A stretch of DNA of 64,000 nt from Oscillatoriales cyanobacterium (GCA_004293365.1 RDYN01000027.1:1-64000), one strand, 5' to 3'; counted from the first letter of the stretch, positions 1 through 64,000 are shown. Numbers and translations: made by a program. The notes: generated by a model not told the origin, from the sequence alone.

Positions 1-88
1 GGTTTGTGCATCATTACAATGCTAATTTACAACTCTAAATGCCTACTTTTCTTTGACGTGAGTTTTATTCTCTCGATCCTTTCCTTCA

Positions 89-1079
89 GGGCACTACCCG
101 AACGGCATCCCTTCTGATGATACATTTCCTAGGGTATTTCAGTTCATCGATCCCGAGGCATTGAATCGATGTTTTTTTGGTTGGGTAGAAACTTTAGTTA
201 ATTCAATGGGGGGCGAAGTTATTCCCATAGATGGTAAGACAATTAGAGGTTCTTATGACCGCCAGCGAGGTCAAGGGGCACTCCATGTTGTTAGTGCATG
301 GGCTAGCGAGCAACGCCTAGTTCTTGCCCAGATGAAGGTCGAAGATAAATCCAATGAAATTACTGCCATTCCTGCATTATTAGAGTTGCTAGATATCACA
401 GGTTCTGTTATCACTATTGATGCGATGGGGACACAAACTGAAATTGCTCAAAAGATTATTGAGAAAAAGGCGGATTATGTACTGGCTCTTAAAGCTAACC
501 ATCCGACTTTATACTCTCAAGTTACAAAATGGTTTGAAGAATCGGCTATACAGGATTTTAAATCTGTTGATTTTAGCTAGGACAAAAAGATTAATTCAGC
601 ACATCATCGGATAGAAAAGCGCCAAGTTTGGGCTGTACCAATTGCCGCAATTGGTGAACTTTATCAACCCCGAATTTGGGCAGGACTCAAAAGTGTTGTC
701 ATGGTCACCCGTGTCCGTCATCTTTGGAATAAAACCACAAGTGAGGTTCATTTTTATCTGACTTCTTTAGAACATGATGCTGAACTTTTAGGTCAGGCAA
801 TCCGCAAACATTGGAAAGAATGAAAATCAGGCTCATTGGACACTTGATTGTACTTTTGGTGAGGACGCTTGTAGAATTCGTTCCGGTCACAGTCCTCGGA
901 ATCTTGCTGTGATACGACGCATCGCGCTTAATGCTATCAATCGTGAACAAACTTGTCAACGTAGTCTCAGACAAAAAATGAAACGGGCAGCTATGAATAA
1001 TGATTATATGCTTCTTCTTTTGAGTTCTTGTTTCGCCGATCCTATCTTAGGTTCTTCTGAACCTTTATGTCAAGCTTAA
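89..1079 (+). pseudogene. ISAs1-family transposase, broken by stop and frameshifts
   Basis: Reading the + strand from about 89 gives a DDE transposase of the ISAs1 type. Recognisable pieces are NGIPSDDTF, the catalytic-core block IDGKTIRGSYD, a second aspartate in ITIDAMGTQ, and the C-terminal block HWTLDCTFGEDACR. Three lesions are visible. Around 95-101 an extra base shifts the frame (ALP to NGIPS). A TAG stop sits at 578-580, with the family sequence continuing in the same frame. A one-base shift follows at about 818-825, between KHWKE and NENQAHW. The N-terminal hundred or so residues expected for the family cannot be recognised in the 90 bases left before the window start. The right end of the insertion is probably the CCCTG at 1094-1098. 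The element is dead as a transposase. Confidence 0.85.
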
Positions 1080-1098
1080 TGAAGATGCTCTTACCCTG

Positions 1099-1240
1099 GT
1101 TGTTTCAGCCAGTTTTGTAAACTCTCCAAACCTTGAGTATTGTTGGTAAACTTTTTGGGTTTGGTCCCACGACTTTCGGTCAGTAATGAGACATAAAAGT
1201 CTTTTTTACTGATGTCTATACCTAAGACTGTTAGTGCCAT
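1099..1240 (-). pseudogene. IS110-family transposase, N-terminal fragment
   Basis: From an ATG at 1238-1240 the minus strand encodes about 47 residues starting MALTVLGIDISKKDF. The DISKKDF motif carries the first catalytic aspartate of the IS110 DEDD/RuvC-like domain. The reading stops abruptly exactly where the right terminus of the neighbouring ISAs1 element (CCCTG, 1094-1098) begins, so the ISAs1 copy appears to have inserted into this gene. The rest of the IS110 transposase would lie left of the window or be lost. A normal IS110 transposase is about 300-400 residues, so this is a small remnant. Confidence 0.7.
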
Positions 1241-1528
1241 TATTTGCTCCCGATGTACTCCTTCTATTAAAGAACATGACAGGCAATAGAATACTAGCCT
1301 TGTGAATGCAGGCTTTCTCGATCGAGAGATCGAGAGCCTAAGATACTGTCCAGCTTTAGGTGTGCCTGTTATCAGTAATGGGAGCTTATCTACGCAACAG
1401 ACTGATCTAGTCTAAGGGGCGGACCAACTTCACCGATTACTGATGTCCTATAGCCAGCACTTTCGCCTGTTACAGAACCTTTTCTACAAAACTTTCCTTG
1501 TTTCTTTAGATTCACTTTGCTTAGAGAT
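1241..1528. other. Noncoding flank of the IS110 remnant, with hairpin
   Basis: No gene is visible. This is the region upstream of the IS110 start codon, which in IS110-group elements is the noncoding left end that can encode a bridge RNA. A hairpin is present at 1310-1339: AGGCT/CTCGATC pairs with GATCGAGAGCCT around a GAGA loop, with a 2-nt bulge. Whether any of this is a functional RNA is unknown. Confidence 0.35.
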
Positions 1529-1642
1529 TCGATCGCCCGATTGTCGGTTCGATCGCCCGATTGTCGGTTCGATCGCCCGATTGTCGGTTCGATCGCCCGA
1601 TTGTCGGTTCGATCGCCCGATTGTCGTTGTCGGTTCGATCGA
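1529..1642. repeat. Five-copy 20-bp tandem repeat
   Basis: The unit GATCGCCCGATTGTCGGTTC is repeated head to tail from 1531, with four perfect copies, then a fifth copy disturbed by a GTTGTC insertion and a trailing GGTTCGATCG. The unit contains CGATCG, the core of the cyanobacterial HIP1 octamer. The ORFs that cross it in both strands are repeat translations, not genes. Confidence 0.9.
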
Positions 1643-1682
1643 ATTAATGACGTGGCGATCGATTGACTGACTCTTTTAAGAT

Positions 1683-1745
1683 ACAAGGGGCGGGTTCACC
1701 AACAATCTATAATTCCCACTAACAATCTATATAAACCCGCCCCCA
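1683..1745. repeat. GGGCGGGTT-type dispersed repeat
   Basis: The sequence opens with AAGGGGCGGGTTCACCAACAA and closes with AAACCCGCCCCC, an inverted pair around AACAATCTAT motifs. Similar sequence occurs at about 47655-47735 and 63524-63720, so it is a dispersed family. Confidence 0.7.
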
Positions 1746-1771
1746 CCACGCGACTAGATAGGATTTTAGAT

Positions 1772-1952
1772 TTAGGGGCGAGAAACCGGGTTTCTCGGAA
1801 AATTGGGGAACAGGAACCAGAAATATCGGCAGAAACCCGGTTTCTGATCTCGGGGTGCGCTTAGGGGGGCGAGAAACCGGGTTTCTCGGAAAATTGGGGA
1901 ACAGGAACCAGAAATATCGGCAGAAACCCGGTTTCTGATCTCGGGGTGCGAT
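1772..1952. repeat. Two tandem copies of an ~87-bp palindromic repeat
   Basis: Two nearly identical copies each begin GGGCGAGAAACCGGG and end GATCTCGGGGTGCG. Each contains the palindrome AGAAACCGGGTTTCT (1781, 1872) and its reverse form AGAAACCCGGTTTCT (1831, 1922), so each copy can fold into a long hairpin. The same 15-mer palindrome recurs at 16960-17130, 32180-32340 and 33246-33312. Confidence 0.85.
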
Positions 1953-2069
1953 CGAAAGACGATAATTTCGGTTTTGCCCTTACCGGGAGGGGTTTTGAGC
2001 TAATTAGAAAAAAAAGTTGGCTGAGGGGGTTGCGCTAATGGCGATAAGTTTGCTATATTTAATTTCGCT

Positions 2070-2142
2070 GCTGGTGTAACTCAGTTGGTAGAGTAGCTGA
2101 TTTGTAATCAGCCTGTCGCAAGTTCGAGTCTTGTCACCAGCT
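2070..2142 (+). tRNA. tRNA-Thr (anticodon UGU)
   Basis: A 73-nt cloverleaf can be folded by eye. The acceptor stem is GCTGGTG/CACCAGC with discriminator T. The D arm is ACTC...GAGT. The anticodon stem is GCTGA/TCAGC around loop TTTGTAA, giving anticodon TGT. The T arm is GCAAG-TTCGAGT-CTTGT. CCA is not encoded. The 3' half from 2094 is repeated exactly at 8309-8360, marking this gene as the integration target of the adjacent element. The gene remains complete because the element restores its 3' end. Confidence 0.93.
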
Positions 2143-2145
2143 TTA
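2094..2145 (+). repeat. attL: 52-bp direct repeat within tRNA-Thr 3' half
   Basis: TAGCTGATTTGTAATC to CACCAGCTTTA is identical, base for base, to 8309-8360. It covers the anticodon arm, T arm and acceptor 3' strand. Divergence begins immediately outside on both sides (G2093 versus C8308; T2146 versus C8361), which fixes the repeat length at 52 bp. Confidence 0.9.
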
Positions 2146-2766
2146 TAGCTCAAACCAAGGTTAGATAAGACTTCTAGCCTTCTGCTCATTTCTAGGTATG
2201 AAGTGGGTCTAGAACTACAATACCTGTTTCATACCCACTAAGCTCTTAAAGCTAGGCTTTATAAGTAAATCAAAATTATTTAGATAGAAAGATAATTACT
2301 GCCTAATAATTCTACTTGCCTAGACGGTAAGCTGTCACATCTCACTCTATCCCTCTTAAATCGAGTTTTAAGGCTCCTCTACACAATAAATGTAGATTCA
2401 TACCGATACGTGCCTTATCGCTCCATGTAGCTCAATCTAGAGGCATATAATATGATTTGTTTTAGTTATAGAACATTGAGTTTGCATTGAAATAAATTAT
2501 GTAATAGAAGCACATAGGGAAAGCAGGTTACTCTAACCTCAACCATTTAGCTATCATCTCTACTCTGTTCCTATAGATTCTCATATTTCTTATATACTTT
2601 CCTATATCACTTATTACATATAATGTCCTATCTTATTACATATAATGTCCTATCTTAGTAGTGTATAAAAAGTGCGAAGTAAAGCTAAGCTAGATAGGAT
2701 TTAAAACGGGTTGACTCTGTAGTAGGGTAAGGGTTCATTAGTAGATCGTGGCTTTGGCTCGACTAC
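2146..2766. other. Noncoding left end of the integrated element
   Basis: There is no convincing gene in this 620-bp stretch. Near the attachment site lie AGGTATGA (2194-2201) and TCATACCC (2229-2236), which match repeated motifs at the other end of the element (8208-8241). A 22-bp unit, TTATTACATATAATGTCCTATC, is directly repeated without a gap at 2611-2632 and 2633-2654. The region is A+T rich and could hold recombinase arm sites or the 3' untranslated end of the leftward genes. Confidence 0.5.
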
Positions 2767-3492
2767 TTACACATCAGGAGTAGAAGGAGTTACCTGTATA
2801 GATTCAATCGGTGGTGTTGCTGCTGCGGATAGTGTAAACTGGCTAACGTTGTAGTGTTTCTTTAAGTGTACCGAGAAGTCCTCAGAAAGACCTGAAATGT
2901 ATTCCTTAAAGATAACCACCACACGGTCTAGATCAATCTCCATTGTTTTGGAATATCCGCCCAACTCTACACACTTATAATATCGCCCTTCCTGATAGGC
3001 GATAAATAAAAACAACAACTTGACTAGCGCCGGGGTATATATCCCTGTATCGGATAGTATTGTAACGTGTTGTGAAAATGCTTCTGAGGTTAACCATTTA
3101 GAAAAGATTTCCTCTAAATCATCCCCCTCTATTGGTGAAAAATTTGAGTTTACGGGCTTATAGGTTAGAGCCTTAGCCTGAGTAAATAACGGTTTAGTGT
3201 CCCAGATTATTTTTCCATCTATTAAAAGTGTGAAAAATGCTACATATTGAGTCAATTCTAGTCCGTTAGTGTAGCGAAAAACTAACTGCTGCCCGCGTTC
3301 ACTTGCGAGTAGAGTAACACTTATCACCTCTACTTTTGCATTTTTGGCGGTTTTGTAGGTCTTGACTAGCTGAGCTTTCCCATGCTTATCTGTCTTTATC
3401 TTTGTAGTACAAGTCGCGGGGATAAGCTCTAACTGAGTTGTCTCAACTGACTCTGAGACGAAAGATAGGTTTTGACGGAATTTGAGAGCCAT
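2767..3492 (-). CDS. Element-encoded protein of unknown function, paralogue of the next gene
   Basis: I do not recognise this 241-residue protein. The start was placed at the ATG at 3490-3492 (MALKFRQNLS) because AAAGGA lies 7 bases upstream; an upstream extension to 3609 exists but has no such site. Its C-terminal two thirds are related to the C-terminal third of the neighbouring 478-residue protein. Shared blocks are RGQxLxF, the KWL/QWL segment, ALVKLLxLxxxY and the final YxxxISGL. It lacks the zinc-cluster N-terminus of the partner. The tail is rich in Pro, Ser and Thr (TPSTPDV). The two genes are about 210 bp apart, probably in one leftward unit. A stand-alone copy of the shared domain beside a longer version suggests a two-component system or duplicated cargo. 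Confidence 0.7.
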   Translation of the reverse strand: MALKFRQNLSFVSESVETTQLELIPATCTTKIKTDKHGKAQLVKTYKTAKNAKVEVISVTLLASERGQQLVFRYTNGLELTQYVAFFTLLIDGKIIWDTKPLFTQAKALTYKPVNSNFSPIEGDDLEEIFSKWLTSEAFSQHVTILSDTGIYTPALVKLLFLFIAYQEGRYYKCVELGGYSKTMEIDLDRVVVIFKEYISGLSEDFSVHLKKHYNVSQFTLSAAATPPIESIQVTPSTPDV

Positions 3493-3701
3493 GATTTTTT
3501 CCTTTTTTTGTGAGTGTTTGCATTTTTCTACTAAGTGACTGTTAGTTAAGGTATGAGTATTACTCACGTTAACAGTTGAGTAGAAAGAGCTAGAGTAGTT
3601 ACCATACATACTCTAACTGTTTCTCTTTAGTTTTCTGTCATTACATCGACTGTTGGAGTAGAAGGTGAAGCAGTTGGTTTGACTACTTATAAAGCAAATG
3701 T

Positions 3702-5138
3702 TTAGTCTACTTCGTAGATTCGCTTCATATGGGGGGTATCCTGTACCAGACCGGATATTAGGTTCTTATAGGTTTCTGCTACCTTGTCTAGGAATACTTG
3801 CATATTACTTCCTAGTAATTCGGTTTCTGTAGATATTTCTGTCCGTTCTGCTGTATAAGACATATACAGTAGCAGTAGCTTTACTAATGCAGAATGATAG
3901 AGTCTTTTACGGCAGTAAAGACTTAGCTCTTGGGCAAATCCTTGACTCACTAGCCATTGTAAAAAAAATTGCTCTAGAGACGTACTCAGTATAGGGTCGT
4001 ACTCATACCAGGTGGGAATTGCAATCTGTCTAGACAACTTATTAAAACCCGATAAAGGTTTCCACTGAATTAATCCATCATTCATTTGAGAAAAAGTTGC
4101 AAATATCACGCTATTTTGCTTAAAGATTAAATGTTGTCCTCTAACATCTGTTTGCCAGATTATACTCAAATTTTGGGGAGATTTTCCCTTAATTTTCAAA
4201 TAATTTATTTTTCCTTTTTTACTCTTTCTACGCTTGCCAGGGATGTACTCAAACTCGATTTCTTTCCAAAATGAGGGAGATGACGAAAAATATAATCCCT
4301 GAGAAAGGAACAAACCACCCCAGGCAGCACCCGTCTTAGGTTGATTTATTATACGTTGATGTTCCTTTTCTAGCTTAGTACCTATGTCGCCTAGGGTTTT
4401 AGCAAAATTTAAAATCTCATGTTTTCCTATGGGTTCACTTGGGAACTCATCAAATGTTAAACTTTGAGAAACATAAAGTATTAACTCAATAACTTTAGAG
4501 CAAACTTCCTGAGAATCGTTATTAACAGAGACGTTTTTATTTAACAAATAAAACACATAGTAAAGGATATCCTCTAAAATGTATTCACTAGCAGGAACGC
4601 ATAAGTAATCAACTATATATGTTAAAACTCGACCCTGTATTTTTGATAATTCATTATGGTTTTTAATGAAAGATAAGGCAATCTCTTCAATAAGTTTTCT
4701 TTCCTCTTTGAACCAACTTAACCATGACTGAATATCAATTTTATATCTATCCACTAAGCTTAAACCTTGAAGCCTACAATCTTTAAGCGCATTACTATCT
4801 GAGATTGTTTGATTAGGATTATTAATTATAGCTTGGTCAAGGATGTCTTTAAATTTGGTCTGAAATTTTTCTAAGCTTTGTTCTCTACTTTGTGAATCAT
4901 TACTGGATTCACTGGGATGGGTATTGCCCTTTCTTTCCAACTTACAGTTCTTGCCTGTATCTTTGAAGTGAGAAAAGTGAGGAACTATTTTTCCCTCTAT
5001 ACATGGCTTAAAAAAAACACGTTCCCTACATTCAGGATGAGGACAAAGTATACTTAACTCTTCATCCGATAAATAGTTTAATCTCTCATCATCAGGGGTG
5101 ATTGTTTCAGCTAAGAACATAGATATAGCCGATTCCAT
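3702..5138 (-). CDS. CoiA-like zinc-cluster protein with domain shared with neighbour
   Basis: This is a 478-residue protein of unknown function. Residues 32-65 form a likely zinc site, C32-P-H-P-E-C37 then H54-F-S-H57 and C65. This C-x4-C / HFxH / C arrangement resembles the N-terminal domain of competence protein CoiA and related nuclease-associated proteins. Residues about 70-260 are helical and charged. Residues about 330-478 match the neighbouring 241-residue protein (RGQHLIF, QWLVSQGF, ALVKLLLLYMSY, LISGL). Reading on in frame after the TAA stop gives further stops and then a Pro/Ser/Thr-rich tail like that of the paralogue (PTASPSTPTVDV), so a former C-terminal tail seems to have been cut off. 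A nuclease or DNA-processing role is only a guess; no catalytic motif is evident. Confidence 0.7.
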   Translation of the reverse strand: MESAISMFLAETITPDDERLNYLSDEELSILCPHPECRERVFFKPCIEGKIVPHFSHFKDTGKNCKLERKGNTHPSESSNDSQSREQSLEKFQTKFKDILDQAIINNPNQTISDSNALKDCRLQGLSLVDRYKIDIQSWLSWFKEERKLIEEIALSFIKNHNELSKIQGRVLTYIVDYLCVPASEYILEDILYYVFYLLNKNVSVNNDSQEVCSKVIELILYVSQSLTFDEFPSEPIGKHEILNFAKTLGDIGTKLEKEHQRIINQPKTGAAWGGLFLSQGLYFSSSPSFWKEIEFEYIPGKRRKSKKGKINYLKIKGKSPQNLSIIWQTDVRGQHLIFKQNSVIFATFSQMNDGLIQWKPLSGFNKLSRQIAIPTWYEYDPILSTSLEQFFLQWLVSQGFAQELSLYCRKRLYHSALVKLLLLYMSYTAERTEISTETELLGSNMQVFLDKVAETYKNLISGLVQDTPHMKRIYEVD

Positions 5139-5560
5139 AAAACTTAACCCCCTTGTTTTTAATAATTATCATTAAGTAAATAGAACCTTATAATAATTTT
5201 AGTAATTATTTAAAAGTTATCCCAGCATTACCTATGAATTTAACAGTAGTCCTCTGCATATACTGTGACTTAAATCACCTACTGATAAATAGCTAAAACT
5301 ATTGCTATAGAATTTTAATGTTTCAGACAATTAGGTGATTTTATCCTGAGAAGTGTAACTATGTAACTATGTAACTGTAACTCAACTAACTTTAACACCA
5401 TTGGATATTTATTTTCTCCGGGTCTATCAATTAACTAGATTGACCGATCGCTCTAAAGGATTAGTTAAAATTTTACAGTTACACGGTTACACAGTTACAA
5501 AATAGCTGAACCCCTTGATATATAAAGGATTCAGCTCGTAACTCAACCGTAATTACTCAG
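5139..5560. other. Iteron-like noncoding block, candidate replication origin
   Basis: No gene is visible. GTAACT occurs four times in direct orientation within 5354-5380 (GTGTAACT, ATGTAACT, ATGTAACT, GTAACT). The same motif occurs three times in opposite orientation within 5475-5497 (CAGTTACACGGTTACACAGT). The intervening 100 bases hold a CGATCG site. The block lies directly beside the 3' end of the VapE-type gene, a common place for the origin used by a replication protein of a satellite or plasmid. Function is inferred from position and pattern only. Confidence 0.45.
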
Positions 5561-6694
5561 TTACCTAGTTACAGCCACAGGTACTTGCCAGTATTTACCG
5601 GACTTACCGTTGACTCTACTAGCTGTAGTGGGTTTTTCTAAGTCTAAACCTCTCAGAATATCAATAATCCTTTCTTCATCTTTTCTATTCCAAGACTTAC
5701 GTTCTTTTCCTATAGCCTCAGTTAAGACATCGCCCAAAACAAAAGGCTCTTGTCGTTTCTCTACCCAATCAGCTACTATATCTTGCCACATATCATTTGC
5801 TTGATATTTTTCATTTACAGCATTAAGCATTTCTTGCTCAGTTTCATTTAAGTAGATAGGATAATTATCTTTGTAGGCTTTAACAGCACTAGCCCAAATC
5901 AAATCTCTATTTTCTTTTACCCATTCAATATCAATTTTCTCGTTTACATCTACGCACCAAAATCTTCTATTACCTGTAGCATCAACTAAAAACTTATCTT
6001 TATTCGTTGTACCTACTATAATAAACTGTCGATGGAGTGTAATCGGTCTGCTATCATAGGGTTTACGAAGAGTGTCGCTTTGCTGAGTAATAAAAGCTTT
6101 TAACTTACCCATCTTACTCGCAGTCAGAGTCTCTTCACACTCTCCTAGCTCAATAATCCACTTACTATGACAAATCATTAGCTCATCTTTATTATAAGCT
6201 TGCAAAGACATAGAGGTAAATAAATCTTCTCCCGCTAATTCCCTGAAGAAAGAAGTCTTATAAAAGCCTTGAGAACCTTTAAGTAAAAGTACAGTATCAA
6301 ATTTAGTACCAGGCTTTAACACTCTCGCTACTGCACCTACTAAAGTCTTAGGTAAAAATAATCCTTCTAAGGAATGAGGATCAATATGTAGGACTTTCTC
6401 ATTAAGCTCTCTAAAAACATCTTTATAGTCTATATCTGGGAACTTAGACTCGCATACATTTAAGTAATCATCTAAAGGAGAGAATACATTTTTACTAGCG
6501 TAGAGGTATGCTAGTTCATGGATGTACTTATCATTCTCTAGGACAGTATTATGCTTGAGAGAAACCTGATACCTAAACTTAGGTAAGTCAAATACTTCTC
6601 CATCCAAGTAAATATCCTTGGTGACTTTGTTAAGGCTTAACTGCTCAGCAAAGTTATTAGCAATAATTCTGTCTGTTTCTTTGTAGTTCGTCAT
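5561..6694 (-). CDS. VapE/VirE-family P-loop ATPase (replication protein of the element)
   Basis: The 377-residue product carries the core of the virulence-associated E (VapE/VirE, Pfam PF05272) superfamily 3-like helicase domain. A Walker A motif, GSQGFYKTS, spans residues 140-148. The Walker B-like WIIELGE spans 179-185, the sensor-type IVGTTNKDKF lies around 226-235, and the arginine-finger block GNRRFW is at 241-246. In phage satellites and some plasmids, such proteins act as replication initiators or helicases, often with a primase; no primase domain is seen here. The start at 6692-6694 (MTNYKETD) was preferred. The reading frame extends upstream to a TTG at 6811 across an 11-base A run (FFFLR), but those residues look non-conserved. 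The iteron-like block lies just downstream. Confidence 0.8.
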   Translation of the reverse strand: MTNYKETDRIIANNFAEQLSLNKVTKDIYLDGEVFDLPKFRYQVSLKHNTVLENDKYIHELAYLYASKNVFSPLDDYLNVCESKFPDIDYKDVFRELNEKVLHIDPHSLEGLFLPKTLVGAVARVLKPGTKFDTVLLLKGSQGFYKTSFFRELAGEDLFTSMSLQAYNKDELMICHSKWIIELGECEETLTASKMGKLKAFITQQSDTLRKPYDSRPITLHRQFIIVGTTNKDKFLVDATGNRRFWCVDVNEKIDIEWVKENRDLIWASAVKAYKDNYPIYLNETEQEMLNAVNEKYQANDMWQDIVADWVEKRQEPFVLGDVLTEAIGKERKSWNRKDEERIIDILRGLDLEKPTTASRVNGKSGKYWQVPVAVTR

Positions 6695-6956
6695 TCTTAA
6701 AAAAAAAAATAGATAAATAATCATATAAACACCACTAAAATGTTCTAACGGAGATTGCCATAGCAAAATCGCTAGAAACGTAGAATCTCTAAGTTCTTGC
6801 TTGTAAGACAAGAAAATAAGAGACTCCTAAATTGTCAAGGTTCAGTGTTTACCTATTACTCATTATAGAGAGTCGTTAATTGAATCGACAGATTAAGCAA
6901 TTTCCAGATTACCGTATCTCATGTTCGGTAAACCGTACCAACGCACATCAATGAAA

Positions 6957-6983
6957 AGGATAGAAGTTTTTCGCCTCTATCCT
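6957..6983 (-). terminator. Hairpin after the integrase gene
   Basis: AGGATAGA (6957-6964) pairs perfectly with TCTATCCT (6976-6983) around an 11-nt loop, 28 bases beyond the integrase stop codon. On the minus strand it is followed by TTTC, a weak U-tract. It probably ends or attenuates integrase transcription. Confidence 0.5.
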
Positions 6984-7010
6984 CTTGATTTTCTTGTTTA
7001 TTTACGAGAC

Positions 7011-8201
7011 TTACAACTCAGGTAAGGTTAAATCCTTCTTAGCTGCTAGGTAATGGTCTAGAATAACTTGAGGACTATTGCCTACCAGTGCTGCTACTGT
7101 AGATGGATCATAACCATCCCGAATTAAGCGAGTAATCAATGAGTGCCGAAGATTATAACAGGGTAGGTATTGGCTAATTTTTCCAGACTGGTACAGTTTG
7201 ATTACTACAGGACGCCATTGCCGATTGAGAAAATTATATTGATTCAGATATCCTCCCTCTACACTAGGAAAGACTAGATTATTTTCATTTTGACGTTTAG
7301 GAATGCGTCTTAAGAGGCTAAGAAGTTGGTCATTGCAAGGGAAAATTCGAGTATTGTAGGTTTTAGTATCCTTTAACTCTCCCTTTGAGTAGGCTTTGCT
7401 AACCACTATCACAGTCCTCCCATTTCTTTCTTTGATATCATTCCAATTGAGAGCTATTGCTTCCTCTGGTCGGAAACCTGTTAAAGCTAGAAACTCTACA
7501 TAACCAGAGTAGTAGGAATGAGAGTAAGCACTAGCAGGTGAACAGAATTCATTACTTGAGAATGACTGAATAATGCTTTTAACTTCTTCAGGCTCAAAGC
7601 ATTCTTTAGAACGTTTGCTTTTTTGTCCTTTAGGCAGTTGCTTTTTGAGATTGTGATAGGGATTATCACTGATTAACTTAGTTTCAACAGACCAGTTGGA
7701 GGCAGCATTGATGTTAGCAATCGCTTTTTTTAGGGTGCTGGAACTGTAATGCTCCAATAATTCCTGCAATAGTAAGTGAGGATTGTCAAGGTCAAGAGCT
7801 TCACTGGAAACTTTAGCTAAGCACCTCTCTACTTCTTTCCAGTCTTTTTTTTGAGTTGTTTTAGCTACTCGCTGTACATGGGCTTGCTTGTAGTGTTCCC
7901 AAACATCTGCTAGATTAAGCTTAGTTACCCGTTGTACAGGTGCTAGTGCTTGTGCGTGTTTAGGGGAATATTTCGCTAGACTCTCATCGAAGCGTTCCAT
8001 TAGGATATCGCTATTGATTTCTTGAGCCTTAGCACTGGCTACCTTGAGAGTAGTATCAGTATCAGCTTTACCCACTGTTATCGCGTAACCCTGACCATTG
8101 AACCGCCAGCGAATACGATAGCTACCTTGGAATCGCTCTACCGAAACCTTACCGTACTTAGCTACTACACCATCTTTGTTGTCATCAGGGGTGATAAACA
8201 T
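7011..8201 (-). CDS. int: Tyrosine recombinase (integrase) of the tRNA-Thr element
   Basis: This 396-residue site-specific recombinase is encoded next to the right attachment repeat. An N-terminal arm-binding-like region (residues about 12-45, GKVSVERFQGSYRIRW) is followed by a SAM-like core-binding region (about 95-185) and the catalytic domain (about 205-390). Catalytic candidates are R244 in TGFRPEEA, K280, R352 in YNLRHS, and the nucleophile Y384 in LDHYLA. Two usual histidines are replaced: the HxLR position is Y349, and the GH position is N375 in LVGNS. Such substitutions occur in some recombinase subgroups, so the enzyme may still be active. It would catalyse integration and excision at the 52-bp repeat. 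No excisionase gene is obvious. Confidence 0.9.
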   Translation of the reverse strand: MFITPDDNKDGVVAKYGKVSVERFQGSYRIRWRFNGQGYAITVGKADTDTTLKVASAKAQEINSDILMERFDESLAKYSPKHAQALAPVQRVTKLNLADVWEHYKQAHVQRVAKTTQKKDWKEVERCLAKVSSEALDLDNPHLLLQELLEHYSSSTLKKAIANINAASNWSVETKLISDNPYHNLKKQLPKGQKSKRSKECFEPEEVKSIIQSFSSNEFCSPASAYSHSYYSGYVEFLALTGFRPEEAIALNWNDIKERNGRTVIVVSKAYSKGELKDTKTYNTRIFPCNDQLLSLLRRIPKRQNENNLVFPSVEGGYLNQYNFLNRQWRPVVIKLYQSGKISQYLPCYNLRHSLITRLIRDGYDPSTVAALVGNSPQVILDHYLAAKKDLTLPEL

Positions 8202-8207
8202 GATTTT

Positions 8208-8241
8208 GGGTATGGGTAAATTTCATACCCGCCTCATACCC
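8208..8241. promoter_or_regulatory. Clustered CATACCC motifs upstream of the integrase
   Basis: GGGTATGG (8208-8215), TCATACCC (8223-8230) and TCATACCC (8234-8241) lie just upstream of the integrase start and about 70 bases from attR. Matching motifs occur about 50-90 bases inside attL (2194-2201, 2229-2236). The symmetric placement suggests arm-type recombinase sites or an operator controlling the integrase. Confidence 0.45.
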
Positions 8242-8308
8242 AGTTTCTTTGACAGAGGGTATCTAGTAGAGCTTCAAGCCGTTGGTTTACCTCAAAAGTA
8301 GTTAAAGC

Positions 8309-8360
8309 TAGCTGATTTGTAATCAGCCTGTCGCAAGTTCGAGTCTTGTCACCAGCTTTA
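8309..8360 (+). repeat. attR: 52-bp tRNA-Thr fragment
   Basis: An exact copy of 2094-2145. It lacks the 5' acceptor strand and D arm, so it cannot form a tRNA; it is the displaced original 3' end of the target gene. Confidence 0.9.
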
Positions 8361-8375
8361 CAAGCATAATCACGT

Positions 8376-8435
8376 GTTCGTAGTCAGGACTTTAGTCCTC
8401 TTGTTTTTAAGAGGACTGAAGTCCTCACTACGAAC
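8376..8435. repeat. GGACTTTAGTCC-type hairpin repeat
   Basis: GTTCGTAGTCAGGACTTTAG and its inverted partner GACTGAAGTCCTCACTACGAAC form a long hairpin. It overlaps the last codons of the aminopeptidase gene and may terminate its transcription. It belongs to a family seen many times in the window. Confidence 0.8.
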
Positions 8436-10314
8436 CGAGATTACTTAATGCGGCGCAGGCTTTTTTCAACCATTCAATTGTTGCTGGATCAAGTACGGGT
8501 GAGAGTTTCTCGACTACGGAGGCGTGATAGTTGTTCAACCATTGTAGTTGAGTTGTTGAGAGCCGATCGACATTTATCAATTTCCGCTCAAACGGAATAT
8601 AAGTCAGCGGTTCAAATCCGTACCAAGCCCTACCGTTTTTAGACAGCATTTCCCTGACAACATAGAGATTTTCGAGGCGAATTCCGCCCCATCCCGCTTC
8701 GTAATATCCCGGTTCGATACTCGTTACCATTCCCGGTTCCAGGGGATATTGCACAAATTTGCTGATACCGTTGGGGCCTTCGTGACCGGCTAAAAATGCG
8801 CCGACTCCGTGGCCTGTTCCGTGTCCGTAGTCTAGCTGTTGTTGCCATAATACCGCACGGGCGATCGCATCTAACTGCGATCCGGTTGTACCTTTCGGGA
8901 ATTGCTGCACCGCACAGTTGATGTGTGCTATCAAAACTGTTGTGTAGTGTTCGATTTGCTGCGTTGTCGGTTCCCCGACAATCATGGTTCTGGTGTCGTC
9001 GGTTGTTCCCGCTAGATACTGTGCGCCTGAGTCTAGCAGCAGCAATTCTCCGGGTTTTAGCGTGATTTCGGGGCTGGGAGTGCCGTAATGTACGATCGAG
9101 CTATTGGCTCCCGCACCGGCGATCGTTCTAAACGTTAAAATATGAAAATCAGTTTCTTGCTGATAAAAACTTTCGATGCTTTCTTTAACATCAAACTCAG
9201 TCAATACATTACCATTTTCTAGCTGTTCTGTCAACCACTTTAAAGTTAGAGTTTTAGCTCGACTTGCCTTAAAATTAGCAGATTGCATCTGCTCGATTTC
9301 CACAGGATTTTTCCGAGCTTTCATCCCTTCTACCGGATTCGGCTCGAAAACTATTTTTATCTTATTTTCACTAGCTTTTTGCTGGTTTAACAGTAACTGA
9401 TACGTACCTGCTGTGCTGTGTTTCGCATCTAAAAGTACCCGAACTTGTTTCGGCAAATTCAAGCAAGCTTCTAAAGTTGACGGATAGTGAGCGTAGGGAA
9501 GCAAAGTTACAGCCGCCGCCAAATCTTGCTCGATTTCCGGTGAAACTCGTTCGAGATTGGTAAACAAAAATGCTGCATCTGCGGTGACAATCGCGTAGGA
9601 TATGAAAATGGGAATGTGGGGAATATCCGAGCCTCGGAGATTGAACAGCCACGCTATTTGATTGAGGTTGGTAATTGGGAGCAAATCGATTTTGGCTTTC
9701 TGCATCGCTTCCCTGACTCGGACTAATTTTTCGGCGCAGGTTTCTCCGGTCAGAGATGCTGGTAAGCTAAATATAGGAGATTCGTCAATCGCGGGTAAAG
9801 TCTCTACTTTTTGTCGAACCTTGTCTGCTAAATTCTCCGATATCGGTACGAGTTCAATCCCCGCAGCAGCAAATCTTTTTACCCAATTTTGATATTGCTC
9901 AGTCGCTACGGTAAACGGATCAAAACCGAATCTAATTTTAGTTGATTTTTGGGCAGAATCTGCCGCCAGTTTTTCTAAAGTTTCAATTAAGCTTAAATTT
10001 CCTTCTAAGCCGAGTTTCGATATTTGAATCAATCCAGCATCGACTTGCAATTCTGCTTGTTCGTAATAGCGGGAATCCACAAACAACCAAGCCGAATTTT
10101 TGCCAACTAACAAATCGCCCGCGGAACCCGTAAAACCTGAAATCCAAGCTCGTCGCTGCTTGGCTGCTGGAAGTGATAAATTTAAGTGTTCGTCAACCGC
10201 TGGAATGAAATAGCAATCTAAGTCATAGTTTGCCATCAAAGCGCGCAATTCAGAAAGTTTTTCTGCGGAGGTATTTTGGATATTTGTATTTACTTTAAAA
10301 TTAGTTGCAACCAT
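8428..10314 (-). CDS. pepP: Xaa-Pro aminopeptidase (M24B), long form
   Basis: The 628-residue product matches the three-domain aminopeptidase P family, which removes an N-terminal residue preceding proline using two metal ions. Two creatinase-like N-terminal domains (about 15-165 and 185-330) precede the pita-bread catalytic domain (about 340-570). Metal ligands are visible as D428 (LLLDSG), D439 (GTTDDTRT), H502 (GTGHGVG), E534 (SIEPGYY) and E548 (GIRLENL). A further C-terminal stretch of about 60 residues is typical of the long, roughly 600-residue form. The start is supported by AGGAG 8 bases upstream. It lies 18 bases behind the aminotransferase gene and is probably co-transcribed with it. 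It should be cytosolic, as no signal peptide is seen. Confidence 0.92.
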   Translation of the reverse strand: MVATNFKVNTNIQNTSAEKLSELRALMANYDLDCYFIPAVDEHLNLSLPAAKQRRAWISGFTGSAGDLLVGKNSAWLFVDSRYYEQAELQVDAGLIQISKLGLEGNLSLIETLEKLAADSAQKSTKIRFGFDPFTVATEQYQNWVKRFAAAGIELVPISENLADKVRQKVETLPAIDESPIFSLPASLTGETCAEKLVRVREAMQKAKIDLLPITNLNQIAWLFNLRGSDIPHIPIFISYAIVTADAAFLFTNLERVSPEIEQDLAAAVTLLPYAHYPSTLEACLNLPKQVRVLLDAKHSTAGTYQLLLNQQKASENKIKIVFEPNPVEGMKARKNPVEIEQMQSANFKASRAKTLTLKWLTEQLENGNVLTEFDVKESIESFYQQETDFHILTFRTIAGAGANSSIVHYGTPSPEITLKPGELLLLDSGAQYLAGTTDDTRTMIVGEPTTQQIEHYTTVLIAHINCAVQQFPKGTTGSQLDAIARAVLWQQQLDYGHGTGHGVGAFLAGHEGPNGISKFVQYPLEPGMVTSIEPGYYEAGWGGIRLENLYVVREMLSKNGRAWYGFEPLTYIPFERKLINVDRLSTTQLQWLNNYHASVVEKLSPVLDPATIEWLKKACAALSNLGS

Positions 10315-10332
10315 TGGACAATCTCCTATTTA

Positions 10333-11505
10333 TTACTTGTTTAAAATTGTCTTCAAACCTTTAACCAGCCTGCTAATTCCGGCGGCGGCTGTTGCAGTTT
10401 TTAGAGCGCCGTAAGCAACGCGCAAATAGCAGCCCCTATCCATGCCGAAGGTTGTACCGGGAAGCACTGCTACTTGATGTTCGCGAATTAATCGCTCTAC
10501 TAATTCCATTGTATCGAGTTCGGTGTCAACTTTCAAGAAAAAGTAGAAAGCCCCGGCGGCTGGGGAAATTGTACACAAATTTGGGATGCTATTGAGTTCG
10601 TCTAATACGAGTTGGCGCACAAATGCGATCGCCCTTACATAATTATCGCAGTAACCCCTACCAACTTGCAACGCTCCCAGGGCTGCATACTGGGAAATTA
10701 CGGGCGGACAAATTAAGATAGTATCTTGAATTTTCCTCACCGAAACCAGCAAATGTTCTGGGATTACCATATACCCGATGCGCCAACTCGCAAAACCGTA
10801 GGCTTTGGAAAGGCTAAACAGGGAAATTGTATGTTCGCTGCTGTTGGGAAAAGTGGCGGGCGAACAGTGTTTCGCGCCGTCATAGGTAAAATATTCGTAG
10901 GCTTCGTCGCTGATGTGATAAATGTTGTGCTGGCGGCAAATATCGTTCACTTCCAGGAGAGATTCCGCAGAATAAACTACGCCTGTTGGGTTGTTGGGTG
11001 AAATGGTGATAATTGCTCGCGTTTTCTCGGTGATTGCTTTTTTAATCGCAGCAATATTGAGTTGATAGTTGGCGTCGGTTTCTACAATCACGGGACGGCA
11101 ATTTGCCATAATTGCAGCCATTTCGTGGTTGAAGTAATAGGGTGATTGGATGATAACTTCGTCTCCCGCCGAGGTGATGGCGAGAATGGCGTTGGTAAAT
11201 CCCATGTTGCTGCCGGCGGTAACGACAATGCAGTTTTTGTTGTTTATTTCTATGCCGTTATCTGTTTTGAGTTTGGCTGCGATGGCATCTTGTAATTCGG
11301 GGATTCCTTCGACGGCTTTGTATTTGTGATTGTCGGGATTTCCGAAGAAGTCGGGAATTTTGTCAAATGATTCTTGGGGCGGATTGTAGTACACTACGCC
11401 TTGTCCTAAGGAGATTGTCCCCGGATTTTGCCGGATTAGTTCGCCAACTACTGGGATGATTGGCGATTGTACTGATTGCATTCGAGTTGAGTGATTTTCG
11501 ATCAT
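10333..11505 (-). CDS. PLP-dependent class I/II aminotransferase
   Basis: A 390-residue fold-type I aminotransferase. The family landmarks are SPNNPTG (169-175), ISDEAYEYF with D200 for the pyridine nitrogen, SLSKAYG with the Schiff-base lysine K234, and a phosphate/substrate arginine in SWRIGYM (R242). A second substrate-binding arginine is expected near LRVAYG close to the C-terminus. The amino acid substrate cannot be told from sequence; aspartate-like or kynurenine-like subgroups are possible. It lies immediately upstream of pepP. No clear ribosome binding site precedes the ATG. Confidence 0.88.
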   Translation of the reverse strand: MIENHSTRMQSVQSPIIPVVGELIRQNPGTISLGQGVVYYNPPQESFDKIPDFFGNPDNHKYKAVEGIPELQDAIAAKLKTDNGIEINNKNCIVVTAGSNMGFTNAILAITSAGDEVIIQSPYYFNHEMAAIMANCRPVIVETDANYQLNIAAIKKAITEKTRAIITISPNNPTGVVYSAESLLEVNDICRQHNIYHISDEAYEYFTYDGAKHCSPATFPNSSEHTISLFSLSKAYGFASWRIGYMVIPEHLLVSVRKIQDTILICPPVISQYAALGALQVGRGYCDNYVRAIAFVRQLVLDELNSIPNLCTISPAAGAFYFFLKVDTELDTMELVERLIREHQVAVLPGTTFGMDRGCYLRVAYGALKTATAAAGISRLVKGLKTILNK

Positions 11506-11521
11506 ATATTATAAGGAATTT

Positions 11522-11970
11522 TTGAGGCGAGCTGAGTTCACCGGTGCGCGGTGCACTACGTATCGAGTTTGTTGTTCACCGGTGCGCGGTGCACACCCTA
11601 CAGTTTGTAGGGTGCGCATTGCGCACACTTCACCGGTGCGCGGTGCACACCCTAGGTATCGGGTTTGTTGTTCACCGGTGCGCGGTGCACACCCTACAGT
11701 TTGTAGTTTGTTGTTCACTGGTGCGCGGTGCACACCCTACAGTTTGTAGCACTGCGCACACTTCACCGGTGCGCGGTGCACACCCTACGTATCGAGTTCA
11801 CCGGTGCGCGGTGCACACCCTACAGTTTGTAGGGTGCGCACTGCGCACACTTCACCGGTGCGCGGTGCACACCCTAGGTATCGAGTTTGTTGTTCACCGG
11901 TGCGCGGTGCACACCCTACATATCAAGTGCGCGGTGCACAGTTTGTAGGGTGCGCACTGCGCACAGAATG
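11522..11970. repeat. Array of CACCGGTGCGCGGTGCAC repeats
   Basis: The 18-mer CACCGGTGCGCGGTGCAC occurs nine times (near 11539, 11577, 11631, 11673, 11716 with one change, 11764, 11799, 11853, 11895), with a tenth partial copy at about 11926. It is usually followed by ACCCTACAGTTTGTAG or ACCCTAGGTATCGAG, and GTGCGCACTGCGCAC palindromes are interspersed. Spacing is irregular at 35-53 bases. ORFs over it on both strands are repeat translations. There are no unique spacers, so it is not a CRISPR. Confidence 0.9.
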
Positions 11971-12099
11971 CGCTATTTATAGCGCGCTTAACTGAAGAAA
12001 ACAACTGAAGAAAACAACATAATTTTAACGGGCAAATCTTCAACCCGTGCACCATCCGGGTTTTGCTTGTGTAGACGCGGTTTCCAACCGCCCTGTCTT

Positions 12100-15000
12100 C
12101 TAAACTCTTTCTATTTCTATTCTAGAGCCTTGGGGCGACTTAAACACCTTAACTTGGGCGGGCAATCTTTCGCCCAATCCTCGAACGTGGGTAATCACTC
12201 CAATCAGCCTTTCTCGTTGCCGCAATGATTCTAAAATTTGAGTGACGCTTTCGAGGGTTTCTGCATCTAAAGTACCAAATCCTTCATCCAGAAATAAGCT
12301 ACCCAATTGAGCGCCTTGAGACAGTTTTTCTGATAAAGCTAAAGCCATTGACAAGGAAGTAGCAAAGGTTTCGCCGCCGGAAAGTGTTCGCACTCTCCTA
12401 GCTTCGCCGCCATTCCAATTATCTGTTACCCAGTATTCGCCGTCTTGGTTTTTTAACTTGTACCGATTTTCTGTTAATTCTTGCAAAATTAAGGTGGCGC
12501 TACCGACTAATTCTGCTTCTAAATGTTCTAAGATGTAGGATTGAAATTCGTTGGATTTGAGATTTTGGGCTAAGGTGTGATAGGTTTGCTCTTGTTCTGT
12601 GAAGTTGGTGATTTGCTGGGAGAGTCTTTCGGCTTGTTCGAGAGTTTGAGCGGCTACTTGAATCCACGCTAAAAGTTCGGCGCGGTTGTTGTTGGCTTGT
12701 TTGAAGTTTTCTTGGGCTGTGTGTTTTGCCGATCGCACTTGTGCTAAATTATTCTCATCGGTAGTTCTGCCTGCGATCGCCTCCTGCAAATCCTTCGCCC
12801 GCGTCTCCAACTGAATTTTTGACTCCCGCACCGAGCGAATCGCATTTTCCCACTGCGATTGTTCGCTAACGGGCGCAACCGCAGCTAAAAATGTCTCTTC
12901 CGTAAAATCAGCCGCTGTTAATTTTGCCAACCAATCTTGGTTTAACTGCTGCTTGCTGGCTTGGGCTTGCGCGTAAACCTCCCCCGCTTGTTGCTCTCTC
13001 TCGGCTGCTTGAATAGCAGTATTTTGAGCAGCTTGATAGGATTTTTCGGCAGTTTTCAGCAAATTTGCCAACTCTTGCTTGTCTTCTGCCAAGGCTTTTG
13101 CTAAATTAGCATAGGGTTGGTATTCCGTAATTTGATAAAGCGCATTGACACAACTTTGCAACTGCTGCTGCCTGCGGTCTGATTCGGCGATCGCATCTTG
13201 ATATTCTTGCTGTTTAGCTGCTTGAGCCGTCACCGCAAAATTAAATCTTTGTTCGTAATTATTATATTCAAAGGATGCGAGTTGGAATTGCTGCTCGGTT
13301 TCGCGGTATTGGCGATCGCTCTCTGCAAGTATAACCAACTCCTGCTGCAACTGCAAGACTTCCCACTCAGGATTTTCTAGAACTAAAGTGATTTGCTGCT
13401 GCAACTGAGCAACTTTATTCGCTGTCAATTGCAATGCTCGAGCAAATTCTGACTGTTTTTGCTCGCAAGCTGAAACTGCACTTTTACCATCAGCCGCAGC
13501 CATTTGAGCAGCTTGCAAAACCTGATTTGCAGCCGTCACTTTCCGCCGCAAACCAGCAACATCGACAATCTTAGAACTCGGCAAAGCAGGGAGCAAATCG
13601 CTCTCGGGATGCACGCCCCCGCACACCGGACAAGTATCGCCAGCATTCAGCGACATTCTGACAGCAGCAACACTCTCTAAACGCGCCGCTTCCGCATTAG
13701 CAGCTTGGGCAGATTCTAGCTCAGCTTCGCACTCTTTCAGCCGGATTTCTGCCCCGGCTAATTTAGTAGCAACCTCGAAATAATTCTGTTCGGCGCTTGC
13801 TTTTTCGGCGACAGATTTATTCAACTGTTCGCGCTGAGTTTGTCCCTGTTTGACAATAAGCTGAAGTTCCATCAATAAAGAGGCAATTTGCTGCAACTGT
13901 TCTAAACGCTTTCCTCCCGGCGCATACTGTTCGAGCAACGCCACTGCTCTAGTAACTCGAAAACCAGCGGTCTGAATTTTAGTGTTAGCAGCTTGCAGTT
14001 CTTTATCTGCTGCTTGGAAAAAGCGGAGTTTTTCCTGTTGATTTTTTTGGGCGAAGGCAACTTCTGTTTCTAATTGAGCGCGCTGTTCTTCGTATACTTT
14101 GGCAGCAGCCAGAGCATCTTCGCGAGCCTTTATTTGTGGCGCTAATTCCTCTGATTTGGCGCGAGCCGCATCAAGTTTCTGCTGCTCTGCTGCTAGCTCG
14201 GAGCGAGCTTTAATTAACCGCTCCCGCGCTGAGAGAACGGCACTTTCGGCAGTTTCATACTGACTGCGAGCCGATCGCACTAAAGCCCAATCTCCCTGTA
14301 AACGATCGGCAGCTTGCGCTCTTTCCAAACGCTGTGCTAAAATTGCGATCTCGGCGGAACTAGCATTTAATTGCGCTAATTCTTGTTGCAACTCTTGCCA
14401 GCGAGTGATTTGGGAAAATAGCTGTTCTTCTTCATCCACAGCCTTCTGAGCTTCCATAACAGCGCGCTCGAACTGAGGTAGTTGCTGCTCTAAAATCCAA
14501 AGTTGCGATCGTTTTAGCTCCACCTCATTCGCCGCCGGAGCGCTCAACTCAGCTAACTGCCTTTCCACCATTTCTCGTTCTTGTTTCAGCAACTTCGCGA
14601 TATCGTTTGCTTCCTTCCGCATCTGCTCAAAAATCTCAAATCCCGCTAGCTGTCGCAAAATTTCCCGCCGTTTAGAAGTATCTCCTTTAATAAACTCATC
14701 AAACTTGCCTTGAGGCAGAATAATCGCTCTCGTAAAAGTATCAAAATCCATCCCCAAAATCTGTTCAATCGTATTTTGAACAGCAACAATACTCGTCCCC
14801 AAAGTTTCCCAATCGCCATTTTGCCAAGTTTCCAAAATTACCTTATTCTCCGGAGATTTCGGACGAAAACGCCACCTCCGCGTCACGCGATACTGTGTCA
14901 AACCCACAGCAAAACGCAACTGCACCTTGAGATTTTCGCTCCCTTGACTTGCCAAATCAGCTACTTGTTTGCCGCTGCGAGTTGTCGTACCAAAAAGCGC

Positions 15001-15141
15001 GTAAGTCATGGCATCTAGCAGCGAAGATTTTCCCGCACCAGTAGCACCCGTAATTGCAAACAAATCGAGTTGAGAAAAATCTAAACGCTGTTCCCGGCGG
15101 AAGCTGGTAAATCCTTCGAGCAAAAGTTCTAGTGGACGCAT
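12100..15141 (-). CDS. sbcC: SbcC, ATPase subunit of the SbcCD nuclease
   Basis: This is a 1013-residue SMC/Rad50-like protein. Walker A GATGAGKS is at residues 32-39, with the QGKFDEF segment at about 144. Two long coiled coils flank a zinc-hook motif CPVCGG (C504, C507). The ABC signature LSGGET starts at about residue 920, and Walker B LFLDEGFGTLD follows at about 955. With SbcD it forms an ATP-dependent nuclease that opens DNA hairpins and palindromes and processes double-strand-break ends. Length is normal for the family. It follows sbcD by 164 bp, a gap that itself holds a long inverted repeat, so co-transcription is likely but may be attenuated. The start codon was taken at the conserved MRPLELLLEGF. 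Confidence 0.95.
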   Translation of the reverse strand: MRPLELLLEGFTSFRREQRLDFSQLDLFAITGATGAGKSSLLDAMTYALFGTTTRSGKQVADLASQGSENLKVQLRFAVGLTQYRVTRRWRFRPKSPENKVILETWQNGDWETLGTSIVAVQNTIEQILGMDFDTFTRAIILPQGKFDEFIKGDTSKRREILRQLAGFEIFEQMRKEANDIAKLLKQEREMVERQLAELSAPAANEVELKRSQLWILEQQLPQFERAVMEAQKAVDEEEQLFSQITRWQELQQELAQLNASSAEIAILAQRLERAQAADRLQGDWALVRSARSQYETAESAVLSARERLIKARSELAAEQQKLDAARAKSEELAPQIKAREDALAAAKVYEEQRAQLETEVAFAQKNQQEKLRFFQAADKELQAANTKIQTAGFRVTRAVALLEQYAPGGKRLEQLQQIASLLMELQLIVKQGQTQREQLNKSVAEKASAEQNYFEVATKLAGAEIRLKECEAELESAQAANAEAARLESVAAVRMSLNAGDTCPVCGGVHPESDLLPALPSSKIVDVAGLRRKVTAANQVLQAAQMAAADGKSAVSACEQKQSEFARALQLTANKVAQLQQQITLVLENPEWEVLQLQQELVILAESDRQYRETEQQFQLASFEYNNYEQRFNFAVTAQAAKQQEYQDAIAESDRRQQQLQSCVNALYQITEYQPYANLAKALAEDKQELANLLKTAEKSYQAAQNTAIQAAEREQQAGEVYAQAQASKQQLNQDWLAKLTAADFTEETFLAAVAPVSEQSQWENAIRSVRESKIQLETRAKDLQEAIAGRTTDENNLAQVRSAKHTAQENFKQANNNRAELLAWIQVAAQTLEQAERLSQQITNFTEQEQTYHTLAQNLKSNEFQSYILEHLEAELVGSATLILQELTENRYKLKNQDGEYWVTDNWNGGEARRVRTLSGGETFATSLSMALALSEKLSQGAQLGSLFLDEGFGTLDAETLESVTQILESLRQRERLIGVITHVRGLGERLPAQVKVFKSPQGSRIEIERV

Positions 15142-15195
15142 ACTGATTTTAGATTTTGGATTTTGATGATTATGTCATTGCGAACGGTAACGCTT

Positions 15196-15305
15196 GTAGT
15201 CGAGTCTCGATCCCCCTCGCATCCCCCGAAAGCAAGGGGGACTTTGAGAAGGTTCTTGTCCCCCCCGACTATACGGGGGGTTAGGGGGGATCGAGTCTCG
15301 ACTAC
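15196..15305. repeat. Inverted repeat between sbcD and sbcC
   Basis: GTAGTCGAGTCTCGATCCCC (from 15196) is mirrored by GGGGATCGAGTCTCGACTAC (to 15305), with further C-run/G-run pairs between (ATCCCCC with GGGGGAC; CCCCCCGACTATACGGGGGG at 15260-15279). The structure can fold as nested hairpins. It ends one base before the sbcD stop codon. Confidence 0.8.
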
Positions 15306-16481
15306 CTAACTATTAACTGTTTCCTTAAACTTCTTGTACAAATTCTCAAATCCCTCCAATACAGCGGGTTGCGGAGTCGTTCCCAAGCGGTTTTGATAAT
15401 AGTTGCAGAACTCTGCTGCTGGATCGAAGTTGTTGGGATCGATATTAGTGTTCTCTGTTGGTTCTAGCGGTGCATCGCGATAGCGCGGCTCAATTAACAG
15501 CGCTTGAGAACAGATTTGCCGCACGCGATCGGCTAATCCGATTTGCGGGCTATCCAATTCGACAATTACCTTCAAAAAACCAGGATGATACTGATGAGCT
15601 TCTAAAGTAGCATCGAGATTGTCATTATGACATTGAAGCACTTTTAACGGTTTGTGGCAAGCCACAGGTCTAAATTCTACCTTTGCCTGACTTCCAGGCT
15701 CAACTTCGATCGAGCAAAATCCTTTTTCCTGTTCAGCTTCTCCGAAATCTAACTGAATTAAAGAACCGGAATAATAAGCGGGAGAATTCTTAGCAATCCG
15801 CTGGTGAATGTGGATGTGTCCGAGGGCGACATACTGAGCTTCTGGCGGCAGAGTTTGCGATGATAGCAGGTATTTTTCTCGCGTGTAATAAGCGACTTCG
15901 GATTTAGCCAAGCGAGCGCCGTCAATGCTCATGTGTCCCATCAGCATATTCACAGTATTGTCTCGAAAATCTGCGGTTAAATTTTGCAGTAAATCTGCTA
16001 CAATTTCGCGGTAATCTTGGCGGCGGTTGGCATCGCCGGAGTGCCACAGAGAATTGGCATCTAACAGTCTTTGTTCGGAAGCAAAAGGCATCGCTCCCAC
16101 GCACAGTTTACCACTTTTGGTATTAAGAGTAATTGTGCCGCCGTCTGCCGATCGCCTGGGTTTACCTAAAGCGCGAACGCCGGCGAGGGATAGCAGTTGG
16201 GCGATGCTGTCGATGCGGGATGCTGAATCGTGATTGCCGGCGATCGCAATTGCGGGAATTTCGGCTGCTTGGAGTTCGCAGAAAAATTGATAGGCAATGC
16301 GCTCGGCGTGCGCTGGAGGGTTGGGAACGTCAAAAATGTCGCCGGCGACCAACACAGCATCGACATCGAGCTCTTTGGCTTGTTTCAAAATCTGTTCCAG
16401 GGCGATCGCAATTTCCAAAGTGCGATCGATCCCTCGAAAACGCCGTCCCAAATGCCAGTCAGCAGTATGAATTATTCGCAT
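15306..16481 (-). CDS. sbcD: SbcD, nuclease subunit of SbcCD
   Basis: A 391-residue Mre11-like calcineurin-type phosphoesterase. Metal-binding motifs are DWHLG (D8, H10), AGDIFD, AGNHDS and the later GHMS and GHIHIH. The C-terminal part carries the capping domain. The protein hydrolyses phosphodiester bonds of hairpin or end-blocked DNA under control of SbcC. Gene order sbcD-sbcC is the usual one. The window itself contains many palindromes that would be substrates. Confidence 0.95.
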   Translation of the reverse strand: MRIIHTADWHLGRRFRGIDRTLEIAIALEQILKQAKELDVDAVLVAGDIFDVPNPPAHAERIAYQFFCELQAAEIPAIAIAGNHDSASRIDSIAQLLSLAGVRALGKPRRSADGGTITLNTKSGKLCVGAMPFASEQRLLDANSLWHSGDANRRQDYREIVADLLQNLTADFRDNTVNMLMGHMSIDGARLAKSEVAYYTREKYLLSSQTLPPEAQYVALGHIHIHQRIAKNSPAYYSGSLIQLDFGEAEQEKGFCSIEVEPGSQAKVEFRPVACHKPLKVLQCHNDNLDATLEAHQYHPGFLKVIVELDSPQIGLADRVRQICSQALLIEPRYRDAPLEPTENTNIDPNNFDPAAEFCNYYQNRLGTTPQPAVLEGFENLYKKFKETVNS

Positions 16482-16533
16482 AGTATGAGGAGTATTTTGT
16501 TTATTTTAATACTTATGGTTTTCTAAGTAGCCT

Positions 16534-16890
16534 TTAGGTGTCGCTTTCTTTTTCTTGTTCTAAAATTGCTCTGTCGATCGCATCAATGTGTACCTCAGCA
16601 TAAGCAAAAGCATTGACCAAATCGGCGGCACTCAGATCGGGATGACCTTTTAAAATATGAGCATCGCTAGCACCTTGACGGCGATAATTTATCAACAGCC
16701 AAACAGGAATGCGAGTTTGTCTGATACAAGCTTCGCCGCCCATGACGCCTGAAGTCTTTTGAATTCCAGACCAAAAGTTGGTTAAACTTTGGGCTAAAAA
16801 TAGTATAGCTTGAGTCTTTTCTTCGGGAGTTAACGCCAGGAGTTGCGGTTGTAATTCTTTCAGTGTCATGTTCGCAGTTATTGAGTTCAT
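16534..16890 (-). CDS. DUF433 domain protein (antitoxin-like), orphan
   Basis: About 118 residues from the ATG at 16888-16890 (MNSITANMTLKEL). The DUF433 block GVMGGEACIRQTRIPVW...LSAADLVNAFAYAEVH is clear; this winged-helix-like domain is often the antitoxin partner of a DUF5615 PIN-like toxin. No such toxin follows: the next gene, 52 bases downstream, is sbcD. A longer frame runs upstream to 17154 but consists of translated repeat (KKPGF, PGFW), so it was rejected as coding. A short upstream helical segment (TLKELQPQLLALTPEEK) resembles the N-termini of DUF2281-type antitoxins. The role in this strain is uncertain. Confidence 0.75.
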   Translation of the reverse strand: MNSITANMTLKELQPQLLALTPEEKTQAILFLAQSLTNFWSGIQKTSGVMGGEACIRQTRIPVWLLINYRRQGASDAHILKGHPDLSAADLVNAFAYAEVHIDAIDRAILEQEKESDT

Positions 16891-16958
16891 AAATATTAGC
16901 TTTTTTTGGCATACAAGTATTCTAGCAGTGACTAAATCAAAATTTTCATAGCACTCCT

Positions 16959-17133
16959 CCACCAATACCAAAGAAACCGGGTTTTTCACTGAGATTAAAG
17001 GTGGGAATGCAGTATTTTCGCAAAAAACCCGGTTTCTGGCCGCTCCTCCATCAATACCAAAGAAACCGGGTTTTTTACTGAAATTCAAGGTGGGAGTGCA
17101 GTATTTTCGCCAAAAACCCGGTTTCTGGCCGCT
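16959..17133. repeat. Two tandem ~85-bp copies containing AAACCGGGTTT hairpins
   Basis: Both copies begin near ACCAATACCAAAGAAACCGG, contain GTGGGA(A/G)TGCAGTATTTTCG and end CCCGGTTTCTGGCCGCTC. Each folds on AGAAACCGGGTTT and AAACCCGGTTTCT. They lie between the KirBac gene and the DUF433 gene and belong to the same palindrome family as 1772-1952. Confidence 0.85.
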
Positions 17134-17150
17134 CGTGCGTAAATTTTGTC

Positions 17151-18071
17151 TCATTCCACAGGCTTCACATCGTGAAACCGAGTATAATCAACCACCCGCC
17201 CGCCATCCGGCGTTCTCGAAATAATATCCACAAACCGCATATTCCACACAATTTCTGACGCTACAAAAGAATGTCGCGCGTGAATAGTTTGCGAAACTGT
17301 GTCGTCAATTCCCGTTAGCGTAATCACAATTTCTGCTTGACATTCGATCAAATCTTTAGCAGTAAGCTGGTACAAAGGACTGTTTTCGTCAATTGCGTGC
17401 ATCACCGTCCAAGTTAATGCAAAAATAGGAGATTGACTCCGCACTAATTGCAAATCGTAAAAACGCCGCATATATTCTCCTTCCGATGTTACTTCGTCGC
17501 GGATCAAAGTAGCTCGCTGCTGCGCTTCTAAAATTTGGTTGAAGCGCTGATTTCCTGCGCGGTACATCAGAGTCGGAACGCCGTTGAAAAAAGTGATTAT
17601 AGCTACGCGGCTGAAGATAACTCTAGCAGTTGGTCGAGAAAATCTCGAAAAAGCCAGTCCCGTCACCATTGCGACTCCCCACAAACCAAAAAGCGCTTGG
17701 ATCGCGACTATAGTATTAGCGTAATCGGTGCGCGGATACATGGCGCCGTAGCCGATTGTCGCCATTGTTTGCACGCTGAAATAAAAGGCATCTTTGAATG
17801 AACCGGGCCGTGCATTAGCAATGCAATCTCCTCCCGCCAAGTAAGCTAAGGCAAATAAAGAATTTGTGAGTACATACGACAGACAAATCAGCATGAAAAA
17901 TTGCGGCCAAGAAAGAATTAGCAGCCTGTGATATAGATCGGCAAAATGCAGGCGAGGTACTCCCAATTTGACAACACCCAAGGTGAATTGTCCTTTGCGA
18001 TTGACTAAACGAGCCTGTGGTGGGCGGTTGCGGTGAATTTTCATTGCGATTTGTAACTGCGGCTGTGTCAA
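17151..18071 (-). CDS. Inward-rectifier potassium channel (KirBac family)
   Basis: A 306-residue membrane channel subunit. A short cytosolic N-terminus with a slide-helix-like segment (FADLYHRLLILSW, 43-55) leads to TM1 (about 56-78). The pore helix follows (91-104), with selectivity filter TIGYG (105-109) and TM2 (about 118-141). The remaining 160 residues fit the cytosolic immunoglobulin-like domain of prokaryotic Kir channels (for example MYRAGNQRFNQILEA, LTWTVMHAIDENSPLY). The complex should be a tetramer in the plasma membrane conducting K+. The frame opens with TTG at 18071; an ATG nine codons in (MKIHRNRP) is an equally possible start, and neither has a strong ribosome binding site. 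Confidence 0.9.
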   Translation of the reverse strand: MTQPQLQIAMKIHRNRPPQARLVNRKGQFTLGVVKLGVPRLHFADLYHRLLILSWPQFFMLICLSYVLTNSLFALAYLAGGDCIANARPGSFKDAFYFSVQTMATIGYGAMYPRTDYANTIVAIQALFGLWGVAMVTGLAFSRFSRPTARVIFSRVAIITFFNGVPTLMYRAGNQRFNQILEAQQRATLIRDEVTSEGEYMRRFYDLQLVRSQSPIFALTWTVMHAIDENSPLYQLTAKDLIECQAEIVITLTGIDDTVSQTIHARHSFVASEIVWNMRFVDIISRTPDGGRVVDYTRFHDVKPVE

Positions 18072-18156
18072 ATTGTAACTATTGCTTGGAGCGGGAAAAC
18101 TTATCCTTTAGACTGATGTCTGATTCTAAAAATTAAGATAACAGCGGAGTTTAAAA

Positions 18157-18477
18157 ATGGTAGAGCTTAACTGGCATGACTATCTGGTTATGGTTTCTTT
18201 TGTGGCTTCTATTGCGGGTCTAGTGCTGCTGGGCGATAAGTGCAACTATTACGGGGCGGACGATCGCACTTTGAGCGAAGAAATCCCGATCAAGATGAGC
18301 TTTACTTACTGGATAGTCTACTGCATCTCTGTTTTCGGGCTGAAACTTCACTTACCAGATGATAGCTGGTTGTTGCTCAGCTTGAAGCTGACGACTGTTC
18401 TTTCTTATTTGTTGACTGCTTCTAGCATACTCAGCCTGCCGCTGCAACGCATGGCTGTCAGACGAGTTGAAGAGTGA
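18157..18477 (+). CDS. Small three-helix membrane protein, unknown function
   Basis: A 106-residue protein with three hydrophobic segments (about 8-26, 48-62 and 70-93). GGAG lies 9 bases before the ATG, supporting the start. It is divergent from the KirBac gene with about 85 bases between them, and is followed by a long repeat cluster. I do not recognise the family. Confidence 0.65.
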   Translation: MVELNWHDYLVMVSFVASIAGLVLLGDKCNYYGADDRTLSEEIPIKMSFTYWIVYCISVFGLKLHLPDDSWLLLSLKLTTVLSYLLTASSILSLPLQRMAVRRVEE

Positions 18478-18481
18478 AAAG

Positions 18482-18833
18482 AACAGGTTTGTAGTGAGGA
18501 CTTCAGTCCTTCCGGTTGGAGTGAAGAAGGACTAAAGTCAGGTTTGCAGTCAGAACTTCAGTCCTTCCGGTTGGAGTGAAGAAGGACTAAAGTCAGGTTT
18601 GCAGTCAGGACTTCAGTCCTTCCGGTTGGAGTGAAGAAGGACTAAAGTCAGGTAAGAAGGACTAAAGTCCTCACTACAAACCTGTCCTTCCGGTTGGAGT
18701 GAAGAAGGACTAAAGTCCTCACTACAAACCTGAGTGAAGAAGGACTAAAGTCAGGTTTGCAGTCAGGACTTCAGTCCTTCCGGTTGGAGTGAAGAAGGAC
18801 TAAAGTCCTCACTACAAACCTATTTGACTTATA
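18482..18833. repeat. Cluster of GGACTTCAGTCCTT hairpin repeats
   Basis: About six imperfect copies of a unit of the form GTTTGTAGTGAGGACTTCAG, CCTTCCGGTTGGAGTGAAG, AAGGACTAAAGTC lie end to end, some in truncated form. Each can fold into a hairpin. No unique spacers and no gene are present. Confidence 0.9.
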
Positions 18834-18848
18834 TTACTGCGATGTTGT

Positions 18849-21116
18849 TTAATTGTTGATGCCAGGAATGCGGACGTAACGCGCCCAAAATGGCTGGGAT
18901 CGATCGCGCTTTAAATTGCCCTTCTGCTCCGGCTTTCCTGTGACTGCCGAAATCTCAGAAAATATCCTCATGCTGCCGCTGATCGAGCCGCTCGCACTTC
19001 GCAGCGGTGCAGTCGAGATAGAGACATCAATTAACGAACCGTCTTTCCGCCGTCGCTTGCAGTGCTTGGCAACTTGCGCTTCCCCTGCCAATTCTGACTG
19101 AAGCATAGCACTAAAATCGAGAATTTCATCGCTAGGGACGATCGGCAAAACCTCCCCCAAAACCTCAGGCTCTTTCCAGCCAAAAATTCGCTCCGCCGCC
19201 GGATTCCACAGCGTCACAGCAGCAGAGGCATCAATGCCGACAACTGCCAGCGGCAAAGTTTTTATTAACTCTTCCAAAAGTTGATTAGTTTCGCACAATT
19301 TAGCCTGTACAAACTTGTGTTCGGTGATGTCCACACAAGCACCGTAAATCCCGACAGCGCGATTAGCCGCTTCATCCCACACAACTTGTCTGCAATCCCA
19401 CAGCCAGCGGATTTCCCCGGATTTTGTCACAATGCGATACTCGCTAACTTCCTTGCGGCTGCCGTCGCGCGACTGCATTTGCTCTTGCAGCATTTCTCGA
19501 TCTTCGGGATGAATGCAGTTGCATTCTGGCCAGCCGGAAGTTGCGATTTCTGATGCAGTATAACCCGTAATCCGCGTAAAAGCTTCGGTCATCCACTCGC
19601 AGGCCCAAGTTTGGTCGGGCAATAAGTTAAAAGAATAGGCAAAATCTGAGGTAATTTGCGATAGAATGCGGTAGCGCGATTCTGATTCCCGCAAAGCTGC
19701 TTCGGCTGCTTTAAGTTCGGTAATATCTCTATTGGTGACTAGAATTGCCTCGATGCAGCCCTCAGCGTTCGCGATCGGGCTAAAGATGTAGCTGCAATAA
19801 TTTTTGCGCCCGGTGCGCGGATTCATAAACTCTGTTTCTGCGGTTACAGTTTGTCCCGTTGCTAGTACATTTTCCCAGCAATTCCTGTGGAGTTCGATCA
19901 GTTGTGGGGACAACCCAATCTCTTCTAAAGTTTTGCCGAAAATGCAGGCCTCCGACAGCCTGGTAAGCTCTAATCCGGCGCGGTTGATATAAGTTAGTCG
20001 CCCTGCGCGATCGAACATCAAAAGCCGATCGGGCGTAGTTGAAAGTACAGTATCGAGCAGCTTCGTTTGCTGTTCTAACTGAGAGTAAATTTTTTCCAGT
20101 GCATTTTCTACTGTTTTGCGCTCTGTAATATCTTGAAAGAATACCGATAAACCTTCTTCCGACGGATAAGCCTCGACTTCAAACCAGATATTTTGCTGCT
20201 CGTAATTCCCTTCAAATTTAACAGCAACGTTACGAGATACCGCCTTGTGAAATTCTTTGAAAAAAATTGTCTTCGCGGTATTGGGCAACTGCTCCCAAAT
20301 ATTTCTTCCTAAAAGTTCTTGTCGTTTTCTGTGCAAGCACTCCTCTGCTTTTGGGTTGATGTAGGTAAACTGCCAATGACGGTCTAGCGTATAAAAGCCA
20401 TCTGTGATATTTTCTAAGATGTTAACGATTTGCTGTTGCGATTTTTCTAAAGCTCCTGCAGAGAGCTTCCGCTCAGTGATGTCGCGGGAATTGATGATGA
20501 TGCCGTTGATGCTGGAATCGTGGAGCAAATTGTTAGCAATTACTTCTAAATACACCCAGTTACCGCTAGCGTGGCGTTTGCGATATTCTAGAGGCGGTGC
20601 AATACCCGGCTGTTTGAGCAATTTAGCAAAATATACTTCCCAAACTGGTAAATCATCTGGGTGCAGTAAATCGCTCTGAAATTTACCGATTATTTGTTCT
20701 GGTTTGTAGCCTAAAATCCGTTCTACTGCAACCGGACTTTGCTCTCGTATCCGCCCGTCTGCTTCAATAATTGTAATTAAATCGGAAGAGTTCCGCAGGA
20801 TAGTTTGCAGTCTGGCTTCTCCTTTTGTCAGTGCCTGAGTCACCTTTTTGTACTGTGCCTGACTTTGCTCTAACTGTGTTTCTAGCTGTCTGATTATCGC
20901 AGCTTGATGTGCAATTTCTGGGTGAAAACTTGATATTTTGTATTTGCCGGGTCGGGATGCTTTGCCATTGTAAAGCGGCTGCAACTCGGCTACCAATTCA
21001 TGTAAAGATGCGGATAAATGGTTGACATTCGTGTTTAAAATCGCCTTTTGCTCTGGAAGCAGTTGCTCGATATGTCCCTGCAACTCGTCCAAATGCTTAA
21101 ATACTTTTTGGATCAT
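18849..21116 (-). CDS. Multi-PAS sensor protein without recognisable output domain
   Basis: The 755-residue protein starts with a helical region (1-85) followed by five PAS/PAC modules at about 100-215, 225-335, 345-465, 475-600 and 610-725. Each PAS ends in a PAC-type NSRDITERK, FFQDITERK, TNRDITELK, CVDITEH or similar. The sequence stops about 30 residues after the last PAS. No histidine kinase, GGDEF, EAL, response regulator or methyl-accepting domain is seen. It may act by protein-protein interaction or be a truncated hybrid kinase. The stop lies next to the repeat cluster at 18482-18833, which may have replaced an output domain. A ligand cannot be predicted. Confidence 0.85.
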   Translation of the reverse strand: MIQKVFKHLDELQGHIEQLLPEQKAILNTNVNHLSASLHELVAELQPLYNGKASRPGKYKISSFHPEIAHQAAIIRQLETQLEQSQAQYKKVTQALTKGEARLQTILRNSSDLITIIEADGRIREQSPVAVERILGYKPEQIIGKFQSDLLHPDDLPVWEVYFAKLLKQPGIAPPLEYRKRHASGNWVYLEVIANNLLHDSSINGIIINSRDITERKLSAGALEKSQQQIVNILENITDGFYTLDRHWQFTYINPKAEECLHRKRQELLGRNIWEQLPNTAKTIFFKEFHKAVSRNVAVKFEGNYEQQNIWFEVEAYPSEEGLSVFFQDITERKTVENALEKIYSQLEQQTKLLDTVLSTTPDRLLMFDRAGRLTYINRAGLELTRLSEACIFGKTLEEIGLSPQLIELHRNCWENVLATGQTVTAETEFMNPRTGRKNYCSYIFSPIANAEGCIEAILVTNRDITELKAAEAALRESESRYRILSQITSDFAYSFNLLPDQTWACEWMTEAFTRITGYTASEIATSGWPECNCIHPEDREMLQEQMQSRDGSRKEVSEYRIVTKSGEIRWLWDCRQVVWDEAANRAVGIYGACVDITEHKFVQAKLCETNQLLEELIKTLPLAVVGIDASAAVTLWNPAAERIFGWKEPEVLGEVLPIVPSDEILDFSAMLQSELAGEAQVAKHCKRRRKDGSLIDVSISTAPLRSASGSISGSMRIFSEISAVTGKPEQKGNLKRDRSQPFWARYVRIPGINN

Positions 21117-21398
21117 TGTAGTAAGTGCTCAAACTTGCGATCGTTAGCTTGTCTATTTACTTTCTACAAGGATAGCAGTTATTTGAGTCAAGTATAAAAA
21201 CACCTGAATTTAAATTCTCACCGCCAGAGCGAGATTTGCGGTGCGAGTTCCCGGAGAGCGACACTGATAGAGAGTGCCAGAAATCTTTAGTAACAAAACA
21301 AATATTTTTCTAAGTAAGATTACTCAAAAGAGTTTTGAATTTTCTATTGTGAGATTGCTTGGTGAGTCGGCGCAGCGCGATTATGAATAAGCTGTTGC

Positions 21399-21545
21399 AC
21401 ATTTAAATTGTATATTCGGGACGCTGCTCAAAGCCATCCCACAAGAGTGTTGAAGTGATTTTTGACATACAATTTAAATGTAGAACTGAGTCCGGCAGGG
21501 GTTTAAACCCCTGCCGAAAGAGCTTAAGTCGGTTAAAACCGACTC
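21399..21545. repeat. Three nested or adjacent inverted repeats
   Basis: ACATTTAAATTGTAT (21399-21413) is inverted at 21467-21481. A perfect 24-bp palindrome CGGCAGGGGTTTAAACCCCTGCCG lies at 21493-21516, and AGTCGGTTAAAACCGACT at 21528-21545. The 470-bp gap between the PAS gene and the next gene holds nothing else that I can recognise. The last hairpins could terminate transcription of the gene at 21589-22923. Confidence 0.75.
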
Positions 21546-21588
21546 TGATATCAAATGCCGTGAGTTCGTCCCCCTCGCGATCGCACAA

Positions 21589-22923
21589 TCAGGATTTAAA
21601 GCCCTTAGAGCTTTTCTTTTTGTCCTGCGGTTTGGACTTTGACTTGTGAACTTCGCCTAAAGCTTCCTGAAATAAGTTGTGCAGGTGCAGGGGAACGCTA
21701 GCAATTTCCGGGAGTTCGGGTTCTAAGGGTTTTTTATACTCTTGCAGCAGGGCATCTAAATCGCGATCGATCTGAAAGTCGGTGCGCTGGAATACTGTTT
21801 GCAAGATTTGTGATAATTTCGCTGGATTAACTTTAGCTAACCGCCGCCAAATCCAGGCATTAATTGCCGGATCTTCTAGATAGCTGCGAACCATTTTCTC
21901 GTAACCGGGAATTGTTGAAAAGTCCTCGGCTGCGAGCATTTCGGTAAACTGGCTGTAGTTAGACAAAAAGGTTTGTCCCCAGCGGGGATGAGAAAGCGCT
22001 GTCACCTTTTCGGCTTTTTTGAAGCGATCGGGCAATTCGACTTTCGGCGTTACCATTTTTGAACTAGCATTGCTGTCGATCGCCACCTCAACTGCTTTAG
22101 TATCGGCGCCTGCTGCTGCGATGGCGACTGCTTTGATTTCTTCTGGATCGATTCCGGCATCTTCAACGATATCCGCGAGAGATTTACTTTGATCGATGCC
22201 GATATCAGCTAAGCGTTTTTTACTCATTACCTCCTGAAATTCGGCCAACTGTTTGTTGAGGTGATATCCCGATAGCGTCACTTCTTCGCTGCCAAAAAAT
22301 TCGGTAAAATCGTCGTGATACTGTTCTACCGACTTCCAAGCTTGCTCTAACAGTTCTGGGGCGTCGCTGTACAGGTTATTTTTGTAATTTTGCTTGAAAT
22401 TGCCGATCGCCACCGCCAACTTCGGCTTACCCAATTTCCCCATCGGAATCGGAGGCCCCGACAGTATCCACGCCTCATCGGTGAGAGGCGCAATCCGAGC
22501 CCGCAAGATTTCTCCTAACTTAAAGCGAGACATTTCTTGCAGAAAATTAGCGCTGTTGGGCTTGACAGAGTAGTGCTTCGCTGTCAGCCAGTTCATCAGT
22601 TCAAAGCTGTCAGGCGAAATTTGAGTAATTTCAAACAAACCGGGGAAGCTTTTTTGGCCCCAACTTTTTAGCAAACTGATCTCGCTCTCGGTTAAATCCG
22701 GCTGACTTTCGACAAAAAGGTCGATCGGCGTTTTGTTTCCGACTTTACCTTCGACTGTAAAACTGTCAATTACCTGATTTTGTTGAGCAATATCGTAGCG
22801 CTCGCCCGTCGAGCGAATTGCGGCAAAAGCTTCCAAAGCTACCGCCAACTCTCCCTCAGCATCCAGCACAAAGTCAATTAAATTTTGCTTGAGTGTCCAA
22901 GCTCTTTCCAACATTGCATCCAC
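21589..22923 (-). CDS. Conserved-looking hypothetical protein, 444 residues
   Basis: I do not recognise a family. The protein is soluble with mixed alpha/beta character, contains a charged lysine-rich C-terminus (KSKSKPQDKKKSSKGFKS) and no signal peptide or membrane segment. Base composition and codon use match the neighbours, and the frame is long and uninterrupted, so it is a real gene. The first codon is GTG at 22921-22923; an ATG three codons later is also possible. It stands alone between repeat-rich gaps. Confidence 0.7.
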   Translation of the reverse strand: MDAMLERAWTLKQNLIDFVLDAEGELAVALEAFAAIRSTGERYDIAQQNQVIDSFTVEGKVGNKTPIDLFVESQPDLTESEISLLKSWGQKSFPGLFEITQISPDSFELMNWLTAKHYSVKPNSANFLQEMSRFKLGEILRARIAPLTDEAWILSGPPIPMGKLGKPKLAVAIGNFKQNYKNNLYSDAPELLEQAWKSVEQYHDDFTEFFGSEEVTLSGYHLNKQLAEFQEVMSKKRLADIGIDQSKSLADIVEDAGIDPEEIKAVAIAAAGADTKAVEVAIDSNASSKMVTPKVELPDRFKKAEKVTALSHPRWGQTFLSNYSQFTEMLAAEDFSTIPGYEKMVRSYLEDPAINAWIWRRLAKVNPAKLSQILQTVFQRTDFQIDRDLDALLQEYKKPLEPELPEIASVPLHLHNLFQEALGEVHKSKSKPQDKKKSSKGFKS

Positions 22924-23078
22924 AAGTTATACCGATTTTGAATGAAAGGATTTAGATTCTTAACAATTATCGGACTTGAAGCAACCGACGCTTTACGCTC
23001 CGGCTGGGATAGAATGGCGCAGATTGCGAAGAATGACCGAAATATGCGATCGATGCCCGATTCCTGAATTAGGGATGA

Positions 23079-23191
23079 GAATTAAATAACTTACACTCTT
23101 GAAAGTGGGATGGGCGGGAGAGCCCGCCCTTTTTGGACGGGCTCTCCCGCCCATCCCACAATAACAATTAAAATTATAAGTTATTTAATTC
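23079..23191. mobile_element. MITE-like element with 15-bp terminal inverted repeats
   Basis: The ends GAATTAAATAACTTA (23079-23093) and TAAGTTATTTAATTC (23177-23191) are perfect inverted repeats. Inside, GTGGGATGGGCGGGAGAGCC pairs with GGCTCTCCCGCCCATCCCAC around a short loop. A relative with similar ends and a similar core (GTGGGATGGGCGGGACGCCC) lies at 36709-36810. The length is about 113 bp with no coding capacity. Confidence 0.8.
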
Positions 23192-23448
23192 GCGCTCCTT
23201 AGTTTAATTTTAAGCCTAAGAGTCAAAAAAAAATGTCCATCTCAAACTCCCTTCTTAATAAGTTTTTTTGCGCCCCCAGCCGGACAACCAACCGTGGAAA
23301 AATCTTGCTGTCTGAAAAAAGCGATTTCAACGCATACTAAAAATACCCCTCCCCGATGTAGAGAAGGGCAGAAAATCCCCAATAACTTTGCTAAACTCGC
23401 GTTGAAAATAGTCTGATATCATGTCCGCTCGATTACCATAAAAAAACA

Positions 23449-23622
23449 GTTCGTAGTGCGGACTTAAGTCCGCAGCATGAGAGCGGACTTAAGTCCGCAC
23501 TACGAACCTTACTTCGTTTGTAGTGCGGACTTAAGTCCGCAGCATGAGAGCTACTTCGTTTGTAGTGCGGACTTAAGTCCGCAGCATGAGAGCGGACTTA
23601 AGTCCGCACTACTAACCTTACT
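23449..23622. repeat. GCGGACTTAAGTCCGC palindromic repeats
   Basis: The perfect palindrome GCGGACTTAAGTCCGC occurs five times, joined by AGCATGAGA and TACGAACCTTACTTCGTTTG segments. The copies alternate orientation, so the block can form a series of hairpins. The rest of the 22924-23791 gap shows no gene. Confidence 0.85.
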
Positions 23623-23791
23623 TATTGTGGTCAATCGATCGCACAGGATATCAGATATCAAGCACAGTCCAAGACGCAAAAACCTGTTTTTTTTTACCAA
23701 AACACTTCGCTGCTGAATGCAGCGCTGGTAAAAAACTCCCGAACGATCGAGTTTATGTGCGTCCAAGACTGAAAAATACTTGCTGGCGCCT

Positions 23792-24313
23792 TTAGCGGCC
23801 GTCTTTGTCAATGTCGCCAGGAACAGCGCGTTCCACCCGATCCCAAGCGTCGCGCGTGGCGTGCTTAGCTTTTTCCCAAGTCACGTTGGACTTACCGCGA
23901 TTTGTTTCGTAATCGCGCTGCAAATCGTTTTCGATCTCATTGAAGCTCTTACCACTACCGCGATAGTGGCTGTACCCCTCATAACCGGTGCGGTATGCAG
24001 GCTGATAGTCCTCGTAAGTTGTGCTGGTGTCCGCGTAAGGACGGGAGCTATAGTTGTTTTGCCAGTAAGCATCTTCTACTGTGGGGTCGATCGACTCTGC
24101 GACACCTTTACCCGCCAAACCGCCGCTAAACGCGCCCACAACAGCACCTACAACAGCTCCTACAGGCCCGCCGATCGCACCGCCGATCGCAGCGCCAGCA
24201 GCACCAGCACTCGCAGCACCGATACCCGTTCCCACAGGATGAGCTCCGGTTTCCCCTGACAGCGGGTCGAGGTTAGCATCAGGTTGCTTCACCGTTTTTA
24301 TGTCATCGCTCAT
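23792..24313 (-). CDS. Glycine-zipper family protein
   Basis: A 173-residue protein. Residues about 26-70 form a glycine-zipper segment (GTGIGAASAGAAGAAIGGAI and GAVVGAVVGAFSGGLAGKG), able to insert in or lie on membranes. The C-terminal half is hydrophilic, with tyrosines and conserved-looking FNEIENDLQRDYETNR and WEKAKHATRDAWDRVE motifs, resembling small stress-associated bacterial proteins. It ends in PGDIDKDGR. AAGG lies upstream of the ATG. The exact role is unknown; envelope or stress function is an inference from this protein class. Confidence 0.75.
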   Translation of the reverse strand: MSDDIKTVKQPDANLDPLSGETGAHPVGTGIGAASAGAAGAAIGGAIGGPVGAVVGAVVGAFSGGLAGKGVAESIDPTVEDAYWQNNYSSRPYADTSTTYEDYQPAYRTGYEGYSHYRGSGKSFNEIENDLQRDYETNRGKSNVTWEKAKHATRDAWDRVERAVPGDIDKDGR

Positions 24314-24486
24314 GATATTTTTTACCTTTTATCTAACTGCAACTTTTCTTAAATGTATCTTTTTCATCCCTATTTATTCATCTTCCTGAGGGATGAATCT
24401 GCTATCCTCCAAAGACGGAGCATCGGCAGGGAGAAACAACTCGGATACAAAAACCAAGGCGTTAAAAACCCTAATTAAACGACGTA

Positions 24487-24705
24487 AGGTGCGCAATGCG
24501 CACCTACATAATTAGTAGATTCAAATGATATCGCGCCAGTCAATAAAAAAGGTTGGTAGTGAGGACTTTAGTCCGCATAAATTACGTTTGACTAAAGTCC
24601 TCACTACCAACAAACTTTGTTGTTGTTATTATTAGAAAGGTTTGTAGTGAGGACTTTAGTCCGCATCAATAACAGGACTAAAGTCCTCACTACAAACCAA
24701 TTTTG
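24487..24705. repeat. Short palindromes in the gap 24314-24810
   Basis: AGGTGCGCAATGCGCACCT lies at about 24488-24506. Two hairpins of the GGACTTTAGTCC family follow at about 24553-24612 and 24642-24700, each flanked by GTTTGTAGTGAGG and its complement. No gene is seen in this stretch of nearly 500 bases. Confidence 0.75.
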
Positions 24706-24810
24706 TTTGGATTGTTAGAGAGGACATGATATGAGTCGCAATCTCTGCTCTTATTTGTCGTCACCCAAGCTGCATATTTAGCAACTTGAGTAAAATAAAA
24801 AATTGTTAAT

Positions 24811-25164
24811 TTATTCCTTGCCCGTGACCTTTTCGAGCAGCTCTTCAGCTTTTTGAACAATGCTTTCTTGCGGGTGCTCTTGCTTGTATTCCTTTAAGCT
24901 TTCATCGTAAACCTTCTCGACCTTGGCAGGATTTTGAGCTGTATTGACGATATCTTCGTAAGCTGCTTGGGGATTGAGATCCTCGAAACTTTCTGCGGGG
25001 TCAGTAATTTTAGCCTCCGGCTGCGCCTGACTGCTGTGTTGACCTGCGTAAGCAGCCTGACTGGGTGCTACCGCTAGACCGGCCAGAACGAGCAAAGCCA
25101 GCGTACATACCAGCAAAATGCTTTGACTCAATGTTTGTCCAAGAGCTTTTAAAACCCGCTTCAT
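24811..25164 (-). CDS. Small secreted protein, unknown function
   Basis: About 117 residues from the ATG at 25162-25164, chosen because AGGAGACG lies 7 bases upstream. The longer frame to 25380 lacks such support. An N-terminal signal peptide is evident: MKRVLKALGQ, a hydrophobic core to about residue 33, then SQAAYA as a likely signal peptidase site. The mature part is acidic and helical, with regularly spaced Gln, Glu and Lys (YEDIVNTAQNPAKVEKVYDE) and ends EELLEKVTGKE. It should be periplasmic or thylakoid-lumenal. I do not recognise the family. Confidence 0.7.
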   Translation of the reverse strand: MKRVLKALGQTLSQSILLVCTLALLVLAGLAVAPSQAAYAGQHSSQAQPEAKITDPAESFEDLNPQAAYEDIVNTAQNPAKVEKVYDESLKEYKQEHPQESIVQKAEELLEKVTGKE

Positions 25165-25550
25165 ATCAACGTCTCCTCGTATTTTGTCGCAAAAATTATC
25201 GTGTTTGTGATCCCGATCGGGCGATCGCGCGTCAAGAACCTTGGTTGAAGCGCCATCTTTGTCGCAGCTACCAAAGAGCGATCGAACAGGGATATTTATC
25301 GTGATGTGCAACATACTAAGCCCCTGCTTGTTACCATTACTTCTACCAAAAGATAGATTAGTTAAACCAGCGGAACTCATCTAGTGTGAGGGGCGATCCC
25401 CTTCCGCAAAAAATTCTATCTAGCGGTTCTCCCATCAATGGCAAACCCTTACTCTTCTTTCCTCTTCCTTCGCGTGCTTCGCGTCTTCGCGGTTCATCAA
25501 AAAAAAGCCCATGCACCAAACATCAAAACTTGCATAAATACCCGATCGAA

Positions 25551-26651
25551 CTACAAGAAAACCTGCTCAATGTTGAGGTTTCGACTCTGCATAGCCCCTT
25601 CAAACAGCTCAGTAGAAAGAGCCTGTTCAACCGACCAAACCCCCGGTTTTGTAAGTTTTCCTTCCAACATCAATTGAGCGATGCTGCCAGTACCGATGCC
25701 CGTAGCAGCGGCAGCATTTGGGTGTACCGCTGTCGATCGCACTTTCGCGGGCTGACCGTTTTTGAAGCCGCTCACTTGCGATCGCACAGCCACGCCCACA
25801 CCGCTAAAATTATTGCTAACAGCCGTCATCCCGTAGCTGACATAGGACAAAAACTCAATGACTGAATTATTTTTCAGCCAGCTATCCGGCCAGTATTTAG
25901 CAACAAACCAGGTAAGGTGATTGTAAAGGTCGGGAGAAGTGCCAAATTTAGTAATCACGCTTTTCACTGGGAAAGTTTCAGGCAAAGTAATTGCTTCCGG
26001 CATATCGAACCAGTAAACGCCTGTTTTGCCGTAGGGTGCGGGAAATTCTATCGTTTCGCGATCGGTGTAGGGTTTAATTTGCTGTAATTTGCCATCAACC
26101 AAAACATCAAAAGGAGTTTGCAAACCTAAAAAAGTAGTACGCATGACGGTAACGCCAGCACCGCCAGAACCGCCGACAACATAACTCAAATGAATGTGTT
26201 CTGCGCTATCTAATTGCTCCACATCTCGGCGCACCATGCTGTTAGAAATTCCCGGAAAAATGCCCGTATTGATAATCGCTGTCACCCCGGCATTTTTAGC
26301 AGTTTCCCGGCAGTCTAAAGCTCGGCGAGTAAAACTGCGGCTGTCGCTGACATCGGTATAATTAACACCTGCTTCGATGCAAGTTTTCAATACGCCGGCA
26401 TCTCGGTAGTGAAAAGGCCCGGCACAGTGAACGATGAGGTTAGAGGATGAAACTGCTTGGCGCAAAGCAGCACTGTCTGCTAAATCTAAAGCTAAATAGC
26501 GCGATCGATCCGGCGGCAACTCTGGTGGAAGAGAGCCATTGGGGTCGCGTCCGGTAATAGTAACTTCGGCGTCGGTGTGGGTAACAAGGTCTTGAGCAAC
26601 GCTGTTGCCAATTCGTCCCCGACCCCCGACAATCAAAACTCGGTTTGTCAT
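25551..26651 (-). CDS. Saccharopine dehydrogenase-like NAD(P)-binding oxidoreductase
   Basis: A 366-residue protein with an N-terminal Rossmann fold: VLIVGGRGRIGNSVAQDL (residues 5-22), then the TITGRDPN strand and a VHCAGPFHYRD motif typical of the saccharopine dehydrogenase-like family. The C-terminal domain has no clear active-site signature, so the substrate is unknown. It may act on lipids or quinones, as some cyanobacterial and plant relatives do, but this is not shown. It stands alone, with a repeat-free gap on its 5' side. Confidence 0.8.
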   Translation of the reverse strand: MTNRVLIVGGRGRIGNSVAQDLVTHTDAEVTITGRDPNGSLPPELPPDRSRYLALDLADSAALRQAVSSSNLIVHCAGPFHYRDAGVLKTCIEAGVNYTDVSDSRSFTRRALDCRETAKNAGVTAIINTGIFPGISNSMVRRDVEQLDSAEHIHLSYVVGGSGGAGVTVMRTTFLGLQTPFDVLVDGKLQQIKPYTDRETIEFPAPYGKTGVYWFDMPEAITLPETFPVKSVITKFGTSPDLYNHLTWFVAKYWPDSWLKNNSVIEFLSYVSYGMTAVSNNFSGVGVAVRSQVSGFKNGQPAKVRSTAVHPNAAAATGIGTGSIAQLMLEGKLTKPGVWSVEQALSTELFEGAMQSRNLNIEQVFL

Positions 26652-26867
26652 CGCTAAAAAATGGGTAACGCTAATATAAGTTTCTCATTATTTAAGGCAT
26701 AATTTCCATCTGCACAAAGGATGAATTTGTGATAATCTTAGGAGAACGTGACGCTCGACCTCAGCGATTATCCCCTGCCGCCAGTCGAACAAATCCTGAG
26801 ATTTCTGATGTTGATGGTTCAACAAGGTTAGCGCAGTGAGTTTTCAAAGAGGAGGAACTGGCCCGTT

Positions 26868-26981
26868 ATGTTAGAATTGAAATTATTCGCTCGTACTAGG
26901 TTAGAGGATTTATTGAGGGGCGATGGGCTTTTTCCTTTAAAATTATTAGGATTTAAACACTATGGCACAACAGAAACATGA
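26868..26981 (+). CDS. Small ORF overlapping the next by ATGA
   Basis: A 37-codon frame (MLELKLFARTRLEDLLRGDG...) is preceded by GGAGGA about 12 bases upstream. Its TGA stop overlaps the ATG of the following frame (ATGA at 26978-26981), a typical translational-coupling arrangement. The same frame upstream holds another 27-codon stretch (26748-26831, TTAGGAGAAC before GTG) closed by a TAG, so this could also be debris of one longer gene. No family is recognised. Confidence 0.3.
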   Translation: MLELKLFARTRLEDLLRGDGLFPLKLLGFKHYGTTET

Positions 26982-27211
26982 CTTCGGAAGGTAACGTCGC
27001 CGATACGGGTATAGTAGAAAAAGCGAACCAACTGATCCAAACAGGTCAAGCGCCAGATATCCTTGCAGCGCTAAAAATCCTGAAAGAGCAAGCTAGACAA
27101 AATAAAGATAAGGCAGAATTAGATAAAATTCAAACTACCCAGAAAGCAGTTGATGATAGGAGAAGCCGCCGCAGTGGCAATAAGAAAAAGAAGAAAAAGG
27201 CAAAGAGATAA
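26978..27211 (+). CDS. Small basic hypothetical protein
   Basis: A 77-residue protein with a helical acidic/neutral middle (NQLIQTGQAPDILAALKILK) and a strongly basic tail (RSRRSGNKKKKKKAKR) that could contact nucleic acid. It overlaps the preceding small frame by ATGA. The HEAT-repeat gene follows 140 bases downstream on the same strand. No family is recognised. Confidence 0.5.
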   Translation: MTSEGNVADTGIVEKANQLIQTGQAPDILAALKILKEQARQNKDKAELDKIQTTQKAVDDRRSRRSGNKKKKKKAKR

Positions 27212-27352
27212 GCTTATCAAGAATGAAATATCACCGCAAAGTTATGAAATATCACTTGTTTAAAGTATTTATTTACGAGTGCGATCGCTAAATATACAAG
27301 CAAGAAATGGGGACGGCACTGCCAAACCAAAATTAAGAGGCTCTAAAAAATT

Positions 27353-28147
27353 ATGAATGTGCTGACAACTGAAAAACTGCTAGATTATTGCGATTCTGAT
27401 GATTATGCCCTGCAAACAGAGGCACTCCTACAGCTTGTAGATGCAGAAGTTTATGAGGCTGTACCGAAGATATTAAGATTGCTAAAGTCCTCGGATGAAT
27501 TAATTCGATCTCATGCAGCAGAAGCTTTGGGTTATCTAGGAATCGAAGAAGTAGAAATAGTAGGCGCTGCATTAATGCCACTGCTGAAAGATCCTGAAAA
27601 ACTGGTTAGATCTGAAACAGTTGAGGCGCTGGGCGAACTCGGTTATACTCCTGCGATCGCACCAATAGAGCATATCTTAAGAAATGACCCTTCAGCACTG
27701 GTGCGCGCATCAGCAGCAGAAACTCTCGGATATTTAGAAGACCCTGAAGCAATAAAAACTCTCGAACTTTCGCTGCTTGATGCAGATGAGGATCGAGCAG
27801 TTAGAGGCTATGCTGCTAATTCTATAGGACTTTTAGGCACATCGCAGCTATTGCCCAAACTGGAAAAGTATCTAAAACTTGAGCTTCCTTTACCAATAAA
27901 AGCTGAATTGCTGGGAGCGAGGTATTGGTTGGGTGCGAAAGAAGATATCAAGCAACTATTAAGTTTGTTGGATGATGCTGATGAACTGCTAGCGATTATA
28001 ATCCTGAATATTTTAACAGATTTGAAGGAACGGGAGCCGGAGCCAAATCTTGACAAAGATGCCCCTGAGTTAGATAAAGTGTTGAGTGCGATCGCCCTTC
28101 GTTTTCCCCTGATGCGCCATCAAGCAGAATCTATACTGGCAGACTGA
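27353..28147 (+). CDS. HEAT-repeat protein
   Basis: A 264-residue all-helical protein built from about six HEAT-like units, each with a pattern such as VRSETVEALGEL or VRASAAETLGYLEDPEAI. Such PBS-lyase-type HEAT repeats are frequent in cyanobacteria, as scaffolds and in phycobilin lyases. This protein lacks recognisable lyase-specific features, so a scaffold role is more likely. The start ATG at 27353 has GAGG 13 bases upstream. It is cytosolic. Confidence 0.8.
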   Translation: MNVLTTEKLLDYCDSDDYALQTEALLQLVDAEVYEAVPKILRLLKSSDELIRSHAAEALGYLGIEEVEIVGAALMPLLKDPEKLVRSETVEALGELGYTPAIAPIEHILRNDPSALVRASAAETLGYLEDPEAIKTLELSLLDADEDRAVRGYAANSIGLLGTSQLLPKLEKYLKLELPLPIKAELLGARYWLGAKEDIKQLLSLLDDADELLAIIILNILTDLKEREPEPNLDKDAPELDKVLSAIALRFPLMRHQAESILAD

Positions 28148-28223
28148 ATAAATTAACAGAAAAAAACACAGATATGATTTATCTGCGTTCCTCTGCGTTC
28201 ATCTGCGGTTAAAAATCTTACTT

Positions 28224-29948
28224 CTAATTAATCCGAAACACCGACTTAGCCGTCGATTTCAGAGAATTAGCCGCATCGCTCAAGGTTTGCGCGATCGGCT
28301 GTTGCGAGTGCATGAACACCCGAGCCGTATTGCGTCCCGGCATCCCGGAAATCGAGCCGCCGGGGTGCGTGCCCGCACCGGTGAGGAACAAACCGTCGAT
28401 CGGCGTTTTGTAATTCGCCAACTCCGGTAACGGACGGAAAAATATCATCTGATCCAGCGTCATGTCAACGTGGTAATAATTTCCCTTCAGCGCCCCCAAA
28501 CGCTCTCCCAATTCTGCCGGACTTTCCACGCGGCGGCCGATAATTGAGTTCTTGATATTGGGCGCGTATTCTGCTAATTTGTCAATGCAGCGATCGGCAA
28601 CTTTGTTTTTCAGCTCGTCCGTCCAACCCGTACCGTGCTGGCCAGTTCCTTCAGCATTTTCGATCTGGTAGGGAGCAAAAAATTCAATCCAAGCCGTGTG
28701 ATGTCCGGGGGGAGCCATTGACGGGTCTCGTACCGTCGGAAACACGACATACATCGACGGATCGGAATCGGGGATTTTGCCGATCGCAGGCTCGCTGTGG
28801 GCAATTTCCACGTGTTTCACCGAGTCAGCAATTAAAACAGAACCCATTAAATATTCGTCTCGATGGTTCCAGCGATCGAACTTAGGTACCTCATTGAGAG
28901 CTAAATCTATTTTCAGAATTGTCTCATTGTTATTGACAATTTTGCGCTCCAATCTTTCACGCAAATTCGGATCGGCACTGTCAACATCGCTATCATCCAT
29001 CAAGTGCAGAAACAAGCGCTTCGCATCAATATTAGAAATCACACCTTTAGTAGCGCGATATTCGGTGCCGCCTGCAACTCTAACACCGACAGCGCGGCCG
29101 TTATCAACTAATATTTTCTCGACGTGCTGGTCGGTAAGTATTACACCCGCATAGGTTTTCACTAAATTGACCAGCGCTTGCACCAATGCACCCGTTCCTC
29201 CGCGCGGCCTCGCCATCCCCGGATTGTGGCGCATCGCCATCATAATTGCGCCTACAGCAATGGTTTTTTGTGAAGGAGGCGCGCCCAATTCTGCGGCCAG
29301 TCTTGCCAAAGGTGCTTTCAAAAATTCCTCATCAAACCACTCGTTGAGAATGTCCTCAGCGCTGGTAATCATCGTGCGAATAAAGTCCAGCGTTTTGTCT
29401 GGAGAACCAATGACTGAAAATAAGTCTTTGAGTTTGGCAATATCGTAGTTACCGGCAATATCTATTATAGACTTTGGCGGCGCGTTAAACATCGGAATCA
29501 TCGCGCTTAAAGCGCGCTGCCAAAAATCTGTATATTCGGCATATTTTTTCGCATCGCGTTCGTTGTAGCGGGCAATTTCTGCACAAGTTTTTTCTACGGA
29601 ACCGTGCGCTAAGAAATATTTGCCGTCTGGATGCGGACAAAACGCCACTGGATCGCAGTAAAGATATTCTAATCCGTATTTTTCCAGTTCTAATTCTTCT
29701 ACGACCGGCCCTAAATGGATAAATTCGTGGTCGATCGCGCACAAGTTGAATTTAAAATCGGGTAATTCGGGAATCGCAGCTTCGGTAGTCGCGGCGCCGC
29801 CGGGAACCGAACGTTTTTCTAACAAAAGAACCGTATATCCGGCTTTGAGGAGATAAGACGCACAGACCAGCCCGTTGTGACCTGCTCCTATGATAATCAC
29901 GTCATACGTTTGCATAGATGAAGCTCTGGGATAGGATGTTTTGCTCAT
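28224..29948 (-). CDS. crtO: CrtO-type beta-carotene ketolase
   Basis: A 574-residue FAD-dependent oxidoreductase of the phytoene-desaturase-like superfamily. The dinucleotide fold VIIIGAGHNGLVCASYLL has GxGxxG at 21-26 and E44 at the end of beta-2. From memory, long blocks agree with cyanobacterial CrtO: PGGAATTEA, NLCAIDHEFIHLGPV, NEWFDEEFLKAPLARL, RPRGGTGALVQAL, and the C-terminal LTGAGTHPGGSISGMPGRN. CrtO adds a 4-keto group to beta-carotene, giving echinenone, the pigment bound by orange carotenoid protein. It acts at the membrane. The start may be the first ATG (29946-29948) or the ATG 11 codons later (MQTYDVI). Its neighbours are not carotenoid genes. Confidence 0.88.
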   Translation of the reverse strand: MSKTSYPRASSMQTYDVIIIGAGHNGLVCASYLLKAGYTVLLLEKRSVPGGAATTEAAIPELPDFKFNLCAIDHEFIHLGPVVEELELEKYGLEYLYCDPVAFCPHPDGKYFLAHGSVEKTCAEIARYNERDAKKYAEYTDFWQRALSAMIPMFNAPPKSIIDIAGNYDIAKLKDLFSVIGSPDKTLDFIRTMITSAEDILNEWFDEEFLKAPLARLAAELGAPPSQKTIAVGAIMMAMRHNPGMARPRGGTGALVQALVNLVKTYAGVILTDQHVEKILVDNGRAVGVRVAGGTEYRATKGVISNIDAKRLFLHLMDDSDVDSADPNLRERLERKIVNNNETILKIDLALNEVPKFDRWNHRDEYLMGSVLIADSVKHVEIAHSEPAIGKIPDSDPSMYVVFPTVRDPSMAPPGHHTAWIEFFAPYQIENAEGTGQHGTGWTDELKNKVADRCIDKLAEYAPNIKNSIIGRRVESPAELGERLGALKGNYYHVDMTLDQMIFFRPLPELANYKTPIDGLFLTGAGTHPGGSISGMPGRNTARVFMHSQQPIAQTLSDAANSLKSTAKSVFRIN

Positions 29949-30158
29949 TTTACAAATGTTAACAACTTTGCGGGCTCTATCAATAGAAATAGATTCATCT
30001 TAAGAGATTAGTTGGAGCATCTTACAAAAGATGGAGTTCTTACCAAGTCCTGCTGTGCGATCGCCTTTATTTCCTCTTGAATTTACCGATAGCTCGCCCC
30101 GCCAATTTGCCGAGCATCATACCACATAACTTTTCATTTATCTATTTTACAGAAAAAT

Positions 30159-30938
30159 TTAACAATCCGTAGGATTTCCCAGATAAACTATTGTTTTGTA
30201 AACCAATGAAACAAAGCCGCGATCGCCGCAGTGAGCTTGATAAAGTTCGGTTAAATCCGAGATAAGTTTCTGCAAGGGAGATCCGGAGTTCGGCATATAA
30301 GATGAGCTTCGTGCCCGCCCGATTAACCCTGCTAAATCTAGATCTTGTTTGTTAGCAAATTCGAGCGATCGCACATCAGTAAAATCTGCACTCGCAAGCA
30401 AAGGTTCGATCGAGCGATCTCGCTTGGAGGCAGGATGATTGTTGGAAGCGCTTTTAACAATTTGAGTGTAGCCCTCTGTCAGCGCATCCGCGCGATCGCG
30501 CAAATTCCAAACTACAGCCAACCTTCCCGACGGCTTGAGAATTCGCCGAAATTCTGGTAAAGTTAGAACAGGATTGAACCAGTGGAAAGACTGGAAACAC
30601 GCGACTAAATCGAGTGATTGGTCAGGCAAATTACTGGCTTCCGACGTTCCGTCTCTAAACTCTACTAAAGGATGAGCTGCGGCCGCTTGTCTCATCTCGG
30701 TATTGGGCTCAATTGCTAATACTCGAAGGCCTCTTTCTGCTAACAAACGGGAAGAAATCCCCGTACCTGCACCAATATCTGCTGCGGTTAACTGTGAAGG
30801 TTCCCCAAGTCCTGCTAAAATCGCATCGATCGCAGCGGCTGGATAAGTCGGACGGTATTTGACATAATCGGCGGTGCGATCGGAAAATCGACCGAGTGGA
30901 TTCATCTCGTATAACGGCGGTTTGGAGTTATCAGTCAT
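30159..30938 (-). CDS. Class I SAM-dependent methyltransferase
   Basis: A 259-residue methyltransferase. Motif I is ADIGAGTGISSRLLAERG (about 54-71), followed by AIEPNTEMRQAA with the acidic ribose-binding residue, and the motif II region SLDLVACFQSFHWF (about 107-120). The N-terminal FSDRTADYVKYRPTYP is typical of UbiE/YcgJ-like enzymes of the methyltransferase type 11 family. The substrate cannot be assigned. It is divergent from the gene at 31298, with a 360-bp gap in which I see no gene or repeat. Confidence 0.82.
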   Translation of the reverse strand: MTDNSKPPLYEMNPLGRFSDRTADYVKYRPTYPAAAIDAILAGLGEPSQLTAADIGAGTGISSRLLAERGLRVLAIEPNTEMRQAAAAHPLVEFRDGTSEASNLPDQSLDLVACFQSFHWFNPVLTLPEFRRILKPSGRLAVVWNLRDRADALTEGYTQIVKSASNNHPASKRDRSIEPLLASADFTDVRSLEFANKQDLDLAGLIGRARSSSYMPNSGSPLQKLISDLTELYQAHCGDRGFVSLVYKTIVYLGNPTDC

Positions 30939-31297
30939 TAGTTATTAGTGTGGCAGTTTCATCTTAGCCTAATTTCCAAAAATATAAAAATTTTTCCGGA
31001 TACCTTGTATTGAAAATTGTAAACATCAGTAGAAATTGACTTCTGTTGTAAGTTACGAGCATTGGGGACTAGCTGAATAAAATTTTTCATCCGAGCCAGC
31101 TATTGCTGGTGAAAGTTCCCGAACGTCAGCATTGATATTAGCTCTATTAGCATCGGTTGTGTAAACAACAATTCTTACCCACTTCTGCATCTATGGGGGA
31201 GCGGGGTAGTGTGATATTTCTGATTGTGCTTACGTTGAACTCAAGTTTAGCAAAGGGTGTGAGTAAGTTATCTTCAAAACAAGAGAGGAGTTAGTAT

Positions 31298-32008
31298 ATG
31301 AACAATACACAGAATAATCCAAATTCAGGTCAGACCGTACCAGATCCAAGTCAGACTCCACAAAATTCAGGTCAGACTCCACAAAATTCAGGTCAGACTC
31401 CACCAAGTTCCGACTGGAAAAAAAAGTTGAAGGTAGCAGGCAAGCGGGTAAAAAATCTGATATTTGGCACGGCTTTATTCGGGGGAGTTGTCAAAACAAT
31501 AGAATTTTTCGTGAATATATCCCAAGTGCCTCAAGCAATATGTATTCTGACTCCTTACTGTCAGCCACCGCTACCTCGTCCAGTATGGATAGCAACAACA
31601 ATACAGGATGTGTACATAAAAAAATTGAATAACTATGAAGTTGACACTACTTTAGTTGTGACCGATAAACCTCCAGACAAACAACCTGAATACGAGGTGT
31701 CTATTATTAGGAATGTAGATCAAGATTTATCAAAAATTGGGCGAGAGTATAAACAAAATTCCGGTCAATATGAAGCTCTTCTCAGAACAGCAAAGAACAA
31801 TCGGACACCTCTTTGTCTAGAAATTTATGGTCGGCGTAATTTTAAAACCAGTGAGTTCAAAAATATTATTGGTATCAAGGAGTTTCCGTCAAACAACAAT
31901 TATGATAGCCTGAAACCAGAACAACGTAATCAACTATGTGAACCCCCAAGGTTGTTAGGCTCTCTTGGATTTGTGGTGGGAAGTGTATCGGAAAGTACAG
32001 AAGTTTAG
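31298..32008 (+). CDS. Hypothetical protein with SGQTPQN repeats and one membrane segment
   Basis: A 236-residue protein. The N-terminus (residues 5-40) holds short direct repeats of the type QNSGQTP. A basic stretch (WKKKLKVAGKRVKN) precedes one hydrophobic segment (LIFGTALFGGVVKTIEFFV). The remaining 160 residues are soluble, with several Cys (CILTPYCQPP, PLCLEIYG, NQLCEPP) that might form disulfides. GAGGAG lies 8 bases upstream of the ATG, supporting the start. No family is recognised. The repeat-rich zone downstream may supply its terminator. Confidence 0.6.
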   Translation: MNNTQNNPNSGQTVPDPSQTPQNSGQTPQNSGQTPPSSDWKKKLKVAGKRVKNLIFGTALFGGVVKTIEFFVNISQVPQAICILTPYCQPPLPRPVWIATTIQDVYIKKLNNYEVDTTLVVTDKPPDKQPEYEVSIIRNVDQDLSKIGREYKQNSGQYEALLRTAKNNRTPLCLEIYGRRNFKTSEFKNIIGIKEFPSNNNYDSLKPEQRNQLCEPPRLLGSLGFVVGSVSESTEV

Positions 32009-32149
32009 TGATAAAATCGCTGAAATCCTTACCCTGAAACACATAAGCTATATCAATCACCGGATAGCCAGGAGAGCCGGTTGTTATAGAGTGCTGAAAT
32101 TTAACGTGAATTAAAAAGCTAGTCTGTAAGGGACAATCTAAAAAATCCG

Positions 32150-32343
32150 GTTTCTGAGTTGCAGCGCGATCGCCCAACCATCCAAGAAACCGGGTTTCTG
32201 CGATAATTTTGGCATCCTCACGAGATTTTTCTGAGAAACCCGGTTTCTGAGGCCCTGCGCGATCGCCCAACCATCCAAGAAACCGGGTTTCTGCGACAAT
32301 TTACGCTTCCCCACGAGATTGTCTGAAGAAACCCGGTTTCTTT
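32150..32343. repeat. AGAAACCGGGTTTCT palindrome cluster
   Basis: Four copies of the palindrome (near 32187, 32235, 32279 and 32328), in alternating form, are linked by GCGATCGCCCAACCATCCA and TTTACGCTTCCCCACGAGAT segments. The block 32265-32343 is nearly identical to 33241-33313, where it lies inside the immunity gene. Confidence 0.85.
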
Positions 32344-32467
32344 GACCCGCACTATCGGAGATTTTTGATTCTGACGCACCGACTCTCCGAGATGCTTCTC
32401 TTCAGTTCCTCTGGAAAATCTGGCTGTTATAATTGCAATTGAATCAAGCTTTTGAGGAGGGAGTTCT

Positions 32468-32842
32468 ATCAGCATCAAATATCTCAGTGACTGGACTGAC
32501 GAGGAAGTTTATCAGGAAGTCTGGCAAATCACCTGCCAATTTGACCTTCTCGAATGTGCTGAGTGTGCTAGAGCCATAATCTAGTGGTTGCGCGATCGAG
32601 GAATTGAGAAAAAGATTCTAAGACTGACGACACGATATGGTGAAGACTATATTCTCAGCGATCGCCTCGGAGAACAGGGGATTTACGAGTCTATCACAGT
32701 CAACGGTCAACATTTTGCTGTCGAAGTTAGGGGCAAAGTCTTCGATAACCTTTCTGCACGAGGATTATCGCGAGATGATTGGTTAAAAGACTTTCACTGT
32801 CATAGCGATCAATTTGTTATGACAGAATTAGAAAATTTGTAA
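32468..32842 (+). pseudogene. Papain-fold toxin (Tox-PL-2-like) gene with in-frame stop
   Basis: Reading from 32468 gives SIKYLSDWTDEEVYQEVW, then DLLECAECARAII, a TAG stop at 32582-32584, and in the same frame WLRDRGIEKKILRL to the end at 32842. The C-x2-C-A element, the later NGQHFAVEV histidine block and the VFDN aspartate fit the cysteine-protease-like papain-fold toxin 2 domain, common in cyanobacteria. AGGAGG (32455-32460) sits 7 bases before ATC at 32468, where an ATG would be expected. The gene thus has lost both its start and continuity, although readthrough or a start at TTG 32588 could give a 84-residue C-terminal piece lacking the catalytic cysteine. The gene after it looks like its immunity partner. 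Confidence 0.65.
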
Positions 32843-32854
32843 AAGTATCTGAAA

Positions 32855-33313
32855 ATGAGTAACCTTTTTGAACTCCTTAAAAAAATAGAACAGAAACCCG
32901 GACTCTATATTGGTACGGCTTCAGTTACCGCGCTGCGACAATTCCTAGTCGGGTACAAATTTGCTCGCCAGGAAATGGGAATTATGCCAACAGAAGAAGA
33001 AGAATTAGATTTTTACCAAGAATTTCAACCCTGGTTGCAAGTCCACTTTTCCATTCAAACTGCCAATTCCTGGGACACAATTATCCTGTTCAAGTGCGCT
33101 GACGGAAAAGCTGCTTTTGCCTCTTTCTTCCGACTTTTAGAGCAATTTCGCAACCGCGACAAAAGCCAGGACATTAACTCAATTTTGTTAGAGCGCGAGG
33201 TTGAAAAAACAGAAAAAATTGCTCGATCGCGATCGGCTAACTATCCAAGAAACCGGGTTCCTGCGACAATTTACGCTTCCCCACGAGATTGTCTGAAGAA
33301 ACCCGGTTTCTGA
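32855..33313 (+). CDS. Putative immunity protein for the papain-fold toxin
   Basis: A 152-residue protein starting 12 bases after the toxin frame, in the usual toxin-immunity order. The first 105 residues (LFELLKKIEQKPGLYIGTAS, YKFARQEMG, ELDFYQEFQPWL, TIILFKCAD) look like a conserved compact domain often seen after such toxins in cyanobacteria, as I recall it. The last 25 codons and the stop (33241-33313) are not native: they are a copy of the AGAAACCGGG palindrome repeat found at 32265-32343. The protein may keep function with a foreign tail. Confidence 0.6.
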   Translation: MSNLFELLKKIEQKPGLYIGTASVTALRQFLVGYKFARQEMGIMPTEEEELDFYQEFQPWLQVHFSIQTANSWDTIILFKCADGKAAFASFFRLLEQFRNRDKSQDINSILLEREVEKTEKIARSRSANYPRNRVPATIYASPRDCLKKPGF

Positions 33314-33387
33314 GGTGTAGCGCGATCGGGGATTGTTGATTCTGACCCATCAGAAACACTATCAACTATCAACTGTCAATTGACTAA

Positions 33388-34497
33388 TTACTTTAGTTCA
33401 TTAAGCGCCGCCTCGGCTTTTTGTGCGCCATCATTGTTTCCTTGCTGGCGGTAAGTGTCGAGGGCTTGTTGAAAAGCTTGAATTGCGTCGGATGTGCGAT
33501 CGCGCGCTTTGAATGCTTTACCCATATTATAATAAGCTTCTGCTCGGTCTGGATCGAGTTGGATCACTCGCCGAAAAGTGATAATTGCTCCTGAGAAATC
33601 TTGTTTTTGTAGTTGAATTTCCCCGATCGCAGCGTATGCTTCCACTAGATTCGGGCGCACGTCAATCGCCCGCTTATAAGCTACGATGGCTCCGTCTAAG
33701 TCATTTTGCCCCTTGAGAAGTTCGCCAATTTCTAGCTGCACTTCTGGATTCCGAGGCTCCAATTTGGAAGCTTCTTCAAAAGCTGCAAGCCCTTCGGAAG
33801 TGTTGTCGCTGCGAAGCAGGGCAGTACCTAATTTTAACTGGATGCTGGCTTGTTTGGGAGCGAGTTTGGCTGCTTGTTTGAGTACGGTGACAGCACTGGC
33901 AAAATTTCCCTGCTGGATCAATACTAAACCCATTGAAGAATAAGCTTGCCAGCTTTTTGGATCGAGGGCGATCGCCTCTTGGTATGCTTTAAATGCACCG
34001 CTGTAATCTTTTTGCTGAAACAGCACTACTCCAAGTCCGATTCGGGCGTTGACATTTTTGCGATCGAGGGCAGCGGCGCGGCGGTAAGCTGCTGCTGCTG
34101 CGGGATAGTTTTGCAGGTTCGCCATAGCATATCCTAAGGCGTATTGAAAGTCAGCATTTTTGGGTTGAAGCTCGATCGCCTGTTGGTAAAATTCCACTGA
34201 GGCTTGATAGTTGCCCTGACGCGCTTGTAGGTAGGCAATCCCGGAAAAAATACGCGGGTTTTCCGCATCTAAACGGGCTGCTTGCTGATAAATGGCGATC
34301 GCCTGAGTGTAGTCTCCTAAATCTACCAACTCGCGTCCTTGCCGCAGCAGAGCATCTAAATTTGAATTATTTTGAGCTTTAACTTCCACAGGCGTTTCTG
34401 CTGAGAGCGCCCGAAGCGGGACTGCCACAGCGCATCCTGCTATCAACAGCGTACTGAATACCAAGAGACTTTTTTTGTGAACGGCCATTTGTTTCAA
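33388..34497 (-). CDS. Exported TPR-repeat protein
   Basis: A 369-residue protein made mostly of about eight to nine tetratricopeptide repeats (from about residue 45 on), such as AIAIYQQAARLDAENPRIFS and AIITFRRVIQLDPDRAEAYY. The N-terminus is a signal sequence; VFSTLLIAGC could be a lipobox with C22, or cleavage may occur after LSA near residue 33. The protein should therefore be a periplasmic or membrane-anchored scaffold. No enzymatic domain is present. It is divergent from the YbjQ-family gene. Confidence 0.82.
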   Translation of the reverse strand: MKQMAVHKKSLLVFSTLLIAGCAVAVPLRALSAETPVEVKAQNNSNLDALLRQGRELVDLGDYTQAIAIYQQAARLDAENPRIFSGIAYLQARQGNYQASVEFYQQAIELQPKNADFQYALGYAMANLQNYPAAAAAYRRAAALDRKNVNARIGLGVVLFQQKDYSGAFKAYQEAIALDPKSWQAYSSMGLVLIQQGNFASAVTVLKQAAKLAPKQASIQLKLGTALLRSDNTSEGLAAFEEASKLEPRNPEVQLEIGELLKGQNDLDGAIVAYKRAIDVRPNLVEAYAAIGEIQLQKQDFSGAIITFRRVIQLDPDRAEAYYNMGKAFKARDRTSDAIQAFQQALDTYRQQGNNDGAQKAEAALNELK

Positions 34498-34638
34498 AGA
34501 GTGTGTGGAATAAAAGAGCGAATTGGTGTCAGCTTAACAAGCTTACAGCTTAGAGTTTGCCTGGAATCTTTGAGCGGCGAGATGTAGTAAACCTACAGAA
34601 ATCGACCAACTCAAAATTTTCGCACTTGAGGCCAACTG

Positions 34639-34965
34639 ATGATTGTAACAACAACTGATATCATCCAAGGAGCAGAAATTCAATCTTACTTGGGAATTGT
34701 AACTGCCGAGGTTGTCTACGGCACAAACGCCCTGCGAGATTTCTTCGCGGGCATTCGCGACATCATCGGCGGGCGCACCGGCAGTTACGAGGAAGTGTTT
34801 CTCAAAGGACAGCGAGATGCCCTCGCGGAACTGGAAAAACGGGCCGGGCGCCTGGGTGCTAATGCCGTAATCGGGGTGGAAGTTGACACCGGCACGATTA
34901 ATGTAGACTCTTCGGGGGCTTTGCTGTTGATTACTGCCGTTGGGACTGCTGTCAGATTGCGCTAA
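34639..34965 (+). CDS. YbjQ/UPF0145 family protein
   Basis: A 108-residue protein with the family hallmarks: an N-terminal TTTDIIQGAEIQSYLGIVTAE, the middle RDIIGGRTGSYEEVF, and the ending GANAVIGVEVDT. Length matches the family (about 105 residues). UPF0145 members form pentamers; their role is not settled and some are annotated as heavy-metal-binding. It is followed by the strong palindromic hairpin at 35024-35075. Confidence 0.88.
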   Translation: MIVTTTDIIQGAEIQSYLGIVTAEVVYGTNALRDFFAGIRDIIGGRTGSYEEVFLKGQRDALAELEKRAGRLGANAVIGVEVDTGTINVDSSGALLLITAVGTAVRLR

Positions 34966-35023
34966 GTTCTCTTTCCTCTATACATCAGGGAACTTTTTTA
35001 ACTGGATAAAAAAGTTATTGGTT

Positions 35024-35082
35024 ATCAGCCCTAAGCCCGCAGTTATTAGCTAATAGCTGCGGGCTTAGGGCTGATGACTTTT
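35024..35082. terminator. Near-perfect 52-bp palindrome, probable bidirectional terminator
   Basis: Positions 35024-35075 form an inverted repeat whose 26-base arms differ at one base and have no spacer (centre TTAG/CTAA). The arm begins ATCAGCCCTAAGCCCGCAG. An A-rich tract (AAAAAAGT) precedes it and GACTTTTT follows, so it would work as an intrinsic terminator on either strand. It lies 58 bases after the YbjQ stop codon. Confidence 0.75.
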
Positions 35083-35215
35083 TAGTTTCTTTCTTCAGAC
35101 ATAGATACTGGTTATTTCCCCAGGCAGATATGGTTTCTATCAATCTCAGCCACAATCAATACTTAGGTGAAAGATTGTTAAAAAATAAACCAACTCTCAA
35201 AGGAAAGGAAAAGCT

Positions 35216-35839
35216 ATGGCATACGTAAATAGACCTGTAGATAACGTTGTTACCGAGCAGACTTTAGTTAAGCCGGTCATGGAATATCACGATCTAGTGC
35301 GGTGGGGCCCAATTTTTTCAGGTTTGGTAATTGCGATCGGCACGCAACTGGTGTTAAGTGCGTTGGGTGCTGCGATCGGCTTGAGCAACATTGCTAATTC
35401 CGGAGCTCCCCGGAGTATAGCCAGCAGCGTAGGTACTGGAGTCGGAATTTGGTCAATTATCAGTTTGTTAATTAGCTTGGGCGTTGGCGGTTGGGTAACT
35501 GCTCGCGCTTGCGGCCCGATGAACCGCAGCACCGCGCTTTTGAACGGGGCCATTTTGTGGGCAACTACCTTAACAATTGGCTCTTGGCTGTTAGCAAATG
35601 GCGTAGCCGGTACTTTTGGAGTTGTGGCTGCAAATGCCGGAGAAGCAATTAATCAAGCACAGCAAGGCGGAGTGAATTTGCCGAACCAAGCGCCTAACGT
35701 ATCTGCTCAGGATGCTCGCAATATTGCTGAAAATGCTGCAAAAGCTGGTTGGTCATTTTTGTTCGGATCGCTATTGGGTTTGGTTGCTTCGATGGCCGGA
35801 GCATCCGCAGGCGCCCGCACTCCCCGGAATCACTTGTAA
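35216..35839 (+). CDS. Multi-pass small membrane protein, unknown function
   Basis: A 207-residue protein with hydrophobic segments at about 30-55, 75-98, 105-130 and 175-195, rich in Gly and Ala (GVGGWVTARACGP, SLLGLVASMAGASAGARTP). Between the third and fourth segments is a polar stretch with NQAPNVSAQDARNIAE. AAGGAAAGGA lies 9 bases upstream of the ATG, supporting the start. No family is recognised with confidence. Confidence 0.7.
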   Translation: MAYVNRPVDNVVTEQTLVKPVMEYHDLVRWGPIFSGLVIAIGTQLVLSALGAAIGLSNIANSGAPRSIASSVGTGVGIWSIISLLISLGVGGWVTARACGPMNRSTALLNGAILWATTLTIGSWLLANGVAGTFGVVAANAGEAINQAQQGGVNLPNQAPNVSAQDARNIAENAAKAGWSFLFGSLLGLVASMAGASAGARTPRNHL

Positions 35840-35942
35840 AAGTTTGGTGGGACAATCAAACTTCATGTTCATGAAAGCACTTTTTTAAGGTGCTTTTTTA
35901 TAGGTTTAATTCGAGCATAATTAATTAGGTTTATAGCTCTCA

Positions 35943-35965
35943 ATGTAGGGTGCGCAATGCGCACT
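35943..35965. repeat. GTGCGCAATGCGCAC palindrome
   Basis: GTAGGGTGCGCAATGCGCAC follows a GAGCATAATTAATTAGGTTTATAGCTCTCAAT-type context that recurs at 36353-36375. It is one of several copies in the window (24488, 36377, 36395, 36594, 36674, 51640). Confidence 0.7.
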
Positions 35966-36037
35966 GTTCACGACTCTGTGATACCATCTCCGTAAAAATA
36001 TGCGGTTTGTGTATCACCAAACAGTCAGGAGAACCCA

Positions 36038-36311
36038 ATGATCCATCCTCAGAACGTCGAAAAATATGCGGGCAACTTAACGGAATTGGCTGAGGATGTC
36101 GGCAATTTGAAGTATGATGCCCTAGCGGAGTTCCTGCACGTTTTGTCCGCCAAGATTGAAAAGGATGGAGCAAAAGATAAAGCACTCGCGCCGCGCACAA
36201 CTGTCTTCCTCTTTACACGCCTGCTCCGCTCATTTGTCGGAGGTGGCATCAAGCATCGATCGAGCCTGGCACATCTCAGAGCCATACATGACCGCAGATC
36301 CTATTGACTAA
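36038..36311 (+). pseudogene. Frameshifted small cyanobacterial gene
   Basis: The first 48 codons (MIHPQNVEKYAGNLTELAED, YDALAEFLHVLSAKIEKDG) read as a typical short cyanobacterial hypothetical protein of about 85-90 residues. After KDKA the natural continuation lies in the +1 frame: RRAQLSSSLHACSAHL, SIDRAWHISEPYMTADPID, then TAA at 36309-36311. A single-base change at about 36178-36190 therefore splits the gene. It could be a true pseudogene or a sequencing error. CAGTCAGGAGAACCC precedes the ATG, a good ribosome binding site, so the gene was recently functional. Confidence 0.65.
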
Positions 36312-36374
36312 GCAGAACATCAATCGGTCGTGCGTAATGCTTTTATGATAGTCAATTAGGTTTATAGCTCTCAA

Positions 36375-36420
36375 TGTAGGGTGCGCAATGCGCACGGCCG
36401 TGCGCATTGCGCACCCTACT
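36375..36420. repeat. Double GTGCGCAATGCGCAC palindrome
   Basis: GTAGGGTGCGCAATGCGCAC is followed directly by an inverted copy GTGCGCATTGCGCACCCTAC, joined by GGCC. It forms a long hairpin. Single copies follow at 36594-36614 and 36674-36694, all lying in the 500-bp gap downstream of metH. Confidence 0.75.
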
Positions 36421-36470
36421 GAATTAGCACCCTACATTGAGAGGGATTTGCTCCGCCCGCACTCCACTAC

Positions 36471-36590
36471 TTAAGCACTGAAGTATTTAGCCGCTGGGTG
36501 ATAAGTGATAATTGCCGTAGTGGATTGTTCCGGATAAAGTTGTTCGCTTTCATCCATATACAGGTTTATACGATCGCACTTTAACAAATC
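36471..36590 (-). repeat. Duplicated fragment of the metH 3' end
   Basis: About 118 bases match the metH 3' end (36822-36940) with only a few changes: ATAAGTGATAATTGCCGTAG here against ATAGGTGATAATTGCCGTAG there. It even includes a stop codon (TAA instead of TAG). It encodes the last 39 residues of MetH but has no start. The copies are separated by 230 bp containing palindromes and a MITE. Confidence 0.9.
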
Positions 36591-36708
36591 CAGCCGTGCG
36601 CAATGCGCACCCTACTGACATCGGCGGTTTTTTGATCCATCAAAGACTTATGCAATCTTGTCTATAGAAGTAAGGTGCGCAGTGCGCACCCTACAAATTA
36701 AGGAATGA

Positions 36709-36810
36709 GAATTAAATAATTTACACATATTTGTGGGATGGGCGGGACGCCCGTCCCTTATAGACGGGCGGGACGCCCATCCCACAATAATTAAAATTGT
36801 AAGTTATTTA
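36709..36810. mobile_element. MITE-like element, second copy
   Basis: The left end GAATTAAATAATTTACA and the right end TGTAAGTTATTTA are imperfect inverted repeats matching the ends of the element at 23079-23191. The core GTGGGATGGGCGGGACGCCC pairs with its complement. Both copies are preceded by a GGGATGAGA/GGAATGAGA sequence. It sits 12 bases downstream of the metH stop codon. Confidence 0.75.
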
Positions 36811-36821
36811 CAGGAGCGATC

Positions 36822-39800
36822 CTAAGCAGTGAAGTATTTAGCGGCTGGGTGATAGGTGATAATTGCCGTAGTGGATTGTTCCGGATAAAGTTGTTCGCTT
36901 TCATCCATGTACAGGTTTATACGATCGCACTTTAGCAAATCCAATTGCTTGTACTGATCCGCCATATTCGGACAAGCCGGATAGCCGAAACTGTAGCGCG
37001 AACCGCGATATCGCTGCGCCAGCATATCCCGAATATTGTCCGGTTCCTCGCTAGCAAAACCCAATTCCCGGCGAATTCGCGCGTGAGTCCATTCTGCTAC
37101 CGCTTCCGCCGTCTGTACCGCCAACCCGTGAAAGTAGAGATAATCGGTATATTGATTGTTAGCAAATAGCTTTTGCGCGTACTCGGTAGCAACTTCTCCC
37201 ACCGTCGCTACTTGCATCGGAAAAACATCGATTTTACCGGATTCTTTCGGCGCAAAGAAATCGGCAATGCACAGCCTGCGCGCCGATTTTTGCCGGGGAA
37301 ATGTCAATGTTGCAGCGGGTGTCGATACATCTTGCCCATTATCCATAATTTCCGGGTTGTACAGATGCAAAGAATTGCCTTCAGCTTGACAGGGAAAATA
37401 CCCGTAAATTGCTTGCGGGTGCAGTAACTTTTCAGTGATAATTTTGTGTTTCCATTCTTCCAATATCGGATAGACTTTCTCAGCTAAGAAAGCGTCGTAT
37501 TCTTCCCGCGATTGGTCTTTTGGCTTGCGGAATTGCCACTGTCCCGCAACTAATGCTTGCAAATCTAAGTGCCAGAAAATCTCTTCAAAGGGGATTTCTT
37601 CTGGCGAGAACAGTTTTGTACCCCAGAAAGGAGGATTCGGGCGATCGATATTTGCGTCAACTGCTTCGGATCTCCTGGTATCAACAATCACCGGAATGTC
37701 TGCTTTATTGGCATCCTCAACCGCAGTTTCTACCGAAGTTTTAGCTTCTTTCACCGCCCCGTTACCATTTTCAGCTTCATCCAAGAATCCTTGCAAATCT
37801 TCCCAGTTACCAGCAGATTTTGCTGGCATCAGTTTGTCCATAAAATGCAAGTCAGAAAACGCATCTTTGCCGTAAACAACTTTACCTTTGTAAGTATTTT
37901 GGCAATCTTCATGCACAAACTTGGGAGTCAAAGCCGCGCCGCCCAAAATTACGGGAACAGTGATACCTTTCTGGTTGAATACTTCCAGATTTTCCTTCAT
38001 AAATGCGGTGGATTTTACCAGCAAACCGCTCATCGCAATACAATCGGCTTTGTGCTTCTCGTAGGCTTCGATGATATTATCAACTGGCTGTTTAATTCCC
38101 AAATTAATCACTCGGTAGCCGTTGTTTGATAGAATAATATCAACCAAGTTTTTGCCGATATCGTGAACGTCGCCTTTAACAGTTGCAATGATGAATGTGC
38201 CTTTAGCGTTGTCCCCGGATTCGGACTTTTCCATGTGCGGTTCTAAATAGGCAACTGCCGCTTTCATGGTTTCTGCGGACTGCAATACAAATGGTAGCTG
38301 CATTTGTCCCGAACCGAACAATTCTCCGACTACTTTCATCCCGTCTAACAAGAAGGTATTGATAATTTGCAGCGGCGGATAGGTTTCTAAGGCTTTGGCG
38401 AGTTGGATGTCTAATCCAATTCTTTCGCCGTCGATGATGTGGCGCTTCAATCTTTCTTCTACGGGGAGGTTTTCGTCTTGGGTGCGATCGCGCTTGGTAG
38501 TTTTGCCCGCAAACACCGTTGTCAGGTCGCCCAAGGGGTCATAAACGCAAATATCGCCGTCGAACTCCCGTTCGTCGTAGATCAGTTTGCGGCAGATTTC
38601 CTGGTGTTTGGGGTCGATTTTGGCGATCGGCAAAATCTTATTAGCGCTGATAATAGCCGAATCCATCCCCGCCTGCATTGCTTCGTGCAAAAACATGGAA
38701 TTCAAAACTTGCCGCGCCGCCGGATTCAAGCCGAAGGAAATGTTAGAAACTCCTAAAATCACGTGACATCCGGGCAATTCTTCGCGGATGCGGCGGATAG
38801 ATTCGATGGTAGCCTTGCCGTTTTTTCGGTCTTCTTCAATCCCGGTAGAAATCGGCAAAGCCAGGGTGTCAAAAAAGATTTCCGATGCCGGAATTCCGTA
38901 GGCGAGGGCGGCGTTGTAGGCGCGTTGGGCGATCGCAAATTTTTGGTCAGCAGTGCGCGCCATCCCATCTTCATCAATCGTCCCGATCACAATCCCCGCG
39001 CCGTATTTCTTCGCCAACTCCAAAACTTGATAAAAACGCGGTTCTCCGTCTTCATAGTTAGTAGAATTTAGCAAACATTTGCCGCCCGCAACCTTCAAGC
39101 CGGCTTCCATCTTTTCCCACTCGGTGGAATCCAGCATTAAAGGCAAAGTTGCATTAGTCACAACGCGAGAAACTAATTCTTTCATATCGCGCACGCCGTC
39201 GCGCCCGACATAATCGACGTTGACATCGAGAACGTGCGCGCCTTCTCGCACTTGTTCTCTAGCCATTGCTACTAAACCGTCCCAGTCTTCGGCATTCAAC
39301 AAATCGCGACATTTTTTGGAACCGCTGGCGTTGAGTTTTTCGCCGACAATTAAGAAGGAATTCTCTTGTTCGTAGGGTTGGGCACTATAAATTGAAGCTG
39401 CGGCTGGTTCCCAAGTAATTTCGCGAATTTTGGGTTTAAGAGTTGTGCCAATTTCTGACAGTTCGCGGATGTGATCGTAGCGAGTGCCGCAGCAGCCGCC
39501 GATGACTTGCACGCCTAAGTCTTCGACAAAGCGCATCAAGGCCATTTTTAATTCAATTGGCGTCAGTTTGTAGTGCGCGTGACCGCCAATGTTTTCGGGT
39601 AAACCGGCGTTGGGCACGCAGGAAACGACGAAGGGCGAATGTTCGGATAGATATTTGACGTGTTCCGCCATGCGATCGGGCCCGGTAGCGCAGTTTAATC
39701 CTAAAATATCTATGGGATAGGGCTGCAAAATAGCTAAAGCGGCGCTGATGTCGGAACCGACTAGCATTGTGCCGGTGGCTTCCATTGTGACTGATACCAT

Positions 39801-40373
39801 CAACGGAATTCGCGCACCTTTTTTCTTAAATACTTCTTCAATGGCATTTAATGCTGATTTAATTTGCAGCACATCTTGACAAGTTTCGACAATAAATAAG
39901 TCAACGCCGCCGTCATAAAGTCCTTCGGCTTGTTCGGTAAAAGCGGCGGTGAGAGTGTCAAAATCAATGTGTCCTAAGGTTGGCAATTTGGTTCCGGGCC
40001 CGATCGAGCCTGCGACAAATCTCGGTTTTTCCGGCGTGTCAAATTCGGCTGCGATTCCCTTGGCGAGTTCGGCTGCGGTTTTGTTGAGATAATAGGCTTT
40101 GTCGGCTAAATCGTACTCCGCGAGCACGATGGAAGCAGCGCCGAAGGTGTCTGTTTCGATGACATCGGCGCCTGCTTCGAGGAATCCCCGGTGCACGTTG
40201 GCGACGGCTTCCGGTTTGGTGTGCACGAGATATTCGTTACAGCCTTCGTATTCTTTACCGCCGAAGTCTTCTGCGGTGAGGTTTTGGACTTGCAGGTTGG
40301 TTCCCATGGCGCCGTCGAAGACGATGACGGGGCGCGAGGGGTGGTGGAGTCGATCGAGAAATCTGCTATTCAT
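36822..40373 (-). CDS. metH: Cobalamin-dependent methionine synthase
   Basis: A 1183-residue four-module enzyme that transfers a methyl group from 5-methyltetrahydrofolate to homocysteine through B12. The homocysteine module (1-310) has zinc ligands C228 (LNCATGP) and C294/C295 (GGCCGT). The pterin module spans about 330-600 ([22 protein letters not shown]). The B12 cap and Rossmann domains cover about 630-860, with the axial ligand H737 in GDVHDIGKN. The SAM-dependent reactivation domain fills the C-terminus ([15 protein letters not shown] at about 1137). The full length suggests an active enzyme. A copy of its 3' end lies just downstream. I see no cobalamin riboswitch in the 90-base 5' gap. 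Confidence 0.96.
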
Positions 40374-40463
40374 CAGCGGTAAAAAGACGTAGGTGCTATA
40401 TATTTACATTTTTATCTATTGTGCAATATTCTCAACAGTTATGTGAATCTTGGGGAACGACTG

Positions 40464-41030
40464 ATGACTGAAGGATTTAATGCTGCTGACCGTAGTTCGA
40501 TCGCGCCTCTAATTTTACCGATCGCCCTGGATAATTGTCAAAATTCTGCTGCGGGCGCGGGTGTGGGGGGAAAACGGGCGATGGACTCTGAGGGGTTTTT
40601 TCGCTTAACTGTTGAGGATTTTTGCGAAAATGCGATCGAGATCATTAAACGAGTGATGCAAAAGGGCGATCGGATTATCTTACAGCAAGCCGGGGAAGAT
40701 GTAGGGGCGATCGTCCCCGAAACAGAATTTCAAAAGTTAGATTATCTCATGGAAGATCTCAAACCATCACAATTCTTTCCTGACGAAGAAGCATATTATG
40801 AAGATGATGGAGCCATCCACTGCATTTACCCGGACGAACTTGTAGAAGACCTTGATAATATCTTAGCAGATGTCCAGGAATTCGACGAATTATTTGGTTT
40901 ATTGCCCACAGAAGAAATGGGAGAAGATGTTGATATTTTCATCTCTGTAGCTATTCTCATGTCTATCGATCGTTTTTGGGTGCCAGACTACCTAATCGCC
41001 GAGCAAGCCCGATTAAAAATGCTATCATAA
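40464..41030 (+). CDS. Phd-like antitoxin-domain protein
   Basis: About 188 residues from the ATG at 40464, chosen because GGGGAACG lies 7 bases upstream; a longer frame from 40419 lacks this. A central segment (FRLTVEDFCENAIEIIKRVM, GDRIILQQAGEDVGAIVPE) resembles the Phd/YefM antitoxin fold, with the typical 'G-D-R-I-I-L...A-I-V' strand pair. The C-terminal half is strongly acidic (EEAYYEDDGAIHC, EEMGEDVDIF), which is unusual for an antitoxin. No toxin gene is adjacent, so a toxin-antitoxin role is unproven. Confidence 0.5.
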   Translation: MTEGFNAADRSSIAPLILPIALDNCQNSAAGAGVGGKRAMDSEGFFRLTVEDFCENAIEIIKRVMQKGDRIILQQAGEDVGAIVPETEFQKLDYLMEDLKPSQFFPDEEAYYEDDGAIHCIYPDELVEDLDNILADVQEFDELFGLLPTEEMGEDVDIFISVAILMSIDRFWVPDYLIAEQARLKMLS

Positions 41031-41109
41031 TACTATTCGTAGGGTGTGTCGCCATAGAAAATACGTCGCATCCTCTCGACAATCTAATAGCGACGCACCT
41101 AACAATAAA

Positions 41110-41319
41110 AGGTTCGTAGTGCGGACTTCAGTCCGCATAAAATCAAAGGACTGAACTCCTCACTACGAACCTGACAACAATTAGAGAAATTTTCCAAAAT
41201 CCCAACCTATAATAAAGTATAAAAGGTTCGTAGTGCGGACTTCAGTCCGCGTAAAATCAAAGGACTGAAGTCCTCACTACGAACCTTTAAGAAGGACTGA
41301 AGTCCTCACTACGAACCTG
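41110..41319. repeat. GGACTTCAGTCC hairpin repeats, three copies
   Basis: Two full copies (41111-41171 and 41224-41285) run GTTCGTAGTGCGGACTTCAG to its inverted GAAGTCCTCACTACGAAC, with AAAATCAAAG in the loop. A half copy ends at 41319. They separate the gene at 40464 from the convergent gene at 41349. Confidence 0.85.
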
Positions 41320-41348
41320 TTAGTCTTAGAAAACATTAAAACTTTTCA

Positions 41349-42062
41349 TTATTTCTTTCTCATCTTTCTCTGTGAAACTCTTTTAGGCAGGTGCTTAATT
41401 TCACTTTCGGTTGGAACTTCCACTTTTTCTACAACTTCTAAATCCACAATTTCAACCTCGCCCCCGCTGATTTCTTCCGCTTCCTCAATCTCCTCCAAAT
41501 CCTGCTGATGTTCGATTAACTCCACTCCCAACCCAGAATCTAGAATCGGCAATTCATCGATTTTTTCACTAATCTCAGATTCTCCAATCAAATCCTCAAT
41601 TCCCGGCGCCACTAAATCTTCCTCAATTTCTTGACTAATTTGAGTTTCTCTAATTTCCTTCTCTACTAACTGCACCGATAACTGCTGGTTTTCCCTTGAC
41701 AAATGCTCAATCTGAGTCGCTTGAATTCTAAGCTGCTCATTCAAAACGCGAATTTCTCTGTTTTGCTGCTGAATCATTTCTTCGCCATCAGCAATAGTTC
41801 GATTTCTTTCTAAAATTACCTCATTTCTAGTTTCTAATTCCAAAGCGCTCATCGCTGCTTTAATTACATTATAAAAATGCGGCTTAGATACATCAACTTG
41901 TTTAGCATTATGGCGACTTTTCCCCAAAAGCCCCATCTTTTCTCCTTGTTTAACAGCCAACACAAAACCTTGATGATTTTTAATTTTTAATTCTTTGACA
42001 AAATCAACTTGAACTAAACTGCAAATATATCTGTGACAGTCATAATAAAACTCTGCTTTCAT
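41349..42062 (-). CDS. Coiled-coil protein, unknown function
   Basis: A 237-residue protein. Residues 1-75 look like a folded basic domain (FYYDCHRYICSLVQVDFVKE, GFVLAVKQGEKMGLLGK). Residues about 80-140 form a coiled coil (NRTIADGEEMIQQQNREIRV, LNEQLRIQATQIEHLSREN). The tail is acidic (EEIEEAEEISGGEVEIVD) and ends in a basic patch RVSQRKMRKK. No family is recognised; the layout resembles small DNA-associated or phage-regulatory proteins, but this is weak. Confidence 0.6.
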   Translation of the reverse strand: MKAEFYYDCHRYICSLVQVDFVKELKIKNHQGFVLAVKQGEKMGLLGKSRHNAKQVDVSKPHFYNVIKAAMSALELETRNEVILERNRTIADGEEMIQQQNREIRVLNEQLRIQATQIEHLSRENQQLSVQLVEKEIRETQISQEIEEDLVAPGIEDLIGESEISEKIDELPILDSGLGVELIEHQQDLEEIEEAEEISGGEVEIVDLEVVEKVEVPTESEIKHLPKRVSQRKMRKK

Positions 42063-42332
42063 GAAAAAGCACCCCTTTCTGCTACAGTCCGGCAGAATTA
42101 TACCACGAACAAGGTTAAAACTAGAACAAAATATCTAAACCTATGGTTTGCGCCGATCGCCCTACCATAATTTCATATCAATTCCAACTGCGCCGGAATG
42201 ATATAATTTCAAGTGTTGTAGGGGCTCCCCTCGCCAGTATCTTTGCCAGTATCGACAAATTATATAAACCCGCCCCCCCTAGGAGAATTCCGTATTTACT
42301 AAAATTAATCAAAAATCAATAATCGATCGCCC

Positions 42333-42959
42333 CTAATTGCGCTCTTTGCTGACATAAGCGACTTCCAATCCGTGACAGTAATAAGCTGTTTCTAAATCAA
42401 CAATTTCATGTTTAACTTGAGGTTCTATTTCAAACAAGCTTAACTGAATTGGCTCATTATTATTTTTACCTTTGTTAAACTTGCTCAAAAGTCTTGCTTC
42501 TAAATCCTGGTGCGATTCTAAACTGCCATCGGACAGAATGTGATTAATCTGCAAATTAAATTCTTTGAGTTTGTGGCAAACTAAAATCGTCCGGTGACAA
42601 GTAAGCGGGTCTTTTTCCGCACACATTAAACTGATTTTATAATGGGCTGCGCCTTTTAGCAAGCGCTGAATTCCTGCGGCAAATAGAGGAGTGGCTGCTA
42701 TGCGATCGTACAAAGCTTTACCGCTAGTATCGTAACAGCTTAAGTCTTCCGGCCTCGCGCCCAACTCTTGCCCCAAAAAAACATATTGAATCCCGACAGC
42801 AGACAGAGAAGCTGTAATTTCTGATTTATTAAAATGAGGTAAATAGCGGCTGAAAGGATGCGATCGCACGTCCGCCACCGCCGTAATTCGGTGTTGTTGC
42901 AGCAGCAAAAGAAACGCTTCAATACTGTGATTGGAGTGTCCGATCGTAAATAATTCCAT
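42333..42959 (-). CDS. DUF488 family protein
   Basis: A 208-residue protein with the DUF488 hallmarks FTIGHSNHSIEAF at the start, VADVRSHPFSRYLPHFN (about 30-46), GQELGARPED and the later LMCAEKDPLTCHRTIL with its conserved Cys and His. The fold is predicted to be TOPRIM-like or YeaO-like; the biochemical role is not established. It is probably cytosolic. It stands between the coiled-coil gene and DUF3082. Confidence 0.85.
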   Translation of the reverse strand: MELFTIGHSNHSIEAFLLLLQQHRITAVADVRSHPFSRYLPHFNKSEITASLSAVGIQYVFLGQELGARPEDLSCYDTSGKALYDRIAATPLFAAGIQRLLKGAAHYKISLMCAEKDPLTCHRTILVCHKLKEFNLQINHILSDGSLESHQDLEARLLSKFNKGKNNNEPIQLSLFEIEPQVKHEIVDLETAYYCHGLEVAYVSKERN

Positions 42960-43020
42960 TGCTTCGATCTTACTATTAAGTCTTCAGCTTGCAGGCGAGA
43001 TTTTCTGTGGTCTGATAGTT

Positions 43021-43374
43021 TCAACCTGCGGGTTTCTTCACCAACTTTTGAATCCAAATTTGCAAACCCAGCAGCATCAAACCGACGGCCGCCAGCCCAA
43101 ATACGCCCGTACCCAAAGCCACCATTCCCACTACCAAAGTTCGCACTGCGACACTAATTTTCAGCACAGTAATATTGGTGGAATGGACGGGCTTGCTAGC
43201 AAAATTTAGAGCGATCGACATAGTTAGCGAATACAAACCAAAAGCGAACACACTCGCGATCAGCGAACCAGTCACGCACCGCAAAACCGTCGGCTGCCGA
43301 GAAGATGCAGGCGTTGCATCCGCCGCCGAACTTAGAGGTTGAGATGTAGAATTTGGAGTAGTTAAATCAGCCAT
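43021..43374 (-). CDS. DUF3082 membrane protein
   Basis: A 117-residue cyanobacterial membrane protein. A disordered N-terminus (STSQPLSSAADATPASS) is followed by two hydrophobic helices (about 35-55 and 75-102, VVGMVALGTGVFGLAAVGLM) and a basic tail. It lies 184 bases downstream of ispE on the same strand, the position it usually occupies in cyanobacteria, as I recall. Function is unknown. Confidence 0.75.
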   Translation of the reverse strand: MADLTTPNSTSQPLSSAADATPASSRQPTVLRCVTGSLIASVFAFGLYSLTMSIALNFASKPVHSTNITVLKISVAVRTLVVGMVALGTGVFGLAAVGLMLLGLQIWIQKLVKKPAG

Positions 43375-43557
43375 GGCGATTTTAGATTTGAGATGTTAGA
43401 TTTTAGCTCTCTGGTTAATTCACCCAAACTAAAATCTGTGTTTGCTGACATTTTATCAGTTCTGCGAGTTCAATAGAATCCGTGCAAAGTTAGATTCATT
43501 TTTGCCGATCGCCCCCATTGGCGTTTAACGGACGATCGCGATCGCACCATCTGCGAG

Positions 43558-44535
43558 TTACACCCTCGCAATCGGCGGTTTCGCATCATTTCCTTCCGAA
43601 AAAATCCGAATCCCAGTATTGCTAAACTTTGCTACCCAAAAATCCAAATCGGGAGAAGCGATCGCACTTTTCACCCGTTCCATAACCTGCTGAGCCTGCT
43701 CTTGAGACTCGCAGAGTGCAAACACCGTCGGCCCGGAACCGGACATCATCGCGCCCAAAACCCCCGCCGACTCAAAAGCCTCCCGCAACTGCAACACCTG
43801 CGGGTACACGGGCAAAGCAACTTTTTCTAAATCGTTGTGCAGCAATTGACCAATTTTCGATCGATCTTTTTGGGCGATCGCCCCCACCATCGGCCCCGAA
43901 TGCAGTCTTTCCCGGCGACAGTCCAAATCCTCCGGCGCACAATAGGAACTACCGAACTGCTGGCGATAAGTTTGATACGACCAGGCCGTAGAAATACTGA
44001 GATTGCGAAACTTCGCCAGCACCACAGAAAAACCTCCCAAATCCGGCAGCGGAGACAGTTTATCCCCGCGGCCGGTTGCCAAAGCCGTACCTCCTCCAAT
44101 GCAAAAAGGCACATCCGAACCCAAAGTTCCCCCCAACTCTTGCAACTCCGACTGAGTGAGTCCCAATTGCCACAGCAAATCCATCCCGACTAAAACTGCG
44201 GCTGCATTTGCAGAACCGCCGGCGAGCCCCGCAGCCACCGGAATCTGCTTGTGAATGGCAATCTCGACTCCGCCGTATTTCGCCAAAGCATCGGGGAATT
44301 GCTGCGCCAACAAATCCGCCGCCCGGTAAGCGAGGTTATTCTTGTCCGGCGGGACTTGCGGGTGATCGCAGCGCACGCGGATCGTGTCCGTACCGATCGC
44401 GCGCAAGTCAATTCGATCGGCCAAATCTATGCTTTGAAGAACCATCGCCAGTTCGTGATATCCGTCGGGGCGATCGCCTATTATCTCCAAATACAGATTG
44501 ATTTTTGCTGAAGCTAGCAGAGAATATGAACGCAT
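43558..44535 (-). CDS. ispE: 4-diphosphocytidyl-2-C-methyl-D-erythritol kinase
   Basis: A 325-residue GHMP kinase of the MEP isoprenoid pathway, which phosphorylates CDP-methylerythritol. Motif 1 is SLLASAKINLYLEI (5-18), with the substrate-recognition YHELAMVLQSI. Motif 2 is PVAAGLAGGSANAAAVL (96-112), with D-containing LGSDVPFCIGGGTALATGRG (140-158). Motif 3 is MMSGSGPTVFALC (about 273-285). It supplies precursors for carotenoids, chlorophyll phytyl chains and quinones. Position after rsmA and before DUF3082 is a common cyanobacterial arrangement. Confidence 0.95.
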   Translation of the reverse strand: MRSYSLLASAKINLYLEIIGDRPDGYHELAMVLQSIDLADRIDLRAIGTDTIRVRCDHPQVPPDKNNLAYRAADLLAQQFPDALAKYGGVEIAIHKQIPVAAGLAGGSANAAAVLVGMDLLWQLGLTQSELQELGGTLGSDVPFCIGGGTALATGRGDKLSPLPDLGGFSVVLAKFRNLSISTAWSYQTYRQQFGSSYCAPEDLDCRRERLHSGPMVGAIAQKDRSKIGQLLHNDLEKVALPVYPQVLQLREAFESAGVLGAMMSGSGPTVFALCESQEQAQQVMERVKSAIASPDLDFWVAKFSNTGIRIFSEGNDAKPPIARV

Positions 44536-44579
44536 AGGTGATTAAGCCGCGGGTGAAAGAAACCCCTGGTTGAAATTAA

Positions 44580-44804
44580 TTGACACGAGTCAGAGTCCAT
44601 TTTCTCACAACTCAAAGGAAATATTATGCAGGAAATGTGGAAAACTTTTTTAGTTCGGGATCATTTATTCCTCACCGGCACTGCTATCTGTGGCAGACTC
44701 CTTTAGTCTGGCTTCACGTAGCCTCAGATTCAATAATTGCGATCGCCTATTTCTCGCTCCCGATTACACTGGTTTACTTTATTTCCAAACGCGAAAGTCA
44801 TTAG
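44580..44804 (+). pseudogene. N-terminal fragment of an ETR1-like membrane sensor kinase
   Basis: The frame ending at 44804 reads FIPHRHCYLWQTPLVWLHVA followed by SDSIIAIAYFSLPITLVYFISKRE. This is the first part of the four-helix membrane domain found at the N-terminus of many cyanobacterial histidine kinases and related in motif to the ethylene-binding domain (D-x2-IA-x-AYFS-P). It stops after the first helix; neither the rest of the domain nor a kinase follows. The segment before IPHRH is not conserved. It is best read as a gene remnant left between ispE and rsmA. Confidence 0.6.
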
Positions 44805-44976
44805 TCATTATTCATCAGTCATGTTTTGCGAGTAAACAAGAGTTCGCGAACGTTATTAATCATCAGTTATCACTAAACTTATTGCATAAATCTTTGATTG
44901 ATAGGCGAACCACAGATGCAACCGACGATGCAACGCAGATTATTTCCAGATAAGAAAGCTTGGGAGTGCAAGGATT

Positions 44977-45798
44977 CTAGTCATCGGAAAACAAATTATT
45001 GCTCAAATTTACCCATTGCGCCACGCTTAAATCTTCAGCGCGAGATTGAGGATTTATCTGTAACTCTTCTAACAATTGAACGAGTTTATCTAAATCCACA
45101 GATCCTTTCAAATTATTTCGCAGCATCTTGCGCTTGCTGCCAAATCCCAACTTGACTAAAGTCTCCAAATAGCGCGGATTAACTGCTGGCGTTTCTATTA
45201 CTCGGGGAATCAGCCGCACCACGGCAGAATCGACTTTTGGCGGCGGATAAAAGTCTCTTGACGGCACATCGCAAATTAACTCGCATTCTGCTAAATACTG
45301 CACCCGCACGGACAATGCGCCAAAAGCTGTCGAACCCGGTTTAGCGTAAAGCCTTTGGGCGACTTCTTTCTGCACTAAGAGCACGATCGCATCGAAGGGT
45401 TTCGCAACCGGCCCAGATATCGTTCCCAGGAGTTTTTGGAGGATGGGGCCGGTGATATTGTAGGGAATGTTGGCAACAACTTTATTGGGATCTTGGAATT
45501 TGGGAAAAGCCCTTAGTTCAGCCTCTAAATCCATTTCCAGAAAATCGCCTTGCAGCAGTAAAAAGTTATCGGTTTTGCCGAGTTGCTTGGCGAGTTTTAG
45601 GCACAAATCTCGATCGATCTCCACAGCAACAACAGACTCAGCCCCAGCCAGCAAGCGCCGAGTCAGAATCCCCGTACCCGGCCCGATTTCCAGGACGCGA
45701 TCGTCCTCCAAACTGGCTGCTTTGACAATCTTATCTAAGGCTTTCTCGCTTTTGAGCCAATGTTGAGCAAACTGTTTCCGGGGTCTGGTCGATCGCAT
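44977..45798 (-). CDS. rsmA: 16S rRNA dimethyladenosine transferase
   Basis: A 273-residue enzyme (alias KsgA) that dimethylates two adjacent adenosines at the 3' end of 16S rRNA. The start was placed at the ATG 45796-45798 (MRSTRPRKQFAQHWL), matching the usual family N-terminus; the frame extends 14 codons further upstream. Motif I is VLEIGPGTGILTRRLL. The catalytic NIPY motif (VVANIPYNITGPI) is present, as is the C-terminal helical domain (KLGFGSKRKMLRNNLKG). It heads the likely rsmA-ispE-DUF3082 cluster, though a sensor-kinase remnant lies between rsmA and ispE. Confidence 0.95.
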   Translation of the reverse strand: MRSTRPRKQFAQHWLKSEKALDKIVKAASLEDDRVLEIGPGTGILTRRLLAGAESVVAVEIDRDLCLKLAKQLGKTDNFLLLQGDFLEMDLEAELRAFPKFQDPNKVVANIPYNITGPILQKLLGTISGPVAKPFDAIVLLVQKEVAQRLYAKPGSTAFGALSVRVQYLAECELICDVPSRDFYPPPKVDSAVVRLIPRVIETPAVNPRYLETLVKLGFGSKRKMLRNNLKGSVDLDKLVQLLEELQINPQSRAEDLSVAQWVNLSNNLFSDD

Positions 45799-45956
45799 TT
45801 TTTGAATTCTTCGAGAAATCTTAGCCTGCCATTCTATCACAACCCCATATTTTTTCCCAAACTAAAGTCATGTTGATTTTTGTAAACAGGGGTTGAATTA
45901 AGCAAAAAACTTAGGCATCATAAAAAAATTAGCGATTAAAAATAAGTTGATTTCTT

Positions 45957-46036
45957 CCCAATTACCAATCCCCAATTACCAATCCCCAATTACCAATTCC
46001 CCATTACCAATTCCCCATTACCAATTCCCAATTCCC
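45957..46036. repeat. Tandem CCAATTACCAAT(T)CCC repeats
   Basis: About six head-to-tail copies of a 13-14-base unit, CCCAATTACCAAT or CCCCATTACCAATT, immediately precede the galK start codon. The array ends 6 bases before the ATG and so displaces any normal ribosome binding site. Confidence 0.85.
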
Positions 46037-46041
46037 CAAAA

Positions 46042-47121
46042 ATGAACTTCCAACGAATATTTGGTACATTACCCAAAACCAAAGCCAGCGCCCCTGGCAG
46101 AGTAAATATGCTGGGCGAACACACAGACTACAACGATGGATTTGTACTTCCGACGGCGATTCCGCAGCGCACAACAGTACAAATCGGATTCAGCAGCGAT
46201 GCGCGACACCATTTTTATTCAGCCGAATATGACGAACTCATAAATTTTTCAGACGACGATACCATACCGCAAAAATTCGTCAGTTATATCTGCGGCTGCA
46301 TCAGACTTTTAGAAAAAGAAGGGTACAAAATACCGCCAGTAAATCTCTACATTACCTCGGATGTGCCCATCGGAGCCGGTTTGTCCAGCAGCGCCGCTTT
46401 AGAAATAGCCACCCTCAGAGGGATGCGCGCGCTCCTCAACCTCCCCCTAGACGACGTGCGGCTGGCTCAAATCGGACAGCTAACCGAAATCCGGTATGCC
46501 GGCGTGAACTGCGGCATCATGGATCAAATGGCGTCGAGTTTAGCAGACACCAAAACGATGCTATTTCTCGACACCCGCAGCCTCGAATACCGCCCAGTAC
46601 GTTTTCCCACAGGCACAGAAATTTTAGTCATTGACAGCGGTGAAAGCCACGACTTAGCAGCCGGAAGCGGCTACAACCAGCGGCGCGCTGAGTGCGAGGA
46701 ATCCGCCCGGATATTGGGAGTTAAGGCTCTCAGGGATATCACCGATCCCAAAGCAGTGGAAGTATTGCCGGAACCCCTCAAAAGGCGATCGCGCCACGTC
46801 GTCACCGAAAACAACCGCGTGCTCGAAGCACTAAAATCTTTGCCAGCAGAGCGTTTCGGCGATTTAATGAATGCTTCCCACGCGAGTATGCGCGACGACT
46901 ACGAAGTTTCGGTGGTTGCAGTAGACGCCTTGGCGGCAATCTTGCAGTCAATCCCCGGAGTCTTCGGCGCGAGGCTGACGGGCGGAGGTTTTGGGGGTGC
47001 TTGCGTAGCCCTGGTCAAGAGCGGTAAAGTGGAGGCGATCGCATCAGAGGCGATCGATCGCTACCAGCGCGCGGGTTATCGCGGCCGCGTTTTGGTTCCA
47101 GAAATTCAAGTTAATTCTTAA
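46042..47121 (+). CDS. galK: Galactokinase
   Basis: A 359-residue GHMP kinase that phosphorylates galactose at C1. The galactokinase signature GRVNMLGEHTDYNDGFVLP lies at residues 19-37, with the ATP-binding motif PIGAGLSSSAALEIA at about 111-125. The catalytic aspartate is in NCGIMDQMASS, and motif 3 is ARLTGGGFGGACVAL near the C-terminus. Length matches short bacterial galactokinases. The first step of the Leloir pathway is implied, but no galT or galE is nearby. The tandem repeat just upstream leaves no clear ribosome binding site. Confidence 0.93.
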   Translation: MNFQRIFGTLPKTKASAPGRVNMLGEHTDYNDGFVLPTAIPQRTTVQIGFSSDARHHFYSAEYDELINFSDDDTIPQKFVSYICGCIRLLEKEGYKIPPVNLYITSDVPIGAGLSSSAALEIATLRGMRALLNLPLDDVRLAQIGQLTEIRYAGVNCGIMDQMASSLADTKTMLFLDTRSLEYRPVRFPTGTEILVIDSGESHDLAAGSGYNQRRAECEESARILGVKALRDITDPKAVEVLPEPLKRRSRHVVTENNRVLEALKSLPAERFGDLMNASHASMRDDYEVSVVAVDALAAILQSIPGVFGARLTGGGFGGACVALVKSGKVEAIASEAIDRYQRAGYRGRVLVPEIQVNS

Positions 47122-47485
47122 TTCCAGAACTATCTCCCGACAAAGAAGGCCACCGTACAGTCACGATAACCGAATCCTCCTGGGCCGACCAATAATGAGG
47201 CACTCCCGGCAGCCACAAAGCGTAATCTCCCTCCTGAGAAAGCAAGATTTCTCGCGAAGGAAATTGCAGGCGAAACCGCCCTTTTACGAGGATAGAAAGC
47301 GTAGTTGCAGCCCCATTTACCGCCCACTGAGTCCTGCAATCTCCCGCTTTGTGGATGCCCCATTTTACCTCTAACGCAGAAGTCGATCGCGCGTCATCTT
47401 CGGGCGTTATAAAGTGACCGGCAAACCACCCGCCGCGACTTGCGCCTTCAGCACCCGCATTTCCAAAAATCACTTCAGGTGACAT
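47111..47485 (-). CDS. Small cupin-like protein
   Basis: A 124-residue protein with a beta-rich cupin-type pattern: VKWGIHKAGDCRTQW, LSILVKGRFRLQFPSREI, and YALWLPGVPHYWSAQED with the HYW motif typical of these small proteins. Its 3' end overlaps the convergent galK by 11 bases. Metal ligands of classical cupins are only partly visible, so activity is uncertain. A sugar-related or signalling role would be guesswork. Confidence 0.65.
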   Translation of the reverse strand: MSPEVIFGNAGAEGASRGGWFAGHFITPEDDARSTSALEVKWGIHKAGDCRTQWAVNGAATTLSILVKGRFRLQFPSREILLSQEGDYALWLPGVPHYWSAQEDSVIVTVRWPSLSGDSSGIKN

Positions 47486-47529
47486 CAGCTAATAATCTAA
47501 AAAACAAATATTTTAGCAACACAAACTCA

Positions 47530-47608
47530 ACGGTTTGATCCTTCGGACTTTAGTCCTAATTAATTTCAATGCCCAGAGAGAGGACTCAAGTCCGAACGAT
47601 CAAACTTG
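47530..47608. repeat. GTTTGATC...GGACTTTAGTCC hairpin
   Basis: GGTTTGATCCTTCGGACTTT and, after a loop of about 35 bases, AAGTCCGAACGATCAAAC form a hairpin. A close relative with a shorter loop lies at 54029-54090. Confidence 0.75.
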
Positions 47609-47654
47609 ATGATTGTTATATCATGTCCGTTGAATTGCCGGCGATCGAATTTTG

Positions 47655-47735
47655 TCGCTGGGTGGGGCCGGTTTATAGATATTGTGGATGTGCATCAAAG
47701 ATTGTTGGTAAAACCCGCCCCTACAAGTATTGTGG
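47655..47735. repeat. GGGCGGGTTT-type element
   Basis: GGTGGGGCCGGTTTATAGAT, ATCAAAGATTGTTGGTAAAA and CCCGCCCCTACAAG match the GGGCGGGTT family at 1683-1745 and 63524-63720. Confidence 0.55.
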
Positions 47736-47760
47736 TTAATTAGCGGACAGGCTCTGAATA

Positions 47761-47799
47761 CTATCAACTGTCAACTGTCAACTGTCAACTGTCAACTGC
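47761..47799. repeat. Tandem TCAACTG(TCAACTG) repeats
   Basis: Ten-base units ATCAACTGTC are repeated about four times up to the stop codon of the WD40 gene. The same unit occurs in inverse orientation at 53585-53615 after cysW, where it borders a gene end as well, and once at 33358-33382. Confidence 0.75.
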
Positions 47800-49959
47800 C
47801 TAATCGCAGCGCCAAATCTTAATTGTCTCATCCGCACTACCGCTGGCGAGCAAATTGCCCGAAGGTGCGATCGCCACCGAGTATACCGTACCCGAATGTC
47901 CTTCAAGAGTGCTCAACAGCTCCCCCGTCTGCAAACTCCAAATATTAATCGTATTATCATCGCAGCCGCTAGCCAAAGTCAAACCGTCCCCACTGATAGC
48001 AACCGAATCGCCCCGACTTACATAATTCCGCAAAATATGCACAGCCTCATTCATCCCTAAATTTGCTACGCCCTTTCCCCTCGCAGAATTAGAATTTAAG
48101 ATCCGCAACAAACTGCCCGTGTGCAAATTCCGCAGCTTAATCGTATAATCATTGCTGACGCTAGCGAGAATCTCACCGTCCGGGGCGATCGCCACCGAAT
48201 TCACCCCAACATTCAAACCCGAAAGAGTCCGCAGCAACTTACCGCTTTCCACATCCCAAACCTTGCTCGTCCCATCCGAACTGCCGCTCGCCAATATCTT
48301 ACCATCCGGGCTAAAAACCACCGCATTCACATTGTCAGAATGACCCCTCAAAGTCCGCAGCAACTCACCAGTCCGCAAATTCCACAGCTTAATTGTATTG
48401 TCAGCGCCGCCGCAGCTAGCAATTATCTGCCCCTTCGGGTTGATCGCCACCGAATTCACCTCCATAGAATGTCCCGGAAAAGTACACAATAAATCACCGC
48501 TGTACAAATTCCAAAACTTAATGGTTTCGTCCGAACTGCCGCTGACCAACATTTTTCCGTCATAGCTAATAGCAACCGAATTTACGCGATCGGAATGTCC
48601 CGTCAAAGTACCAATTAATTCCCCAGTTTCTAAATTCCAAATCTTAATAGTTTTATCCCAACTGCCACTAGCCAGAATTTCGCCATCAGGACTAATCGCC
48701 AGAGAATTCACAAACGATGAATGTCCCGGCAGCGTGTAAACGCACCGCCATTTCAGATTTTTTAATTTGTGAGCGAACTCCTTCGCCCGCTTTGATTTCG
48801 CCTCAGCTTCCTGTCTGCGTTTTAGTTCCTCCTCCTCAAGACGCTTGCGTTCCGCCCTAGCTTTTGCCTCTCGCAGTGCCAGCCGCCGCATCTCTCCCTT
48901 ATAGGTTATTCGCTGCTGCTCCTGAATTTCTTTAAGAGTTTCCATATACGGTAGGGCCCAATCTTGAGAAAACCATTCCTGAGCAAATTCCGCCTCTAAA
49001 TTAAATAGCTGAGGTTCGTGAGTAAAATCTATCTTTAAATAATACAAATCTGCTAAAAAAGCCGCCAGTAACTTATGAATTGTCACAATTATTTGCCTAA
49101 TAATCCGCAGGCTCACCTTTTCATCTTTCCCCTCGGCTTCCAACTGGTGATAAACTTCTTCCCAATTCCAAGGCTGCATCGCCACTAGGGAAACATTCTG
49201 ATTAATAATTCCCCAAAAACCGACATGAAAATTAACTTCATAATCGCTGATGTCGCTGTACAATATAGCCGTTGGCACGGGAGACAAAACAGTCTGCAAC
49301 CGCTCCACATCAATATCAGAAATCGCGTTTTTGAAATAATCTCCGTAAAACTGAACCGGAGACGATTCTCCGTGCTGGGGGTAATACTGGTTCAAAAAAG
49401 TTCTCAACTTAGCCGGCAGCTCGATATTCAGATTGTGGCGAAACGAATCCGGGCAATCTTGGCTAATTTTTGCCGGAGCAACTAACAACAGCAATCGGTG
49501 CTGCTGCTGCTGCAAAATCTGTTCGGTTTCCTGCCTGCTCAAATTAGAAAACCAGTTGTCTCTGTCCCAAATAATTTGAATTTCGTTCAGCTTAACTCGA
49601 ATTGCTTCTGATTGAATCTCCCGCATTAACTCGCGGCCAAGCCGGCTAATAGCCCGCTTATCTCTCAATTCTTCCGCTCTAATTCGATTGGCGCGTTCTT
49701 CCTTTACCTTTTCTTCTTCTATGCTGGCGATCGCAATTAACTCTTGTTCTCGGGCCTGCTGCCGCTGCAAATACTTCACTTGTGCTTTAATCCAGCGGGG
49801 GTCTTTTTTGATTTGCTGGTTCAAAGCAGAAGAACCAGACGGCTCAATTTCTGCATAGCGCTCGTTGACAGCGCTTGCTCCCAATCTTTCTCCCAATTCG
49901 CAGGCTACAGGCTTCAACAGTTCAATTAGGGTGTCTGAGACGGGGCGGGGTAATGACAT
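47800..49959 (-). CDS. WD40-repeat protein with coiled N-terminal half
   Basis: A 719-residue protein. Residues 1-400 are charged and helical, with a long coiled coil near 350-405 (QRITYKGEMRRLALREAKAR, ERKRLEEEELKRRQEAEAKS). Residues about 410-719 contain seven WD40 repeats, such as SSFVNSLAISPDGEILASGS and KTIKIWNLETGELIGTLTGH. These should close into one seven-blade propeller. Several N-terminal features (NWFSNLSRQETEQILQQQQH, YHQLEAEGKDEK) are conserved-looking but I cannot name the domain. A scaffold role, possibly signalling, is likely. The TCAACTG repeats border its stop codon. Confidence 0.82.
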   Translation of the reverse strand: MSLPRPVSDTLIELLKPVACELGERLGASAVNERYAEIEPSGSSALNQQIKKDPRWIKAQVKYLQRQQAREQELIAIASIEEEKVKEERANRIRAEELRDKRAISRLGRELMREIQSEAIRVKLNEIQIIWDRDNWFSNLSRQETEQILQQQQHRLLLLVAPAKISQDCPDSFRHNLNIELPAKLRTFLNQYYPQHGESSPVQFYGDYFKNAISDIDVERLQTVLSPVPTAILYSDISDYEVNFHVGFWGIINQNVSLVAMQPWNWEEVYHQLEAEGKDEKVSLRIIRQIIVTIHKLLAAFLADLYYLKIDFTHEPQLFNLEAEFAQEWFSQDWALPYMETLKEIQEQQRITYKGEMRRLALREAKARAERKRLEEEELKRRQEAEAKSKRAKEFAHKLKNLKWRCVYTLPGHSSFVNSLAISPDGEILASGSWDKTIKIWNLETGELIGTLTGHSDRVNSVAISYDGKMLVSGSSDETIKFWNLYSGDLLCTFPGHSMEVNSVAINPKGQIIASCGGADNTIKLWNLRTGELLRTLRGHSDNVNAVVFSPDGKILASGSSDGTSKVWDVESGKLLRTLSGLNVGVNSVAIAPDGEILASVSNDYTIKLRNLHTGSLLRILNSNSARGKGVANLGMNEAVHILRNYVSRGDSVAISGDGLTLASGCDDNTINIWSLQTGELLSTLEGHSGTVYSVAIAPSGNLLASGSADETIKIWRCD

Positions 49960-50245
49960 ACCAGTTAAAACTTTTTCTTACTTTGCGGGCGTGAGCGCGA
50001 GTCAGGCGTATCCCGCTGGGCGGAGACTCTCAGCATGGCCTTACATTTGGGCGATCGATTTTAGATTGAAGAATTTTAGATTTTAGATTTACTCCACAGA
50101 TGAATCTGGGAGCTAGAACTTGAGTCTGCTCGCGACGATCGTCGCGGCACGGTATCCGTTTTTGAGCGGAGCCAGCGTATCCGTAAGGCGTATCGTACAG
50201 TCGCGCAAGCTTAGTACCTTAACTCAATCATAGTGTTTATACGGT

Positions 50246-50344
50246 TTACATTTTACGGCGAATCTCAGTCGAAAGCGCCGAGGGAAAAGACTTGAGGATA
50301 TTCGATCGACTCTGAGTGTCCAAATTAGTTTTTTTTGTTGCCAT
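50246..50344 (-). CDS. Small ORF divergent from sbpA
   Basis: A 32-codon frame (MATKKTNLDTQSRSNILKSF, then PSALSTEIRRKM) with GGGCGGGTAACA before the ATG. It may be a real small protein or the N-terminal remnant of a lost gene. It is the only coding candidate in the gap 49960-50434. Confidence 0.25.
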   Translation of the reverse strand: MATKKTNLDTQSRSNILKSFPSALSTEIRRKM

Positions 50345-50411
50345 TGTTACCCGCCCTTGTCTATAATCGTACTTCACCACCATAATTACGGTATTCCGAC
50401 CTAATAACCGT
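50338..50411 (+). promoter_or_regulatory. Candidate sbpA promoter and dyad
   Basis: TTGCCA (50338-50343), 18 bases and TATAAT (50362-50367) form a sigma-70-type promoter pointing to sbpA. Downstream, ACGGTATT and AATAACCGT (50388-50411) make an imperfect dyad near the expected start of transcription. A LysR-type sulfur regulator such as CysR could bind here, but no site consensus was checked. Confidence 0.4.
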
Positions 50412-50434
50412 ACTTTAGTAAAGGAACAAATATA

Positions 50435-51580
50435 ATGAGCCCGTGGCAACACCTAACTCAACAATTTCACCGACCACAACAGCTACCAATGGGCAAAAAT
50501 CGATCGCTGACTGCACTTAAAAGATTTGTGTCGTTATTTGTAGTAGGAATAACTTTAAGTTTGGCAATTGTATCCTGCCAGCAGGGAACCCCGAACAACC
50601 CCGCAGCCACTCCAGGCGGTGCTAGCCCAGCAGCCAACAAAGGCAACATAGAACTAACCCTAGTATCCTTCGCCGTCACCAAAGCCGCCCACGAAGCCAT
50701 AATTCCCAAATTCGTAGAACAGTGGCAAAAAGAAAAGGGCCAAACCGTCACCTTCAACCAAAGCTACGGCGGTTCCGGTTCCCAAACCAGAGCAGTAATT
50801 GACGGATTAGAAGCCGACATCGTACACCTAGCCCTCGCCCTCGACACCGCCAAAATCGAGAAAGCCGGACTCATCCAGCCTGGGTGGGAAAAAGAAGTCC
50901 CCAAGGGCGGCATAGTCAGCAAATCTGTAGGAGCAATAGTCACCCGCGAAGGCAATCCCAAAGGCATCAAAACCTGGGAAGATTTAAGCAAAGACGGAGT
51001 AAAAGTGATTACTGCCGATCCTAAAACCTCAGGCATTGCTCGCTGGAATTTCCTCGCACTTTGGGGCTCAATTCTCAAAACCGGAGGAGACGAAACCAAA
51101 GCATTAGATTTTACCACCAAAGTCTACAAAAACGTCCCCATCCTGACCAAAGATGCCCGCGAAGCCACCGATGTATTTTTCAAGCAAGGTCAAGGCGACG
51201 CCCTAATCAACTACGAAAACGAGATTATTTTGGCATCTCAGAAAGGCGAAAAACCGACTTATAGTATTCCCGACGTGAATGTGTCGATCGACAATCCCGT
51301 TGCGATCGTCGATAAAAATGTGGACAAACACGGCACTCGCGAAGTCGCCGAAGCCTTTGTCAAGTATCTGTACACCCCAGAAGCCCAGCGAGAATTTGCC
51401 AAGGCAGGATTTCGCCCAGTAGATGAGACAGTCGCCAAAGAAGCAGAATTTGCCCAAAAATATCCCCCCGTCAAAACCCTTTTTACAGCTCAAGATTTGG
51501 GAGGTTGGGGAGAAATTCAGAAGAAATTCTTCGATGACGGAGCCGCGTTTGACAAAATCCAAGGTTCCATTAAACGCTAA
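50435..51580 (+). CDS. sbpA: Sulfate ABC transporter, substrate-binding lipoprotein
   Basis: A 381-residue periplasmic sulfate-binding protein. The N-terminus is a lipoprotein signal: SLFVVGITLSLAIVSC, with the lipobox AIVSC and Cys near residue 48, preceded by about 28 extra residues. The start is supported by AAAGGA 11 bases upstream; an internal ATG (residue 19) would also give a normal signal. Family blocks include LTLVSFAVTKAAHEAIIPKF, NQSYGGSGSQTRAVIDGLEAD, ADPKTSGIARWNFLALWGS and GDALINYENEI, which shape the oxyanion pocket. It feeds the CysT/CysW permease encoded downstream, with a 285-bp repeat-rich gap between. Confidence 0.93.
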   Translation: MSPWQHLTQQFHRPQQLPMGKNRSLTALKRFVSLFVVGITLSLAIVSCQQGTPNNPAATPGGASPAANKGNIELTLVSFAVTKAAHEAIIPKFVEQWQKEKGQTVTFNQSYGGSGSQTRAVIDGLEADIVHLALALDTAKIEKAGLIQPGWEKEVPKGGIVSKSVGAIVTREGNPKGIKTWEDLSKDGVKVITADPKTSGIARWNFLALWGSILKTGGDETKALDFTTKVYKNVPILTKDAREATDVFFKQGQGDALINYENEIILASQKGEKPTYSIPDVNVSIDNPVAIVDKNVDKHGTREVAEAFVKYLYTPEAQREFAKAGFRPVDETVAKEAEFAQKYPPVKTLFTAQDLGGWGEIQKKFFDDGAAFDKIQGSIKR

Positions 51581-51596
51581 TTCCCGAATTACCCGC

Positions 51597-51858
51597 TCGT
51601 AGTGAGGACTTCAGTCCTCTTCAAAACGGTTCGTAGTAGGGTGCGCACTGCGCACCTTACCACTACAGATAAATTCGTAGGTGGGGTGGAACGAAGTAAA
51701 ACCCAACTCAGATTCGTAGGTTGGGTGGAACGAAGTAAAACCCAACTCAGGATGAACTAATAAGTTGGGCGAAGTGTAGGGTTCCTTCCTCAACCCAACC
51801 TAAAAACTACAAACTAAAAGCTGTTTTTAAGGACTAAAGTCCTTACTACAAACTAAGA
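51597..51858. repeat. Repeat block between sbpA and cysT
   Basis: It contains GTAGTGAGGACTTCAGTCCT, the palindrome GGTGCGCACTGCGCACC (51643-51658), two direct copies of GGTGGAACGAAGTAAAACCC (at about 51678 and 51723), and a closing GGACTAAAGTCC near 51833. No gene is seen. The block could weaken readthrough from sbpA into cysT. Confidence 0.75.
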
Positions 51859-51865
51859 AAACACA

Positions 51866-52726
51866 ATGACGGTAATATCTCCACCCCGAAATCCTCAATC
51901 GGCGATCGCCAATATCAAAAGAGCGATCGGCAAAATCACACTACCTTGGGGAATCACCATCGGCTACCTCAGCCTAATGCTATTTCTTCCAGTCACAGCC
52001 ATGCTGCTAAAAGCCTGCACAGCAAACCCCGGCGAATTTTGGAAAATTGCCACAAGCCCGATCGCCCTTTCCGCCTACGATGTCACCTTCGTCACATCAT
52101 TAATCGCAGCCCTAATCAACGGAGTCTTCGGCACATTAATAGCCTGGGTATTAGTCCGCTACGACTTTCCCTTAAAACGCATTGTCGATGCAGCAGTCGA
52201 TTTACCCTTTGCGCTACCAACATCCGTTGCAGGTTTAACCCTCGCCACAGTTTACAGCGATAACGGCTGGATCGGTTCGCTATTTGCACCATTAGGAATC
52301 AAGATATCATTCACTCGCTTGGGCGTAGGCGTAGCCATGATCTTTATATCCTTACCCTTCATCGTGCGAACTGTACAGCCAGTTTTACACGAAATGGAAA
52401 AAGACATCGAAGAAGCAGCTTGGTGCTTGGGTGCTTCTCAATTTCAAACCTTTTGGCGAGTAGTTTTACCGCCGCTCTTTCCGTCAATTTTAACCGGAGT
52501 TGCCCTCGGATTTTCCCGAGCCGTTGGCGAGTACGGTTCGACGGTAATTGTAGCAGCCAACGTACCGTTTAAAGATTTAATTGCACCTGTTTTAATTTTT
52601 CAAAGATTGGAACAGTACGACTATGCAGGAGCCACAGTAATCGGCACTGTCATGTTAGGAATTTCCCTAGCAATGTTGTTCACAATTAATATTTTACAAG
52701 CCTGGAGGAGACGCTATGACGGCTGA
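51866..52726 (+). CDS. cysT: Sulfate ABC transporter permease CysT
   Basis: A 286-residue inner-membrane permease subunit (also called CysU). Six hydrophobic helices are evident (about 25-48, 70-92, 107-127, 145-165, 200-222, 250-275). The cytoplasmic EAA loop reads EEAAWCLGASQFQTFWRVVL, followed by PPLFPSI; it docks the ATPase subunit. Its 3' end overlaps cysW by 11 bases, so the two are translationally coupled. The start is preceded by AAGAAAACACA without a strong ribosome binding site. Confidence 0.93.
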   Translation: MTVISPPRNPQSAIANIKRAIGKITLPWGITIGYLSLMLFLPVTAMLLKACTANPGEFWKIATSPIALSAYDVTFVTSLIAALINGVFGTLIAWVLVRYDFPLKRIVDAAVDLPFALPTSVAGLTLATVYSDNGWIGSLFAPLGIKISFTRLGVGVAMIFISLPFIVRTVQPVLHEMEKDIEEAAWCLGASQFQTFWRVVLPPLFPSILTGVALGFSRAVGEYGSTVIVAANVPFKDLIAPVLIFQRLEQYDYAGATVIGTVMLGISLAMLFTINILQAWRRRYDG

Positions 52727-53594
52727 TATTAATTTATCTAAAAATTACACAGTTCCGCCAGCGGGTTCGTCGCGGGGCAAAGAAAAAGCCTGGGTAAAGC
52801 CAACTTTGATCGGAATTGCGATCGGCTATCTCGGCCTCGTCTTATTTATCCCAACGGTAAACGTTTTTTACCAAGCATTCAAAAAGGGAGTCGAGCCATT
52901 TTTTAGCAACTTAACCTCACCAGATTTTCTATCAGCAGCACAACTTACCCTGCTGATAGCTCTAATAGTTGTACCTATAAACACAGTATTCGGTTTGTGC
53001 GCAGCTTGGGTAATCGGCCGCAACAAATTTCCCGGACGCACCCTATTAATCACGATTTTAGACGTGCCGTTTGCCATATCTCCCGTAGTCGCAGGTTTAA
53101 TGATTGTACTGCTGTACGGTCGCATGGGATGGTTCGGCCCGTTGCTGGAAAGTGGCGGAATTAAGATTATCTTTGCTTTCCCCGGAATGGTGCTGGCTAC
53201 TGCTTTTGTAACTCTACCTTTTGTCGCCCGCGAAGTGATTCCTGTTTTGGAAGAAGTGGGAAACGATCAAGAAGAAGCGGCGAAAACTTTGGGAGCAAAT
53301 GATTGGCAAATCTTCTGGAATGTCACGCTACCGAATATTCGCTGGGGCTTGCTTTACGGTGTGATTTTGACCAATGCTAGAGCCATGGGAGAATTTGGAG
53401 CTGTTTCTGTGGTATCGGGAAATATTGCCAAAAAAACGCAAACTTTGCCTTTGTTTGTAGAGGATGCTTACAAGCAGTACGCGACGCAAGCAGCATTTTC
53501 TGCTGCGGTAATTCTCGGTTTGTTAGCTGTTGTTACTCTCGTGCTTAAGGAGATTTTGGAACGGAAAACTAGCATTAAGGAAGTTGACAGTTGA
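52716..53594 (+). CDS. cysW: Sulfate ABC transporter permease CysW
   Basis: A 292-residue partner permease with six membrane helices and the EAA loop EEAAKTLGANDWQIFWNVTL. GGAGGAG lies 5-7 bases before the ATG inside the end of cysT. Conserved segments include GLCAAWVIGRNKFPGRTLLI and LTNARAMGEFGAVSVVSGNI. The ATP-binding subunit CysA is not encoded in the window, so it must be elsewhere. TTGACAG repeats start directly at the stop codon. Confidence 0.93.
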   Translation: MTADINLSKNYTVPPAGSSRGKEKAWVKPTLIGIAIGYLGLVLFIPTVNVFYQAFKKGVEPFFSNLTSPDFLSAAQLTLLIALIVVPINTVFGLCAAWVIGRNKFPGRTLLITILDVPFAISPVVAGLMIVLLYGRMGWFGPLLESGGIKIIFAFPGMVLATAFVTLPFVAREVIPVLEEVGNDQEEAAKTLGANDWQIFWNVTLPNIRWGLLYGVILTNARAMGEFGAVSVVSGNIAKKTQTLPLFVEDAYKQYATQAAFSAAVILGLLAVVTLVLKEILERKTSIKEVDS

Positions 53595-53665
53595 CTGTTG
53601 ACAGTTGACAGTTGGCTGTTGTTGCTCAACCCAACCTATATTTAAGTAAACATTAGGAGACCCAA

Positions 53666-54025
53666 ATGTTAAACCAGAACAATAGCGAACCTGAATTTGA
53701 GCCGATCGACAATTTCCACCAAACTCAACAATCAGACATCCCGCACGCTGAGTCTGGAGACAGCAGATTAACTCAAACCCGCATTCGCATTCGCATTCCC
53801 AAAGAATACCATCAGGAACCTGTCATCTCTAACCTGATTTCGGAATACGGTTTGAAGGTAAATTTTAATGCTGCTTTGTTGGGTGGAAAAACTTCCGATG
53901 ACGGTTGGTTTGATTTGGAACTTAACGGTACAAGTCAACAAATTGAAAGTGCTCTGATTTATCTCAACGATTTAGATGTGGAAATCTGGAGCAATTCCAA
54001 TCATCCCGATGAGGAAACTTGGTAA
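53666..54025 (+). CDS. NIL-domain protein of the sulfate operon
   Basis: A 119-residue protein. Residues about 38-110 form a NIL domain (RIRIRIPKEYHQEPVISNLI, SEYGLKVNFNAALLGGKTSD, DGWFDLELNGT), a ferredoxin-like ligand-binding fold also found at the C-terminus of MetN-type ABC ATPases. The first 35 residues are acidic and likely disordered. TTAGGAGACC precedes the ATG. Its place after cysW is one I associate with cyanobacterial sulfate operons, and a regulatory or sensing role for sulfur compounds is plausible. Confidence 0.8.
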   Translation: MLNQNNSEPEFEPIDNFHQTQQSDIPHAESGDSRLTQTRIRIRIPKEYHQEPVISNLISEYGLKVNFNAALLGGKTSDDGWFDLELNGTSQQIESALIYLNDLDVEIWSNSNHPDEETW

Positions 54026-54028
54026 ACG

Positions 54029-54090
54029 TTTGATCGTTCGGACTTCAGTCCTCTCTCGTTTTATGAGGACTAAAGTCCGAACGATCAAAC
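54029..54090. repeat. Hairpin GTTTGATCGTTCGGACTTCAG
   Basis: GTTTGATCGTTCGGACTTCA and its inverted AAGTCCGAACGATCAAAC flank a short loop (CTCTCTCGTTTTATGAGG). It lies 3 bases past the NIL-protein stop and can serve as a terminator. A related hairpin is at 47530-47608. The following 450 bases up to the surface-protein gene show no gene. Confidence 0.7.
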
Positions 54091-54549
54091 CAATTTTATC
54101 GCCGTTGTCCGATCGCCCCAGCTATCATTCCTTAGCTAAAAAATACCCAAAGTCATCAGTTTACAGCCGATCGCCGCGACTGATGACTTTTGACTGACAA
54201 ATATCGATTGCCATCAGTTAATTATTAGATTGACAACTTTCATCAAGTCTGGTATTATATCAATCTTTTCTATATCAAAAAATAGCCCGCAAGTCTTCTC
54301 AAATATTTTTGTAACAGGCGGAACAATATCCCCTTTAAAAACTTCTACACAATCACACTAAACTTAATATATCCTAGGAGAAGCATAAAACAAGATTTTT
54401 GTCAATCTTCCATTTAGGTGAAAGTTAGGGGCGATCGTCTTCGAGCGCTTTGCCAGCGACTTGCATCCGCAGCGTAATTAAGATATATCGCTGCTGCGTT
54501 TGGTTTGTGCTATGAATTTAATGTGTGTGTGTACCAGAGGAATTTAATC

Positions 54550-57500
54550 ATGGAACTCTATAAAGAACGGAAACACCAGATAGTTTTTGCGGATTCACAA
54601 GTTAAAGATTGCGAAAGTTTAACAAAAACCGCGAATTCCGATACAGAAGTTATTATTCTGAAGGGCGATCGCGACGGCATCAAGCAAATCGCCGAAACAC
54701 TTAAGCAGCGGCAAAACATTGCAGCCGTCCACATTTTGTCTCACGGCGCAGCAGCCAGCCTGCAACTGGGAAGCACCGAACTAAATCTCAGCAACATTGA
54801 AAGCTACCGGAATTATTTAGAAAAATGGTTTGCTTTGCCAGCAGCCGAAGCAAACTCGAACTCTTCAACAACTGCTAAACCTGAAATTCTGCTTTACGGT
54901 TGCAACGTCGCAGCCACAGAAGCCGGTGTCGCCTTCGTAGAAAGGCTGAGCCAGCTCACGGGGGCAAATATTGCCGCCTCCGACAACTTGACCGGCAGTG
55001 CGGCCTTGGGTGGAGACTGGGTGTTGGAAGTAACTACAGGCAATATAGAAACACCTTTAGCATTTTCCCAAGAGGCGAGGGAAGCATATAGCGGTGTCCT
55101 GATTACCCTAGACGTTAACAATTTTAGCGAACTCGACAATGCTATTAAAGTTGCCAACACCAACGCTGGCCCAGACACAATCAACATTAAGACTAACTTT
55201 ACCCTGACAGGGTTGCTACCGAGCATTACCGGCCCTACTGATATTATTGGTGGCGGTTTCAAAATCACCGGCAGTCCCACAGCCCGAGCCTTTGTAGTTA
55301 ACAGTACCGGCCAAGTTAACATATCCAACCTCACTATTGATTCTGCAACAGCAGTAGGAGGAATCGCACCGGCTGGTGGTGGTGGTGGCGCTGCGGGTTT
55401 AGGCGGCGCACTTTTTATTAACAGCGGCACTGTAATAGTTGACAGAGTGACGTTCTCGAACAACCAGGCGATCGGTGGCGCAGGTGCTGCTGGAATCGGT
55501 GGTAAAGGTGGCACTGCTGATTTCGGTGGTGTTCCCTTTGGAGGCAGCGAAGGCGTTGCTTTCCCAACAGCAGCCACCGCAGGTGGTAGTTTTACCCCCA
55601 ATGGCAACCCCGGGAACAACGGTTCTCCTGGATTCTCAGCAGGCGCTCCGGCTGGTAATGGTGGTGCTGCTGGCGCCGGCGGCAATGGAGTCGGGCCTGC
55701 TGGCGTAGGTGGCATTGGCGGTATTGGTGGCGCTGGTGTGAGCGGCTCTATTGGTGGTGGCGGTGGTGCTGGCGGTGCTGGCGGGAATGGTGGTACTGGT
55801 GCTACGACCAACGGGGGCGGTGGTACTGGTGGTGCTGGCGGTGCTGGTGGCTTCGGGGGCGGTGGCGGTGCAGGCGGTACTGGTGGTACGTCTACTCCCC
55901 CTGCTCTTGCTGGTGTTAACGGCGCAGGAGGTGTTGGAGGCTTCGGTGGCGGTGGTGGCGCGGGAGCTACTCCTGGTGTTAGCACTGCTATCAATCTCTT
56001 CACCCCTGGTGGGACTGCTGTCGCTGCTGCAGGCGGCGGTGGTGCTGGTTTGGGTGGTGCGATTTTTGTCGGCAGCGGCGGCAGCTTGACCTTGACCAAC
56101 AGCACCTTGTATAGCAATACAGTCAGGGGTGGAAATGCTGGTGCTGCTACCGCAGGTGCGGGTACAGCTGCAGGCGGTTCAATTTTTGTCAACTTTGGTG
56201 CTACAGCTACCCTGACTAACAACACGATCGCCTATAACTCTGCCACAGCAGCGACAGTTGGTACACCGGCCAGTCTGATTGCTAATGGCGGAGGAATTTA
56301 CAACAACGGCGGTACTGTCACGGTCAAGAATACGATCGTCGCTGGCAACACAGCTACTACCAACACCGATGTTACAGGGGCATTTACTGGTAACAACAAC
56401 CTGATTGGGGTTCTCGGCACTAGCACCGGTTTGACAGGTCAGGCATTAGCGGTTCCTCTAACAAGTGTATTAGCACCAGCCGCCGCTGCCGGACTCAACG
56501 GCGCAACAGCAGGTCCTTTGACCCTTGCCCTAGTTGACAATAGTCCTGTAACTACCAGCACCAACCCTGCCATTGGTGGAGGCGACAACCTCGCGATTGT
56601 TGGAACTACAGACCAACGCGGCGCTGGTTTCCCTCGCAAAATTGACAATACTCTCGTTGCAAAACCCAATGTTGATATCGGTGCTTACGAGTACGGGCCA
56701 GTTGTTCAGGGTCAGAAATTCAACGATATCAACGGCGACGGTGCTAAAGCTGCGACAGATCCAGGTCTAGGTGGATGGACTATTACCGCAGGAACTAAGA
56801 GTGCGGTTAGCTCTGCGGTGGCTGCGACTTTGGGTCAGTACACCCTCACGGATACCAAGGCAAATACTGCGATCGCCGAAACGTTACAAACAGGTTGGGT
56901 ACAGACGTTAGCGCCAACAGTGACCACTGGTACTGCTGATGTCCCTAACGCCAACTTCGGCAACTTCCAAAAAACTACGATCGCGGGCAAAACCTTCAGC
57001 GACCTCGCAGGCAACGGTTTCACTCCCGATGACACCGTATTAGCTGGCGTCGTCGTCAATCTCTACAAAGACACCAACAACGACGGCCTATTCCAAGCCG
57101 CCACAGATACAGTTGTCGGCACTCCGCAAACGACTACGGCAACAGGAGATTACAGCTTCGCGGACATCGGCCCGGGCAAGTACCTGATACAAGCCACTCC
57201 CCCAGCCAACTCCAGCATCTCTTTCCCCGCTGGCGCAATTCCGGCTATTCCGGTTACTACCCAAAGCGGTCTTGCCGTCACCGGGCAGAACTTTGGCATC
57301 TTCAAAAACATCACTATCACAGGTCAGAAGTTCAACGACCTCAACGGGAATGGGGTCAAAGAGGGGGCCGAACCAGGATTAGAAGGCTGGAAAATCTTAC
57401 TAGAACCACAGACCTTTATCGGCACAGCAGTACCGCGATCGACTACCACTGATGCCTCTGGGAATTACACCTTTACTGACGTTGGCGCTGGTACATTCCT

Positions 57501-59640
57501 CCTGCGGGAAGAGCAAAAGACTGGTTGGCAGCAAACTTTCCCTGTTCCCCCAGCGGCCACGAGGCTTACTACCGCAAGTGGCGTTAACATTGCCAACACC
57601 ACCACCCTTCCTACCAACTTCGGGAACTTCCAGGTTGGCAAGATTAGCGGGATCAAATTTAACGATCGCAACAAAAATGGTGTCCAAGATACCGGTGAAC
57701 CAACACTAGCAGGCTGGAGAATCTACCTGGATCAAAACAACAACGGCACCTTTGACCCAACCGAAACCGCTACCGTCACCGATATCACCGGTAAGTACGA
57801 GTTCACCAACCTGCCCTTTGCAACCTACAACGTCCGGGAAGTAGTAGAACCGGGCTGGACGCAAATCGCCCCCGCAGCCAGCCCAACCGCGCCTACCCTT
57901 TCAGGTGCGTATAGGATCCCTCTCACCAGCGGCCTCGACTCCCAAAACAACAACTTCGGCAACTTCTTCGAGGCGAGCACGATCGGCGGTCAAAAATTCA
58001 ATGACCTCAACAACAACGGCGTTAAGGATGCTACAGAACCGGGCCTACAAAACTGGCAAATCTTCGTAGACACCAACAAGGATGGAGTGTTCCAACAGGG
58101 CGAACTGACTACCATCACAGATAAGGATGGCAACTACACGATCGCCGACGTACCCGTAGGTACTTTCCAGGTAAGGGAAGTCCAGCAAACCGGCTGGACG
58201 CTGACAACCGCGCTCCCCGCCGACGTTGTTATAGCAAAGGCAGGAGAAAAACCCACCGGGATTAACTTCGGCAACTTCCTGCCCCAACCGGGCACGATCC
58301 GCGGTCTGAAGTTCCGAGACAACAACAAGAATGGCACTCAGGATGCTGGAGAACCGGGTTTACCCAATATCCAAATTCAGTTAACCAAAGTCGTAGATCC
58401 CGCCCCAGGAGTTCCTGCTGCTGTTCCTGTTACTACTACCACAGACAACAGTGGCAACTACGTGTTCGCGAACCTAGCGCCGGCAACCTACCGCGTCCGG
58501 GAAGTCCCGACAGTAGGTTTCACCCAAACCAGCACCAACCCCGCCGACATCGTGCTGACTTCGGGCGCTATTGTCAGCGGCGTCAACTTCGGTAACTCCC
58601 CTATAACAACACCGACACCGACGCCGCCGACACCGACGCCGCCGACACCGACACCAGAACCGACACCAGGCAGGACATCGCCGACACCGACACCTGCACC
58701 GACGCCTGCACCGACGCCTGCACCGACGCCTGCACCGACGCCTGCACCGACGCCTGCACCGACGCCTGCACCGACGCCTGCACCGACGCCGACACCTGCA
58801 CCGACACCTGCACCGACTCCGACACCGACACCGACACCGACACCTGTAGGGACAGATTTGGTTTGCCCTGAGCCATTCCCCAGGGTGATCGCTCCCAATC
58901 TGCCCCCCAGTCCTTCGCGGAACGGTGTCATCAACGGCACTAACGGCGACGATACCCTCGTGGGCAGTGCCAATGCTGACTCTATCTTCGGGTTAGGCGG
59001 CGCCGATTTGATCTTCGGCCAAGAGGGCGGCGATTACATCAATGGCAATACGGGCAACGATACTATCTACGGCGGCAAGGATAGCAATATTATCTTCGGC
59101 GGTAAAGGCTTTGACCTGATCTTTGGCGATCGAGCTAACGATACTCTTTACGGCAATCGCGGCAACGACTCAGTAAGCGGCGACAACGGCGATGACGTAT
59201 TGTACGGCGGCAAAGGCGACGACGTAATGTTGGGAGAAGCCGGCGACGACGTGCTATTGGGCGATCGAGGTAATGACACTCTCTGCGGCGGCGACGGTAA
59301 CAATACCTTACTGGGCGGCGGCGGCGATGATGTACTCTTTGGTGGCACGGGCGATGAGTTGCTCTTTGGCGGCATTGGCAATGACACCCTGATCGGTAAT
59401 GGCAACCGACAAGACTTTGTATTGGCAGCGATTGAGGGAACTGACACGATTATCAACTTTAGACCAGAAGCTGATTCGATCCAGTTGGTAGGAGGCTTGG
59501 ACTTCAGTCAACTGTTGTTAACCGAAACTAACGGCTCAACTGCGATCGCGATCGCCAGCAGCAACCAAACTTTGGCTATATTGGCGGGCGTAGTGCCCAA
59601 CCAGTTAGCGGCGAGCAGTTTTAACGTGCTGGTAGTTTAA
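54550..59640 (+). CDS. Giant DUF4347/glycine-rich/SdrD-like/RTX surface protein
   Basis: About 1696 residues from the ATG at 54550, chosen because GAGGAA lies 7 bases upstream. The DUF4347 domain (about 10-185) has HILSHG and LLYGCNVA, a His-Cys pair like that of caspase-fold proteins. A beta-helix region (190-700) has at its centre a glycine-rich stretch (about 275-515, GGAGGAGG-type) and ends in VDIGAYEYG. Six SdrD B-like domains (about 717-1350) carry motifs such as [28 protein letters not shown] linker (about 1352-1434) leads to RTX calcium-binding nonapeptides (about 1455-1620, [15 protein letters not shown]) and an unidentified C-terminus. No classical signal peptide is visible; RTX ends usually imply type I secretion. 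A cell-surface, sheath or S-layer-like role fits. Gly and Pro runs generate long antisense frames that are not genes. Confidence 0.88.
58690..58850. repeat. PTPAPTP-coding tandem repeat
   Basis: A 12-base unit CCGACGCCTGCA is repeated about seven times, followed by CCGACACCTGCA and CCGACACCGACA variants. It encodes the Pro-Thr-Pro-Ala linker of the surface protein. Such coding minisatellites can change length by slippage. Confidence 0.85.
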
Positions 59641-59704
59641 TCCGCAATCCACAGTAGGATGCACACTTCGCGCACCCTACTCTTACCTGCACTAATCAGG
59701 ATTA

Positions 59705-59732
59705 GGGGAACGAAATTCCGTTCCCCTTTTTT
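59705..59732 (+). terminator. Intrinsic terminator after the surface-protein gene
   Basis: GGGGAACG (59705-59712) pairs with CGTTCCCC (59719-59726) around AAATTC, followed by six T. It lies 65 bases beyond the stop codon. Confidence 0.88.
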
Positions 59733-59749
59733 AGTTAACAAGGCAGACG

Positions 59750-60190
59750 GGAATTCCCCCACTATAGCGTACTCGGTTAGTGGGGGATGAAAGGCGTGTG
59801 AGTCGTACCCGACGAACAAATAGATAATTCCTTAGTACAAACATTTCGAGAATTGGTACAATCGGTTTGGAGGTCGATCGCCTTGTGGAGCGTCTAAAAG
59901 ACCGTTGCAATCGAGCAAGCGTAAGTACGCTTCGCACTATCCACTAAAAGAAATCCGCCACTTGATATATCAAACGCCATGTGGGTTTCCGACTAAAAAC
60001 ATTTCTGCCTTCGGAAGGAGGGCGGCTGCCTGGACATCGTGCAAGCGATGTGAGAGTCAGGGCAAGACGGCTTGTCAAACCTCGCTTACGCTGCGTAAGA
60101 CCGAAACATAAGCTTGCTTGTGTCGAGGCGGTGGCGGTTGAAACAGGAAGCCCCCGTCATAGCGGTAATCCGCTTGACGGTGGGTACTTC
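59750..60190. mobile_element. IS200/IS605-like remnant with end hairpins
   Basis: The left end has a 9-bp perfect hairpin stem CCCCCACTA/TAGTGGGGG (59756-59764 and 59778-59786). The right end has CCCCCGTCA paired with TGACGG(T)GGG (60151-60184), embedded in GGAAGCCCCCGT...GGTGGGTACTTCAC. That right-end layout recalls the 3' end of cyanobacterial TnpB elements, whose terminal noncoding part forms the guide RNA. Between the ends no intact TnpA or TnpB frame exists; a stretch reading CVEAVAVETGSPRHS might be the tail of a TnpB gene. The whole element is only about 440 bp. It is identified by pattern recall, not by alignment. Confidence 0.45.
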
Positions 60191-60569
60191 ACATTTGTTG
60201 GAGATATTTCAGCAAGTCGGCCATTTCTTGCGGGCTCGGCTGAAACTGTGGCATTGGTGGGGTTCGCCCGCTGGTGACTTGGCGGATCAGCTCGAATTCG
60301 GATTTGCGATCGGAAACTCGGTGCAAGTTGGGCCCGACTTGAGTGTCTCCGACGGATATGTGACACCCCGCACAGTTCATGTGAAAGATGGCGGAACCCT
60401 GAAATTGGTCGCCCGTAAGGGACAGCACGCTTTTAACGTAGGGATCTGCGACTTGAAATTGACGAATTGTCATAGTCGCCAACATGATGGCAAGCAACAG
60501 GGCGATCGCAAATATGACCAGTCGCTCGATCGGGTTTTTAAGTTCATTCGTGGCAATTTGGTGATTCAA
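60189..60569 (-). CDS. cytM: Cytochrome cM
   Basis: A 126-residue membrane-anchored c-type cytochrome. An N-terminal helix (about 17-38, LVIFAIALLLAIMLATMTI) acts as an uncleaved anchor. The heme-binding CAGCH lies at about 67-71, and the axial methionine is in TPPMPQF. From memory the whole protein follows the cyanobacterial CytM pattern (DPYVKSVLSLTGDQFQGSAI, FHMNC, KSEFELIRQVTSGRTPPMPQ, EMADLLKYLQQM). CytM is linked to stress-time control of electron flow between photosynthesis and respiration. It is divergent from petG, 182 bases away, and its 3' end meets the IS200-like remnant. Confidence 0.88.
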   Translation of the reverse strand: MNHQIATNELKNPIERLVIFAIALLLAIMLATMTIRQFQVADPYVKSVLSLTGDQFQGSAIFHMNCAGCHISVGDTQVGPNLHRVSDRKSEFELIRQVTSGRTPPMPQFQPSPQEMADLLKYLQQM

Positions 60570-60751
60570 AGGAGTGCAATTTAAAAATAGTATCTACAAG
60601 AAAATTTATTTCTCATCACATAGCTTAATCGTTCCCAGCGGGGATATCAAGATCTCAGACCCCCAGAAGTCCCAGGAATGCGAAAATTCATCTGTCTAAG
60701 TGCTGGTAATATTAGAAATAGATTGTTAAATCTTAACGTTAAGGAGATCTC

Positions 60752-60871
60752 ATGGTAGAACCGCTGCTTTCAGGTATTGTTCTGGGTTTAATCTTTGTTA
60801 CTCTGTCGGGCCTGTTTTTTGCTGCTTACCAGCAGTACAAGCGCGGCGATCAGTTGGGTATCAACAAGTAA
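60752..60871 (+). CDS. petG: Cytochrome b6f complex subunit 5 (PetG)
   Basis: A 39-residue protein ([39 protein letters not shown]) matching PetG in length and sequence. It has one transmembrane helix (about 5-27) and a basic C-terminus, and is needed for assembly and stability of the cytochrome b6f complex in the thylakoid. AAGGAG lies 6 bases before the ATG, a strong ribosome binding site. The gene is easily missed because of its small size. Cytochrome cM, another electron-transfer protein, is encoded divergently upstream. Confidence 0.95.
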
Positions 60872-60894
60872 AAGGGCCTATAGTGCCTCGATGA

Positions 60895-61132
60895 AGCGGA
60901 GGGAGGAGATGGAGGAGAGGGGGAGAGGGGGAGAGGGGGAGAGGGGGAGATTGGGAGAGGGGGAGAGGGGGAGATTGGAAAAATCTTTCTTCTTTCTTCT
61001 TCCGTCTTCCCTCTTCCGTCTTCCGTCTTCCTTCTTTCTTCTTCCTTCTTTCTTCTTTCTTCTTCCTTCTTTCTTCTTCCTTCTTCCTTCTTCCTTCTTC
61101 CGTCTTCCTTCTTCCTTCTTCCTTCTTCCTTC
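60895..61132. repeat. Low-complexity GGGGAGA and CTTCCTT microsatellites
   Basis: GGGGAGAGG-type units (to about 60975) are followed by CTTC/CTTT runs (60983-61132). The purine and pyrimidine runs are complementary, so a large imperfect hairpin or triplex-type structure is possible. The block lies between petG and the 3' end of the first glycosyltransferase gene. Frames read through it are artefacts. Confidence 0.85.
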
Positions 61133-62213
61133 ATTTGTATCGATCGAGAATAGCAGCAGTTTCCACGCCTGTCTTTTCCCAGCTAAACTGTTTCGATCGG
61201 GCCAAACCGAGCTCCCGCAAGTGCGATCGAGCTTTGGTATCTGTTGCCAGCTCGTGCATAGCAGAGGCTATTTCCTGGACGCTGTACGGATTGACTAACG
61301 ATGCTGCCTCCCCCCCTACTTCCGGCATCGAAGAGAGGTTAGAGGTGATGACAGGAGTGCCACAGGCCATTGCTTCGAGTACCGGGAGGCCGAATCCTTC
61401 CCAAAGACTGGGGAATACAAGGGCGATCGCCCGGTTGATGACTTTCGGCAAATCAGCCGCGGGGAGGTAATTGAGGAATTTTACGCGATCGGACAATCCC
61501 AATTCTTGAACCTGCGCCTTCAGCAGCGGCGTATAGCGCTTATCTTCCGAACCTGTTATCCACAATTCGTACTCGGAATTATTGGGTAAAGCCGCAAAAG
61601 CTGCGACAACTCGCTGGACGTTTTTATGGGGATTGTGGCGGCCCATATACAGGAAATAATTGCTAGTTGGTAAGTCTAAAAATTTAAAAAAACTGGCATC
61701 GTAGCCGGGAAAGATTCGCGTAATTAAAGAACTTGGAATATTGCAATAGTTAATAATATCATTTGCCGTTGATTCGGAATCGCAGATTATATGTTCAGCC
61801 TGCCTTAATACTTGGGGAATGTAATAGCGGTGATAAACTGCTAAAGGATCGAAGCGGCGGGGAAATCGCAGCGCAATTAAGTCGTGTACTGTAATTATAT
61901 ACCGACAACCTGCAAATAGAGGAGCTTCTGGAATTGGCGAAAATAACAGGTTGGATTTTAGCTGTTTGTAAATTTTGGGGATTTGGGTTTGTGTCCACAG
62001 CAATCGGTTGATGTGTCCTTTGATTCCTTGTTCTGGTGTGAGGTTGGCTGGGATTTGGTAGCAGTTGCTGTTGGGGAATTTTTGGGCGGTGAGTAAGGTT
62101 GGATTGAGGGTTTTTAGGTGGGGAAATAGGTTTTTGGCGTAGATGGCTAATCCGGTTGGTTCGGAAATTAGGAAGGAGAGATTAATTAGTAAATTAGATG
62201 GATAGTTTGGCAT
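61131..62213 (-). CDS. Glycosyltransferase family 4 (GT-B)
   Basis: A 360-residue GT-B glycosyltransferase. The N-terminal half has the first Rossmann domain ([21 protein letters not shown] with the glycine-containing loop, VHDLIALRFPRRFD). The C-terminal half has MGRHNPHKNVQRVV, then the donor-binding EX7E motif [19 protein letters not shown] and [13 protein letters not shown]. It probably adds a hexose from an NDP sugar to a surface polysaccharide or lipid; the sugar is unknown. It is a tandem paralogue of the next gene and shares nearly the same length. Confidence 0.88.
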   Translation of the reverse strand: MPNYPSNLLINLSFLISEPTGLAIYAKNLFPHLKTLNPTLLTAQKFPNSNCYQIPANLTPEQGIKGHINRLLWTQTQIPKIYKQLKSNLLFSPIPEAPLFAGCRYIITVHDLIALRFPRRFDPLAVYHRYYIPQVLRQAEHIICDSESTANDIINYCNIPSSLITRIFPGYDASFFKFLDLPTSNYFLYMGRHNPHKNVQRVVAAFAALPNNSEYELWITGSEDKRYTPLLKAQVQELGLSDRVKFLNYLPAADLPKVINRAIALVFPSLWEGFGLPVLEAMACGTPVITSNLSSMPEVGGEAASLVNPYSVQEIASAMHELATDTKARSHLRELGLARSKQFSWEKTGVETAAILDRYK

Positions 62214-62261
62214 TTGGCATGGGATAATACGAGAATTTTCAATTTTAAATAATTATCATCT

Positions 62262-62408
62262 AGGTTTGTAGTGAGGACTTCAGTCCTCTCTCTCAAAAAG
62301 ACTGAGGACTAAAGTCCTTACTACAAACCTTAACTTACCGTTTGTAGTGAGGACTTCAGTCCTCTCTCTCAAAAAGACTGAGGACTAAAGTCCTTACTAC
62401 AAACCTTA
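62262..62408. repeat. Two tandem GGACTTCAGTCC hairpins
   Basis: Two identical copies (62262-62330 and 62340-62408) of GTTTGTAGTGAGGACTTCAG, a CTCTCTCAAAAAGACTGAGG loop, and AGTCCTTACTACAAACC, each followed by TTAACTTAC. They separate the two glycosyltransferase genes. Confidence 0.9.
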
Positions 62409-62426
62409 ACTTACAAGTAATCTTTT

Positions 62427-63509
62427 TTAAAGATATTGTTGTATGATATTGGCGGTTGCTGTTCCGGTTTTGTGCCAGCTAAATTCGGCCGATCGCGCTA
62501 AGCTAGATTTTTTTAAGTTCGATCGCACTTTTGAATCTGTGGCTACTGTTTGCATGGCTGCGGCTATTTCTGGGACGCTGTAGGGATTGACTAATAATGC
62601 CGCATCTCCGGCTACTTCTGGCATCGATGACAGGTTGGAAGTGATGACTGGTGTACCGCAGGCCATTGCTTCTAAAATCGGCAAGCCAAAGCCTTCCCAG
62701 AGTGTGGGAAATACTAGGGCGATCGCCTGATTCATCAGTACGGGCAATTGCGAATAGGACACGTAACCGAGAAACTTAATTGAAGATTGTAAACCCAAAT
62801 GTTCCACTTGTGCTATTAACTGCGGCGTGTAGGCGTTGGGAGGCCCCGCCAGCCACAATTCGTAGTTTGTGCGATCGGGTAAACTCGCAAATGCCACAAT
62901 TAATCTTTCCAAGTTTTTGTAAGGATCGTGTCTGCCGGTATAAAGAAAATAATTTTTAGCTGGCAAGTCCAGATATCTAAAATTAATATTATCGCAAGCT
63001 AGGAGAATTGCGGTCATTTTATGATGCGGAATTTTGTAAAATTTAGCAACATCCCTGGCTGTTGATTCAGAATCGCAAATAATGTGTTCGGCTTGGCGCA
63101 AAACCTGCGGTATGTAGTAGCGGAAATAAGCTGTCAAGCGAGAGAACTTTTTCGGAAACCGCAAAGGAATTAAATCGTGAACTGTAACTATGTACCGACA
63201 TCCAGAATACAAAGGTGCTTCGGGAATCGGGGAAAATATCAGGTTTGACTGCAATTTTTTGTAAATTTTAGGCAAGTCAAATTGAGTCCACAGCAGTCTG
63301 TTAATTTGCCCTTTCGGGCCTCTGTCCGGTGTTATGTTGTCGGGAATTTGATAGCAACTATAATTGTCAATTTTCTGGGATGTAAGTAATGTAGGTTCTA
63401 GCTTTTCAAGTTGCGGGAAAAGATTAGCTGCATAAGTCCCGATTCCCGTGGGTTCGGGAGTTAGAAAGGATAAATTTATTAACAGTTTATTGGACATAAT
63501 TTTATGCAA
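62427..63509 (-). CDS. Glycosyltransferase family 4 (GT-B), tandem paralogue
   Basis: A 360-residue relative of the preceding gene. Identical blocks include [29 protein letters not shown] versus [33 protein letters not shown] and [20 protein letters not shown]. The EX7E motif is in [16 protein letters not shown]. The start could be the ATG four codons in (MSNKLLINL). Two such genes side by side plus a third glycosyltransferase at the window edge indicate a polysaccharide biosynthesis locus. Confidence 0.88.
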
Positions 63510-63523
63510 CAGAATTTATCCCA

Positions 63524-63720
63524 ATTGTAGGGGCGGGTTCACCAACAATCTACGTCTCAAACCAATTATCTCCTAAACCCGCCCCCACCCAACCAACAAT
63601 CAAAATGTACATTTTTATGCTTGGATAAAAGTCAAGGTTGACGTAAGTTATTAGTTGTGTGCGGGCGGGTTTATATAAACTGTTTGTAATCATCAAATAT
63701 TGTTTGTAAAACCCGCCCCT
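63524..63720. repeat. GGGCGGGTTT repeat element, two copies
   Basis: AGGGGCGGGTTCACCAACAATCTA (63524 on) and, further along, GCGGGCGGGTTTATATAAACTG, each closed by an AAACCCGCCCC block (63575, 63709). The central CAATCAAAATGTACATTTTTATG includes ATGTACAT. It belongs to the same family as 1683-1745 and 47655-47735. No gene is present. Confidence 0.7.
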
Positions 63721-63727
63721 ACGCAAT

Positions 63728-64000
63728 TTATTGATCGCGATTGACATCGAGCATTTGAGCAATCTCGCCTGGATTTGGCAGCCGAATTGTAGCATATTCC
63801 TGGTGAATAATCTCAAAAAAACTCTTGACTTTGTGTTCAAAAGGTGCGAGTCTAAAGTTCTGACTGCGTTGCTGTGCGCCAGCTTGCAGTTGAGCCAGCA
63901 AATCGGGATTGACAATTAGTTGATGTGAATACCGACACAATTCCTCAACCGTATTGAACAAAAAGCCCGATCGCCCGTGTTCGACAATTTCGGGTTGTCC
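63728..64000 (-). CDS. Glycosyltransferase, C-terminal part (runs off the window)
   Basis: The frame is open to the right edge. The last 13 codons before the edge read GQPEIVEHGRSGF, the donor-binding loop of family 4 glycosyltransferases (E-x-V-x-x-G-x-x-G-F), and continue into LFNTVEELCRYSHQLI. The protein ends about 77 residues later (GEIAQMLDVNRDQ). Only the last 90 residues are in view, so substrate and length are unknown. It is on the same strand as the two glycosyltransferase genes to the left. Confidence 0.8.
   Translation of the reverse strand, partial: GQPEIVEHGRSGFLFNTVEELCRYSHQLIVNPDLLAQLQAGAQQRSQNFRLAPFEHKVKSFFEIIHQEYATIRLPNPGEIAQMLDVNRDQ

What the first reader, a model, noticed from the sequence alone, without database searches (positions are those of the whole stretch)
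2094..8360. Compact tRNA-Thr-integrated element with a VapE-type ATPase and unknown cargo
A 52-bp perfect repeat of the tRNA-Thr 3' half brackets a 6.2-kb block containing a tyrosine recombinase, a VapE/VirE-like ATPase, an iteron-like block and two related proteins of unknown function. Integrase plus VapE-type replication protein in a small tRNA-borne element is the plan of phage satellites (for example SaPI/PICI) and integrated plasmids. I know of few such elements described in filamentous cyanobacteria. The absence of structural and conjugation genes suggests dependence on a helper phage or plasmid. The boundaries are read from the sequence; the satellite nature is inference.
Basis: partly seen in the sequence, partly recalled or inferred. 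Interest (0 to 1): 0.9.

Follow-up and report, generated by a model that had tools for sequence, protein, structure and literature searches.

The report
Mini tRNA-integrated replicon in Microcoleus
A 6.2-kb piece of mobile DNA sits in a threonine-tRNA gene of a filamentous cyanobacterium; it pairs an integrase with a SaPI-style replication starter and its own origin, and it belongs to a cyanobacterial family whose members swap cargo, several of them carrying anti-phage defence genes.

Summary
A perfect 52-bp copy of the tRNA-Thr(TGT) 3' half (2094-2145 / 8309-8360) brackets a 6.2-kb insert. Relatives show the empty site. The insert encodes a tyrosine integrase, a 377-aa VapE-type helicase without a primase, an iteron block and two related unknown proteins (B, A). 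(1) The iterons are very probably the cognate origin. They lie directly downstream of vapE, and in three other tRNA elements with 53-61% identical VapE the same GTTAC motif is clustered at the same place. More distant short VapEs have another motif (TAGTC) there. This is SaPI Rep/ori architecture. (2) At least six more cyanobacterial elements share the tRNA/int/short-VapE/cargo plan, five of them with exact 45-78-bp repeats; three carry restriction or PADLOC-listed defence genes. (3) tRNA-Thr/pepP is a Microcoleus hotspot. Two occupants are remnants cut inside the origin that keep a B-like gene. (4) The integrase subfamily also pairs with D5/DUF3987 helicases, so modules are exchanged. No packaging, capsid, regulatory or relaxase gene was found, so 'phage satellite' is plausible but undemonstrated. 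B and A are probably accessory, perhaps defence; their structure models were too poor to use.

The parts
2070..2142 (+). Intact tRNA-Thr(TGT), the integration target
   Evidence: ARAGORN; Rfam tRNA 68 bits
2094..2145 (+). Attachment repeat 1 (3' part of the tRNA plus TTA)
   Evidence: Exact 52-bp direct repeat
2146..2766 (.). Left-end non-coding segment; begins with a hairpin (AAGGTTAGATAAGACTTCTAGCCTT) seen in several occupied sites and absent from the empty sites; parts are 91-96% identical in other occupied tRNA-Thr sites and at a tRNA-Met island
2767..3492 (-). Protein A, 241 aa, unknown; related to the C-terminal part of B
   Evidence: 63% identical homologue alone at the same tRNA in G006 (dN 0.29, dS 0.94)
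3702..5138 (-). Protein B, 478 aa; weak CoiA_N-like zinc-finger N-terminus (CPHPEC...HFSH...C) plus the A-like C-terminal domain; candidate cargo effector
   Evidence: Pfam CoiA_N E=0.005, below cutoff; homologues down to 8e-7, and weak DruB hits in homologues
5355..5572 (.). Putative replication origin: 10 GTTAC/GTAAC iterons in facing arrays (5355-5381, 5478-5498, 5538-5572) around an AT-rich spacer; terminator-like hairpin at about 5506-5537; the last two copies overlap the vapE 3' end
5561..6694 (-). Short VapE-type initiator helicase, 377 aa, no primase domain
   Evidence: PF05272 1e-65; profile match to PDB 7pds, E=2.5e-32
7011..8201 (-). Tyrosine recombinase (integrase), 396 aa, with Arm-DNA-bind_2
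   Evidence: PF00589 5e-17, PF12167 6e-5
8309..8360 (+). Attachment repeat 2 (right end)
   Evidence: Exact 52-bp direct repeat
8428..10314 (-). Host Xaa-Pro aminopeptidase-like gene (called pepP here) flanking the site; next to tRNA-Thr in empty-site relatives; not part of the element
   Evidence: name from sequence resemblance, not searched

Best explanation
It is a compact, site-specific integrative replicon. The integrase recombines the 52-bp site in tRNA-Thr(TGT), and the duplicated 3' part keeps the tRNA intact. After excision the short VapE protein acts as a self-loading initiator helicase: its C-terminal domain binds the GTTAC iterons directly downstream of its own gene, opens the AT-rich spacer and starts replication of the circle, as SaPI Rep does; priming is left to the host. 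The element encodes no transfer machinery, so it must hitch-hike, most likely in phage particles, otherwise as a plasmid-like circle or by conjugation in trans. B and A are accessory cargo that can outlive the mobility genes; a defence role is the leading guess. Shown: anatomy, att repeat, empty site, Rep/iteron correlation, cargo turnover, remnants. Inferred: excision, replication, iteron binding, transfer route, function of A/B.
For: att repeat, tRNA and empty site. VapE domain and match to PDB 7pds. Iterons right after vapE: GTTAC 10/12/8/6 copies in 320 bp versus 0.3-0.7 expected in the window, L053, L095 and L096 (P 1e-11, 1e-13, 3e-9, 8e-5). Distant short VapEs have TAGTC instead, 5/4/8 copies in L097, L098 and L099 (P 6e-4, 3e-3, 2e-9), and neither motif is enriched in the other group. 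Most long primase-helicase VapE genes show no such cluster. PMC7581432 states that SaPI Rep recognises, through its C-terminal domain, iterons directly downstream of its gene. The same plan with exact repeats occurs at tRNA-Leu, -Asp (two) and -Val (two). Cargo elsewhere: a type I RM system, a type I REase fragment, and BnzB (1.9e-67) with PDC-M09A. Remnants L054 and L058 begin inside the origin. B-like genes without int stay open for about 800 codons; for L056 versus L057 dN is 0.20 and dS 1.20.
Against: No excised circle, reads or copy-number data. No Xis or regulator was found in the window element; the small ribbon-helix-helix gene that five other members have between int and vapE is missing here and in L096. 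The iteron case for L097 and L098 is modest. The motifs were chosen after looking, though GTTAC was then tested on elements other than the one it came from. No primase is encoded. B and A have no confident family, and their AlphaFold models were poor (pLDDT 52 and 48).
Confidence: 0.78

Rival explanations
1. It is a minimal phage satellite: a helper phage triggers excision and replication, and packages the DNA (for example as concatemers) with no satellite-encoded packaging genes, as in PICMI; cargo protects against competing phages. (A narrower claim within the best explanation.)
For: Size, gene economy and defence-type cargo in sister elements match PICMI (int, replication gene, cargo, no capsid or packaging gene). 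SaPI-type Rep/ori. Islands with the same integrase subfamily carry DUF3987 or D5_N/DUF5906 helicases, the domains used to define the PICMI primase.
Against: No AlpA/Stl-type regulator in the window element, no cos/pac or terS, no helper known, no close relative of VapE or B in IMG/VR and no DNA match in 50,697 phage records.
Confidence: 0.45
2. It is an integrative plasmid: a small iteron plasmid with a VapE initiator that acquired an integrase and alternates between circle and chromosome, with no phage involvement. (A narrower claim within the best explanation.)
For: VapE-domain proteins are the evident replication gene on tiny cyanobacterial plasmids (3.1 kb in Microcystis, 6.3 kb in Cyanobacterium aponinum), with short-repeat clusters at the 3' side. 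CopG-like ribbon-helix-helix genes lie between int and vapE in L053, L097 and L098 and RHH-like ones in L095 and L099.
Against: Those plasmid VapEs are longer (about 530-790 aa) and only 29-33% identical, and the short-VapE clade was seen only beside tRNAs. No partition or addiction gene in the window element.
Confidence: 0.35
3. It is a decayed prophage or genomic-island remnant that is no longer mobile.
For: Very few genes; other occupants of the same site are clearly decayed; an RHH gene seen in sister elements is missing.
Against: att repeats identical over 52 bp; int and vapE full length; G025 has 96% (int) and 92% (vapE) identical copies at the same kind of site.
Confidence: 0.12
4. It is an integrative mobilizable element moved by conjugation through an oriT recognised by a helper plasmid or ICE.
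For: No transfer genes, so a cis-acting oriT would suffice; RHH genes of L095 and L099 weakly match the NikA relaxosome family.
Against: No relaxase in the window element and no oriT identified; the NikA-like gene is absent here.
Confidence: 0.08

Closest known systems
SaPI / PICI satellites (replication module: Rep helicase plus downstream iteron origin)
   Same: Integrase, site-specific att repeats, VapE-type AAA+ initiator (profile match to PDB 7pds), iterons directly downstream of the initiator gene
   Different: 6.2 kb; no Stl/Str or AlpA regulator, no primase, no capsid-redirecting or packaging genes, tRNA site in a cyanobacterium, no helper known
PICMI (Vibrionaceae minimalist satellites, PMC10803314)
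   Same: About 6-kb scale, integrase plus replication gene plus unknown or defence cargo, no packaging or capsid genes
   Different: PICMIs sit next to fis and need AlpA and a DUF3987/DUF5906 primase; here tRNA-Thr, no AlpA, VapE family. DUF3987 or D5 helicases do occur in islands with the same integrase subfamily (L100, L104, L106)
Tycheposons (Prochlorococcus and others)
   Same: tRNA-targeted tyrosine-recombinase islands in cyanobacteria, with cargo
   Different: Described as cargo-carrying elements of 4-200 kb (as cited in PMC10872708); the original paper is not in the library, so no gene-level comparison was made
Small cyanobacterial VapE plasmids (for example NZ_AP024567, 3.1 kb; NZ_CP149440, 6.3 kb)
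   Same: VapE-domain protein as evident replication gene, repeats at its 3' side
   Different: Autonomous, no tyrosine integrase annotated, longer VapE at only 29-33% identity

Membership tests
PICI/SaPI | Site-specific integrase with flanking att repeats | tested here: met
PICI/SaPI | Initiator helicase with iteron origin directly downstream | tested here: met
   Sequence level only; binding and replication not tested
PICI/SaPI | Master regulator (Stl/Str or AlpA) controlling excision | tested here: not met
   No HTH gene found in the element; the int-vapE gap holds no ORF of 28 aa or more
PICI/SaPI | Packaging or capsid interference genes (terS, ppi, cpm) or hijacked cos/pac | tested here: not met
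   Genes absent; cos/pac cannot be judged without a helper
PICI/SaPI | Induction and transfer by a helper phage | not testable with these tools
   Needs a culture and phage
PICMI | Integration next to fis | tested here: not met
   Integrated in tRNA-Thr
PICMI | Core AlpA regulator and DUF3987/DUF5906 primase | tested here: not met
   No AlpA; VapE family with only a sub-threshold DUF5906 hit
PICMI | No capsid-remodelling or packaging genes | tested here: met
Tycheposon | tRNA-borne island with tyrosine recombinase | tested here: met
   family definition taken from a secondary source
Tycheposon | Homology of recombinase and modules to described tycheposons | not tested
   Original paper and sequences not held
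Integrative mobilizable element | Relaxase and/or oriT | tested here: inconclusive
   No relaxase in the element; oriT not searchable
Integrative plasmid | Integrase plus plasmid-type initiator and origin | tested here: met
   Architecture only; episomal state not shown

The most novel reading that the evidence does not exclude
A previously undescribed, cyanobacteria-wide family of minimal phage satellites (int + interchangeable initiator helicase with its own downstream iterons + one defence cargo), in which the site-specific integrase, the replicon and the anti-phage cargo are swapped as three independent modules, and in which the B/A proteins are a new anti-phage system that persists at a tRNA hotspot after the element decays.
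Probability: 0.3. Interest if true: 0.78.

Novelty: new variant of a known kind. Interest (0 to 1): 0.6.

Why it matters
Phage satellites and similar hitch-hiking islands are little described in filamentous cyanobacteria; no paper on such an element was found in the library searched. This gives a concrete, testable family with defined att sites and a predicted initiator/origin pair whose specificity appears to switch between clades. The unknown proteins B and A occur where sister elements carry restriction and other defence genes, which makes them good candidates for new defence genes. A 220-bp origin plus a single gene could also become a small replicon tool for cyanobacteria.

Tried and rejected
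AlphaFold models of B and A were too poor to interpret or search. Rfam found only the tRNA and its partial copy; a MIR869 hit far below cutoff was ignored. B and A have no convincing Pfam, PADLOC, NCBIfam or PHROG family; CoiA_N and DruB hits are weak and only suggestive. Triple GTAACnnn arrays elsewhere (G002, G063) are not near int or vapE, and reversed-pattern controls give similar counts, so they are treated as chance repeats. A general rule that all VapE genes have downstream iterons was tested and rejected: most long primase-helicase VapE genes do not. The idea that the occupants lacking int are independent insertions unrelated to the element was weakened because two begin inside its origin. 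The IMG/VR integrase matches are distant (37% or less over partial length) and were not followed.

Full report
What was checked. The exact 52-bp repeat (2094-2145, 8309-8360), the intact tRNA-Thr(TGT) and the four genes are as described. The tRNA keeps its 3' end because the repeat carries it. In the related genome G003 the tRNA is followed directly by the flank that in the window lies beyond the second repeat (90% identity over 3.2 kb), which is the empty site. The window element occurs once in its genome.

A family. A VapE search of relatives and of the class found the same plan elsewhere in cyanobacteria. At tRNA-Leu: L053, 57-bp repeat, 9.4 kb. Repeats were found with a script. G025 (Microcoleus sp. 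MP8IB2.171) has int 96% and vapE 92% identical next to a tRNA-Thr repeat, cut by the contig end (L052). The integrases differ much more (about 25-30% to the window) than clade-1 VapE (53-61%), so the two genes are exchanged. The window's nearest integrases outside G025 (44-56%) include drivers of other tRNA islands of 6-7 kb whose replication genes are DUF3987 or D5_N/DUF5906 helicases (L100, L104, L106).

The origin. Ten GTTAC/GTAAC iterons lie at 5355-5572, starting in the last codons of vapE, in facing arrays with 8-bp period around an AT-rich spacer, with a terminator-like hairpin between arrays. The same motif is clustered immediately after vapE in L053, L095 and L096, and TAGTC takes its place in L097, L098 and L099. 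Neither motif is enriched in the other group. The L097/L098 cases are modest. Most long VapE genes lack such clusters. A VapE profile matches PDB 7pds, 'Similar to D. nodosus vapE'; my recollection is that this is the SaPI5 Rep, which I could not verify here. PMC7581432 says SaPI Rep binds iterons directly downstream of its gene through its C-terminal domain. Hence the initiator/origin reading; binding is inferred.

The cargo. The slot after the origin holds, in sister elements, a complete type I RM system (L097), a type I REase fragment (L096), and a BnzB homologue (E 1.9e-67) with a PDC-M09A-like gene (L099). L053, the next closest VapE after the two Microcoleus copies, carries a B-like protein (21% over the N-terminal half, E 2e-7). 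B itself has a CPHPEC...HFSH...C N-terminus weakly like CoiA_N. Its relatives of about 800-1,870 aa share that N-terminus and have different C-termini. A resembles the C-terminal domain of B. This makes B/A accessory cargo with defence as leading guess; no function was shown.

The hotspot and remnants. The tRNA-Thr/pepP interval is 80-195 bp in seven related genomes examined (L060-L063, L068, L070, L071), 1.4 kb in L067, and 1.2-5.1 kb in L054, L056-L059 and L064-L066. L054 and L058 run from the pepP flank straight into half of the iteron array, then the region upstream of B and a B-like gene; they are deletion remnants. L059 keeps only an A homologue. Most occupied sites start with a hairpin just after the tRNA that is absent from the empty sites, and the window's left-end non-coding DNA is 91-96% identical in G019, G021 and G028 and, in part, at a tRNA-Met island of G001. 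B-like genes of L056 and L057 are under purifying selection (dN 0.20, dS 1.20, the latter near saturation).

How it most likely works and what is unknown. Excision by Int, VapE-driven replication from the iterons, re-integration, and transfer by hitch-hiking. The transfer route is open: satellite, integrative plasmid or trans-mobilised element. Absence from IMG/VR at close identity and absence of DNA matches in phage records are weak negatives, because small elements are easily left out of viral collections.

Verdict. No paper describing it was found in the open-access library, which misses subscription journals.

Noticed in passing
L064, L065, L066 (tRNA-Thr/pepP interval) and L052:3674-4837: A 384-387 aa ORF of unknown family occupies the tRNA-Thr/pepP interval in G020, G008 and G017, and in G025 a 387-aa ORF lies between pepP and the att repeat of the int-VapE element, suggesting tandem insertions at one hotspot. 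That these ORFs are homologous was not tested.
   Followed up: partly
L100 (tRNA-Arg), L104 (tRNA-Gly), L106 (tRNA-Val, int split into two ORFs): 6-7 kb islands with 41-74-bp att repeats, the same integrase subfamily as the window but DUF3987 or D5_N/DUF5906 replication helicases instead of VapE.
   Followed up: partly
L055:6572-12172; L108:8668-10113: B-like genes (1,866 aa next to tRNA-Met; 481 aa next to tRNA-Val) beside tRNAs, supporting B as recurrent island cargo with variable C-termini.
   Followed up: partly
L095, L097, L098, L099, L053, between int and vapE: Small ribbon-helix-helix genes (CopG- or NikA-like, 52-65 aa), possible replication regulators, missing in the window element and in L096.
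   Followed up: partly
L069 (own genome, contig C103) 3845-8534: A second VapE gene (987 aa, long form) near an integrase beside tRNA-Pro in the same genome; no tRNA repeat found in the stretch read.
   Followed up: partly
1-1079: Transposase-like ORFs at the contig start, apparently interrupted (stop at about 580).
   Followed up: no
1528-1627 and 1775-1950: A 20-bp tandem array (TTCGATCGCCCGATTGTCGG) and a perfect 85-bp duplication with palindromes just upstream of the tRNA; similar 85-bp units occur in related genomes.
   Followed up: no
8376-8435: A 27-bp near-perfect inverted repeat next to the right att site; similar sequences recur several times around the empty site of G003 (L060), so it is probably a dispersed palindrome.
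   Followed up: no
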